A stretch of 60,000 bases of DNA from Bolinopsis microptera (taxonomy: Eukaryota; Ctenophora; Tentaculata; Lobata; Bolinopsidae). The stretch spans positions 3,869,902-3,929,901 of the forward strand of contig NC_087076.1 in the NCBI RefSeq assembly GCF_026151205.1, given 5' to 3'. Below are positions 1-60,000 of this stretch, one piece after another; positions within the stretch are counted from its first letter, which is position 1, and each line of letters begins with the position of its first letter. The notes under the pieces were generated by a model. It saw nothing but the letters and a program-made list of their open reading frames with translations. It made no database searches and was not told where the DNA came from. The translations under genes and the position numbers were made by a program.

Positions 1-740
1 GTTTACGGGGAAAGCTTAGACGTGCACTATTAAATAATCAACATAGCCACGCCCTGCTTGATTGGACCATAAAAGATTTTGACTGCAACAATATTGTCTT
101 CCAAATATCACTACTTGCTGGCCACACACATCTGTATGAAATTCCCCTAGTCTAGTGTTTTCCAAGTCTTGTCCTGTGAGTAAAGTATGCGTGAGAAAGG
201 TATTAATAAAATGTATATTTTTGAATTTTTAAGATTTAATTTGAGAATGAAGTATACAGAAATTTTTAATTAGCACTGTATAGTTTAAGATAATTATAGC
301 TAATATTATAACCATTGATACAAAGGCCATAATTTTTCACCAGCTCTCCAATATCCATCTTGAAGTTTCATTTTATATCATCAAACTACACAATATAAAC
401 TTAAGCATACTTTATAGTGTAGACTTTCTGTCACAACAAGACTACAACCCATAGTAAAAATATAAACAGAACCCCTAATGTCTGCTAACAATTTTCTTTT
501 GATCCTAATATGAGCCTTTTCTCTAAAAACTCAACTGAACTAGCGTTTTGGTGTGTGCAAAAGCTTTCAGGCACGCACATTCCTTGCCCCATTAGTTTCA
601 AAATCAAACTAACAGTCAAGGACAAAAAATCATACACCAAATGAGCATTATATTTTTATAAACTGTTTTACATCATTTTAATCTGTAAAATTTGCTATAA
701 ATAAAATTTCTTGTTTCATTGAAACTTTCTTGTTTCATTG
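1..740 (+). mobile_element. LINE family B, 3' UTR copy 1 (truncated by window edge)
   Basis: The segment is closely similar to 48212-49740 (after removing a nested element) and to 51540-52267. At 51540-52267 it follows a reverse transcriptase C-terminal region, so it is read as a LINE 3' UTR. All three copies end in two tandem repeats of about 17 bp built on TTTCTTGTTTCATTG, the kind of short terminal repeat seen at CR1-type LINE 3' ends. This copy lacks the TA-target insertion found at 48405, and its AGTAAAGTATGCGTGAG (about 179-195) is the empty site. No gene is seen in 741-1005. Confidence 0.75.
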
Positions 741-1005
741 GATACAGTCGTACTCAATTTACAACCTGGTTATCCTAGTTATATGTAGTTATTAGTGTAA
801 TAGTAAAGTACATATCAAAATTGCAGTAACATCTAATCGTATCTCTCTCAGCAAAGAGAATGGACAAACCATCTAAAACACATCATCAACAGCGGATGGA
901 AAAATATCAACAGTTACTGAACGAGACCTACCAGTTGAAATAAAGCTATGAGAAATCGTTTAATCATATTTAACACTGAAAGAACTATTAGATGTTCAAA
1001 CTACA

Positions 1006-1575
1006 CAGGGGGGGGGGGGGCAAAAGTCAGTACCCATTGCATACGTTGGCCTTAATAGCTCAATCACTGAGTGCGCAATTGAAATAATTCTTTCTGATAT
1101 GACTTACTACTATCACTGGTTCGAGGAATTTGTCAAATCGAAAAAAATTTGTGTTCATTTTTTTCAAATGAAGGTTCATTTTCGCATTTATTTGATAGTT
1201 TGGATAGTCGGATCGAGCCAAATTTTATTGAATGGTATTTGGTCATTTAAATTACGTTTGTTCTAAAAAAATGAGAGTTCTAGCTTCTAAGATGACCGAG
1301 ATATGAAGCATAACGAGTTTGTTCATTATGTGTGATCAGGTGATTGGGTTGAGGCTAGATCTGCATTATGGGAATCGTGCAGAGAGCTCAATTACGTTGT
1401 CGTGATTGGGTAATCATTGAGTACCCAATCAATTTTGCTAATGAGATAAACAAATTGCTTGATAACTTCGTCAATTTAAATCCGTTTTGCATGATTATAT
1501 TCTGGATTAAATGACCTATTGCAATATGCTTCAACGGAGTCTCTAACATGTTCACAAACACAATGTTGTGCTTTG
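1006..1575. mobile_element. Mariner-like non-autonomous element, right end lost, TIR replaced by poly(G)
   Basis: From CAAAAGTCAG (1021) onward this matches the TA-target element at 48405-49171 for about 480 bp. The left terminal repeat of the intact copy reads CAGGGTGGGCCAAAAGTC. Here the GGGTGGGCC part is a run of 13 G at 1008-1020, still preceded by CA and followed by CAAAAGTCAG. The right end is missing, and the sequence passes into another repeat at about 1578. No transposase is present. Confidence 0.65.
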
Positions 1576-1577
1576 TA

Positions 1578-1722
1578 GCAATTAACTGTGTGTTGATACT
1601 GTGCGGCTGAGGCGTCCAAACGAGGATTGGACTCCTCACAGCATGATTTCACGAAGATCATGTGTGCGCTTACATGATGTATGAGTTACAATCGAACATT
1701 TGAGTAAAATAACAAGCTTTAG
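1578..1722. repeat. Dispersed repeat shared with 49744-49884
   Basis: The block starts at ATTAACTGTGTGTTGATACT and ends near GAGTAAAATAACAAG. A near-identical block follows the LINE 3' end at 49744. Its nature is unknown; at the second site it lies just upstream of an RRM-type LINE ORF1, so it could be LINE 5' UTR. From 1723 to 3249 no gene is visible. The region is AT-rich, with imperfect short TCGAACTTGAGT-like repeats around 2690-2845. Confidence 0.6.
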
Positions 1723-3249
1723 AGAGAGAGAAACAAATTTGAATTTTGATCTTTATTACAGATTAAACATATCATATATAACCATAAAGCCGCGCGTCGG
1801 CTGATTGCCTCAAACTTGGATTGGTAGTAATTTCAGTTTACAGAAGCTGAAGGACGGCAGCTCAAAAGCCCCAGTGAACCATCGGAAAGATCAAGGACTC
1901 GAGTGCCAATAGTGGCTTTTTCGAATCCATTTTCGCCGATTTGCTGTGGCCCAGATGAGCCGCGCCCTGCTGCTTAACGGCACACATGATGGTTTTTGTT
2001 TAAATACTTATTTAAATTTAAGCGATAATTCATTTTATTTGGTGGTTTACAGTTTTTGAATCATGTTCATCATTTATTTTTCGTTCAGTTATCACGTGTT
2101 TACAATTCAGTCATACCATGCATAGTCAACATTGTTGAGGCAACCAGCTTCCACAGTTCAATAATTGGAGACCGAAAATATAAATTGATCGAAATTTACA
2201 ATTCATCGTTATCAAATATAGTCAATAATATTCTTGATTCCATTTAGTACATAATAAGTTGGTTTTATTTTGATACATGTTTCGTATCCAAATATCAGAG
2301 ATATTATGGATACACCATGAAGGAACACCTCTGCGCGGCGTAAGTAAATTTACAAGTTCGCGCGAAAAATTGTCTTATTTTCCTGGCGCTTTGTTCTCGC
2401 GCCGGGAGTGAATCACTAATTAGCTAACTACTTAACTAGCATAAACTACAATCTAGATCTACAATACGAAGTAAGAGTTACCACGTTACTCTTTTATTTC
2501 TCCGTTAAGCCTACAATTCTAATAACTAACAATGGAGTATGAGGTCAATTAAATGTCCATAGATATGGATTATAGAAATTATATTAAACACATAATTGAA
2601 CAGCATGAGACAAGTGGAAAACAAACAAACGAATAGATTTCAAGCTCGTAAAGGATCGTTGCTGGATATTGGAGATTTCAAAAGTGTAGTCCGACAGTCA
2701 AAGATCTCTTGTCTAACTTTAGTGCGTATCGAACTTGAGTCCAGATAGAGCACTTTAGTTCGACAGAGTCGAACCTCAGGGTTTGTCGAACTACAGTAAG
2801 TGACGAACTAGAGTGCGTGTCGAACTTGAGTACGTGTACCGAATTTACCATGGTAAAAACATCTTCACACCGTAAAATGGGCAAAAGCTACAATAACGGT
2901 TCCTCCGACATTGTTTACAGCGGGCAATATCCTTTATTTCATTCAATTCTTCTGAAGTGTTCATGACCAAATTACGGTCTTTAGGATCGTCCATTAATAA
3001 TTTAAGGAGGCTTTTGCCGGGACAACCTATACACCCTTTTAATTTTGACAGGGCAGCTCAGAAGTAGATGGTTCTAAAACAAAACATAAATAAATCTAAT
3101 CCCTTTAAAATAAATATGCTACCATCTAGCTTACTCATAGAACACAACTCGGAATGAGCTTTTATACTTCATATTCAAATCAAGCGGTAAGTAAATATTG
3201 ATAATATAACTAACTCTACTGCATTATAATCCACCTTGCGTGGCTGAGA

Positions 3250-3560
3250 GGATCAATTCGTTCTCTCGACAGTTCAGGACTCAGAACCCCTTTTTTTTAA
3301 TGGCAGGTCTATCCTGTGAAGGCACCAAATAAATCTTTGCAATTCCCATCCAAAATTCTTCTCTAAGAGGGCTATAATCCCATTGTGACGTCCGGTGTTG
3401 ACGTTAGTGGCGTAACAGCCACAAGATCTTAGTGGCGAGTTGTCGAATGTCGATCCTAAGCTCATCACAATGCTGCATCTTTTCTCCCGTCAAGGTAGAG
3501 CGACTCCACTTTCAGATTTCGAAGGTCTTCTAACTCATTCTCTTTAGATCGCTGCACTAT
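3250..3560 (-). pseudogene. Decayed fragment of an uncharacterised transposon-like protein
   Basis: On the minus strand, pieces in different frames read DGRKDAA, then TNVNTGRHNGIIALLEKNFG and FIWCLHRIDLPL. From memory this matches a conserved block (DGRKD...CDGTNVNTG...LLE...ICLLH.NELPL) in uncharacterised, probably mobile, proteins of cnidarians and arthropods. I cannot name the family. Stops and frameshifts separate the pieces, so this is a fossil. It may belong with the hAT fossil just upstream or be independent. Confidence 0.45.
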
Positions 3561-3863
3561 CTTTGGATTTCTTCAGTCTCCTGAAATATATTATGTCACA
3601 ATAGATCATTAGATGATACGTAAAGATACTGTACAGGCAATCCATGATTGTTGATTTGTTTGCATACCCAAAAATATTTCTTTTATATTAATAGCTTATA
3701 AAAACCCCAACATTAGGATGTATTTGAAAAGTAACTTAAAACGACATGCAGAGCGACCAATAACGCCTGAATCAATGCTTGGTAGCACAAACCGGAGGTT
3801 AAAAATGAATATTTGACCACATGGTGACATGGTTGTTGCATGGGTCACTTGCAAGTTCATATA

Positions 3864-6013
3864 TCACATACTTGGTTTTACATTTCGGAAAGCAGCGTGG
3901 GTTTCAGAGTTCCGACTCCACTTGAGGATATGCTCCTGATAGCGTAATCCAGTTTCTTTATATTTGGGATAATCTCCGAAACAGAAACCATATCCCCCTC
4001 CGCCGCTTTTGTGGTGATGTAGAATGGCTTCAGTACCGCAATAGCTTTGGTCAGAAGATCCCAATCGTGAGGAGTCATCTGCAAAATTCAGTTGATCAAT
4101 ACTTAGCCTGTACATTGAGAAGTGAGCTAGGAATTAGGAAGTCCAGCGGACAAGAATTTGTTCCAGTTACATTCCAGGGACATTGATTCTCTAAACTTGA
4201 TGTTAACTAGTGCTACTCAGAAAATGAGAGATGAGTCAAAAGAGCTGCATGTAAACTGACCTGTTGAGATGCAGACAACGATAACTCTGCATTTTGAGCG
4301 GTGATTGTTATTGCAGATTTGTATTTTGAAAGGCCTGGAACATCATGTAATAACTGTTCCATCTCGTGTCCACTGCAACTGGTCTGATAAGAGTTGCCTC
4401 TACTGCTTGATTTTCATTCAGTAGACGTTTAACTGCATGTGCGGGATAGTTTAACATATGATAGTTAAGAAATGATAAACGCAAGTCGTAACAATGATAG
4501 TTTTGCCAAGATTATGTCACTCAACGAACATGTACCTACGGCAACATTTTAATCAAACGTTATTAATGTGTACATTTCAGTAAGAAAATATTTTGAATCA
4601 GCCGTTATTATCAGATTAAGTATGTGACAATGAAATCATCAAACAGAAAACCTAAGGTAAATGTAGTGATTCTCACCTGCAGGGGTTCTAAACTCCTTGA
4701 TAAGACTCTTGATCTTTTTGATAAGCCGGTTAACTCCACTTTGAGAAAAACAGAATTCTTTACGATGAGATTCAGTAGATGGAGAAAACAGGATCCAGGC
4801 GGACAAACCCTTTTTCATGTTCGAAGCAGTGTAGCTGATAACGCAGTGAAGTTTCTCTTCGGACAGACCCCATGCCTGCAGTACAAATGACACATTGTTT
4901 TTTAACGAGTCACGTAATAATTTGTAATTAGAAACTATGTGGGCAGCTAACGGTTAATATTTTCTACTATCAAAAAGCTAAGCGCACTCTGATGAACTCG
5001 AAATGAGCATGTATTTCGAATTTCACAATCTATATGGCATTGGCAGTCCTGAGTTCTGAGTTTGAACTTTGATCATGGGGTTAGAAATGACACAAATTAG
5101 ATATATATATGAGCTAAATTATTCAGATTTAACGATAGAACTTACCGGTATGTGCTCGGTTATAGGGAAGACATCTCAGTACAATAACTTTTCTTCGAAG
5201 TTTGTAGTTACGAAGTGTATTATGACCCCCAAATAGGAATCAAGCGCTTTTGGCAACCAAACATCACAGCTCAGACTGTAATCAGCTCCTTTCAGTCAAT
5301 AAATTTCTTCAGTTTAAACTGTACTCTATTATATAATTCAGGAAACAGTTTTGTGCGCACCACCTTCTCTGAGGGTATGTCAAACTTCTTGTTCAAACCT
5401 GAATGAGCCGGAAGTCAGATGATCTTAATTTATCTGTAAATGATTATCCAACAAATTATTGTCAATCTGCTGCTAATTTACTTAATAGCAATCAATTTTA
5501 TCATCACAAAGAACTCAATTGGAATTGTAATCTGGAGTCATCACAGCTCGAGCCTAGAAAAGTTGTTTTGTTATTGAGCTAAGTTATTAAAAACGTCCCA
5601 AATGAATCTTACCGTCAACAAACTGTTGAAAATGTTCATTCTCAACAGTCGTGTAGGGAGCATCTGATCAATAATCCATTTCAGGAGCAACTTTTTAGAT
5701 CTTTTTGACGTTCATCAGTCTAGTAACAGTGGCGCCGCTCCAGACTGCCCCCAGTGTGGGCTGATTAGATGTTGTCAGTTGATACATCGATCTCTGCTCA
5801 GCTTCGACTTCATCAGACTTTTGTCTCTTGAGTCTTGACCCTCTGTGATTCACGTATTGCAGTTGCTTCCTTGTGTTTAGAAGGGTGCTTATGTTTCAAA
5901 TGATCCCATAAAATGGTTACCTGGATAAGCTTTATTTGGTAATTTTGATAGTCATATCGATTGTTCATAGTTGCTGGTTCCTTTCCAGCTAGAGTCCACG
6001 ATTGACTGCACAT
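3864..6013 (-). pseudogene. BED-type hAT transposase pseudogene
   Basis: Read on the minus strand, hAT landmarks occur in the expected order in different frames. A BED-finger-like LWDHLKHKHPSKH lies at about 5875-5910, followed by QPTLGAVWS (about 5740) and YTTVENEHFQQFVDG (about 5610-5660), the usual 'P-VVE--F' block. LNKKFDIPSEKVVRTKLFPE follows at 5340-5400, then WGLSEEKLHCVISYTASNM (about 4870), the 'D-NM' region with its Asp already lost. VNRLIKKIKSLIKEF (about 4700), DTRWNSYYMMFQAF (about 4345-4380) and DWDLLTKAIAVLKPFY (about 4020-4070) complete the series. hAT transposases cut and paste elements flanked by 8-bp duplications. Many frameshifts and stops, and the missing C-terminal dimerisation domain, make it dead. 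I did not locate its terminal inverted repeats. Confidence 0.8.
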
Positions 6014-6430
6014 TAGTGACCGTTATAAAAATATTGTGGCTAAAGGTTGCTAAATCGTTATAAATATAGCTCAAAATTATTTTCTAGAAAACAAAAGTAT
6101 TATACCTGGAAATCCTTGGCCTGGTTTTCCCAGTCTGATAGAAGCCAAGCACTCCAAATATGGACTTCATCCAGGATCTGGCACAGTAAAGAATGTCCAC
6201 ACACCGGAAACATTCCTCTTGGATTGAGACATCCTAGCCTAAGGCATGTGACAAGCACCTGCAGCAAAGCACAGATTAGATTAGATTAAGAATAATGACA
6301 TAAACATCATCACTAGTTTTAAACATTCTTTCTGATTTCCTCATTATCAGAACTGTGAACATTTCACAGCCTTCGTCATTAAAAAACAAACAAATTCTAT
6401 AACTAACATAATTGTCATAATTTATTTAGA

Positions 6431-6571
6431 GAGTTAATACAGAGAATTAATACTGAGTGGGAGAGTAACTACTGAGGGAAATGTAGAATAACACTTCTGA
6501 AGACAGAGAGTTAATACTGAGTGGGAGAATAACTACTGAGAGAAATGTAGAGTTACACTGATGAAGACAGA
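6431..6571. repeat. Tandem duplication, about 64-bp period
   Basis: Two diverged copies of a block containing TACTGAGTGGGAGA start at about 6451 and 6515. A second short direct repeat (24 bp, ATAGTCTATAATGCATATTA core) occupies 6781-6828. No gene is supported between 6014 and 7165, apart from this low-complexity sequence and a 13-bp imperfect hairpin (TTTTAGAG.GTG) near 7092-7146. Confidence 0.7.
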
Positions 6572-7165
6572 GATTTGATACTCTTGCATGTTTATTATCG
6601 GTTTCGCATCAATGAGGCAGAAGGAAGTCACAGACGAAACGTATGCATTCAGCATTGCACAACTTGCAATGCACCTATTATGTTGGTAACCGTTGATGCT
6701 GTCTGCCAATTCATCACAGCAGATGAAAAAGCACTCGAAACAACGACCATGTAGCTCTTTCAAATTCAAGCTGTATAACTATAGTCTATAATGCATATTA
6801 TAATATAGTCTATAATGCATATTATAATATGAATATTATAATATGATCTACTGATGCAGGCGAAGCTAGGTCAGGAACCCAGCAATGTGTACGACGAAAC
6901 CAGAAACAGGTAACAAAAGATCTCTGAATTCTCTGGTCCATTATTCAGTTCTGATGTTTCACACACATACCTAAAATGAAGTTAAAAAGAGAAAATTTGG
7001 AGTTGCTAAAAAATAGCAAAAAAACAAATACATCTAAGTTGAGGTCAAACACAATGAAAAGTTTTCCAATATGAAATTAATAGAAACATCTCCATCGGGA
7101 GTTTTTTAGAGGGTGAGACCTTTTTTAAATAAATTCACTCTCTAAAACAGAATTGCATATAATAC

Positions 7166-10100
7166 TGCATAGACTCCACTCTCCATAGAGTTCACTAGTA
7201 TTTAATATTAGCCTGTACTGGCTCAATAAAATGTGACCTCCAGATCAGTAAAATTAGGGGTGCTGGAAGAGCTGCATAGAGTCCACTAGTATTTAATATT
7301 AGCCTGTACTGGCTCAATAAAATGTGACCTCCAGATCAGTAAAATTAGGGGTGCTGGAAGAGCTGCATAGAGTCCACTAGTATTTAATATTAGCCTGTAC
7401 TGGCTCAATAAAATGTGACCTCCAGATCAGTAAAATTAGGGGTGCTGGAAGAGCTGCATAGAGTCCACTAGTATTTAATATTAGCCTGTACTGGCTCAAT
7501 AAAATGTGACCTCCAGATCAGTAAATTTATGGGTGCTGGAAGAGCTGCATAGAGTCCACTAGTATTTAATATTAGCCTGTACTGGCTCAATAAAATGTGA
7601 CCTCCAGATCAGTAAAATTAGGGGTGCTGGACGAGCTGCATAGAGTCCACTAGTATTTAATATTAGCCTGTACTGGCTCAATAAAATGTGACCTCCAGAT
7701 CAGTAAAATTAGGGGTGCTGGAGAGCTGCATAGAGTCCACTAGTATTTAATATTAGCCTGTACTGGCTCAATAAAATGTGACCTCCAGATCAGTAAAATT
7801 AGGGGTGCTGGGAGAGCTGCATAGAGTCCACTGATATTTAATATTAGCCTGTACTGGCTCAATAAAATGTGACCTCCAGATCAGTAAAATTAGGGGTGCT
7901 GGAAGAGCTGCATAGAGTCCACTAGTATTTAATATTAGCCTGTACTGGCTCAATAAAATGTGACCTCCAGATCAGTAAAATTAGGGGTGCTGGACGAGCT
8001 GCATAGAGTCCACTAGTATTTAATATTAGCCTGTACTGGCTCAATAAAATGTGACCTCCAGATCAGTAAAATTAGGGGTGCTGGACGAGCTGCATAGAGT
8101 CCACTAGTATTTAATATTAGCCTGTACTGGCTCAATAAAATGTGACCTCCAGATCAGTAAATTTAGGGGTGCTGGGAGAGCTGCATAGAGTCCACTAGTA
8201 TTTAATATTAGCCTGTACTGGCTCAATAAAATGTGACCTCCAGATCAGTAAAATTAAGGGTGCTGGAAGAGCTGCATAGAGTCCACTAGTATTTAATATT
8301 AGCCTGTACTGGCTCAATAAAATGTGACCTCCAGATCAGTAAAATTAGGGGTGCTGGAAGAGCTGCATAGAGTCCACTAGTATTTAATATTAGCCTGTAC
8401 TGGCTCAATAAAATGTGACCTCCAGATCAGTAAATTTAGGGGTGCTGGAAGAGCTGCATAGAGTCCACTAGTATTTAATATTAGCCTGTACTGGCCCAAT
8501 AAAATGTGACCTCCAGATCAGTAAAATTAGGGGTGCTGGACGAGCTGCATAGAGTCCACTAGTATTTAATATTAGCCTGTACTGGCTCAATAAAATGTGA
8601 CCTCCAGATCTGTTAAATTAAGGGTGCTGGAAGAGCTGCATAGAGTCCACTAGTATTTAATATATTAGCCTGTACTGGTTCAATAAAATGTGACCTCCAG
8701 ATCAGTAAAATTAGGGGTGCTGGAAGAGCTGCATAGAGTCCACTAGTATTTAATATTAGCCTGTACTGGCTCAATAAAATGTGACCTCCAGATCAGTAAA
8801 TTTAGGGGTGCTGGGAGGGCTGCATAGAGTCCACTAGTATTTAATATTAGCCTGTACTGGCTCAATAAAATGTGACCTCCAGATCAGTAAAATTAGGGGT
8901 GCTGGAAGAGCTGCATAGAGTCCACTAGTATTTAATATTAGCCTGTACTGGCTCAATAAAATGTGACCTCCAGATCAGTAAATTTAGGGGTGCTGGGAGA
9001 GCTGCATAGAGTCCACTAGTATTTAATATTAGCCTGTACTGGCTCAATAAAATGTGACCTCCAGATCAGTAAATTTAGGGGTGCTGGAAGAGCTGCATAG
9101 AGTCCACTAGTATTTAATATTAGCCTGTACTGGCTCAATAAAATGTGACCTCCAGATCAGTAAATTTAGGGGTGCTGGGAGAGCTGCATAGAGTCCACTA
9201 GTATTTAATATTAGCCTGTACTGGCTCAATAAAATGTGACCTCCAGATCAGTAAATTTAGGGGTGCTGGGAGAGCTGCATAGAGTCCACTAGTATTTAAT
9301 ATTAGCCTGTACTGGCTCAATAAAATGTGACCTCCAGATCAGTAAAATTAGGGGTGCTGGAAGAGCTGCATAGAGTCCACTAGTATTTAATATTAGCCTG
9401 TACTGGCTCAATAAAATGTGACCTCCAGATCAGTAAAATTAAGGGTGCTGGAAGAGCTGCATAGAGTCCACTAGTATTTAATATTAGCCTGTACTGGCCC
9501 AATAAAATGTGACCTCCAGATCAGTAAAATTAGGGGTGCTGGAAGAGCTGCATAGAGTCCACTAGTATTTAATATTAGCCTGTACTGGCTCAATAAAATG
9601 TGACCTCCAGATCAGTTAAATTAGGGGTGCTGGAAGAGCTGCATAGAGTCCACTAGTATTTAATATTAGCCTGTACTGGCTCAATAAAATGTGACCTCCA
9701 GATCAGTAAAATTAAGGGTGCTGGAAGAGCTGCATAGAGTCCACTAGTTTTTAATATTAGCCTGTACTGGCTCAATAAAATGTGACCTCCAGATCAGTAA
9801 AATTAGGGGTGCTGGGAGAGCTGCATAGAATCCACTAGTATTTAATATTAGCCTGCCGAGCTGCATAGAGTCCACGAGTATTTAATATTAGCCTGTACTG
9901 GCTCAATAAAATGTGACCTCCAGATCAGTAAAATTAGGGGTGCTGGGAGAGCTGCATAGAGTCCACTAGTATTTAATATTAGCCTGTACTGGCTCAATAA
10001 AATGTGACCTCCAGATCAGTAAAATTAAGGGTGCTGGAAGAGCTGCATAGAGTCCACTAGTATTTAATATTAGCCTGTACTGGCTCAATAAAATGTGACC

Positions 10101-12613
10101 TCCAGATCAGTAAAATTAGGGGTGCTGGGAGAGCTGCATAGAATCCACTAGTATTTAATATTAGCCTGCCGAGCTGCATAGAGTCCACTAGTATTTAATA
10201 TTAGCCTGTACTGGCTCAATAAAATGTGACCTCCAGATCAGTAAAATTAAGGGTGCTGGAAGAGCTGCATAGAGTCCACTAGTATTTAATATTAGCCTGT
10301 ACTGGCTCAATAAAATGTGACCTCCAGATCAGTAAAATTAAGGGTTCTGGAAGAGCTGCATAGAGTCCACTAGTATTTAATATTAGCCTGTACTGGCTCA
10401 ATAAAATGTGACCTCCAGATCAGTAAAATTAAGGGTGCTGGAAGAGCTGCATAGAGTCCACTAGTATTTAATATTAGCCTGTACTGGCTCAATAAAATGT
10501 GACCTCCAGATCAGTAAAATTAAGGGTGCTGGAAGAGCTGCATAGAGTCCACTAGTATTTAATATTAGCCTGTACTGGCTCAATAAAATGTGACCTCCAG
10601 ATCAGTAAAATTAAGGGTGCTGGAAGAGCTGCATAGAGTCCACTAGTATTTAATATTAGCCTGTACTGGCTCAATAAAATGTGACCTCCAGATCAGTAAA
10701 ATTAAGGGTGCTGGAAGAGCTGCATAGAGTCCACTAGTTTTTAATATTAGCCTGTACTGGCTCAATAAAATGTGACCTCCAGATCAGTAAAATTAAGGGT
10801 GCTGGAAGAGCTGCATAGAGTCCACTAGTTTTTAATATTAGCCTGTACTGGCTCAATAAAATGTGACCTCCAGATCAGTAAAATTAAGGGTTCTGGAAGA
10901 GCTGCATAGAGTCCACTAGTATTTAATATTAGCCTGTACTGGCTCAATAAAATGTGACCTCCAGATCAGTAAAATTAAGGGTGCTGGAAGAGCTGCATAG
11001 AGTCCACTAGTATTTAATATTAGCCTGTACTGGCTCAATAAAATGTGACCTCCAGATCAGTAAAATTAAGGGTTCTGGAAGAGCTGCATTGAGTCCACTA
11101 GTATTTAATATTAGCCTGTACTGGCTCAATAAAATGTGACCTCCAGATCAGTAAAATTAAGGGTTCTGGAAGAGCTGCATAGAGTCCACTAGTATTTAAT
11201 ATTAGCCTGTACTGGCTCAATAAAATGTGACCTCCAGATCAGTAAAATTAAGGGTGCTGGAAGAGCTGCATAGAGTCCACTAGTATTTAATATTAGCCTG
11301 TACTGGCTCAATAAAATGTGACCTCCAGATCAGTAAAATTAAGGGTGCTGGAAGAGCTGCATAGAGTCCACTAGTATTTAATATTAGCCTGTACTGGCTC
11401 AATAAAATGTGACCTCCAGATCAGTAAAATTAGGGGTGCTGGAAGAGCTGCATAGAGTCCACTAGTATTTAATATTAGCCTGCCGAGCTGCATAGAGTTC
11501 ACTAGTATTTAATATTAGCCTGTACTGGCTCAATAAAATGTGACCTCCAGATCAGTAAAATTAAGGGTGCTGGAAGAGCTGCATAGAGTCCACTAGTATT
11601 TAATATTAGCCTGTACTGGCTCAATAAAATGTGACCTCCAGATCAGTAAAATTAGGGGTGCTGGAAGAGCTGCATAGAGTCCACTAGTATTTAATATTAG
11701 CCTGTACTGGCTCAATAAAATGTGACCTCCAGATCAGTAAAATTAGGGGTGCTGGGAGGGCTGCATAGAGTCCACTAGTATTTAATATTAGCCTGTACTG
11801 GCTCAATAAAATGTGACCTCCAGATCAGTAAAATTAGGGGTGCTGGAAGAGCTGCATAGAGTCCACTAGTATTTAATATTAGCCTGTACTGGCTCAATAA
11901 AATGTGACCTCCAGATCAGTAAATTTAGGGGTGCTGGGAGGGCTGCATAGAGTCCACTAGTATTTAATATTAGCCTGTACTGGCTCAATAAAATGTGACC
12001 TCCAGATCAGTAAAATTAGGGGTGCTGGACGAGCTGCATAGAGTCCACTAGTATTTAATATTAGCCTGTACTGGCTCAATAAAATGTGACCTCCAGATCA
12101 GTAAATTTAGGGGTGCTGGGAGGGCTGCATAGAGTCCACTAGTATTTAATATTAGCCTGTACTGGCTCAATAAAATGTGACCTCCAGATCAGTAAAATTA
12201 GGGGTGCTGGAAGAGCTGCATAGAGTCCACTAGTATTTAATATTAGCCTGTACTGGCTCAATAAAATGTGACCTCCAGATCAGTAAATTTAGGGGTGCTG
12301 GGAGAGCTGCATAGAGTCCACTAGTATTTAATATTAGCCTGTACTGGCTCAATAAAATGTGACCTCCAGATCAGTAAAATTAAGGGTGCTGGAAGAGCTG
12401 CATAGAGTCCACTAGTATTTAATATTAGCCTGTACTGGCTCAATAAAATGTGACCTCCAGATCAGTAAAATTAAGGGTGCTGGAAGAGCTGCATAGAGTC
12501 CACTAGTATTTAATATTAGCCTGTACTGGCTCAATAAAATGTGACCTCCAGATCAGTAAAATTAGGGGTGCTGGAAGAGCTGCATAGAGTCCACTAGTAT
12601 TTAATATTAGCCC
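7166..12613. repeat. 91-bp satellite array, about 57 full units
   Basis: A monomer of 91 bp, starting for example at GCATAGAGTCCACTAGTATT, repeats head to tail. Starts at 7274 and 7365 fix the period. From the unit at 7274 to the one at 12582 there are 5308 bp, which fits 57 full units, three 40-bp deleted units (starting 9823, 10136, 11450) and one net base of indel. Variation is concentrated in one patch (AATTAGGGG, AATTAAGGG or AATTTAGGGG; then GGAAGAG, GGGAGAG, GGGAGGG or GGACGAG). The AAGGG type dominates about 10220-11350, showing local homogenisation. Each monomer carries AATAAA in TCAATAAAATG. Since 91 is not divisible by 3 the array is not coding. Confidence 0.97.
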
Positions 12614-12651
12614 CCAAAAAGCGGTCCCGATCGAGCCTTGGCTTTAACGAG

Positions 12652-12846
12652 ATGGAAGCAACCAGAGAGATGGTTAGATGTATAAATTTTGGGATTGAAG
12701 TGGTTTGCAATAGCCAGAGAGATGTTAAACAAATTGAACAACAGGTTGTACAAAAAAGCATGCGTAAAGAGTTATCGCTATCGAGTGATAAAAAAGGACA
12801 AAGGAGAAAGCATAGATATGATCTTATGCAGCTAGACGCCAGCTAG
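12652..12846 (+). other. Unrecognised 64-codon ORF next to the satellite
   Basis: An ATG-initiated ORF directly after the array encodes a charged, Lys/Arg/Gln-rich peptide ending in a run containing KKGQRRKHRYDL. I recognise no domain. No introns, polyadenylation signal or paralogue in the window support it, so it may be chance. From 12847 to 13930 I see no gene; that stretch holds the GC-rich hairpins described separately and an A-rich tract at 13588-13645. Confidence 0.15.
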
Positions 12847-13200
12847 CTCATCGCGGTGTCACATGACTTTAATACCACGATATCATTGGTCATCTATATA
12901 TCCAATGCGAAATATAAATATAGCGCGTTTTTCATGAATTAGTAGCGCCGTACAAAAATTAAGCAGTTTGGAACAAAATTACAAGTTTTCAGTTTACAGA
13001 AATATTGAAACATTTCAATTTTTGTTTGCATGAAGGTTCTAATGACTTAATATAGTCGTTTAGATAATAAAAATACTACAAAGATACCAAGTAAACTCAC
13101 AAATATTGCAACTTGGTTAAAAACAATGCATTTAACTGTTTTGGTGGCGCGCGCGCGCGATCTCAGTCAATTACTCCCATATTTGGTCAAATAGGATAAT

Positions 13201-13316
13201 AGGGACGCAGAATATGCGTCCCTCTAAAAAGTCCGATTCCCTTTATGGTATGCCCCTTTTTCCGCCTTCGGCGGCGCGCGCTTCGCGCGCGAAAAGTGGC
13301 ATGCAACGTATGTCAA
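13201..13316. other. Cluster of GC-rich hairpins
   Basis: Three consecutive inverted repeats stand out in AT-rich DNA: AGGGACGCA/TGCGTCCCT (13201-13223), CCGCC-TTC-GGCGG (13262-13274) and GCGCGCG-CTT-CGCGCGC (13275-13291). CATGCAACGTATG follows at about 13300. A (CG)n tract lies at 13147-13159. A comparable arrangement with GCCGCGCAC-TTC-GTGCGCGGC and CATACAACGTATG occurs at 18218-18258. Confidence 0.6.
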
Positions 13317-13931
13317 GTTTTATTCTCTTGCAACACTACTGCACAACAAAAACTGCGCCTGTCCACCAGCAACAGCGCAGTCATAGGTGTGCAGCCAAAG
13401 CTAGGCCACACACCCATGGCCGCGCCGGTTAAACAACTCTATATTCAATCGTTATATTAGGAAATTTTAGTTAATTCTTTGATCACTCTTCAGTGCCGGT
13501 GGGCAGGCGCCCCGCATAGTTGGCTTTCCAAATTTACAGTCTCAAGAAAGCCGAAACGGTAATCGAGTCCCGGAGCAGAACACACATTTAAAAATTGAAA
13601 AATTAAAATAAAAATAAAAAATTAGAAATTAAAAATTAAAAATTACATGACTACGAGAGTCCAGACAGGCGACAACCACACAAACCGGACGAAGAGAGGA
13701 CCCACTGCTGAATTAGACATATAATGAATTGTTGAAAACATAATGATTCCTACACTAATATGATCTTGAGGCATGCCCTGCATGTACTGTGCGAGTACAT
13801 TGTAAATAATATCTGATAAGATGGGCCAAAAACAGCGCGCAAAATGCGCGGCGTGACCGCCGAAATTTTATACTTTAGACATTAACATTTCAATCGGCTT
13901 TAGCGCTCAGCATATCTTCATTGAGTAGACA

Positions 13932-14594
13932 TTAGAATTTCAGTTCGTTGGAATCGAAGTTCAGTTCACACCAATCTATTTCGTCGTACCTGGACTGCAT
14001 GCCGAGTAACTCCTTTTTTATTGTGGATTTTACAAGGTTCGTTGATGTAGAGAAGTTGATATTGCTAGCAGTGTTTCTACAATCGTTCCACATTTTTGTC
14101 GATTGATATATGAAGGAGGTGGATGGGGTTGGAGTGATGAATCGATCAGCACGTCTTGATGATCTGTGAAATAGATTTAGGAGTGGGACTGGGGATTCTA
14201 ATTTATTGATTTTGAACATTTCCAATAAACATGTGTGTTTGAACAAACTGTGTATGGTTAGTAAACCATTTTTCTTAAATAGCGGTTTTGTGTGCTGTTT
14301 TTCATAGAAGTCGCTTCCTAATTTTTGCTTGTCTTTACTTTGTGTTCTAGCACAAGTTCTAAACTTTTCTAAGTACGCCTCTCGGTTACCAAATAGTATT
14401 CTAACACATTTCTTCTGAGTGATAAATATTGGTTCAAGCCTGTTGTTACTAAGGCCACCCCATACTGATATCCCAAATCACAAGTGTGATTCAAATAGTG
14501 TGTAGTACAGTTCTTTGTAGAGTTTTTCTGGAATAATGTGCCGTATTCTACAAATTTTCCCACTTTCACATTTCAGCTTTGTGTTGAGCGACCG
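13932..14594 (-). pseudogene. LINE A ORF2 C-terminal region
   Basis: After the 742-bp insertion the frame resumes as RSLNTKLKCESGK, matching RALNSKLRCEIGR at 23798. It continues through ISVWGG, ITQKKCVRILFGN and FRTCARTQ to FIYQSTKMWNDC and the natural end ELKF. One in-frame TGA lies just before FGISVWGG (about 14475). The domain is the conserved C-terminal region found downstream of RT in CR1/jockey LINEs; its function is not known to me. Confidence 0.88.
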
Positions 14595-15336
14595 TAAAGT
14601 AGTGGATGACCTTGCTGTACGGCAAGTTAAACAAGGATCTGAAACTACTAGGTTCCGTACAGACTCAACTCTGCACCCGTGTCAATATGTTCATTATATG
14701 CAAGCCTCTTGATTTATAATCACCGAGTCTAGTAATTGTTTAAGAGAGTTCTCTGGCAGTTACGAAACTCGAGAGACTGTGGGATACTGAAGGGAAAGGA
14801 AGCAGTTCTAACGAGCTCTTCTCAAACACAAGGATATATCTTGTGAACTCGGCTAGTATATATGAAACATTTGTCATGGAGTTGTAGAGGGAGTTATGTG
14901 CCTCGCCGGGCTAAAGTAGTGGATGACCTTGCTGTACGGCAAGTTAAACAAGGATCTGAAACTACTAGGTTCCGTACAGACTCAACTCTGCACCCGTGTC
15001 AATATGTTCATTATATGCAAGCCTCTTGATTTATAATCACCGAGTCTAGTAATTGTTTAAGAGAGTTCTCTGGCAGTTACGAAACTCGAGAGACTGTGGG
15101 ATACTGAAGGGAAAGGAAGCAGTTCTAACGAGCTCTTCTCAAACACAAGGATATATCTTGTGAACTCGGCTAGTATATATGAAACATTTGTCATGGAGTT
15201 GTAGAGGGAGTTATGTGCCTCGCCGGGCTAAAGTAGTGGATGACCTTGCTGTACGGCAAGTTAAACAAGGATCTGAAACTACTAGGTTCCGTACCCGTGT
15301 CAATATGTTCATTATATGCAAGCCTCTTGATTTATA
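14595..15336. mobile_element. Multimeric 317-bp repeat inserted in LINE A
   Basis: Units start at 14595, 14912 and 15229 with TAAAGTAGTGGATGACCTTG; the first two are full 317-bp copies that look identical. The third stops after about 108 bp and lacks about 16 bp between CCGTAC and CCGTG. The insertion interrupts the RT ORF exactly between DAHI and RSLN, and the junctions allow a TA (or TAT) duplication. The structure is A-B-A-B-A', where A is about 123 bp and B about 194 bp. No protein is encoded. It could be a TRIM-like or circular-RNA-derived element, or a tandem array grown in place. Confidence 0.85.
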
Positions 15337-16805
15337 TGAGCATCCCATTTAAGCTGATCATCAATAATAACACCAAGAAACTTCACCTTTTTGACTTGCT
15401 TTATTACTACATTGTTTAGAGTAAGTACGTGTTCTTCTTCATTATGTTCCACCTTGCTTTTTCTATTCGTTGGTTTAAAGTGAATGTAACAGCATTTCTT
15501 AATGTTAATATGCAGGAGATTACATTTCATATACAGTTGTACCAGTTTGAGAATTTGGTTTGCTCGTTCATATAACTTTATCTTACATTCATCCGCGACA
15601 AATATATTTGTATCGTCAGCAAATAGAATGAACTTGCCTAGTTCAGTTGCCCTATATAGGTCGTTGATATAAATAATAAATAGTAACGGACCAAGACAAG
15701 ATCCCTGGGGTACTCCAAAGAGAACTGGAAGCTTGTCAGACTCTTCTCCTAGGACCGAGACGTATTGATATCTATTAGAGAGATAACTAGCAATGAGTTT
15801 GTTGGCATTGCCTCGAATTCCGTAATTATCTAGCTTACTCAGTAATTTGTCAGCTGAGATGGTATCGAATGCTTTGCTTAGATCAATGAATATTCCGAGC
15901 ACGTGCTGCTTTTTATTAAGGCATGATTCTATATAATTCACTGAGAAATTCAGGGCATGACTTGTAGAGTGATTTGTACGGAATCCATACTGATTTTCAT
16001 AGATCATATTTTGTGACTGGAAAAAGCTGTATAGCCTACTATATATAATTTTCTCGAATAACTTACCAAATACGGCTAAGGTAGAGACTGGTCTATAGTT
16101 TTCAAGTAATTCTTCATTTTCTTTCTTGTATATGGGACTGATCCTGCCAATCTTTAAATCGTCCGGGAATATTCCCTCCTTCAAACATTCATTGTATAGT
16201 ACAGATAATAGGGGGGCGATAATTCTGGATGACGCTTTTACAACATGTATTGGGATATCAGACGATTTGCCATTTTTCAATTCTGATATTATTTTACATA
16301 CTTCATCGATTGTACAATCATGCATGTAAATACTGGTCGTGTTGGATTTTGGTAGGTAGTCATAGATACTGGGGATGCCATTAATTACTAGTTCGCCGAT
16401 TTCATTGTATGCCTCGTTAAGATTAGAAGCTAGGGAGACAAAGTACTTATTAAACTCATTAGCTATTACCCTACGATTAGTAATTTTTTCATTATTGATA
16501 GTAAATAGAGGTTTGGTTTGTCGTTTTCGTTTACCCCGTATTTGGTTAATTAATTCCCACGTCTTTTTACTGTTTCCGTGCAACTCTGCAAATTTTCCAT
16601 CATAGAACTTAGATTGAGCATTGCGGCGATCTTTTTTGACCTTCCGCCTGCAGTCACTGTATTTTTTATACTTGTCACGTTTTGAGCAACATATTGGGCA
16701 TTGGCATGTCCCCCCTTTATTTTCAATTTCCCCAAATTTACATTTAACTTTTCTGACCTTTACCCATTTATCGTAAAGTTCGTGCTGATATGAAATTTTG
16801 CCCAC
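15337..16805 (-). pseudogene. LINE A reverse transcriptase
   Basis: The open frame of about 490 codons is a non-LTR reverse transcriptase that copies LINE RNA at the target. Visible motifs are ENYRPVSTLAVFGKLFEKII, NQYGFRTNHSTSHAL, FIDLSKAFDTI, GVPQGSCLGPLLFIIYINDL and the catalytic LFADDTNIFV. LGVIIDDQLKWDAHI closes the thumb region. At DAHI the frame runs into a foreign insertion (14595-15336). The RT itself has no stop, so the copy was probably young when interrupted. Confidence 0.92.
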
Positions 16806-16968
16806 AAGGTCTGGTGTAATCCATGGGTTGTTCAGTGCTGTTGACTACATTACACTGTTACTGGGGAAGTTGTACTACTTACGGCCACAAAAAGAGTTTC
16901 TAAATGTTCAGTGATATGGGATACATTGCCGTTTACTCTGGCACTAAGAGTGTCACAAACATAGAGAG

Positions 16969-17514
16969 CTACTCCAGTGCCCTTTTTTTATCTGGTATTG
17001 TGTTTTGGTAGAAACTGTTGTATCCAGTTAATTGATACAAACTGCTGGATTCAGGACCTTCATTTGTTTCCGCTAAGGCTATGATCGAGAATTTCTTGGT
17101 GAGCCTATGGGATTCAATAGCGAAAGTGTCGAAATTTGACTTATTGCCGTCGATGTTTTGGAAGAGAAGCGATGAAAATTCATTCATTTGATTATCTAGT
17201 GCTTTGTTGAATTCCTTGACATTGTACGATACGCAGTTATTTAGTATTTGATCTACTTTTATGATAGTGTCATCCACTTCACTACTTTCAATATCACTTA
17301 AATTAGTGCATGCAGGTCGAAATGGATTGTAACGAATAACTGCTAAATGTACGCACTTGGGACAGTAAAAATCGTCAGATAATGTGTCATTGTTAATGGA
17401 TTTGGTATAGCACTTATGGTGCATTGGGCAGTCGCATTCACAGCATTCAACAATGAATTGTCCTTTATATTTGATATTGCGATATTTCCGAATACTATTT
17501 CTTTTTTCAAGCAC
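16969..17514 (-). pseudogene. LINE A ORF2 N-terminus: PHD-like finger and start of endonuclease
   Basis: The 181-codon reading frame has a PHD-like pattern near residues 24-55 (CCECDCPMHHKCYTK...FYCPKCV) and then the CR1-type linker LLFQNIDGNKSNFD. The endonuclease opens with IIALAETNEG, whose Glu is the first catalytic residue. After the frame ends, the next frame continues GTGVALYVCDT...SSTTSPVTV (about 16850-16980) and stops. The rest of the endonuclease, including the GDFN and SDH motifs, is gone; sequence resumes at NNPWITPDL before the RT. The same domain order is seen in family B at 55832. ATG use is uncertain because the copy is dead. Confidence 0.85.
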
Positions 17515-17739
17515 CAGATAATAATTTTAGGGCATCCACGGGCCTGTTATAATTTATTCCGGTTTCTGTATAAAATAATGTGTAATGTGATATAATGGGA
17601 TCATCGGTGAATAAAATATGAAATAGTAACAAATGATTTTCTACATCATACATACAGCAATGTGCTGTCCATAAATCCAGGAATCACTCTACACTCGACT
17701 GTCACGTGATTTTTAAACACGTTTTCTAGCTGGTCCACA

Positions 17740-17751
17740 GGGGGGGGGGGG
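17740..17751. repeat. Poly(G) tract
   Basis: A 12-G run is followed by CGGGG. From 17591 to 19005 I find no supported gene. The interval holds this tract, a GC-rich hairpin at 18218-18238 (stem GCCGCGCAC, loop TTC) and the 7-bp palindrome GTCATAC-AAC-GTATGAC at 18246-18262. An unrecognised 64-codon minus-strand frame at 18686-18880 has no other support. Confidence 0.8.
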
Positions 17752-19005
17752 CGGGGCTGAAACCAGGTTTTCCATCAAAAGCTGCCATTTGTAGCGTGTA
17801 TAGTCTCCAAATCTTCTTTCTCCTCTCGGACTTTGTTCTTTTGAATAAAACTGTTTGTATACTTTAACAAATAGTGATTTAACTTAGAGATAAACTGCAA
17901 TATAATTATATTTTGTGCCAATATTCACCTAACTTAACGTTTCTCACTGACACCATCGCCCGGCAATCAATTTTAAATTGAAATTTATTAACGATCTGAC
18001 TACAGACTGGCGATCAATAAAAGTTCCCCGTAGCTCAACGGAGGGGGTAATCAGGGCACGTGTTAATGAAAAATGTACGTGTCCTTCCACAATCCCTTCT
18101 GATGGGTCACACGTTAATTGGAAACTGAGATCGCTAGCGTGTAACTTGTATCACGTGGTGACCCCCACGGTCGCTTCACTATAGTCACTATAGTCTTGTA
18201 TCGTCTTCGACGATACAGGGGGAGCCGCGCACTTCGTGCGCGGCGGGTCATACAACGTATGACAACGTGTAACTAGAAGCAGTATATGCAAAGTAGCATA
18301 GGTTATAGGTGATAGGCAATATGAAATTACAAATCTTACTTTATCCCATCACCCATGGACTTATCAATTAAGGGCTGGTTATGGTGTCATCGTTTGTCGT
18401 ACTCGAAACGTTTCGCGGAATTGCGAATGCACAGTGGCTGCGCCGCAACTAGCACACAAATTTGGCGCCCCACCGTCAGTCGAACTAAGTAGACCTTATA
18501 CGTCGATTTATCATTGACAACGTATGATCAATGATTTTGCCATATTTGCACAAATATTTTGTAAATGCGCAGTAACGCCGCGCACAGTCGCAACACAATT
18601 TTTGATAAAACAGCTAGGACCAATGCATAAAAAAGCTTCCGCATTGCTTTAAATTGTTACAGTACGTTTTCCGAATTTATAAATGCTACATCATACTTGA
18701 TACTAGTACTACTTTCTTCTTTGTTCTGTAGGGCCACATACTTATGCCGTCAGCAGTCAGCATAATTTTCGTTTTGTAGACCATCCGCTTAAACTTGTCC
18801 ATAGTATAGTTCAGATTCGTCCGAAGTTTTAAAACACCCATTCCTGTATTTCCGAACTTATGAGTCACGTATTTTAACAATTGACCACAGGTTTCTATTA
18901 TTCCCTGTTAACACCATTACTTTATCAACCACAAATATTCCGCTTTCGACTGTTGATTTATGTGGTTACTGGCTTTACTTGTAAAGTTGTACTTTTTAGT
19001 TAAAG

Positions 19006-21135
19006 ATGGAGTCTGCGAGTATGAATTCTACCAAAGAAACTTCTACTTCTAATTCTCACAAGGAGATCAGGAAATACTCCTTACGAATACGAGTGAGTAA
19101 AAATGTTGAAGTTTAAATAAAACACGCTTTATATAGTTTATTTTTAATATCAAATATATTTATATGTTTTTGCACAAATAATAATAATTCATAGGTCGGT
19201 CGTGAATTGCAGCTACAATTACACTGGAAATACTTTCCAGCGTGCGGTACTTTAGATTAAAAAACCGTTAAATTTTCTTTACCCGTTTTACTTTTATGCC
19301 ATCTGCATTAATTACAATGTTACAGTACTAATTAACATTTCGATCGAATTTGATGAATAAAGCTCGATCTTTAGTTATGGATTTTTTAAACATCTGAAAC
19401 TACTTTTATTTAGCGAATCAAGAGATACAAGAAATAATGGATACCGAAAGAGAGTCGAGTGAGTCCGAATCTGATTCAGAGTTCGATCGAATCGAAACTA
19501 ACGTGGACGATATAGCTGGATATAGAGATATAATAATACTTCAGTCTATCTCAAAAGGTATGATTATTATAATATTAATAGAGTTATTTGTAATGGACCC
19601 GACAAGTTAAAACATTACGGAATACTGGCAATAGGCATAAGAGTTTCGATCAGACTGCGATAACTCAATCCGAGAAATCTCTCACAAACAAAGTCTCGTA
19701 GTGTGTCCACTTTCATCGGACGTGATATGAGAGATGTCCCACAGTCCCACACACGAAACGAAAATACAATGAATTGCCCGTGTTCAATGATCAAAATAAT
19801 GTTCCGTTTGTACTAATTCTTGCTACCTATCTATCTAGTCCTTAGGTTTGCAGCTTACTCTGAATGAGTGTTGCCGACTGCCAAGGTTTAATAATGGCTT
19901 TGTGGTCGAGGTCCCTCTAGTAGAAAGTATTTAATAATTTTCAATAATATGTAATAATATAATTATGACCTGATTTTATCAGGTCAGTCAATGAATTCTG
20001 AGAAGAGTACTACGCCAGAACCATTATTTCGGAAGAATCTAGGTCAGAATGGATATCGAGAGGAAAGTTCATCTGATTCTGATAAGGGGACGATATCAGG
20101 TAAGGGCAATTTGGTAATCTATCGATGGTCACTTAATTAAAGGCACGGTTACCGTTAAGTGTCCGTTCCTTAAGTAACCATATTAGGCGTTAAACGTGTC
20201 TTTACTGTGCCTTTATCGTGGATTGAGTGTCCGTTATGTGTGCGTTGACCATGCCGTAACACTAACTGTACCTTAAGTGACCTGTTATTGTGCTATCGTA
20301 TATTGACGTGTTACTACGCGTGTAACTAGGCTATTTAACAGCGGAATCACAGGGCTATTATGTGTTTACCTTACTAAATACCTGTCTAGCAATGTTTACT
20401 TGTGACTTGGGAATCTTGCGGTGATTTATTTAGTTTTAGGATTACATTTACCTTACCTGATAATTAGGTTCAGCACCCTTGAGGGGCTTTATTTGGTTTA
20501 CTGTCGTATCACGTGAGCCTATTGGGGGTCATGTGATTCGGTGATTTTTGTGTAGAATGTTCTTCTACGAGACCGAAGATTTTGGATATATCTCCGGTCT
20601 CGTTTCTCTTTGTATTACGTACTACATAGATCAAATATTATTACATAACTGTTAAACAGTATAAATCTATTACAGGAATTCCCGCTCTTGGCTAGGAAAT
20701 TTGATTACGAATTTGGGCCGTGGTACGACTTGTTCCTGAATCACATTGTTGAAGGAATGAGGTAAATCTTTAAAACCAATTTCTTATGGACTGTAGGTCT
20801 GTAGAAGCATTAAAATCGGGCGTTGCTTGCCACAGGCTATCCCGAATTTAGAAGGCTTACTTTGATCTTTAACAGTATCACTGACATTGTCTCTTCCGCG
20901 GTGGTCCCAGACCACTAAACTAATATTGCCTGGGAGTTTCATGAAATGAAGTATTAGAGACGATCAAATTTTGCGTTTGTAAATAGACATTTAGTTGTCG
21001 GCTATATCGAAAGGGCAAATTAACCCTGGAAATAAAGTTCAGATTATAATTTTATTCTTTTATAGGTACGTAACAGCAAAGCAAAAAAGATCAAGTCATT
21101 ATACTCAGACGATTTCATTAGTTCATCGGAGCTAG
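19006..21135 (+). CDS. Possible multi-exon gene, unrecognised (tentative)
   Basis: Several exon-like blocks have good splice sites. ATG at 19006 opens 29 codons (MESASMNSTKETSTSNSHKE...) to a GTGAGT donor at 19093. An acidic Ser/Glu block (ESSESESDSEFDRIETN) follows at about 19425-19557, ending at GTATG. The block 19983-20099 has matching phase 1 on both sides (GQSMNSEKSTTPEP...) and a GTAAGG donor. A fourth block, 20676-20761 (LLARKFDYEFGPWYDLFLNH), joins in phase 2 to 21066-21135 (YVTAKQKRSSHYTQ...stop). The link between blocks three and four does not keep frame, so an exon is missing or this is a decayed gene. No domain is recognised; the first three blocks look disordered. Confidence 0.35.
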
Positions 21136-21390
21136 GCGGGATAAATTTCTTGAAAAAAGTTATCAGAGGGTATACAGAAATCAGCAATGTAGAGAACTGA
21201 AAGTGAAGATGTCCTCTTTCAAGATTTTTAAAACTGTCTCGACCATTTGATATGATATTGTAAGAAAGTTGGTATAATTTATCGTTAGGGTTAATAAGAT
21301 TTTACCGTTAATAAGATTTCAACGGGTTAATAGGATTTCACCGTATGCTTTAGTTAGGAATTGGGTTAGGGTTGAAGTCTTCTTTCTTGG

Positions 21391-21434
21391 AGTCTGTAGT
21401 CGATATCTTCAAACATAGATATCGACTACAGACT
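21391..21434. other. Perfect 17-bp stem hairpin
   Basis: AGTCTGTAGTCGATATC (21391-21407) is followed, after a 10-base spacer, by its exact reverse complement (21418-21434). Nearby, 21731-21905 holds two diverged copies of a roughly 107-bp tandem repeat starting at TGGTAGCCTGT. Between 21906 and 23017 I see no gene, only AT-rich sequence and short GC-rich patches (for example 22067-22082 and 22851-22871). Confidence 0.75.
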
Positions 21435-23017
21435 TCGAGAGTCTTGAAGCTCTGTTATCACCACCCCTGGTGCAACCCCGTCGCGTCGGGTTGAAGACGG
21501 GGAGACAGGGACTTCCAGGAGATATCATGGCCTGCTATGTGCAACTCGTAGGAGTGTGCAGTGTTCCTGGTGAGTGTTACTTCTAAATCTGCTTAATGGG
21601 ATCGCCAAACAGTTTATAGACAGTTGCCTAGGTACTGTCATATCTAAGCGGAAACTTGTCTTTGGACATCGCTTATGTGTTTATATCTCGAACTACACAG
21701 TGTCCTGCTCCTGTAACCTGGTCAGTGGTAGCCTGTGAGGGTGTAGACTGCTCCTCTATTGTTTTATGTTTATCTATATCGGTATTTTGATTGTCCGATC
21801 CAAAACTAAATCCTGGGTTCCCACGAGACGTGGTAGCCTGTAAGCGTGTAGACCGCTTTTCTATCTTTGTTTTGAGTGTCCGATCTAAAACCAAAACCTG
21901 GGGTCGGTTACATGAAACATGGGAGCCTGTGAGGGCGTTTATAGTTTCCTGCGAAAGGAGTTATTTGCTCATGCTGGTGCATTGTGGAAAGAGCATGGTT
22001 ATGCTCTAAGGCTAGTACTAGTACTAGTAGAGCTTATTAAACACCTACGCATATATGATATAAGATCGCGCGCGTTCCGCGCATTTTGTTCAATTTAAAG
22101 TCAATCTTTTAAACAAATAAGTATAATTCGTATATCTTTGATTAACGTTTTAGTTATGAATATTTTCCTGCCTATACCTAAAATTTTACTGTATTGTTAT
22201 TTAGAAAATTTCTGATCATTTCGTGTAAATATGCCCATTTAGTTTTACTTATTTCATATGTTATGATCAAAACAAAATGGAGGACTTTTATTTGTTTTAA
22301 AATGCACTTAACTCTATTTACAGTTAAGCTAGAAATTTCAAAATTGCTAGATAATGATATTTAGACCATAAATTGTATGATGTATTAAAAATCATACTAA
22401 AAGGATTGTTCTGGAATTTATGGACAGCATTTAAAGAGTGCTTATAATATATATCTTGTCAAAACGCGAGAAAACGCGCAAAATACTTAGTTTGCAATTT
22501 GCGCTTTTGCAGCCACTGTGGAATGCTGGCGCGGCCCATCGAGGAAAATCTTTTTACTTTGTCATTTGTTTTTTAACCATTATAAAATATGATTAGTTGG
22601 ATATTTAATTATATTGAGTCCAAACAGTTCCCGAAACGAAAAAGCAAACATTTGATTTTTGTTTCGGCGACTGAATCTTCGATGGGCCGGCAAATATTTG
22701 TTTATTGATAACATGATTATTGATTTAATTTAGGAATTGTATATAAATACCTTTGACCAAGTTAATTTGTCAATGAGAATGCACCCCACTACTTGGCGCT
22801 CGCGGCGGCTATGATGTTAGCGGCTACAAGTTAGGCAGCTGCAAAAAGATGCCGCGCGCGTTCAGCGTACGGCGTTTCGTTTTTGATTTTACAAATGACA
22901 AAGCAATTTTTAATGATTATTAATGGAATTATCGGATATTTATAATTCAATATGTATTGATTCTTCTGTGGATAATAAAAATTGTATTTTACTTAAAAAT
23001 TGTATTTTACTTGTAGT

Positions 23018-24460
23018 CAAAACTATAGGCCAGTATCAACTTTAGCTGTTTTTGGTAAGATATTTGAAAAAATTATTTACAACAGACTGTATAGCTTCTT
23101 TCAGTCCCAGAAAATGATTTACGAGAACCAGTACGGATTTAGAAAAAATCACTCCACAAGCCATGCCCTCAACTCCTCAGTGAATTACATAGAATCCTGT
23201 CTTAGCAAAAAACTGCATGTACTTGGAATATTTATTGATCTATCTAAAGCGTTTGACACGATCTCACATGAAAAACTACTTAATAAACTAGACAACTATG
23301 GAATACGTGGAAACGCCAATAGACTCATCGCTAGTTATTTCTCTTATAGATATCAATATGTCTCTGTACTGGGCGAAGAGTCTGACAAGCTGCCTGTTCT
23401 CTTTGGAGTTCCCCAAGGCTCTTGTCTCGGACCCTTGCTATTTATAATATATGTTAACGACTTATTTAGAACAACTGATCTGGGCAAGTTCATACTATTT
23501 GCAGATGACACAAACATATTCGTAGTAGATGAATGTAGAAAAAAACTGTATGCAAGAGCAAACGAAATTCTCCGTTTGTTACACCAGTACATGAAATGCA
23601 ATCTATTACATATAAATATAAAGAAATGCTGCTACATTCACTTCAATCCGTCACGTACAGCTACTGATAATGAGGCAGATAACGAATCAGAATATATACT
23701 AACTCTAAATAATACGGTAATAAAGCAAGTTAAAGAGACCAAGTTTTTAGGTGTTATTATTGACGAAAAGCTAAAATGGGATGTTCAAATAAGAGCCCTC
23801 AACTCGAAACTTAGGTGTGAGATCGGAAGACTCAGTAGAATACGACACGTTATCCCGAAAAAACACCATAAAGAATTGTACCACACGTTATTTGAGTCAC
23901 ACCTAAGATTTGGAATATCGGTATGGGGTGGGTCGAGTAATAATATGCTTCAACCTATCTTCATCACTCAGAAAAAATGTATCAGAATACTATTTGGTGA
24001 CCTTGAAGCATATCTAGATAAATTTAGAACATGTGCCAGAACACGTTGTATAGATGAACAAATCCTAGGAATAGAATTCTTTGAAAAAGAGCATACAAAG
24101 CCGTTGTTTAACAAGAACGGCCTTCTTACCGTCCACAACCTGTACAAATACACATGTCTATTAGAACTGTTCAAAATTGTCAGATTAGAATCTCCAATCT
24201 CACTCCTATCTTTCCTCCACAGATCACCATCACAAAGACGTTCAGACCAGTTCATCACCCCGAACCCATCCTCCTCTTTCATTTATCAATCAACAAAAAT
24301 GTGGAACGACTGTCGAAAAATTGACAGTTTGATAAGCTTTACTAAGTCAACGAACTTAGTTAAAGTAACACTGAAAAGTGAGCTACTCAAGATACAGTCC
24401 AGGTACGAAGAATTAGAATGGACAGAATTAAACTTTGATAAGAATGAGCTTGTATTTTAA
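23018..24460 (+). pseudogene. 5'-truncated LINE family A copy: RT and C-terminal domain
   Basis: The frame is open from NYRPVSTLAVFGK at about 23025 to the natural stop after ELVF, about 478 codons. RT motifs are all present: NQYGFRKNHSTSHAL, FIDLSKAFDTI, GVPQGSCLGPLLF and the catalytic LFADDTNIFV. The C-terminal region with ISVWGG, CIRILFGD and STKMWNDC is uninterrupted. Sequence upstream is unrelated to LINE, so the copy is 5'-truncated at about 23018, typical of incomplete target-primed reverse transcription. It could not move alone because it lacks ORF1 and endonuclease. Similarity to 13932-16805 is high throughout. Confidence 0.92.
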
Positions 24461-24787
24461 AACAGAGTCCTTTGACTTTATTATTTTGAAATTGAAGAAT
24501 CGTCTGGCCATAACTCATTTCGTTCGCATTACAGATTCACATTCACTTTCATTTTCACTACCACGCACAGTACAGGGTCATACCTCAATACCAAATTATT
24601 ATAGGGCACAAGAACAAATTTGTTTACAATTATCAAAATTTGTTGAGCCCAGCAGCTTACTTCCTATCCTCTCTTCCCCCGTCGTCTGGAGCGTGTGATT
24701 TTTGTTGATATCCGAGCTCTTGTTTTTATCTTTTGGTTAACTTTCTGTGATTGGACTCGGTATTTTCGTCCCCGCCGAGTGGGACGA

Positions 24788-24977
24788 TGCTTGCTCGCCA
24801 GTTAAGCTATACTTTAGATGACACTAATTTCTACAAACCACAAAATATTAAATATAAAATGTGTCCAGTATGGCGCAAATGCATAATTTGATAATTTCTC
24901 GACGCTGTCGTCGGGGTGAGAGTTATCTGAACCAACTGCATGCCCCTACGATTGCGTCACCACTGGTGAGCAAGCAT
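24788..24977. repeat. Inverted-repeat block, possible MITE
   Basis: TGCTTGCTCGCCAGT (24788-24802) and ACTGGTGAGCAAGCA (24963-24977) are reverse complements with one mismatch, 160 bp apart. No clear target duplication is seen. The rest of 24461-26096 shows no supported gene. Confidence 0.5.
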
Positions 24978-26123
24978 TTGTTTGTTGTTTAGTTGTGTTG
25001 GAAGGGAACATTACTTGATTAATTCATCCATTAGGATTTTAATAACGATGAGCTAAGATATACCGTTCATCTTAGACTATTGGATCAATCTTATTATATG
25101 ATTAGATTTTATAAACGAACCTGGCATACAAAAGATTGTAATGCGGAGGTTGGCTGGCTCTTCTATAATAAATACGACACTCCAACTTACAGAATGCTTG
25201 CTACAGATAAAACAAAATATTATCAGACTATACATGCAGCATGAGTAACTGGTGGATAAGCCTTCGGTAAAAACGGATCCGGAAAAGTCAATGCGGCACT
25301 CGGGTCCTTGGTATTGTTGTCGGTATTATATTGTCCATTATTTACGTTCTGCTTTCATAGTTCAAACAATAGTGAGCTCTAAATATACAGCTTTAAACCG
25401 ATTAAGTATGAATGAATGAAATACCTGACAATCCGCACTCCTATAATTCAAAAGCATGAGTAACTCGTAGTGATGTACGATTTCTAGAAAGTTTAAATTA
25501 AATTTGGCGCTCACAGGTCCTCGTGATCATGTGATCGCCGCATAATGTTCTGTAAATGGGCACCTTCAAGCTTAAATTATTCACCATACTGAGGCAGTCA
25601 ACCAACGCGCGGCTTTATTTTTATGATATGATATGTTTTGATTGTTATTAATAAATACCAAAATTTAAATTTGTTTGACCAAAATTTGTTTTACTAAACG
25701 TCGCCAACAGTTGCTCTCGTCCAAAGAAATCGCTGCATTTATGCATAATTGAATTACATGTATTCTTACCTGGGGACCACGTCACAGGCTATTATGTTCA
25801 TAAACATAGCCTGTCGTTATTGAACCCTCTAAAACGCGCAATAGTATAAAGCGCGTTTATGCGATTTTACTGTCAAATGATTAGATTTTACCATCTAACT
25901 CAGTGCGCAGCTCCTGTAGCGTATACGTCAGCAGCGTCACTTCTTTTCAATGAAACAATAAGTTTTCAATGAAACGAATTTTAGCTCACTCCACACTATG
26001 CTTTATCAAATGTTGCTTATATACCAAGGATCTACAGGAAATATTTCCTTGTAAGTTTAGGGGGCGATCTGTGAACAGACAACTACCTCATTCCCAACTA
26101 TAGGAACTAGAATTCCTATACAA

Positions 26124-26178
26124 TCCCAACGAGCTATACCAAGCATAGTTTCAGATGAGAACAGCCGCGATAAATCAG
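26124..26178. repeat. Direct repeat, partner at 27472-27526
   Basis: About 54 bp beginning ATCCCAACGAGCTA and ending with GATAAATC recur at 27472-27526 with few differences. A near-palindrome CTATAGGAACTAGAATTCC just before it (about 26097) also recurs at about 26782. The interval between the direct repeats contains the hAT MITE, a LINE-like C-terminus and a large inverted repeat. Confidence 0.75.
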
Positions 26179-26187
26179 CAGGCTAGT

Positions 26188-26476
26188 CAGTGGCGTAACG
26201 AAAGGCCCTGCTGACCCCGCTGTGCAGGGGGGCGCCGTCTTAGGGGGCGCCAAATCGTCGTTTGAATGTGGGACAATATCGAAAAGTTAACTTAAGTACT
26301 AGCAAAACTGCGCGTTTTGCTCTAGATACACACTTTTTTAGAGATTTTACCGGCGTATTCTTTAAAATCACCTAATTTGTTCAATTTTAGGGAGGGGCAC
26401 CAAAAGGGGAGGGGGCGCCAACAGGGGGGGCGCTTTTTTCGGCATGGGGGCGCCAACAGGCAACGTTACGCCACTG
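26188..26476. mobile_element. hAT-type MITE with perfect 8-bp target duplication
   Basis: The 289-bp element starts CAGTGGCGTAACG and ends CGTTACGCCACTG, a perfect 13-bp terminal inverted repeat. It is flanked by AGGCTAGT on both sides (26180-26187 and 26477-26484). An 8-bp duplication with CAGTGGCG-like ends is typical of the hAT superfamily. It has no coding capacity and would need a hAT transposase in trans. A diverged copy lies at 46658-46942, and a lone GTTACGCCACTG is at about 54788. Confidence 0.92.
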
Positions 26477-26822
26477 AGGCTAGTACTCTTTATTATGTAT
26501 TAAAGTCACTATTGTGAGCATGGATATAATGAGGAGTGTGCTAGTAGCAGTTAGAGGTGTACGTGGAAAGGCAAAGAAGGCATGGACTGCCCCTATATCC
26601 AATGTCTCCTTCAACCTGATACCTGAGGAGAAGAGCTACGAGGGATAGATGATATCTATTGCTCAGGATTTACGATTGTGCTCTGCCAATTGCATCACTT
26701 GATTTAATTTATTGTATATATACTGTTTGGTTCACTAATTCTTCAAAGAAATGTTTTCAGATACACTTTTTAAAAAAAAACTATAGGAACTACAATTCCT
26801 ATACTTTTTCAGCAAAGGGCTC

Positions 26823-27098
26823 AAGGCTATTGAGGACGAAAGTCACGTATTGATTGACTGTTTGCTCTACTCCTCAGTTAGGGAAAAATTCAATTTTCAT
26901 CCCCAAAACATTACTGACCTAACCGGTTTGCTCTCCAACAAAACTCTAGATCCTACCACACTCACTGCCGCAGCAAGAGCAATCCATTCAATTCTCTCTG
27001 TGAATGAACAATATACAGCCTATTATAAGAGCCCAGATTTCCACTCAAATACTGGCAAGTGCATAACAGTGGAGTTCCCACCTAAGAGTGAAAACTGA
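26823..27098 (+). pseudogene. C-terminal fragment of a retroelement-like ORF
   Basis: The frame begins IEDESHVLIDCLLYSSVREKF, which resembles the EDE-H-L--C--Y---R motif near the C-terminus of many non-LTR retrotransposon ORF2 proteins. It then runs 70 codons to a stop after PPKSEN. Nothing recognisable precedes it in frame. The last 35 bases of the frame lie inside the left arm of the inverted repeat at 27061-27264. The assignment rests on that short motif only. Confidence 0.45.
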
Positions 27099-27264
27099 GA
27101 GGTGGCGCGCTTGAAAGGTGGCGCGGTGTATGCAGAGTATATGCGATAATTCAAACGTAATGAAAGCTAATGTCAGCCGCGCCGCAAGGCTGACATTATC
27201 ATACCTTTTCATCAGGCGCGCCACCTCTCAGTTTCACTCGTAGGTGGGAACTCCACTGTAATGC
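27061..27264. repeat. 50-bp inverted repeat with nested hairpin
   Basis: Left arm 27061-27110 and right arm about 27216-27264 are reverse complements with only a few differences, sharing ACAGTGGAGTTCCCACCTA and CTGAGAGGTGGCGCGC. The loop contains a second stem, AATGTCAGCC (27169-27178) pairing with GGCTGACATT (27188-27197). From 27265 to 28222 no other gene is supported; TTTGTATCC microsatellite units lie at about 27441-27470. Confidence 0.85.
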
Positions 27265-28222
27265 TATAGGACCTTAAAATAAAATTGAACCATACAAACT
27301 CGATTTATTTATTTTTCTAAAACTAGCATTATATAACATTTCTAAACTATCCCTACACATTTGTAAATAATTAGAATTGTGTAACTTAAATTATAATTTC
27401 AGAACTACAACTATTGTGTACTCAATAAAGTAATTATCACTTTTGTATCCTTTGTATCCTTGTATCCTTGTATCCCAACGAGCTACACCAAGCATAGTTT
27501 CAGATGAGAACAGCCGTGATAAATCTAGTACAATCATGATAGTAATAGTAAGTGTGTGCTCCTGTAATTATATTAGATTAGATTACTGCAATATTAGATT
27601 AGATTAATATTACTGCAATTTAAAATTGTTTGGAGTCTACTACGTAGTATCTTTTAAGTCAGCAGCCTGTGATTGTATTAAACAGCATTTTTAGCAAACA
27701 GTGCTTTGTAGGTTTATAACAATTATATAACCTACCAAGACGTGCGCTGAATTGGACTCGTTGATCATGGCTGTCTATTTGGAACAAATATTTTACAAGT
27801 ATCACACGTTTAACAGTGCTGCATGATGGTATTATTTTGTTCACATTTTTAGACAACTTTTAGTTTCAAATTTATCAAGATCAGAGATCGAGGGTGTCTA
27901 ACCTTATAGCTAGACAATTACTATTGTTGAAATCACCTGTTTATATTGTTTTAACAATTTAATTATCAAAAAGTTATCAAATATAAAAATACCGACAAAG
28001 ATAACAATATGATATTTGATACACCTCCAAGGCCCAAGCATCACCCATGCAGGTGGCCGTGGTATCATCTGTATAGTAGGCTAATATTCAGCATATTGAT
28101 TGCCATCATGTCTCAACTCTTAGCTATCCATAACAATAGGAGTTATACAGCCTTCTTTGGTTACTTGTAAAATCACCAATCAATTCATCATTATATATTA
28201 ACGTAATGTTACTGTGTTGCAG

Positions 28223-28534
28223 GATGCGCCCTACAAGAACAATATTTTTGTAATGAATTCAGTGCGAATCAAGTCATCAGCTGTGGTAACAGCTTACATT
28301 AAGCATCGTCGATATCCAGCTTGGACTGCGTTTTATATTAAACGGAGGGATATTGTAAACGACCAGTTTGGACTGTCACACTTTAACTGGGAGGTTGATG
28401 ACGTAATTATGTTCTGTCAATCATCATACACCCAGGGAGATCAAAGAGTGGTCCATCTAATGCAGAAACCTGTAGAACAAATAGACCTGAACGCTCTCAT
28501 CATTGCAGGCAATGCGATTTTTGTGTTCGAATGA
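28223..28534 (+). CDS. Terminal coding exon of an unrecognised host gene
   Basis: After a good acceptor (ACTGTGTTGCAG, ending 28222) an open frame of 103 codons begins DAPYKNNIFVMNSVRI and runs to a TGA at 28532. It includes AWTAFYIKRRDIVNDQFGLS and ends FVFE. Its composition is that of a folded soluble domain, not a repeat. No paralogue is seen in the window, which argues for host origin. I could not find its upstream exons, so the true frame entry (phase 0) is inferred. AATAAA at about 29020 could be the polyadenylation signal. Identity unknown. Confidence 0.5.
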   Translation, partial: DAPYKNNIFVMNSVRIKSSAVVTAYIKHRRYPAWTAFYIKRRDIVNDQFGLSHFNWEVDDVIMFCQSSYTQGDQRVVHLMQKPVEQIDLNALIIAGNAIFVFE

Positions 28535-28741
28535 TGGACCACCACTGCATGTGATCAATAACTGTATGCTATTACAACTATGATATTTATGAGAACCTTG
28601 CTTTTGTTCTTGTGGTGCTGTTTTATGGAACTATGACATGTGGCCCTAAGTGTGGCATATTTCAAATGGAGATTCTGTGATGTTTGCGTTTGATGATCTG
28701 CCAAATATTTGCTTAGGAGCATGGTGCCTGCCTATTGCTGG

Positions 28742-28768
28742 CCCCCCCCCCCCCCCCTCCCCCCCCCA
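28742..28768. repeat. Poly(C) tract
   Basis: Sixteen C, one T and nine more C lie in the presumed 3' UTR of the preceding exon. From here to 29990 the DNA is AT-rich and I see no gene. Confidence 0.85.
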
Positions 28769-29990
28769 CCATGGGTTTACCATTTTGAATCGTTGGTTAT
28801 ATCTCGCTGATCATGTCTGGTAATGACTAAGCATCGAGTACAAGCAGCTGAAAGCATGGAAAGGAGCTGTTTCCCCTTACGACAGAGGGTCTAAAGCTAA
28901 TTGGCATATGCATATGGAGTTAAAAGTGGAAAATGGAGTCCGACTTTTTGTGGCCATGCCTATATGTCGTATAATTATTGGACTGAGGTGAATCTTGATA
29001 ATTAGAGCCTGAATAATGCAAATAAAAAGATACTTGGACCTGTTCATAAAATTTGAAAAAACAATTTAATCGTTTTATATGTTTGTTCAGTTGCTGGTTT
29101 CATTATTCAAAGATGCTATATAATAGGTTACATTGGTAATGCTGTATATCCCATATCTTTATTAAAGAATAAGTTTAATATAATGTTGTTGTTTAAACTT
29201 TTAGAGTACGGAAAAAATAATAGCTAGCAGGAGCACGTTTTGCATAAATTACTATAGACAATATCTCTGGGAGTATGTGCATTTGTGCACTTTATACTTG
29301 AACAGTAAATATTCAGGTTTAAAGTATACGATCCCTAAAATATTACTTGACTAGTGAATGAATGAATGATTGATCAACAACATTTTTTGAATCAGTGCTT
29401 GGGAAATTTAACCATTAATTATAATGTTTAAACTTGTATGACCTGCTTTGCGATTTTCTTGGTTTTCTATGTTCTAATCTGTATATTTGCTTAAGATTTG
29501 TTTCTTATTTTCTAGCCATCCTTAAAATTTATGATTGGGTTATTCTTTTACAGTGATATTTGAATTTTGAGTTGGCATGTTATAAGATCCAAAAAGTACA
29601 ATATCTACTTTAAAAGTAGATGTGAGTACTACAAACATTGGTAACTCATTATTTATATATGTCAATATATAATTTGTGTTGGTTATAAAATATTCCCGAT
29701 ATATTTATTCTCGTTTCTCTATGCATGCCTTGTTGAACAGGAGACTGCAAAAAATTTCCGTTTTCCATTAGATATCTTTGATTTGCCGGGGTAGTAGTTA
29801 TTAAACAAATTTAACCAGTTCTTGATGAATTAGAACTAAGAATGATGTTGTAGTTTGTCAAAGACTAGAATGAAAATTTTAATATTAAGTAAAATTTGGA
29901 GATCGTTAGTACTATATTATACACAATCTAATAATTGCTGATATTTGTGATATGAAACAAGATAAAACAAACTTTATTATTATGTTTCAG

Positions 29991-30545
29991 CTCTAGGAAA
30001 TGGATTTTCTTTGACCCTCACAACGCTGCAAGGACCTGCAGAAAAGGTTCAAATATTCCGGTGAAGACCGTAGACCATTATGAATCTATGAATAATCCCA
30101 AGCTCTACTCCTTTCTTTTACTTCTATTCCCCAAAGTCCCTCCCTCACAAGAAGAGATGATATATTTTCTCAAGCCGATGAAGGGAATACATTGAAATGC
30201 TAGAGCAGCAAGACACGACTGGTTTGCGACCATACTTTCAGAGAGAATTTTGAGCCACCGAATCTGGCCGATACGTCATTACAGGAGGAGATAGTTGACA
30301 CTGATAAAGAGTTATATGGTAACTATCAATAACAAGCTCCTACAGGGTATGGTAAGAGTACCCAGTCCCTCAGAATATTTTAGAACCGATGAATATCGGG
30401 GAAGAGGCATTGTAAAATATAGTGACCAGCTTCATAAGATGGCTGCATATCACTAGCTAATCGTGTACTAAGTGAACGAAAATCTGGATCCTTTGGGAAG
30501 GACAAGAGCAAGGAACACTGTTGGTTACCAGATTGGATGGACAAG
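29991..30545 (+). pseudogene. Decayed unrecognised coding region
   Basis: Following an acceptor-like TTATGTTTCAG, protein-like blocks appear in shifting frames. They are RKWIFFDPHNAARTCRKGSN with LYSFLLLLFPKVPPSQEEM (30000-30190), EMLEQQDTTGLRPYFQREF (30195-30250), NLADTSLQEEIVDTDKELYG (30260-30330), VPSPSEYFRTDEYRGRGIVK (30355-30450) and LANRVLSERKSGSFGKDKSK (30455-30560). The blocks look like one protein broken by several frameshifts and stops. I do not recognise the family. It could be a dead transposon gene or a host pseudogene. Confidence 0.4.
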
Positions 30546-30939
30546 AAAGTCAATGAAAGATAACACGACTAATGAATATGACTACAGTGTTTTTACTCCG
30601 GAAACTTTTAAATGCTGAGACTATCAAAAGAGTTCACACGCAACATCATTCTTTGATGACGTTCACCGAGAGAGATAAGACGAAATCCGACTTTCTTTTA
30701 TTACTTGTCTCAAGCGAAGGTTTGTGTCTGCACGGTCCTTTACTGTGTTCGAGTTGTTGTTTATGTCAGGCAACTGTGGAATGCTAAAAAGTTTGCCAAA
30801 TACCTTTCTAAACCAAGGAATCCAGCGTATCAAGTACCATTCCAGCACCATAATACGAACAAGGAACAAATGTTTAGTGTTACCGTCTTTTTACCCCTTG
30901 ACGGACATTAAACTATTTTAGGCATGGCTGTTGACGTTA

Positions 30940-31272
30940 CACTCTCGGACACTGATCAGTATATGAAGGAGTGATGATTATTTTAAGAATTTTCAGACGT
31001 TATCTGTACTTGAGAGACAACTATATATTTTGAATATTTTATTATTTGATTGTTTCACACTTTTCATATTTCATAATTTTATTACTAGGTGGAGGTGATG
31101 TTATTGAGACTTTGGGCGGCCATAAAACTCCTGTTTTGAAAGTTGTCCTCTGTACTTGTTTCACTGACCCACGCTTTATAGCATTTATACATTTCGGCCC
31201 ATTTTATATGTTTGTTCGACTTGCTGTACATTTGTATATTTGCTATTTTGTAAAAGTTTCAAATCAAGCTCT
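30940..31272 (+). repeat. LINE-associated dispersed repeat, copy 1
   Basis: The block from GGACACTGATCAGTATA to TTTCAAATCAA matches 52645-52890 for its first part. The last 85 bp, from TAGCATTTATACATTTCGG, match the reverse complement of 55016-55108. At 52.6 kb it follows a LINE RRM-type ORF1. This copy is continuous across TAGCAT and so shows the arrangement before the inversion at 52.9-55.1 kb. The 87-codon frame here is not treated as a gene, because the conserved stretch is a repeat. From 31273 to 31763 there is only AT-rich sequence with (TA)n and GTATACAAT microsatellites. Confidence 0.8.
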
Positions 31273-31763
31273 GACAAAAACGAACAGACAAAGTAAACTG
31301 GGCAGATAAAATGTATAACTATACAATCTTACTATATATAAAGCGAGACGATATATGTTTATCCGTGCCATTTTACTGACACCACGGCATCAACTTTAAC
31401 GCTACTTTCCGCAAAAACTGTAAAAGATATACAACTGAAACTTTTTTGACTGGACCAAATGCTTTAATGGCCTCCAAATCAGCATGAAAAAATAAAAAAT
31501 AGGCCAAGAAATAGAAGTTTTAGAGCCCCAAATTTGTACCCACAAGTGGTGTCAAAAACGCGAATTAAATAGATAATAATCATTTTAGTCTCTTGAGTCT
31601 TGACACCATTTTAGGGTTATACGGGTTCCTGCTACTGCTAGTGTATATAATGTCTACAGTGTATACAATGTATACAATGTAGACAATGTATATATATTGT
31701 ATATATATATATATATATTGTATGCAATGTAAAATGTATAGAGTAACGATTATAACTTTGCAG

Positions 31764-33561
31764 AGGTGTAGTTGATCCCTTGCTTGATGTGATAGTATGG
31801 ACCCAACTCCTCTTGGTCACAGCGCTGTGTCTTGATAGAGCTGTGCATATCTGTCGACCAATCACATACTATCTCAAAGCCTATATGATGGTTCTGATTC
31901 TTCTGATCAGTCCTGCTTTTCCTTTTCTAACGCTGACCTTGCCGTATATCATCGCTGCCCGAGTCACCATGCAGGAGAGTGAGAGTAGAGGTATATCTGG
32001 AAAAGCTGTATTTCTTTGTTCACTCGCAGAGATTTATGACAAGGAGGGAAAACACGTGGCCAACATTAAAGTCTTCATGGGTAAGAAAATTATCTGAAGA
32101 TTTTATAATCTTAGAGTTATTTAATCTATCAGTCCTCTCTTTGAATCATGGCACTTTTTATGTCATGTCATTTTTATTCAAGTAGAAAGTATATATAGTT
32201 ATACTTTAAGATATATATATATATATATACTTAAAGATTTTGAAATTATTTTTGTTCGTTTTATATATACAGATATAGAAAGATCAAAGAGAACTTCAAA
32301 ATCTTAAAATCAGGCTGCTCTGTATAATTCTATAACTGGTCGACAACTGGAAACACACCACGTGACACAAACCAATCAATCAGAGCAAAGTATTTATACC
32401 ACGTGACACAAACCAATCAATCAGAGCAAAGTATTTATACCACGTGACACAAACCAATCAATCAGGCTGCACTCTATCACTGGGAACAGTCTATCCCTGG
32501 AAACACTCGGAGTTCTACCAAACATGGGAAAACGTTTCGAACCCTCTCGTTCTACTTCTAGCGGTAGCTGCTCTGATTGGAAGTTGCGCTGTTATAATCA
32601 GAATGCTGCTTCGGAGTGCTCAATTTCAGCAAAGCAATTCTGCCAGGTTATCCCACCGATAAAATGCTGCTCTAGGAAATGAACTATTTTTGAACCACTA
32701 CACTTTTGTTCAATGTTGATAGGAAATAATTCTGTGACTTAAGTAAAAACATTCGATCCATCCTATGATTACAATCTTAAACTTGCAATCGTTAACACCA
32801 TCATATTACAGGGTAGTAAAGAGTATTAGAAAGACATGTACCATTTCCATGGTCCAAGGAGTTCTGATCTTAGCCTCAAGCCTCCCACTTCGATGTTACC
32901 AGATAAAAGACAGACTCTGTACTTCTTGTGATGGATTTAGTGTGGTAAGTAGGGGGGGGGGGGGGGGCTAACCCGCCACGCCAACAGAAAGGTTTCGATT
33001 GTTGATTGTATTTCTCCCAAAACTGAAGCTAACTCGCCCTTTTATGCTTTATGTCTGCCCTTGCTTTGTTGCTTGTGATATTTTGAAGGAATATGCTCAT
33101 TTTGCAACTACATGACCACCAGTTGGACTTAACGATTGGTTGTAGCTTCTTTGGTCTTTATCTTATAATATCACTTCTTAGTTAGCATAATATTAATATA
33201 ATTGACGATTCAAATAATTGATATCACCGCAGTATTATATAATGGTAGCGAGATTGTTGGTTTTCCTTGGCCCGATGTTCAATCCCTGGCTGTATTCCAT
33301 TAGAATGGGCAACGTAAGGACCTTTCTAGCTACCAAAAAGGACCGAGTTTTCAATTCAGGTATGTTTTTTCTACTTCATACGCAAACATTTGGTTGGATC
33401 ATGTCGCAGAGGAAGAGGGTTTGGAAATGCTGACGGAGGAGAAAGGAAGAAGGGAGGAGGTAGCTAGGAGGGTTAAAGCTGACTTCATCAGAAATCTTAA
33501 TTTCGGTCAAAGCTTTCGCTTTTCAGGGGCTAAAACAGGAATGAAATGGGAAAAAACTTGA
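31764..33561 (+). CDS. Rhodopsin-like (class A) GPCR, 3' five coding exons
   Basis: Exons are 31764-32080, 32466-32646, 32812-32944, 33233-33359 and 33410-33561, each with GT-AG borders and matching phases (1, 2, 0, 1). Exon one gives TM3 (LLDVIVWTQLLLVTALCLDR) ending in DRA where most receptors have DRY, then TM4. Exon two gives an extracellular loop Cys and TM5 (NPLVLLLAVAALIGSCAVII). Exon three is TM6 with a Cys-containing loop. Exon four is TM7 with NPWLYSIR, the NPxxY motif. Exon five is a charged cytoplasmic tail ending at TGA 33559; its upstream intron is only 50 bp. The exons for the N-terminus, TM1 and TM2 were not found. The protein is a plasma-membrane receptor; ligand unknown. Confidence 0.85.
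32359..32465. repeat. 41-bp tandem repeat containing the 3' splice site
   Basis: CACGTGACACAAACCAATCA begins copies at 32359, 32400 and 32441. The third is cut after 25 bp exactly at the AG used as acceptor for the second GPCR exon listed here. Each copy contains the same ACCAATCAATCAG acceptor context. Two full and one partial copy are therefore stacked at the intron end. Confidence 0.9.
32952..32967. repeat. Poly(G) tract next to a splice donor
   Basis: Sixteen G lie seven bases downstream of the GPCR exon boundary (donor GTAAGT at 32945). Confidence 0.9.
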
Positions 33562-33699
33562 TCAATGCTATGATTACAGATTAACGTCTTATTAACAAGG
33601 GAATGCAATATGTAAAAACATTGTTTCGACTGTAAAGTGTAAATTCACACTCAACAAAATTTGAACCTAAAAATACATAGTTCCGAAATAAAGTTGACA

Positions 33700-33924
33700 A
33701 TGGTAGATAGATGGGGTTATAGAATAAATGAAATATGGCAGAGCAACGATCTTGATGGGTTGCCGGTTGACATCGTCAATCAACTGTTTCCTACTCTTCC
33801 CTTTTTCGACCATACTTATATGACCCCCGATGAAATGAGCTTCCAGGATAAACCTTATTTTACTTTAAGCATTTATCTAGAGGTGCTAATCAGACGAGGT
33901 CTTTTTTTGTTACGAAAAGCATAA
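33700..33924 (+). other. Unrecognised 74-codon ORF
   Basis: The ATG-initiated frame begins MVDRWGYRINEIWQSNDLDG and contains LFPTLPFFDHTYMTPDEMSF. It has mixed composition and could be an exon, but I found no splice partner or known domain. GC-rich hairpins follow at 33977-34022 (GCACGC-GAA-GCGTGC, then TCCGGCC...GGCCGGA). Confidence 0.25.
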
Positions 33925-34069
33925 GTGTTGAAAATCAAAAGCACTAGAGCTTTGCTACATGTTGCAAGCCTCTCTCGTGCACGCGAAGCGTGCAATCCGG
34001 CCGTGCACTCCGGCCGGAGGCTATTAATCTAAAAATATAATCACTAACTGTTCAGCTCGCGGAGTACAA

Positions 34070-34357
34070 ATGTCGCTAAGTAGTCGAGTCCAGAGCAAAT
34101 CAAGGAAGAATCAAAGTCCAGGTGCAGTGCACAAGAGCCCAGGTGCAGTGCACAAGAGTCCAGGTGCGGTGCACAAGAGTCCAGGTGCAGCGTACAAGAG
34201 TCCAGGTGTAGCGTACAAGAGTCCAGGTGCAGTGCACAAGAGTCCAGGTGCAGTGCACAAGAGTCCAGGTGTAGCGTACAAGAGTCCAGGTGCAGTGCAC
34301 AAGAGTCCAAGTGCAGCGCACAAGAGTCCAAGTGCAGCGCACAATAGAGTACAATAG
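34070..34357 (+). CDS. ORF built on a 7-residue KSPGAVH repeat
   Basis: ATG at 34070 opens 95 codons, most of them about eleven copies of a 21-bp minisatellite (GTCCAGGTGCAGTGCACAAG core) encoding KSPGAVH, KSPGAAY, KSPGVAY or KSPSAAH. The period is a multiple of three, so the frame is kept, and most variation is within the Gly-Ala-Val-His positions. The repeated K-S-P resembles SPK-type motifs of linker-histone tails and sperm basic proteins. The three short ACAATAGAGT units after the array end the frame. Transcription is unproven; it may simply be a minisatellite. Confidence 0.35.
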   Translation: MSLSSRVQSKSRKNQSPGAVHKSPGAVHKSPGAVHKSPGAAYKSPGVAYKSPGAVHKSPGAVHKSPGVAYKSPGAVHKSPSAAHKSPSAAHNRVQ

Positions 34358-34419
34358 AGTACAATAGAGTACAAGAGTCCAGGTACAAAAAAGAAAAGCC
34401 CGGTTAATGTTTGAAACAG

Positions 34420-35923
34420 TCCAACAACTTCTGTCTGAGTATTATAATAGAGTAAGAACAGTTCCAAAACTTCAGTCAGGCCACTTTTCAAGCTAAACAC
34501 GGCGTAACACAACTAAAGAAAGATGGAGGTTTGATAAGAAATTTTAAAAATATACAGCGTCTCTGCGGGACTGTGAAACAATAGTTTATTATGATGGATT
34601 GATTTCAGAAGTGAACGAGGACTAAACTAGAAGCACTAGATTTAATTAAGTTAAATAACTAACGACAAAGCAACGATTTAATAATTAATTAAAAAATCTC
34701 GTGTTATTTCTGCATTTTGACCGATTTTAAACCGATCTGTGTATATTCCACCCTGTTCTACATTGTGTTTTATCTTGATTGCTCCTTCTAGTTTCTATGA
34801 ATCTGATAAAGTTTATTATTGATACCAGTAACTATGAACTAGTTTGTATTCGAATACACCCAGATCTATAAAGTGATTAATCGGCTGTAGCTGAATCTAC
34901 TTCCTAAATAAGGGTACCTAAATCCTGGACCAGCTTTATCAGCAATGATCACATGTGTCCTACTTTTAGCCGATGGCTTTACAAAAATGTTAAGTTAATG
35001 AACGTTTAAATCACATTCATTTCCGGCATTGTATGATTGAATAATAAATTAAATCTTAATTATTGCTTGTACGTACGTATCGGTATAGCTAGTAGGCTGG
35101 CAACGCGCGTTACGTTCAGTATAATACAAATTAAAGTACGTGCGTGCGATCGATATAATTAATATACGTAGGTACGTGGTTTGCGCTATGATAAGTTAAA
35201 TATTTACGACACGCCTTCCAAAAGACCCAACGATATTTCCTCCAGCCTCAAGCAGACACAGGTAAAGCCTTTAAACGTGGTACGCCTTTAAAAGCAGAAA
35301 ACTCAAACGGACAGTTAAAGGGGCATTAGTCTAGGAGAAAACAATCGTTATTTTACAAGCTTCATATAATTACTAATTGACCATCTTATAAATACGAGCT
35401 GCTAAGTCTTAACCTTGAAGCTAATACAAACTCTTCAATAATATAGTTTAAATCCAAATAATATGGCTTACCATATCCGTCTAATAGATACTGAAATCCG
35501 AACAATAATCGTGCGAAAATTACTACTAAACATTGTCAATCTTTATAAAGGAGCAGGCCTAAGTTCAGTTCCCATAGCAACAGTCAACACAGATGAAGTA
35601 TAGTGGCCAGCCTTCATTTGCCACTCATCTTTGTTTTATTTCGTTTATAATATATATCTTTTTTTGGAAAACAAATAGAATAATATATAACAATATAATT
35701 TACAACAATGTATATCGACCAGATTTGAAACAACAATTAATTGAGTCCATGGGACTCATAATTAGCTAAGCTTTAATTCAAAGCATGCGAACTCAAAGTC
35801 GCTTTCACAACTTTTGTCAACTGAATTGACAGAAGATCTGGTTCCTCTTATACACAGGAGAACCAGCTTCCTGATAATAAATGATAATTTACATCTCGTT
35901 ACATTTCGTTTATAATAGTTTGT
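34420..35923. other. Region without recognised genes
   Basis: The stretch is AT-rich with no supported ORF, repeat family or splice pattern. Short TACGTACGTA-like dyads lie around 35068-35078 and 35136-35178. Confidence 0.5.
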
Positions 35924-36325
35924 CAAGGTGCGCAGCTGCAGAACATTCAAAACCGAGCATGCCGTCTGGTTTTTGGATTAAAGAAGAGAGACTCAGTCGA
36001 GGAGAAGCTCAAATCCCTTCATTGGCTCAAGGTGAAGGAGAGGATTGAGTTTAAGTTATGTTTACTGATTTTCAAAGCAGCCAATGGTGTTGCTCCTGCA
36101 TATCTGTGTGCTCTAGTAACATTTGTTAGTTCGAGTAGCAGAAGAACTTCCTCCTTACACCTACCTGTTGGATCTACAAGATCGCACCCAAGAGCGTTTC
36201 AGACTGTTGCTCCGAAAATCTGGAACCAACTACCAATTGAAATTAAGACTTGTTCTGATGTTGATCTGTTCAAAACATTATTAAAAACTCACCTGTTTAA
36301 GAAAAGTTATGGCATGAGCGATTAA
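35924..36325 (+). pseudogene. C-terminal tail of a third LINE family (L2/CR1-like)
   Basis: The frame starts QGAQLQNIQNRACRLVFG and continues through SLHWLKVKERIEFKLCLLIF, NGVAPAYLC and RAFQTVAPKIWNQLPIEI, ending LLKTHLFKKSYG before a stop. These are the hallmarks of the region downstream of RT in many L2/CR1-like LINEs (LHWLPV--RI-FK, P-YL, AP--WN-LP, LKTHLF). It is clearly different in sequence from families A and B. The RT itself is absent, so the copy is 5'-truncated at or near 35924. Confidence 0.88.
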
Positions 36326-36533
36326 TTGACAGTATAACTTTATGTTATTTTCTTAAACTGTTTAGGATGCAACCTAATGTCATGATCTTTTTGAACTTAT
36401 TAGCAATTAGACTGTTAGCTCGCTTCATAAGCATGTCATCTTCGTTCCAAAACATTTTATGTCCTATTCATACACTCCTTGATAGTTATCTTGATCTAGT
36501 ATCTTTGTTTCACACAATCGAGCATAGGAGGAT

Positions 36534-36989
36534 ATGGCACAGGACAAGAGCCTGGAAACCTTTATAATTTTTGTCTTTTTATCAGTTATTATTCTAATTG
36601 TTATCAATCTTGCGGGAATTCTTTTCATTGTTAGCAAACTCCATTTTGTTCAATCTAATTTGTATTTAACTCAGATCAAACTAGAGCAACTTAATCACCA
36701 TAATGGGTCGGCTACTGCAGGCCTCGTAAAAAGACTTGGGGATCTTGCTAGCGAAATACGGAAACTTGGGGACGGTACAAAGAAAATTCTCAGCAAAATC
36801 GTGAGCTCCATCAATGAGTTCTCTACAGTACTACGTCCCATGTTGGCCCTTAAACGTGACGCCAGCACAGATCCCCTGTATTCTGGCACCTGGGTGGACC
36901 TTGAGTTGGGAAATACTGTTCAGACCCCAGTTCAGGGACTATTTATGTGTCAAGATCTGGAGGAGGAGGAACACTTTTACTACTTCTAG
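36534..36989 (+). CDS. Small single-pass membrane protein ORF, unrecognised
   Basis: A 151-codon ORF begins MAQDKSLETF, followed by a hydrophobic segment at about residues 10-33 (FIIFVFLSVIILIVINLAGI). After it come a Lys-rich, helix-prone region with heptad-like Leu/Ile spacing (GLVKRLGDLASEIRKLGDGT) and an acidic, aromatic C-terminus (EEEEHFYYF). This predicts a signal-anchor with a short coiled coil. AATAAA at about 37179 supports a transcript end. It begins about 200 bp after the LINE tail and could be an unknown host gene. No domain is recognised. Confidence 0.45.
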   Translation: MAQDKSLETFIIFVFLSVIILIVINLAGILFIVSKLHFVQSNLYLTQIKLEQLNHHNGSATAGLVKRLGDLASEIRKLGDGTKKILSKIVSSINEFSTVLRPMLALKRDASTDPLYSGTWVDLELGNTVQTPVQGLFMCQDLEEEEHFYYF

Positions 36990-37177
36990 AGTTGACGGTC
37001 TGGTTAGTAACAATTGCTCCCGATATCAAACTTTCCTAAAATAGATTTTGAAAATGTTATCTTTCGGCACAAATTATAATTGATCAGTAGTATTGATTAT
37101 CGTATCTCATTTTTCTAATCACACATTTGTATTGTATATTATTATTTACTATGTTAATATTACAAATTCTTAAATGA

Positions 37178-37184
37178 CAATAAA
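37178..37184 (+). promoter_or_regulatory. Candidate polyadenylation signal
   Basis: CAATAAAA lies about 190 bp after the stop codon of the ORF at 36534-36989, in an A-rich context. Nothing else is seen in 36990-37827. Confidence 0.4.
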
Positions 37185-37827
37185 AACTAAAAATTTTCCA
37201 AAAATCTCACATCAGTGTTTTATTTTCAATGTGCCTTACATAATATCGCCATGAAATATGTCGTATAAAACTAAACTGGGTACCAACATTTTAGAAATTG
37301 AAAGCAGCCCACATATCACCTGACCTGGTGAGACAGTATCGCATCTTCGATAGTTTTCAGAGAAACACTTTCATTTCAGCAATTTCAGTAAAAAGTTACT
37401 GCAAAAAGTAAAAAGTTACCGCAAAAACCATATCTCCACTTCCTACCACTTGTTATAGTTTTACAGTTTCTTATATCATTTAAATCACAGATCAGTGAGG
37501 CCACACAAATAACAAAACTTAATTTAATTAATTACTGAGGACTAATTTCAAGTCTCTAAAGTCACTATAAAGTAAGTTTAACCAGAATGTGATGGACGAT
37601 GGTACCGTTCAAAAATACAAAGAATAACATTGTGTTCGAGATATTGGCACTCAATATTACTCAAAGTATAAAATAGAAAAACCAGAAAAAATATAATAAA
37701 CCTAACTTTAAGACAAAATTGACAATAAACTGAACGCTTCAAATACTGCATAACAAACTGATCTAACACCTAAACACTACGCTAAATTTCGATATATAGA
37801 TTTAAACGTATCACTATATAGTTTGTA

Positions 37828-40800
37828 TTAATCCAAATCGTCAACTTCTTCTACGACCTTAACTTGATAACATTTTCTGAGTCTCTTGCACAGTTTCTTG
37901 TGTTTCTCAGTCCAGTGCTCTTTCTGACAGGTTGGTGAACAGTACACAGTAACTTTACACGCACTGCATCTGTGCGGATTCAAGAGGTTACTAAGGGGTT
38001 ACTAAGGGGTGACTAAGAGGTTATTAAAAGGTTACTAAGAGGTTATTAAAAGGTTACTAAGAGGTTACTAAAAGGTTACTAAGAGGTTACTAAAAGGTTA
38101 CTAAGAGGTTACTAAAAGAGGTCACCATTAAAAACTTGTTCAATTCAAAATTAAATGTGAAATCGGTTCCAAAATGTTTTATTACCTCCTACGATATAGA
38201 TCTATAGATTAGTGAAGATTCTAAATTATTACCTGTCGAATTCTCCAACTTCGTTTTCGATATTCTTGCAGTCCGTTTTACTACACTTTCTCTTGATATC
38301 TAAATACACGATCTTTTAATGACTTGGATAAAACGGCGAATATGTAAAGTATAATTTTACTGCACAGTTAATAAAACATAAATTTAAGGAAAGCAATATA
38401 ATTCTTGTAGTAAGTATGTAGCAATCCCTAAATTGTAAAACCCGGATTAAGTGATCAATAATTATAGACTAATTAGTGACCAATAATTATAGACTGATTA
38501 TTGATCAATAATTATAGACTGATTAGTGATCAATAATTATAGACTAATTAGTGCTCAATAAGTATAGACTAATTAGTGATCAATAATTATAGACTAATTA
38601 GTGATAAATAATTATAGACTAATTAGTGATAAATAATTATAGACTAATTAGTGATAAATAATTATAGACTAATTAGTGATAAATAATTATAGACTAATTA
38701 GTGATAAATAATTATAGACTAATTAGTGATCGATAATTATAGACTAATAAGTGATAAATAATTATAGACTAATTAGTGCTCAATAATTATAGACTAATTA
38801 GTGATCGATAATTATAGACTGATTAGTGATCAATAAATATAGACTAATTAGTGATCAATCATTATAGACTTATCAGTGATCAATAATTATAGACTAATTA
38901 GTGATCAATGATTATAGACTAATCAGTGATCAATAATTATAGACTAATCAGTGATCAATAATTATAGACTAACCAGTGATCAATAATTATAGACTAATTA
39001 GTGATCAATAAATATAGACTACAGTTCAGCAAAACTTCTAACCATGGACTAAAACTACTAATTCTGTTGTCCCGCCAGGCACACCAAAATTGAGTTGGTC
39101 AAATTCTATAAGAGTATAATTTAACTTATTAAGGGGGAGTCTAATTAGTCCGCAGTGTGGTCCGGAGATTCTTACCTAGAGGTTTGCGGAGTAGCCCACA
39201 AGCCTCCTCCTCGTGTTCCTCCATCCATTGTGTAGCTCCCGCTTCCGGTGTTAACATGTGCCCGTATTGTAGCGCTTGAGTGGAGACAACTTTACATGAG
39301 CTCCTGGGGGAGTTAAGGTGGTGAGGTGGTGAGGGGGCCGGGGGGGGGGGGGGGTGAATAGTGGTAACTTAATGTGGAGTATCAGGTTGGGTGGTTCGAG
39401 AGACTAACATAATATTCAAATGACGCCCATTATTGTTGAAAATTAAAATGTTGAACAACAGACCTAACAATTTCTTGCATCGTAGGGTTCATACACTCGA
39501 AACTTTCACTGATGTCAGGAAGAACCTTCGAGAAGAAATCCACTTCCAGCTGCTTTTCCGTTGTCTTCATCTCCGGTCGGGAATGTATCAGACAACTTGA
39601 AAATTGCAATATTTTACAATTTTAGCCAATTATGGGTTGTGTAACTTGATTTCGAGATAGCATTTGACCGACTAAAAAAAGCCTTAAGCCTATGACAACA
39701 AATTTTAGGGAATCCTAGGGTGGTCTCGCTCAGTCGCTCTAATTGTCCCCCGGCCCCCCCCGGCCCCCCCCCCCCCCCCGCGCCGCGCCGCTCTGTATCA
39801 ACTATTGGATATCGATCTACAAATTACAATACACATTTCCAGAATGTGAAACTTAGACTAAAGGTTTAATGTACAAGTTGAATAAAAGCGACTAAAGAAG
39901 TTCTGAAACCAGCCGAAACAATGGAATGAGCTCTCACGTACGTCTGGTCAGAACAAAGAGTCAAGTTGGCCGGTAACAATGAGTCTGGGTGCTCAGCAAG
40001 TTAGCCGGTACAGTTTGGTCTGGGTACTCATTGGAGCCCGGTGAGTACCATATCGTCTGGCTCTGTGTTCCATGTCTATTATACGTAGCGGAGGCAAGAT
40101 ATAGGTGGGCAGTCAAACTTACCTAAATTAAATAGTGCGGAGTTTTTCATTTGTTACGTTTTGCCAAGTCTTGCTTTGCCAAGTCTTGATGTTACAGCAA
40201 CCTTATATGGACACGTTCATTTGAGTTTGAGGATATTGGTAAATATTAATGGCCCTATTAAAAGGCACGGCGTAGTTGACTTTGTCACACTATGGAATTA
40301 TTTAAACCCTTGATGGTTAGGATAATCGTCTCATCCTTTAGAGCTTTAGGCAAACTTTTTCACATAACGATATCCTAATCAGGTGATAAGATATCGCCTA
40401 AATACGGCCGGCACGGAAATGTTTACTTTGTCACACTATAAGCATGCTAAGTCAATTTTAGTGACTTAGCAAAATTTAACTTAACATTGTTAAACTTAAG
40501 CTCTGATGTGCTGGAAAATAATCTACCAATTATTTCTGAAAGAATATTGAATTCTAAAGTTCTAATAGAGGTATGGTGAACTTTAAAATAGGGCAAGCAA
40601 TGTTAATTTCGTCACATAATGTTTGTGACAATGTTAACATCAACTGCACTCTCTTGAATCAACTGTATCGTCCATACTCCTTATATGGAGTTTTCTCGCT
40701 TTTCAAACCAAAATCAGATATAAATGATTTCGGTTATGCACCCAAAATTGAAAATTCTATAAAATGTGACAGAATTAACCTCATTTCCCAATAACCAAGT

Positions 40801-43800
40801 GCGTGTACTAGGCAACCATTAAAAACAGCATATTTTAGGGCTGCAATCGATAGAAGAACCATCAAATAATAAGTTAAAAGGGTTTTGAGGACACCTCACA
40901 GTAAAAAAAAGATATCGTATTATGAGTGTGACAAAGTTATTCAGATTTTGCCGTATAACCACTTGATCTGTGCCCTTTAACCAATGTTAAATCACAATTG
41001 TTATATTGACCTAATCTACTATATTTAAGACCAAGGAATGTTAATTGGGCAGCTACAGTCAACTAAGTCACAAAAATGTGACATTTTAAACATTTTAGTG
41101 CCTAACAAAAAAACATTTTATTTCTGAGCAGTGCATATATGGGAGTATGGGTCACGTGGCTAATGCTCAGAACTTCTGAACATGATACAGTGCTAGGTTA
41201 ATAGATGCCAAAATTAAGCCACTATCGTCGAAAACACTATTATTTTTGTTTACCAATGTCCTCAAACTCAAATGAACGTGTCCATATACAAGGTTGCTGT
41301 AACATCAGATTGCTGAGTTTAAGACAACAAAGGATGTATGTCGTACGAGGTCAGTTTCTTACACGGAGTTTCCTGAAAATTCCAGATCTATAGTTCTAGA
41401 TTTACACACATGGAATTTCTTATAATGTAGATTGGGAGAGTCTGCAAACTACAAACTATAATATCTAATCGTGACTAAAGTGACTCAATTTCAATCTGTT
41501 TGATTGCGATCAAACTTTAGGAGTAATTTAGTTGCCACGTTTAACACGTTTTAAATTGTTCTATTTTACGTGATTTGCGAAACGAATATTCCGGCTTCTT
41601 AAATTTTGAACCTTTAATCTTTCGGACCTTATAAATTCCGGTAATTTTGACGGTTTTAACAAAATTAAATTGATCCGGTAATAAGTTTCAAGGTAGAGTT
41701 TTTTATTTCTTATTCTGACTGTTTGAGGGGGGGGGGGGGGGGGGCTGGTTGGGGCCAGGAGGGGACTACTTCACCATACCTGAAAAGGAAATATCTGATC
41801 AGACAGAAGAGAAGGTCAGTTTCGTATTGCTCGTACTTTGCTACTATCTCCATTGTTCTTCTGATAAACCCTAACTCCACTATCCTCTGAAATTAAATTT
41901 CGATAATTAGTTTGAAAATAATTCATTATTCATACCTTAGAAAGAAAATGTCGTTATTTTTTCAAGATAACGACTATTTCTCATACATTTAGGAATTTGG
42001 GTTAAAATCCCAGAAATGTACGTGGTTTTAAGTAGACATCTTTAATTAACCTCACAAATCATCGAAACATACTAAACTTAGCTAATACTGGTTAATGAGT
42101 TATTACAAACATTAAATGTTAAAGTAGCACCTAAACGACTTATGTGATGCATATTATGATGCTGGAGTCAGATCATCAGCAAATGTTGAAAATCTGTGTT
42201 GTTTATATTATAATAGATTAATAATATTTCTGCACCAAGTGGGTAATGATGTGTTAAGTTGTTGCTAATAGTTAATAGTAATAGTACTATGTTTACAGTA
42301 TGTACTGAAGGGGTACCCCTTCTCATTTAACCCTCAATCGAGTTTGCTATCATTCGGCTGAGTCGACCGAGGAGATCGCATACATCCAATGGATCCTTAG
42401 CTACTCCCTAGACTACACCCACATCAGATTTTATTAGCAGATCATTCACTTGACCAAGTCATGTGATAAACCATCAGAAAAATAAGGACCATTAGACAAA
42501 ATATTAATCATATATTATTAGCACTTTTAAAAGTAAGAACATTAATTGTTAATGAGATTGCTTGCGGAGGAAGAGACTGCTTGCGGAGGACTAACCTCGT
42601 AGAACACTTTACTCTGGTAGAACTTCATGATGGTATGAGCTGCTGAGGCGCGCGTTGTGGTAGGGTGGAGGTAGTCAGCATCCGCAGCTGTCGCCTGGAC
42701 AACAACAGAGTGAGGGAACTGGGGTGTGAACTCTGAAGTCCCTTATAGTTGTATATAATTGTACTCAATGTGTATAATACTTCAGAGTACTTGCCTAATA
42801 AATGAAGTATGTACATTGTACATTGTATATTGTCCAATGTACATTGTACCTAGATGAACGATTAACGAACCATGTGTATTTTCTCCTGGATATCGTCCGA
42901 GCTGTACATCTTCATAAGAAGGTCAGGAATATCATTCTTTGTAAACTCCGAGTAGTGCATCGTCACTCTGTACAAATAAACTATTGATTGTATTCTACTT
43001 TAAATATCTATAAGTGTAAGACTACAAAAAAGTAAAGTAATGACTTATTAACTACAAGGAGGGGAAAGCTGGTTGTTTCTTACCCGGCAAGTGTAGCAGC
43101 AGAGTAAAGTTGTTTCAACTCATCATCAGACCTGAGCCCTTCTGTTAGCAGTAACAACTGAAACATTCCCAAAATTGTTACTACGTGACCTAATTTAGAA
43201 TAACAAGCCTTTAAAAACAATTTAGTTTAGACGTTACTATTTGCACGACTGGTTTTCTAATTTGACTGAAAGATTTTAAAAAGTAAAACTAAGTTATCAT
43301 ACTATCGTCTATGATATCATGATATTGTGGTATGGTTTCCATGGTTACCATGGTTTCTTGATAAGGTAGGGATTGCCAGTGATCCGTCCTCAACTTTCTT
43401 AGACCGTTTACATTACGCAGAGCCCGAATCGTTGCGATAAAAAACTCTTTGTTGCATTCTTTGTTGTTTAATCTGTAGGAAATGGAAGAGTAAGTTCACT
43501 TTTATTTTAGCAGTCATCACTAGGAAACGACAGATTGTTCACGATTTTTAATAACCGACGTGAATTGCATAACTTTTCCGAATAGTTGTATATCAGTCGA
43601 AATGGCAGGTTGATATTTCGTTTCATTTGATAAGCAATTTATTCTTAACAGGAGCTGATTGGGACAATTGATCACTACAAGTTGGTCCTCAGCTGACCTC
43701 TATTACGACACAATTCAATGAAGCAATAAGTTATATTTTACATTCCTTTAATCGTTGAAGATAATGCGGATAGAGCTGCACGGCGCCTCGGCTACTCACT

Positions 43801-46564
43801 GCGTACTGCAGTTTATAACTTTCGATTAAAAGGTAAGGCATGTTTTGTTGTTGTTGTAGCCAGGGGTGTAGGAACCCCTGATTGTAGCTGAGCTTACTGT
43901 CTGATTGTAGTTTTTGTAGGCTGCTATAAACCTCTCTGGGATACTGCTAAGGAACGGGATAGAAAATAAGTTGCGGCGTTATTTTGTAAATAATCCCGGC
44001 ACAGTTTGAACAATCCTACTCCTTATTCACATTTCACTTAACCCGGTTTGGTTTGTTGAGTGATACTTCGTCTTTAATTTTATTATCATATCTTATTCAG
44101 ATCATCTAAAAATTTATGTTTTCCGTATAGTAATTGAGTGAAAATAATTATATTCGCATAATCTTATGTGACTAATCATTGGTCCAAATAACAAAATTGA
44201 TAGAATCATCCTAAAAAACTAACATTAGACCACGTTCTTTTAACGTAATTTTGTACATTTTCGTAGTTTCTCGGGAGAGCAGTTTAAATGGAGTATTTTC
44301 TATGTTGTTATTTATCGTTCATATTACATTACTAGTATACATAATGTACGTGATATAATTTATATATCATATTAATAAATATGGAGCAAGCTCAGTATTA
44401 GTATTTTAAAAAGATTAATTAAATGTTTTAAAACTGCATTTTGTTTCCCTCCTGCTATCTCGAAATCAAGTTTCACAAAAAAATACCCATTGGCCCCCCC
44501 CCCCCCCTTAAAAGGCGTAGTTTTAAATTGAATTTAGTTTTATCTCATGAGTATTAAATAGCAACCAATCTTAGATTTGAAAAGTGGTGGGGAGATAAGG
44601 CTTAAATTGTCAGATTCCAGGAGCAGTGTCAAAATATGTATTACTTTTGAAGAATTGAACATTGAGTATACAGATGGGGGTAATACTTTCAAACGGTTCT
44701 ATTTAATGATTATTTATTGCAGTACTCTGTAAAATTTGAAAGGTATTTTATAAAAAATAAATAAAAATAGATCTTACAAGACTGGTAGAATAGAGATTAT
44801 AGGTTCGTGTCCACAGTCCTCGTAGAACTGACACAGAGCTATACTGTTCTGTTTCGGGTGCAAGTCTGCAACCTAAAACAAGGAAATATCAATAATTATT
44901 ATCAGATATCATTTCCTTGTGCCAACATTTGAACATAAGTTTGTCGGTGTGAGTTGTGACTTACCTCTGTCACGTGCACAATCACGAGTAGCTGTAGTGG
45001 GGGATTAGTCAGGTCATTGCCCCTCATTCAACACCAAAACTTTGAATAGTAATAAAGTCACCACACAGCATTTGTGCAACGATTTAATAGGTCTGTTACT
45101 GGTATTTGAAAGCTTGTAACTCAGTTATTTATTTTGGCAAACGTCGGCCATTGATTCTAAGATTTGCAAGTACAGTAATCTTTAAAAGGATTTTTAATAA
45201 GTGATCTTAACAACTTTTTCATAACAATATAATAAAGTTTTTTCTACCCACAACTATGGTCTACTTTGTAATATCAATGATGAATATCTCCCACAAATAT
45301 ACGTGGCATAATTGCTGATTATTTCTAATTGGTTAGTAAACTAATTACCAATGTTTTGTTACAGAACCCAAAATGAAGTTCCTGATAGTTGCAGTTATTG
45401 TTGGCATTGCTTTGGCAGAAGACTGTCTCGATCAGGCAGGAGACGCTGTGTGTGCCCAAATGGCAGCTTTTAAACAACCGAACGGTGACAGCGGCTGTGA
45501 CAGTTCCTTCTCACAGCAGTACTGTGCCAAGTCTTGTGGCGCATGCTCACTAGGTCAGATAATTCTTATATTATAAACACTAGTAGTGTTGACAGTATTA
45601 AAAATATAGCAAATAATTTGAGCCTGAAGATGGCGTTGACGCTGAAAATTTGCCTACATTCCGGAATGTAGGCAAATATTCCTAACTTCCTGTTTCATTT
45701 GTCCTAGTCTCTTCCAAGTTCCAAGTTCCAACCGGATATTATCAAACTATCAGTATTTCAATTAAGAGACTAATAAACAGCGAACTATTTTTCATAATTA
45801 ATTAATATCTAATAATATTTTCAGCTGTTTGTGAGGACAACCAAGGGATACCGTGTGCAGGATTTGTCGGAGCGATTGGTGGAGATTGCAGTAACAACAA
45901 ATATGTAGCAATGGGATGCCCAAAGAGTTGTAATCTTTGTTAGAATAATCCAATTATTGAATTAATTGGGACCTGGAATAAATTTAATTTACTTTTTTGC
46001 CTATTGGATAGTTTCTTCTTTTTAATGGGAAAAAATCTTTTGATTTACTGCGGCTGTTTACTCTAAACTCAGTTGAATGTAGCATTACTTGTTTCCTCAA
46101 TTTTGTCTTGAAAACAATTGTGTCTAATTTGATTTTAAATTATCCAATGTACCAGTTGGGATTAAGTAAAGGGGTCAGCCCTTTAGTGGATCTAAATACA
46201 TCCGACAATCTGAAATCTTATCCTGAAACTCATCACTCACAGGCATGGGCCATGGCATTTTACTAGCAATTATTTCAGATTAGGTTGACAGATGAAAATG
46301 TAGCTTTCAATGAATGCTGTATGCGTATAAGATTAGCAAAAGTATCAGATAAACTAATCAAAAATTGCTAGAAATACATATTATTATTATAATAATTGAA
46401 TGTAGCCATCTAAATCATAAATATCTATAGCACCTTGTTCTAACCTTGTCAAGTATATCTGTCAAAGTGTCTTGAGTGTTGACGATGTTATCAGAGGAGC
46501 CAGCGAGAGCGTTTAATAGTCTTGCTAGCTCACTTCCATACTTTGCTGTATTTCTTGTGGCCAT
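37828..46564 (-). CDS. MYND zinc-finger protein, 12 exons, 403 residues
   Basis: Exons on the minus strand are 46564-46445, 44991-44965, 44872-44778, 43472-43349, 43157-43084, 42967-42871, 42694-42596, 41886-41780, 39595-39464, 39303-39176, 38299-38233 and 37969-37828. All borders are GT-AG, every phase matches, and the lengths sum to 1212 bases, ending in TAA. Exon 2 is a 27-base microexon preceded by a CTGACTAAT branch-like site. The first 300 or so residues are Leu-rich and helical, with no motif I can name; an armadillo-like fold is possible. The C-terminus is a MYND finger: KCSKTDC, then CSACKVTVYCSPTCQKEHW and HKKLC, about residues 335-380. MYND fingers bind proline-rich partner peptides. 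The exon 9 donor (GTCTGT) is weak. Introns hold minisatellites, a DNA element and the nested ShKT gene. Function unknown. Confidence 0.9.
37984..38118. repeat. 11/22-bp minisatellite in a MYND intron
   Basis: GAGGTTACTAA and AAGGTTACTAA units alternate from 37984 to 38118, about 12 copies, starting 15 bp upstream (in transcript sense) of the last exon. The repeat therefore occupies the place of a normal polypyrimidine tract; on the minus strand it reads TTAGTAACCTC. Confidence 0.85.
38452..39020. repeat. 25-bp minisatellite in a MYND intron
   Basis: About 22 head-to-tail copies of GTGATCAATAATTATAGACT plus AATTA lie between the exons at 38299 and 39303. Variants are mainly GATAAATA versus GATCAATA and AATTA versus AATCA; the GATAAATA type clusters at 38600-38720. 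Confidence 0.93.
39340..39354. repeat. Poly(G) tract in a MYND intron
   Basis: A GGGGGCCGGGG... run lies between exons 9 and 10, and a mirror CCCCCGGCCCC... run lies at 39747-39779 on the other side of exon 9. No target duplication or other terminal-repeat sequence was found around the pair. Confidence 0.85.
40187..41309. mobile_element. DNA element with about 57-bp terminal inverted repeats, in a MYND intron
   Basis: TGATGTTACAGCAACCTT at 40187 continues into a sequence whose reverse complement ends at 41309; the match spans about 57 bp (including GGACACGTTCATTTGAGTTT) with a 2-bp indel and few mismatches. Left-half copies of TTTGTCACACTAT (about 40279, 40434) face right-half reverse copies (AGTGTGACAAAGT at about 40925; TGTGACAT at about 41087). 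These are subterminal repeats like those bound by some transposases. No clear target duplication and no transposase were seen; the 73-codon frame at 40573 is probably chance. Confidence 0.75.
41727..41744. repeat. Poly(G) tract
   Basis: Eighteen G lie about 35 bp downstream (transcript sense) of the exon 8 donor of the MYND gene. A further poly(C) tract of 14 lies at 44494-44507 in the intron between exons 3 and 4. Confidence 0.9.
45373..45943 (+). CDS. Secreted peptide with two ShKT domains
   Basis: Two coding exons, 45373-45553 and 45825-45943, join in phase 1 across a GT-AG intron; the product is about 99 residues. A signal peptide is clear (MKFLIVAVIVGIALA, then a charged start of the mature chain). 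Each exon encodes one six-cysteine ShKT-type module; the first ends CAKSCGAC, the second CPKSCNLC. ShKT modules occur in cnidarian potassium-channel toxins and, as commonly, in non-toxic secreted proteins; the sequence alone does not say which. Neither the Lys-Tyr dyad nor channel activity is claimed. An acceptor (GTTACAG, ending 45362) lies 10 bp upstream of the ATG, so there is a 5' non-coding exon. AATAAA is at about 45974. The gene lies within intron 1 of the MYND gene, opposite strand. Confidence 0.85.
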
Positions 46565-46657
46565 GCTTCTAAAGTATAAAGTAGTCAGCCACTGTTCGAA
46601 TGACCTGATCAGTCAGTATTTAAATTCTCTGTGCTAGTTTAGATTAGACTACAATAG

Positions 46658-46942
46658 GGCCATCTTAGGCCATCTTAGGCCATCTTAGGGGGGCGCCAAA
46701 TCGTCGTTTGAATGTGGGACAATTTGTAAAAACTTAACTACGTACAGTAAGTAAGCATAACTGCGCGTTTTGCTCTAGAACACACTTTTTTAGAGATCTT
46801 ACCGGCGTATCCTCTAAAATCATCTAATTTGTCCAATTTCAGGGAGGGGCGCCAAAAGGGGAGGGGCGCCAACAGGGGGGGGGGGGGGGGGGGGGGGGGC
46901 TTTTTCAGTGGGTCCGCCAACAGGCAACGTTTTGTCACTGCC
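46658..46942. mobile_element. Diverged copy of the hAT-type MITE, with expanded poly(G)
   Basis: From GGGGGGCGCCAAATCGTCG to GCCAACAGGCAACG it follows the element at 26188-26476. The left terminus is replaced by three GGCCATCTTA units, and the right terminus is mutated (CGTTTTGTCACTG). The 7-G stretch of the 26-kb copy is 25 G here (46875-46899). The remainder of 46943-47385 shows no gene. Confidence 0.85.
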
Positions 46943-47391
46943 TTTAAGCACAACAAAATGAAAGCTTATTTAGCAAAGTTATTTTCTATTAGTTAGAGCC
47001 CTCCTTAATTAAATGGTGCAATTATATTAATTATAAAAGGCTAGAGTGACCACCTACTACAGTGAAACGTCAATTGCCAGAATAAAATGCATTGTATTGA
47101 AAGCTATTGCTCAACTCATTATTATTTTTCTATTGTTATATTCAGGCTGAATTATCTCAGCTCTTGGGCATTACGTTATCTCAAGGACCATGAGCCTTAG
47201 TCCAACTCACTAATGATAAGTGTCTAGACCACTACTGCCCCATTTGGCGAGATTTCAGACTAGTAAAACTTCTACTAAGTGTCCAAAAAATCTGGAAACT
47301 TTATCTGCCAATAAAGTTCTCTAAAAATGGTAGCACATGTCGCAAAATAAAACCTGGGATGAATTATCTAAAGTAAAGTAAAGCCTAATTA

Positions 47392-47960
47392 GGGGGGGGG
47401 GGGGGCTAACCATATTTAAGTATATTAAAATGTAGTTTTTTTCCCGATTTAGGGGCGGGGTTATACTTTAATATACTTTAATATACTTTATCTTTTTGGA
47501 GGCCTAAATATATTTAAATAAATATTGAAAACTGAAGGAGTTATTTCAATTTTAATGAAGTCATTTTGGCTAGTATCGAACCGAGATATTATGTGCAATT
47601 TTGTTGATCATAGAGGTCTTTTTACTTAGTATCCACTATTTAACAGATATTGAGCTATATCTTTCACATAAAGTTAGTCTCATTCAAAAATATTGAAATT
47701 TGATCGAATTTTGGTGCGTATGCCCAAATATGGGCATATGGTTTAAAGCTCATAATTCAGCCATTTTTGACCAAACTGAAAGGAAAATTCATGAACTAGT
47801 CCAAAAAGAGGCTTATCTTGCAAATCTAAACAAAGAATATAGCTTGAATAATTTTGGGTATATTTAAGTATATTAAAGTATATTAAAATGTAGGTTTTTT
47901 CCCGATTTAGGGCAGGGATATACTTTAATAGCCCCCTGCCCCCCCCCCCCCCCCCCCCCC
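47392..47960. mobile_element. Poly(G)-capped inverted-repeat element, 569 bp, TAATTA flanks
   Basis: The element begins with 14 G (47392-47405) and ends with 22 C (47939-47960). TAATTA lies directly outside both ends (47386-47391 and 47961-47966), as expected of a 6-bp target duplication. Just inside, both ends carry TTAAGTATATTAAAATGTAG and TTTTTTCCCGATTTAGGG, a module that is itself roughly palindromic (TTAAGTATATTAAA...TATACTTTAATA). The 101-codon minus-strand frame over the right end is judged spurious. From 47967 to 48104 nothing else is seen. Confidence 0.75.
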
Positions 47961-48104
47961 TAATTATCGCACTTATAGCAATTATCTTTGGACCAGGTAG
48001 TGATTCCAAGTAGGAGCCTAATAGGAGGTCCCCTATTAGTTCCCCCAACTGCAGACTCCGATCCTATTATTATAATGGGTTGAGTTGGGAAGCCCTCCCT
48101 ATAC

Positions 48105-49740
48105 TTATTTGTCAGGCTGACCCACCTGACAACCACAATACAAGATCAGCCAACATGGGAACATGGTTACCCCAAAACTTAGAATGGCTGACTTTACCAT
48201 GAGTGTGATGTGTTTGCGGGGAAAGCTTAAACGTGCACTATTAACGTGCAATAATCAACATAGCCACGCCCTGCTTGATTGAACCGTAAAAGATTTTGAC
48301 TGCAACAATATTGTCTTCGAAAGATCACTACTTGCTGGTCACACACATGTCAGCAAAATTCCCCTAGTCTAGTATTTTCCAAGTCTTGTTCTGTGAGTAA
48401 AGTACAGGGTGGGCCAAAAGTCAGTGTGCAAACATTGGCCTTAATAGCTCAGTCACTGAGTGCTCAATTGAAATACTTCCTTCTGGTATGACTTAGTACC
48501 ACTACTGGTTCGAGGAATTTGTCAACTCGAAAAATATTCGCGTTCATTTTTTTCAAATGGAGGTTCATTTTCACATTTATTTGATAGTTTGGATAGTCGG
48601 ATCAAGCTAAATTTTATTGAATTGTGTTTGGATATTCGAATTACGTTTGTCCTGAAAGAATTAGAACTGTAGCTTCTCAGATGACCGAGATATGAAGCAT
48701 AACGAGTTTATTCATTACGTGTGATCAGGTGATTGGTTTACCTAATCACGTGATAAGGTGCCCCCGTTAACTACCCCGTTAAACATTATGGGAATTGTTA
48801 AGGGTGCCCAATTAAGGTGTCGTGTCACGGTGTCACATAATCACCCAGTCAATTTTGTTAACGAGATACACAAAATGCTTGATAACTTCGTCATTTCTAA
48901 TCCGTTTTGCCTCATGTTTTCGGATCATATGCAACATTTGATAATCTACCGTCTCTGAAAAAATTAGGCGTTCAGCATGTTCAGAGAAAACAATATAGGT
49001 GTTTTAATATTGAATGGGCGTGGTCTAAAATATTCGAATTTTCAAATTTTGACGACGGAATCCTCGAACCAGTAAGTACAGTATGCCATCTGCAAAGCAA
49101 CAGCTCTCAAATATAAAACACGGCGGAGGTATAAGACCCAACGTTTGCACACTGACTTTTGGCCCACCCTGTATGTGTGAGAAAGTCTTTAATAAAATAA
49201 AATGAATATTGTATATTTTTGAATTTTTAAGATTTAATTTGATAATGCAGTATAAAGAAATTTTTAATTAGCACTGTATAGTTTAAGATATTTATAGCTT
49301 ATTATAACCATTGATACAACGACCATAATTTTTCACCAGCTCTCCAATATCCATCTTAAAGTTGCATCTTATATCCTCAAACTACACAATTTAAACTTAG
49401 GCATATATAGTGTAGACTTTCTGTCACAACAAGACTGTAACCCATAGTAACAAACACAAACAGAACCCCTAACGTCTGCTAACAAATTTCTTCTGATCCT
49501 CATATGAGCCCTGTCTCTAAAAACTCAACTGAACTAGCGTTTTGGTGTGTGCAAAAGCTTTCAGGCACGCACATTCCCTGCCCCGTTATTTACCTGTCCC
49601 TTCAAAATCAAACTAACAGTCAAGGACAAAAAGTCATACACCAAATGAGCATTATATTTTTACAAATTGTTTTACATCTCTTTATTCTGTAAAATGTGCT
49701 AAAAATTAAATTTCTTGTTTCATTGAATTTCTTGTTTCAT
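48105..49740 (+). mobile_element. LINE family B, 3' end copy 2, with nested TA-target element
   Basis: TTTGTCAGGCTGACCCACCT at 48108 matches the start of the 3' UTR at 51426. The rest matches 1-740 and 51540-52267 except for a 769-bp insertion at the TA of AGTAAAGTA (48403). The 3' end has the two TTTCTTGTTTCATTG units. No RT sequence is present, so the copy is heavily 5'-truncated. Confidence 0.85.
48405..49171. mobile_element. Tc1/mariner-type MITE, 767 bp, with TA duplication
   Basis: The ends are CAGGGTGGGCCAAAAGTCAG...and its reverse complement, identical for 29 bp and then matching 4 of the next 5. TA flanks both sides (48403-48404 and 49172-49173). Copies of the host LINE at 179-195 and 51690-51710 keep a single TA, giving the empty site. 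No transposase frame of useful length is present, so it is non-autonomous. A damaged relative is at 1006-1575. Confidence 0.93.
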
Positions 49741-50036
49741 TGAATTAACTGTGTGTTGATACTGTGCGGCTGAGGCGTCTAAACGAGGATTGAACACCTC
49801 ACAGCACGATTTCATGAAGATCATGTGTGCGCTTACATGATGCATGAGTTATAATCCAACATTTGAGTAAAATAACAAGATTTATATTTGATATTTTGTG
49901 TGTAGTGTGTGTAGCTTACGTTGCAATTATCGAGCTCCCTTATCTTTTGTAACTTAGCGATAAGTTCAGTTTGCTGCTACCGCGTAGTTAGCCTTTGCGT
50001 GTGTAATTGTACATTATTATACAAGTACACCAGGCC

Positions 50037-52627
50037 ATGGAGGATGATCTGAATTTGACCCGATCTCAGAAGAAAATCAAGGATTTCAACTACGAAGAAA
50101 AGGAAGATGTAGAGGGCTGTACTGAAAGATGGTTTACTTCGATGGCAAGAGAACTGAAATTAGAAAACTTCGAAATTCGTGGAAATATGGACCAGGAAAT
50201 ACTCATGTCTACGTCTATCTATAAAAGGTATATGGCAAACTGGGTTATGCAAGCAGCAGACCTCGTACGACGGCAGAGTAGTCAGATGAGCGCTATGATG
50301 GAAATCGTTGAGTGCCTCAAGACGGAAGCACTAGCAGACAAGGAAAAGATGGTCAGGTTGCAGGACCAGTTGCTAGTGCAGAAGGACGAACAACTACAGT
50401 TGTTTAAGACGTCAGTTGAAGAGACAGTACAAACAACGGTGGAGACAGGAATTAAGAGCTACAGTGCAGCTGTACAAAAGAACAGCACAAGTGGCGCGGT
50501 CTGCAACAGTAAAATTCTGAAGAATGTAATGAAGAGTGTGGCTGCAGAGGAGGACAGGAGCAAGAATCTGATAGTGTTTGGTCTGAAAAGGGTTCAATTC
50601 TTGGACCTCTCCTATTTCTTCTTTATATGAACGACATCACAAACAGTTCTAAACTAGGATCATTTGTTACCTTTGCTGATGATACCAATATATTTGTTGT
50701 CGGCAAAACAAAACGTGAGGCATATGAACGAGGAAATGAGCTTCTGTCATCATTACAGTCTTATATGAGAGCGAATAAGTTACATATAAACATGTCCAAG
50801 TGCTGCTACATACACTTCAAACCCACCATGGCAGGTTCTAAATCAGAGATTTTATCACACCCTGAAGTTGTACTAACTATAGACAACTTTCCAATCAAAA
50901 AGGTTTCATCCGCAAAATTTCTGGGTGTTATAATTGACGAGAACCTATCATGGGAAGATCACATCAAAGCTCTTAAGCGAACTCTAAATCATTCCACATC
51001 CACTTTATGTAGACTCCGCTGCTCCCTTCCAGAATTTCTACACCAACAATTATATTATACCCTGTTCGAATCACATCTTTCCTACTGTATATCTGTATGG
51101 GGTGGGGCAGCGAAGCAACGTATAAGCTCATTATTTACTGCTCAGAAGTACTGTCTCAGAGTACTATTTGGTGATAGACTGGCGTACCTTGATAAGTTTA
51201 AGACTTGTGCACGTACTAGGCCTATAGGACACCAGAAACTAGACAAAAAATTCTTCATAAAAGAGCACACCAAACCGATATTCAAGCATAATAATATTCT
51301 AGCTATATAAAATCTATATACATACCACAGTTACCTCGAGCTCTACAAGATAATGAAATTCCGTGCTCCAATATCCTTACATGAGGGTTACACATGTTCA
51401 TCAAGGAAACCCTGCCTTCTAATCTGTCAGGCAGACCCACCTGACAATCACAACACTAGATCAACCAAAATTGAAAATTTTTAACATCTTAACCCCAAAG
51501 TTCAGAATGACTGATTTTACTACTAGTGTAATGTGCTTGCGAGGATCTAGCTAATCAACATAACCACGCCCTGCTTGATTGGACCGTAAAAGACTTTGAC
51601 TGCACAAATACTATTTTCCAAACGTTATAACTGGCTGGTCACACACATCTAAATTAAATTACCCTAGGCTACTGTTTTCCAAGTCTTGTCCTGTGAGTAA
51701 AGTACGTGTGAGAATGTTTTAATAAAATGAATGTATATTTTTGAATTTTTAAATTTTAATTTGAGAATGAAGTATAAAGAAATTTTTAATTAGCATTGTA
51801 TAGTTTAAAATATTTATAGCTTATTATAACCATTGATAAATTTAAGCCATAATCTTTCGCCTGCTCTCCAATATCCACCTTGAAGGTGCATTTTTAATCC
51901 TTGAACTACACAATATAAAATCAAGCATGTTTTAGTGTAGACTTTTTGTCACAACAAGACTGCAACCTAGATAGTAAAAACTTTAAACAGAACCCCTAAT
52001 GTCTGCTAACAATTTTTCGTATAGTCCTAATGTGAGCCTTGTCTCTAAAAACTTAACTGAACTAGCGTTTTGGTGTGTGCAAAAGCTCCCAGGCACGCGC
52101 ATTCCTTGCCCCGTTAGTTACCTGTCCTTCCAAAACCAAACAAGCAGTCGAGGACAAAAAGTCATACACCACATGGGCATTATATTTTATGAATTGTTTT
52201 ACATCTTTTTATTCTGTAAAATGTGCTAAAATTAAATTTCTTGTTTCATTGAAAATTTCTTGTTTCATTGAAAGAAGAGGATGAAGAACAGCTACCAGCT
52301 CTGGTAACCGCACTATTGGAGGAGATCGGGGAGAAACCTCATTTTGAAGCGACTAGAGTCGGCTGGAAGAGGCCAGGTACGGTTATCCGACCAGTCAAGA
52401 TCACCGCCCCAAGCTCAACAGCAGTTCATCAGATTCTGATGAAAACAGGGAGACTGAAGATGGCTGATGCACACAAAAATGTATGGATCTGTCCTGATAG
52501 ATCCAGTGAAGAGCGTGCAGCAAGGAAGAACGTGGTAACTGACCTGAAGAAGAAGAGGGCTGAACAGACTCATCTCGACCACTACATCCGTAACGGGAAG
52601 GTCTGTAGCCGGGTTAAGAAGACACCA
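50037..52627 (+). pseudogene. LINE ORF1 (coiled coil plus RRM-like domain), split by another LINE
   Basis: The first part, 50037-50588, begins MEDDLNLTRSQKKIKDFNYE and holds a long helical, coiled-coil-like section. It then reaches an RRM-like start (DRSKNLIVFGLK). The second part, 52269-52627, continues EEDEEQLPALVTALLEEIGE and GWKRPGTVIRPVKITAPSST, ending RVKKTP before a stop. The pair reads as one ORF1 RNA-binding protein once the 1.68-kb insertion is removed. Such proteins coat LINE RNA in the RNP. Whether it belongs to the same element as the AlkB-SGNH ORF about 700 bp downstream (after undoing the inversion) or to a different LINE is unresolved. Confidence 0.85.
50589..52268 (+). mobile_element. 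5'-truncated LINE family B inserted into ORF1
   Basis: The insert starts inside the RT motif (GGTTCAATTCTTGGACCTCT encodes GSILGPL), contains the catalytic FADDTNIFVV, and covers the C-terminal region with ISVWGGAAKQ and CLRVLFGD. A TAA after NNILAI (51308) is premature, since NLYTYHSYLELYKI continues in frame. A deletion near 51400 then leads to the 3' UTR (51420-52267) and the terminal TTTCTTGTTTCATTG pair. Host ORF1 reads ...GGTCTGAAA before and AAAGAAGAGG after, so at most about 4 bp (AAAG) are duplicated. Confidence 0.9.
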
Positions 52628-52644
52628 TGATGACGTAATTCATG

Positions 52645-52890
52645 TTTCTCGGACACCACCGATCAGTATAATATATACTTGTAGGGGTATTTTAAGAGTT
52701 AACAGACGTTATCTGTATTTGAGAGACAATTATATTATATACATACATTATTATTTGATTGTTTCACACTTTTCACATTTCATTTTATTACTAGGTGGAG
52801 GTGATGTTATTGAGACTTTGGGCGGCCAAAAAACTCTTGTTCTGAAAGTTGTCCTCTGTACTTGTTTCACTGACCCACGCTTTTTAGCAT
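52645..52890 (+). repeat. LINE-associated dispersed repeat, copy 2 (cut at TAGCAT)
   Basis: This matches 30940-31190 and stops precisely after TTTTTAGCAT, where poly(G) begins. The continuation seen at 31185 (TAGCATTTATACATTTCGG) is found inverted at 55085-55108. Confidence 0.85.
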
Positions 52891-53417
52891 GGGGGGGGGT
52901 CCAAGGGGAACTTTGGGGAGTTTTGGGGAACTTTTTTTTGGGGAACTTCAGGAAACCTGGGGGACTTTCCCAAAGTTCCCCAAAAAATTATCAATGAAAC
53001 AAATAATTTTGGGGAATTTTGGGGAACTTTTTTTTGGGGAACTTCAGAAAGTTCCCCAAAATTCCCCAAAGTTCCCCAAAGTTCCCCAAAAAAATTATCA
53101 TGCCAAAAAAATTATCATGCTGCAAGTATCAACAAGTAAGTTAAGATTATACCTTAAATAATAACATAATATACATGTTAACATTAATGGGTATTAATGT
53201 ATATTAGAGAAATTTTGAATAATTTTGAATAATTTTGAATAATTTTGAATAATTTTCAAGAATAATTTTGAATAATTTTGAATAATTTTGAATAATTTTG
53301 GGGAATTTTGGGGAACTTTGGGGAGTTTTGGGGAACTTTTTTTTGGGGAACTTCAGAAATCTTGGGGGACTTTCCCAAAGTTCCCCAAAGTTCCCCTTGG
53401 ACCCCCCCCCCCCCCCC
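52891..53417. mobile_element. Poly(G)-capped inverted-repeat element, 527 bp, mismatched flanks
   Basis: It starts with 9 G, then TCCAAGGGGAACTTTGGGGA, and ends with the reverse complement followed by 16 C. Internal GGGGAACTTT and AAAGTTCCCC units repeat many times, and a (AATAATTTTGA)n tract lies at 53214-53300. The flanks are TAGCAT on the left and TAACAT on the right, which are not a duplication of each other. Each matches a 6-bp sequence at the far junction (ATGCTA and ATGTTA at 55103-55119) where only GGGGG remains. Confidence 0.75.
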
Positions 53418-54678
53418 TAACATATAGACTTTTTCCAGTAGCTGATACAGTTTTGGTTTCAGATCCTTCGATTTTACTGAATAGAACATCACAGGTACTG
53501 CCTAGTGATATAGTGAAGATGTTACTATCAAACATTAGTGAGGCTTCGTTGTCCGAATGCTTCGGCAGCTCTGATTTCTCGTCAAGGTAGCGATTCACTA
53601 AACACTGATTAATGACACTTTCAGGGAATTTGGCCTGGATGAGCGAAACAAGTTCAGTTAGGGGTTCAGGGATGTTTTTGGATATAGGTTTTGCAGCTTT
53701 GGCTCCTGAATAGTTGTATGCATCCCCAAAGCTTATGACACCATGTCCTCTTTCTGAGTTTGCATCAAACTGTTCACTGAATGTGTCAAGGTATTCAGTG
53801 AGTTTATCCGAAAGTTCTTGGGCAACAAAATCTGGTGTGAATGACTCAATGTGACCAATGGAGGTGTCTATAGGATTTTGCACTGTATGTAAGTCAATCT
53901 TAGGATCTGGTTTTTCGATATTGATATTAGGAAGGCCTATTGGGAAAAAAGGAAATGCAGTGTTACGTGGTACATCTGGAGTTGACATATCTGATGGTTT
54001 CATGTACTGATCAATGGAGAGAGTCAGGGTGTTAAGCTGGCCACTGATTGATTTGAGAGTGTCATTGTGCACCTTATCTCTCTTAAGAATGCTATTTTGA
54101 ATAGCCTGAAGGGATTCATGGAGGGTAGCATTTCCAGAAATGGAGTCAGCAGCTACAGAAGAAGCAACTGCTGCTTCATCGATGGGGTTGTCACCGATAG
54201 ACAACCTTTTACCCCCTATTACTGCACATACTTTCTCTGACAGAGAAAGTAGGGACAGAAGGCCGTCTGCCAGGGTATATTTGTTAAGTGTTGAACAGTT
54301 TTTGATGATTGTAGGGGTCAACGTTGCAAATTGGTCTACTTCTACTTTCAAAGTACTACAAAAGTTCAGTTTGATATTGTCTACTTCAGATCGTAGGTTT
54401 TTTGAATGGGCCAAAAGAATTGTATCAAAAGGTGTTGAAGCATTGGTACAAAATGAAACAAAACTGCTTACGTCTGCTTCACAGTCCTCAGGGGTTCTGT
54501 TCTCTGCAACAGCTTCTGAGGATTCAGGTGCAGCAGGGGCAGCTGATGTCTGATTGTCTTTAATCTGGGACCCCAAATCATGCCTTTCATTGTCATTTCC
54601 TTTGTTATCTTCCTGAAAGACATAATTTGAGGTACCCAGCCCCACTGGCTGTTGATCGGTTTGACCGGATTCCACCAT
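53418..54678 (-). pseudogene. LINE ORF: helical N-terminus plus AlkB-like dioxygenase, C-terminally cut
   Basis: ATG at 54678 opens about 420 codons on the minus strand. Residues 1 to about 240 are low-complexity and helical. From about residue 318 an AlkB-type 2-oxoglutarate/Fe(II) dioxygenase fold is readable: FGDAYNYSG, IPEPLTELVSLI, CLVNRYLDEKSELPKHSDNE with the HxD iron ligands (about H374, D376), then IFTISLGSTCDVLFSKIEGS. AlkB enzymes oxidatively demethylate nucleic acids. The frame ends at TGKSLYV, where poly(C) begins (53417). The next residues of the domain are found at 55119 on the other strand. The frame beyond 53418 into the G-rich element is spurious. Confidence 0.82.
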
Positions 54679-54896
54679 TCTCAAAGTGAGATGGGGTTGA
54701 GCAAGTTCGAGATAGAGACTGCTCAGCGGTTTCGGGTCCTCAAATTATTTGTTATATAGTAGTGTTGAAAATATTAAAACGCCATATTAGTTACGCCACT
54801 GAGTAGCGCATCTCGCCGATCTAGCGTCGTTGCAAGAAGCATAATTGAGTGCGCGGCGCAGCACAGTAACGCATCGCGCTACAAGTATCGGCGCAC

Positions 54897-55010
54897 ATAT
54901 CACATTACACATTATTTTATACAGAAACGGAAAAAATTATAACAGGCCCATGGATGCCCTAAAATTATTATCTGGTGCTTGAAAAAAGAAATAGTATTCG
55001 GAAATATGGC
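54897..55010 (+). repeat. Segment shared with the 5' part of LINE family A
   Basis: TATCACATTACACATTATTT to ATTCGGAAATAT is nearly identical to the reverse complement of 17480-17592, where it leads into the PHD-bearing ORF2. Here it is followed instead by the inverted dispersed repeat. Between 54679 and 54896 no gene is visible; a lone hAT-like end GTTACGCCACTG lies at about 54788. Confidence 0.75.
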
Positions 55011-55015
55011 AATAT

Positions 55016-55108
55016 GATTTTGATTTGAAACTTTTACAAAATAGCAAGTATACAAATGTACAGCAATTCGAACAAACATATAAAATGGGCCGAAATGTAT
55101 AAATGCTA
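55016..55108 (-). repeat. Inverted remainder of the LINE-associated repeat
   Basis: The reverse complement reads TAGCATTTATACATTTCGGC and so on to TTTCAAATCA, matching 31187-31270. It is the missing continuation of the copy ending at 52890 and is the direct mark of an inversion with breakpoints at 52890 and 55108. Confidence 0.85.
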
Positions 55109-55118
55109 GGGGGATGTT

Positions 55119-55835
55119 ATGAGTAAGCAATCTCAGTCTGTTTGGCAACATCAAATAGATCAATCTCCAACCACACGTGAGAAAAGATATAGTGTTACAT
55201 TTCGTTATGTTACATCTAACAACGAAAATGCAACAATAATAATAGGAGACTCCAACACTAGATTCTTGAAATTCGGTAGTGGGAAAGGACGTTTTGGTCA
55301 TAGAATGCCAGGGAAAAGGGTAGAATGTTTTATTATTGATATGATTAACCCAAGTTTGTGTGAAGGTTACAGAAATATTTTTATTCATTGTGGAGTAAAT
55401 GATATTAAGAAACGGAGCTCAAATATCGAGCAGTGTGCCAGTGATCTCAAGGTAAAACTTGATGATATATGTCGTAAATGTCCATACTCCAAGGTTACCG
55501 TTTCGCCAGTACTACCCACTAAGTTTGGCTGGTTGAACGAGAAAGCATTATATTTTAACAAACTTATATTTCAATATGTTGACATGAACCCAAAGGTGGG
55601 AACTCTAGATTTTAATGAATTTGTTGGTGAAGATGGTAAACTAGCTGACCAGTTCGGTCGTTTCAAGGATAAAAGTGATGCCATCCATCTTGGGTCTACT
55701 GGTATCTTTAAGTTGTCTAGGCTAATAGTGGATAAAATACAGCGCAATCCAATAGATGGGCGCCAATTTAGTGATATTGCTAGGAGTAAAGTTGGGATGT
55801 TCAATTCACGTATTCAAAGAGCTCCGAAACCATGA
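55119..55835 (+). CDS. LINE B ORF1 remainder: AlkB C-terminus plus SGNH/GDSL esterase
   Basis: The present ATG is an internal Met created as a start by the break. Residues 1-31 carry the end of the AlkB fold: WQH with the distal iron-binding His (H11) and RYSVTFR (R23, R29), the pair that binds 2-oxoglutarate. An SGNH hydrolase follows: IIIGDSNTRFLKFG with nucleophile S45, IFIHCGVNDIKK (Gly-x-Asn-Asp block) and SDAIHLGSTGI with the Asp-x-x-His pair. SGNH esterase domains are known in ORF1 of CR1-type LINEs and may aid membrane or lipid interaction. Its TGA overlaps the ORF2 ATG (ATGA at 55832), suggesting coupled translation. Confidence 0.88.
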   Translation: MSKQSQSVWQHQIDQSPTTREKRYSVTFRYVTSNNENATIIIGDSNTRFLKFGSGKGRFGHRMPGKRVECFIIDMINPSLCEGYRNIFIHCGVNDIKKRSSNIEQCASDLKVKLDDICRKCPYSKVTVSPVLPTKFGWLNEKALYFNKLIFQYVDMNPKVGTLDFNEFVGEDGKLADQFGRFKDKSDAIHLGSTGIFKLSRLIVDKIQRNPIDGRQFSDIARSKVGMFNSRIQRAPKP

Positions 55836-58655
55836 ATAGAACAAATATATGTGAGAACTGTATCTGCTGCAGCAAACCTATTCGTGCTGGACACCCATTT
55901 ATAAATTGCAATAAGTGTGATTGCATCATTCACAAGAGATGTAAAACACAGGAAAACATTGCCACTTTTAGAGAAAAAACTTACTGCTCAAATTGTATTC
56001 AAAATCATGATATAATTCGTTATAATCCATTCTATCAAGCACCTCACTTTTCAAACAACGAACTACTTGACAATGAACCTCACGACTATATAGACTCAAT
56101 AAGTACAATCTCAAAAACTCTTGAGAACTATCAATCATATTCTATTAAAAACTTCAACAACCTCATAAAGCAGATTCCTCAAACAACATCAAAGCGCATA
56201 TTCTCACACTACTTTCGAAATATTGATGGAAATGGTACTAACTTTGACAAATTGGCCTTAGAATAAGCCTGCATAGACCACAAATTTTCTGTGATAGGTT
56301 TAGCAGAAACAAACATTGATCCCTGTAATAGTCAGCTGTACCAAATTAAAGACTATACTTCATGTTACCAAAAACGCTTCGTTTCTAATAAGACACAACA
56401 GGTAAAAAGTAAAGGAAGTGGAGTTTCTCTCTACATTCACAACTCCTTTAACTTTAGTGTGATTGAAAAGTTATCTGTTTGTACAGAGCAATTTGAGTCC
56501 CTATTCATAACAATAAGTAATGCTCCAGAACCAGTAACAGTTGGAGTTGTATACCGCTCACCAAGCAATCCACTTGCTAACTTCAATGCACAGTATAAAG
56601 AAGTTCTTACTGCACTGAAAGGACATAAAGCATACATATTAGGGGACTTCAATGTTAACATAACCAATTTATCAGGCCCAGATGAAGATATATTCGAAGA
56701 AGTTATTTATAGTCACGGGTTCACGCCCACAATATCCATTCCCACACACCAAATGCCCCACTGCTCAAAAACGTGCATTGATAACATACACACTAATGAC
56801 ATTCACTCATCAACTATATCTGGAGTAATTCAGGATAGTGCTTCACATCACCAGCCCATTTTCTGCCTTCAAGTAATGAATTCTGATACTAGTTCGGAAC
56901 AGAATAAATCACCTGAAAAAACAACGATTTATTATAACTATAGTAATGCAAACCTTGATAAGCTCTGTGAAGAAATTGAAAACGACATAGATACATTTTA
57001 CCACAGATGTGACTCTTTTGAATCCTTCATGGATCTGTTTCAAGAAAAGATAGATATATCTTGCAAATTGGCTTCACCAAAAACCACCAAACGAAATAAT
57101 ATAACAAATCCATGGATCACAAACGGCCTTATCAACTCTGTGGAGAAAAAAGCCAGACTTTATTTTGAATGGAAAAAAACAAAAACATTGTTAATTCCAG
57201 ATGGGGATCTGGAAAGACATAATGTTTACAAGGACTACTCAAAATATCTTAAAATTGCCATAAAAACTGCCAAAACCAGGTATTATGCTGAAAAGTTTGA
57301 GAAAAATAGCCATAACTCCAAAAAAACCTGGCAAATAATTAACGAGCTTCGTGGCAAAAAGAAGAATCAGCTAAAAGATGACTTCATTATAGATGGAACT
57401 AGAGTAATTTGTAGGCGGACTATTGCAAACAAATTCAATAGTTACTTTACATCTTTAGCTAGTAATTTAAATGAGAAGGTTTTGTCCGAGAACCAACTGT
57501 CTATCCAACCAATGCAATCATTTGTTGAGTTTATGTCGAAATCAGTCAACAGTTCAATACATCTAGAAGAAACTCATCCTGAGGAGATTCTTGAAATAAT
57601 TCAAGAATTCGTTAACGGAAAAGCCAGTGATATACCAATAGCAGTTATCAAGAAACCGGCTCATCTCTTATCCAACATATTAGCAAATTTGTATAATACA
57701 TGTATTCAAAAAGGCACGTTCCCATCCATATTCAAAATAGGCAAAGTAACTCCTATCCATAAAAAAGATAATAAAGAAAATATTGAAAATTATAGACCTG
57801 TGTCAATATTGCCAATCTTTGGTAAAATATTTGAAAAAATAATATACAAACGGCTTTATACCTTTTTCACTGCTAATGACATTCTCAGTAATGAACAATT
57901 TGGTTTTCGAAAAGGCCACTCAACCTCACATGCACTCCACAAATCAGTTCATTCAATCACAACATCAACATCCAGTGGTAATCATGTTCTAGGAATCTTT
58001 ATTGACCTAAGCAAAGCTTTTGATACTCTTGACCATGGCATTCTCCTGAGGAAACTGGAAAATTATGGGGTTAGAGGTCTAGCTCTAGGACTTCTAAAAA
58101 GCTATTTATCCGATAGATCACAGTATGTTTCATTTAATAATTTAATATATATGTAGACCAAGGTCTGTGCACGGGATGCTTCCTTCATTTCTCAACACTA
58201 CATCAGAGACTATGAATGTAAAATATGGAGTTCCCCAAGGTTCCATACTAGGCCCTCTACTTTTCTTATTATATATGAACGACATAATAAACTGTTACAA
58301 AGGCGATGAATGCAAATTTGTGCTCTATGCTGATGACACAAATATATTTATCACTGGACCGTCCAAAGAAGCAACATACTTGAAGGCCAATAAAGTTCTT
58401 GATTTCGTATGCAAATTCATGAGAAGTAATCTCTTACATATAAATATGTCTAAATGCTGCTACATACATTTTCTACCTGCATACGAATCTGATGAAACCT
58501 GCGCCAGGGTTAGGCCGTATGCCAATGAACATGACAAATCACAAGGAATATTTATAAATGGACACAAAATTGTTAAGGTTAGCAACACCAAATTTCTTGG
58601 TGTAGTAATTGATGAAAAACTTAGCTGGGGCCCACATATAGAATATCTACGGGTA
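55832..58655 (+). pseudogene. LINE B ORF2: PHD-like finger, endonuclease, reverse transcriptase
   Basis: Domain order is a PHD-like Cys/His cluster (residues 8-56, CENCICCSKPI...YCSNCI), an AP endonuclease (GLAETNID, VGVVYRSPSN, ILGDFNVNI, SHHQPI) and a reverse transcriptase. RT motifs are ENYRPVSILPIFGKIFEKII, FIDLSKAFDTL, GVPQGSILGPLLF and LYADDTNIFI. The canonical endonuclease SDH reads SHH here. A TAA at 56264 breaks the frame just after the finger, and a 55-bp insertion at 58141-58195 shifts frame within RT. The 3' part ends abruptly at GPHIEYL (about 58655), where another element begins. The protein would nick DNA and copy LINE RNA; this copy cannot. Confidence 0.92.
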
Positions 58656-59720
58656 TCGGCCTTACAAAATGACATGAAAAAGGAGATGGCTCTGAAATGC
58701 ACAAAAATGAGTTTTGTTCATGTTTTATTATCCAGATAGGTAGTTCAACAAGTATATTTTTCTTCCCGGGGGTTGATTTCATTAAATAACCGTAAATTTT
58801 GCGATAAAAATTGTCATCTTTGAAATCTTCCAAAAAAACATGCCTTACAAAATGACAATTTCGTCACAGCTGTCATTTTTTAACAGCAGCCAGATAGAAA
58901 TTTGATTTCACCTAGGACAGTTAGATAAATATAATATATTGAAGATTAGAATAGCTTTTACAGGAAAAAGGATGGTTGGAAAAAGTTGGGCAACTTCGCG
59001 TGAGATTGTGCCTTACAAAATGACAACCCAAAACGGCATCACTCCAAATCCGATTTGGGAAAAAGTTTCATTATTCTTTCACGTGTCTTACTGTTAGATA
59101 CATATGTTGTTTATATTATACCAGTTCTGTTTTTACCAGAATATATTAAAAAAGGAACATTTTTTATACTTTGAAAAAATTGAAAAAATGTCATTTTGTG
59201 AGGCGTAAAAATCATTTTTTGTTTTCATACTTGAACACAGTATTTGGTTATATTTGATATGTTCTATGCCTGGATAGATCACTTTTCAGTGTTTAGTTAA
59301 CGTTTGACATGTATTACTCTCTGCTTTCACAAAATAGAAGCTTTATTTCGTTGAGTTTTGAAATATTTTTAAAACGTTTTGATATCAGAGCTGCACTTTT
59401 GTAATGCTTACTTGATTGTTAACTGTCAGATTATGATTATTTTTAACTCCTTCTTGTATTGACTGTTTCTGATCCATTTTAGATGATGAAAGTAATTCAA
59501 TCTGAAACACTGTCATTTTGTAAGGCTTTCCGTGTCATTTTGTGAGGCATTTTTATCAAAATTGATGATCAAACGAACACATATAGGCTCATCATAAGCT
59601 TACTGGGTTTTAGAATACCAATGATTAGGCAAGGTGCATCCAATATAAATATGCCATCTTTGAATCATAAAATAAAACTGTCATTTTGTGAGGCATAACA
59701 CTGTCATTTTGTGAGGCTAG
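58656..59720. mobile_element. DNA element with inverted arrays of a 16-bp subterminal repeat
   Basis: GCCTTACAAAATGACA occurs at 58659, 58842 and 59010. Its reverse complement (TGTCATTTTGTGAGGC, one TAAGGC variant) occurs at 59189, 59511, 59533, 59679 and 59702. All forward copies are on the left and all reverse copies on the right. The left end cuts LINE B ORF2. LINE sequence does not resume before the window ends, so the true right end may lie beyond 60000. Neither a terminal repeat nor a target duplication could be fixed. Confidence 0.65.
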
Positions 59721-59901
59721 GTCGTTTTTTTGTCATTTTTCCTACCAAAGTCACTAAATCAGTTTTTTTATTTAACCAGAGTAGTCTTTGATTGACATAA
59801 GTCATGGTAGTACCTGGTTTCCTGGGGTTAAATTCAAAACTTTGGTCTCCATTCTGGTTAACAGTTAGGCGGGGCAATGACTGAACAGCAAAAACGTCCA
59901 T
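59704..59901 (-). other. Unrecognised 65-codon ORF beside the subterminal repeats
   Basis: The frame begins MDVFAVQSLPRLTVNQNGDQ and contains RKPGTTMTYVNQRLLW. It is followed on the same strand by the right-hand subterminal repeats. It might be a first exon of a gene in the element or just outside it. No domain is recognised. Nothing else is seen in 59902-60000. Confidence 0.2.
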
Positions 59902-60000
59902 ATTTATGTAAGAAATATAGATTTTATGTCATTATCATTCCTTGGGAAGTGTTAATTAATGCTTTTTCTTTCATACAGTAAAAGGAATAGGGTTCAATGT

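Follow-up and report, generated by a model that had tools for sequence, protein, structure and literature searches.

An AlkB-type dioxygenase fused to an SGNH esterase in the ORF1 protein of a LINE family

Retrotransposons with an AlkB-family dioxygenase have been described in the orchid Phalaenopsis, where Ty3/Gypsy elements carry an AlkB open reading frame (ORF; PMC9289625), and AlkB domains also occur in RNA viruses (PMC544882). In the non-LTR retrotransposons (LINEs), ORF1 proteins of the Jockey superfamily are reported to contain RRM, CCHC, PHD and esterase domains, a list that includes no nucleic-acid-modifying enzyme (PMC4120745). The esterase of one such element, ZfL2-1, has hydrolytic activity and binds negatively charged phospholipids (PMC3905857). 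No word beginning with AlkB or oxygenase is found in the main text of PMC3905857 or PMC4120745. Compared with other parts of the retrotransposition machinery, LINE ORF1 proteins are rather poorly understood. We describe here a LINE family whose ORF1 protein contains both an AlkB domain and an SGNH esterase.

The window analysed is a 60,000-nucleotide stretch of DNA from the ctenophore Bolinopsis microptera (NC_087076.1, positions 3,869,902 to 3,929,901), and it contains a decayed, 5′-inverted copy of such a LINE. From its N terminus, the ORF1 protein comprises a helical region, probably a coiled coil, then an AlkB dioxygenase and an SGNH esterase; a structure model of the protein places long helices at 99-125, 146-170 and 200-242, ahead of the two enzyme domains. 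In this copy the AlkB half is inverted, and ORF2 follows downstream of the SGNH half on the same strand. The first-pass annotation had recognized the two parts of the AlkB fold in a minus-strand frame ending TGKSLYV and a plus-strand frame starting MSKQSQSVWQH, and our reading of the open frames finds both in the places it gave. The minus-strand frame extends from stop to stop over 53353-54744. Its family-like part, which runs from 54678 to 53419 and ends in ATGKSLYV, comprises the first 420 codons of ORF1 (53419-54678, minus strand) with the start codon at 54678, the helical region and the first part of AlkB, and is 86-87% identical to the relatives P0001/P0002. The stretch between start codon and seam (54679-55113, minus strand) probably represents the inverted 5′ UTR. 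The plus-strand frame (55110-55835), read as MSKQSQSVWQH from 55119, provides the remaining codons (55116-55835, plus strand): the end of AlkB, then the esterase and the stop codon TGA (55833-55835), which overlaps the ORF2 start codon in an ATGA (55832-55835, plus strand).

The hexamer ATGTTA is present at both edges of the seam, as minus-strand CTATATGTTA and at plus-strand positions 55114-55119, so that the hexamer stands at either end of the inverted piece. The proposal that undoing the inversion at this repeat restores the reading frame is borne out by the natural protein P0027 (385 residues). Its residues 19-147 are 98.5% identical to the minus half and residues 147-385 are 97.9% identical to the plus half, so that the two alignments meet at the seam in a single shared residue. 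In addition, P0002 (674 residues, 15 member sequences) spans both halves in one ORF with 87-88% identity, and P0003 and P0004 join them with identities lower than that of P0002. The two frames are halves of one protein, and the uninterrupted copy that the annotation had called for exists as protein entries in other records, among them P0027 and P0002. As natural proteins have the joined sequence, P0027 at 98% identity and with an exact seam, the window copy is the altered one, whatever the route.

Directly adjoining the left edge of the inverted piece is a foldback repeat (52891-53410) with arms of 40 nt that are 93% complementary, G/C runs at the ends and TTTTGGGGAA-like units. A later DNA rearrangement is therefore possible as a route. 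Twin priming leaves 5′ inversions whose seam shows a short sequence match. The flipped piece is the 5′ part of the element, consisting of the presumed 5′ UTR, the ORF1 start and 420 codons, and its seam coincides with a match of 6 bases; we therefore regard twin priming during insertion as the most likely origin of the inversion. The route leaves the protein reading unaffected. We also considered that the two halves might be unrelated frames brought together by an assembly error or a later DNA rearrangement, in which the neighbouring foldback repeat could have taken part. As an explanation of the fusion, this reading is refuted by the joined sequence in natural proteins, and we assign it almost no credence. 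Likewise, chance or a frame artefact as the source of the fusion was ruled out by the E-values and conservation given below, by the relatives and by the exact P0027 seam.

Unbroken ORF1 relatives form a large and diverse family, nearly all members of which have kept both active sites. A search of 5.8 billion proteins yielded 46 first relatives, and repeat searches with alignments gave 45 and 82 matches. The only organism named among the relatives listed is Mnemiopsis leidyi, the source of P0005, a protein of the same kind. Pfam family PF13532 is found in 44/44 members of the first set (A1) and 63/64 members of the second (A4); Lipase_GDSL_2 is matched, at E up to 0.01, by 31/44 and 15/64, respectively. 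Members of the second, more divergent set have AlkB and SGNH often behind a PHD-type finger, and each of three Pfam PHD models matches 8 to 10 of the 64. Over 140 sequences (138 proteins plus the two window pieces), a loose Cys/His pattern of C-x-C form, written after viewing the sequences, occurs in 50, and the strict C-x2-C PHD pattern in none. In a third, very divergent form (P0045, P0137) a long linker separates AlkB from SGNH, and no PHD finger was seen in these two proteins. AlkB and SGNH distances rise together across the 111 sequences covering both domains (Mantel r 0.82; 0/999 permutations as high), which fits long co-inheritance of the two domains. No relative was detected in two scans of viral contigs or one scan of prokaryote genomes, as is expected for an animal LINE. 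One family protein, P0126, shows a weak resemblance to a Tudor-like domain at its start (SH3_Hsr9, E = 0.0064, below cut-off), then repeats and a LINE AlkB/SGNH piece; a host gene may have captured part of an element here.

The assignment of the HSD-containing half to AlkB holds on profile scoring. PF13532 (2OG-FeII_Oxy_2) matches 53473-53724 on the minus strand with 42.7 bits against a curated cut-off of 31.2 (E = 9.8e-11). In the unbroken P0002 the same model scores 67.9 bits and covers residues 335-465, through RYSITFR, so that the RYSVTFR segment of the window, too, belongs to AlkB as the annotation had supposed. HSDNE (53545-53559, minus strand) provides the iron ligands His and Asp and an acidic residue at +4, aligns with H-R-D-D-E of ALKBH2 and is conserved in relatives. 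Across the seam (55149-55205, plus strand) lie the distal iron-ligand His (55149-55151) and the 2-oxoglutarate-binding Arg residues (55185-55187 and 55203-55205), equivalent to P0002 columns H447, R459 and R465. The spacings on which the annotation relied are right: 57 residues from His390 to His447 and 6 from Arg459 to Arg465 in P0002 numbering. All cofactor residues, H-x-D ... H, N-x-Y and R-x5-R, are present in the window pieces.

Conservation was expressed as agreement with P0002, the reference, counting for each column the proteins without a gap there. It amounts to 99% for His390 (n = 132), 97% for Asp392, 97% for Glu394, 98% for His447 (n = 131), 96% for Arg459, 99% for Arg465, 97% for Asn378 and 92% for Tyr380; the median column of the domain reaches 29%. 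Six of these eight sites rank among the top 20 of 176 columns (hypergeometric 2.5e-5). Individual relatives have lost such residues: P0127 and P0132 are without the HxD Asp, P0133 without the HxD Asp and the distal His, P0012 without the distal His and P0103 without one Arg, while P0126 is without the HxD part and P0129 ends ahead of the distal His. Loss of the whole AlkB domain is under-counted, because the relatives were gathered by AlkB-bearing queries. The iron-ligand losses in P0127, P0132, P0133 and P0012 would suit a reading in which the domain has lost its demethylase function in this family and acts by binding RNA or protein. Retention of the iron ligands at 97-99% in 131-132 relatives, against a domain median far lower, makes this very improbable.

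Fold comparison places the domain in the AlkB type. In profile searches against solved structures, the first set ranked ALKBH2, ALKBH3, ALKBH8 and AlkB, to which the second set added ALKBH6; ALKBH5 and FTO were absent from the matches at E up to 1 for the first set and up to 0.01 for the second. By fold, ALKBH2 and ALKBH3 are tied, with 18-25% identity to human ALKBH3 and ALKBH2 in structural alignments, and the folds of ALKBH5 and E. coli AlkB also match well. By sequence profile and fold among solved structures, the domain is ALKBH2/ALKBH3-like and not ALKBH5-like. A viral fold search returned AlkB proteins of giant viruses and plant viruses, several with an rmsd of 3-4 over about 190 columns, as well as other viral AlkB matches with long alignments at very high rmsd. 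These matches do not point to a donor of the AlkB domain.

The class of the domain bears on its substrate. For the orchid Ty3/Gypsy elements, removal of m6A, an epitranscriptomic mark, from element RNA has been proposed as a means of escaping host readers, and the same might apply here. The profile ranking, from which ALKBH5 and FTO are missing, argues against it, as does the window Glu at +4, which follows the ALKBH2/3 pattern, whereas the ALKBH5 acid sits elsewhere in the sequence (Glu153; PMC3985658). We therefore consider m6A removal quite unlikely. The Glu at +4 alone was dropped as proof of m1A/m3C specificity, since, according to PMC3985658, an acid usually lies near the active site of AlkB-type enzymes generally and only its sequence position differs.

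Intact SGNH motifs follow AlkB directly, as the annotation had noted. The catalytic residues (55251-55688, plus strand) are Ser (55251-55253), Gly-x-Asn (55392-55400) and Asp-x-x-His (55677-55688), and they are kept in 98-100% of 120-127 relatives: Ser481 in 100% (n = 127), Gly528, Asn530 and Asp623 in 98% each and His626 in 99% (n = 120). All five sites are among the top 20 of 172 columns (hypergeometric 1.3e-5); column D480, with a letter in one sequence owing to an alignment gap artefact, was left out of the count. Of the two profile scores that the annotation had anticipated, that of the minus half was obtained, but the plus half by itself reaches 18.3 bits with Lipase_GDSL_2, below the cut-off of 32.9 (E = 0.0034). 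The profile match to 4c1b, the ORF1 esterase of the LINE ZfL2-1, has E = 1.3e-6 for the first set and is weak for the second (0.0063); the SGNH proteins 8gr2, 8tlb and 2hsj outscore 4c1b for the first set. The plus half also matches Endotoxin_C below the cut-off of that model (E = 0.0017); this match, seen in 4/44 first-set members, was taken as chance.

Downstream of ORF1, the window retains much of ORF2, and AlkB, SGNH, a PHD-like finger, endonuclease and reverse transcriptase (RT) all lie in one element. ORF2 starts with a C4HC3 arrangement of Cys and His (55850-55996, plus strand), the spacing of which we take to be PHD-like; no Pfam PHD model scores on this finger. After one in-frame stop follow the endonuclease and the first part of RT (56267-58156, plus strand). 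The endonuclease, with motifs LAETN, GDFNV, CIDNI and SHHQPI, matches Exo_endo_phos_2 (PF14529) just under the cut-off (E = 1.3e-5), and RT matches RVT_1 (PF00078, E = 7e-19). RT continues in another frame with YADDTN (58146-58739, plus strand; PF00078, E = 2.3e-18). LINE-1 ORF2p and R2 proteins in the PDB match the window ORF2. Besides the stop and the frame change, decay is evident from replacement of the 3′ part near 58660 by other repeats, with repeated GCCTTACAAAATGACA / GTCATTTTGTGAGGC words over 58660-59740 in place of the RT end. No target-site duplication was identified for this copy, whose ORF2 3′ part is replaced.

Two protein sequences from outside the window support the pairing of ORF1 with ORF2. 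P0056, a Mnemiopsis gene model, consists of an AlkB part and a short SGNH remnant and then a stretch that shares 66% identity with the window ORF2 over 275 residues. In P0129, a PHD-AlkB piece of the second-set type runs into an RVT_1 domain about 60% identical to the window RT. Both look spliced or deleted and thus show neighbourhood, not a natural ORF1-ORF2 fusion.

Other LINE material is present in the window. Comparison of 137 family proteins with the window by tblastn gave 297 matches, 32 of them starting outside 53300-55900; no second AlkB/SGNH copy appeared among the best 25 of these 32, where 7 matches come from the ORF2 segments of P0056 and P0129 and the other 18 score weakly (E = 5.8e-4 to 0.75). 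Three more LINE ORF2 copies, at 13932-17526 (minus strand), 22997-24460 (plus strand) and 50513-51310 (plus strand), are 41-63% identical to parts of the element's ORF2, and the first has a stretch resembling the PHD-like ORF2 start (37% over 126 residues). No AlkB/SGNH ORF1 was seen beside any of the three. By their motifs, 50007-50630 and 52253-52630 are presumably two pieces of one ORF1 of another LINE type; an RT fragment interrupts them, and they gave no Pfam family above cut-off and one chance-level match.

Methylated bases of the m1A/m3C type stop reverse transcriptases, and treatment with AlkB relieves the block. On the basis of the domain assignments, we favour, as the somewhat more probable reading, a LINE ORF1 protein whose ALKBH2/3-type AlkB domain, joined to an SGNH esterase, clears m1A/m3C-type methyl groups from element RNA or nascent cDNA. 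The ORF1 protein would coat the element RNA in a ribonucleoprotein particle (RNP) and oligomerize via its helices. With Fe(II), O2 and 2-oxoglutarate, the AlkB domain would strip Watson-Crick-face methyls (m1A, m3C and the like) from single-stranded nucleic acid. Its first target would be the element's own RNA template, and perhaps nascent cDNA, and methyl removal would keep target-primed reverse transcription from stopping. The esterase would bind or cut lipid, as in ZfL2-1. A role in repair or demethylation had been put forward by the annotation; we infer such a role from sequence and propose, more narrowly, chemistry of the ALKBH2/3 type.

This assignment does not dictate an RNA substrate, because ALKBH2 and ALKBH3, tied by fold, have different strand preferences and DNA is a substrate of both. 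LINE integration itself produces single-stranded DNA. The domain might accordingly act on DNA, either by repairing or demethylating cDNA while it is single-stranded, or the target site once opened, or by removing a DNA mark that silences insertions. ALKBH2 and ALKBH3 are described as DNA demethylases (PMC11065319), and fungal DNA transposons carry TET/JBP dioxygenases (PMC12730594). Against this stands the presumed function of ORF1 proteins as packagers of LINE RNA (PMC3905857), and no feature seen here points to contact with DNA. Overall, action on DNA appears unlikely.

For the favoured reading, clearance of methyls from the RNA template or nascent cDNA, a broader consequence can be stated more tentatively: an old LINE group may carry a base-repair enzyme in its RNA-packaging protein, so that the transposition machinery itself would include template cleaning inside the RNP. 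A demethylase-type domain conserved in ORF1 would imply that base methylation is an obstacle to LINE replication strong enough to merit an enzyme. If true, the element would be a mobile-element analogue of the laboratory use of AlkB for reading methylated tRNA; in ARM-seq, AlkB treatment reportedly lets reverse transcriptases read such tRNA.

Compared with known systems, the family combines features that have been described separately. No LINE with AlkB was found among the matches listed from open-access titles and abstracts on AlkB/2OG and retroelements, Repbase Reports and most subscription journals being outside that scope; an earlier description in the latter two is possible. The fungal DNA transposons with TET/JBP are likewise mobile elements with a nucleic-acid dioxygenase of the wider superfamily, but of a different family and element class, and PMC12730594, as far as its account of TET/JBP carriers goes, found no retrotransposon among them. 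RNA viruses with AlkB are likewise RNA-based replicons (PMC544882); the virus protein context differs, and in fold, the level at which the relation was compared, viral AlkB proteins match. From human ALKBH3 and ALKBH2 the window domain differs in sequence, at the low identity given above, and in its setting, a mobile-element protein that also contains SGNH. With the esterase-type (type IV) LINE ORF1 proteins of ZfL2-1, CR1 and L2, it shares an SGNH esterase with full triad in ORF1 and the 4c1b match (PMC3905857, PMC4120745), helices before the esterase (a coiled coil in ZfL2-1) and an ORF2 with endonuclease and RT; what distinguishes the window family is the AlkB domain inserted between helical region and esterase. 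As in the orchid elements, a retrotransposon encodes a 2-oxoglutarate dioxygenase of the AlkB family in which every cofactor residue is present. The orchid element, however, is an LTR element with an ALKBH5-like AlkB in a separate ORF2, active on m6A in vitro and recently acquired in Phalaenopsis (PMC9289625), whereas here the element is a LINE, AlkB is fused in ORF1 to SGNH, is ALKBH2/3-like and occurs in divergent sets of relatives, so that the window element falls outside the orchid class. AlkB in a retrotransposon is thus already known from the orchid Ty3/Gypsy elements (PMC9289625), and the AlkB-SGNH LINE ORF1 with an ALKBH2/3-type domain, absent from the literature matches listed, adds a second case of AlkB-carrying retrotransposons, with a different type of AlkB.
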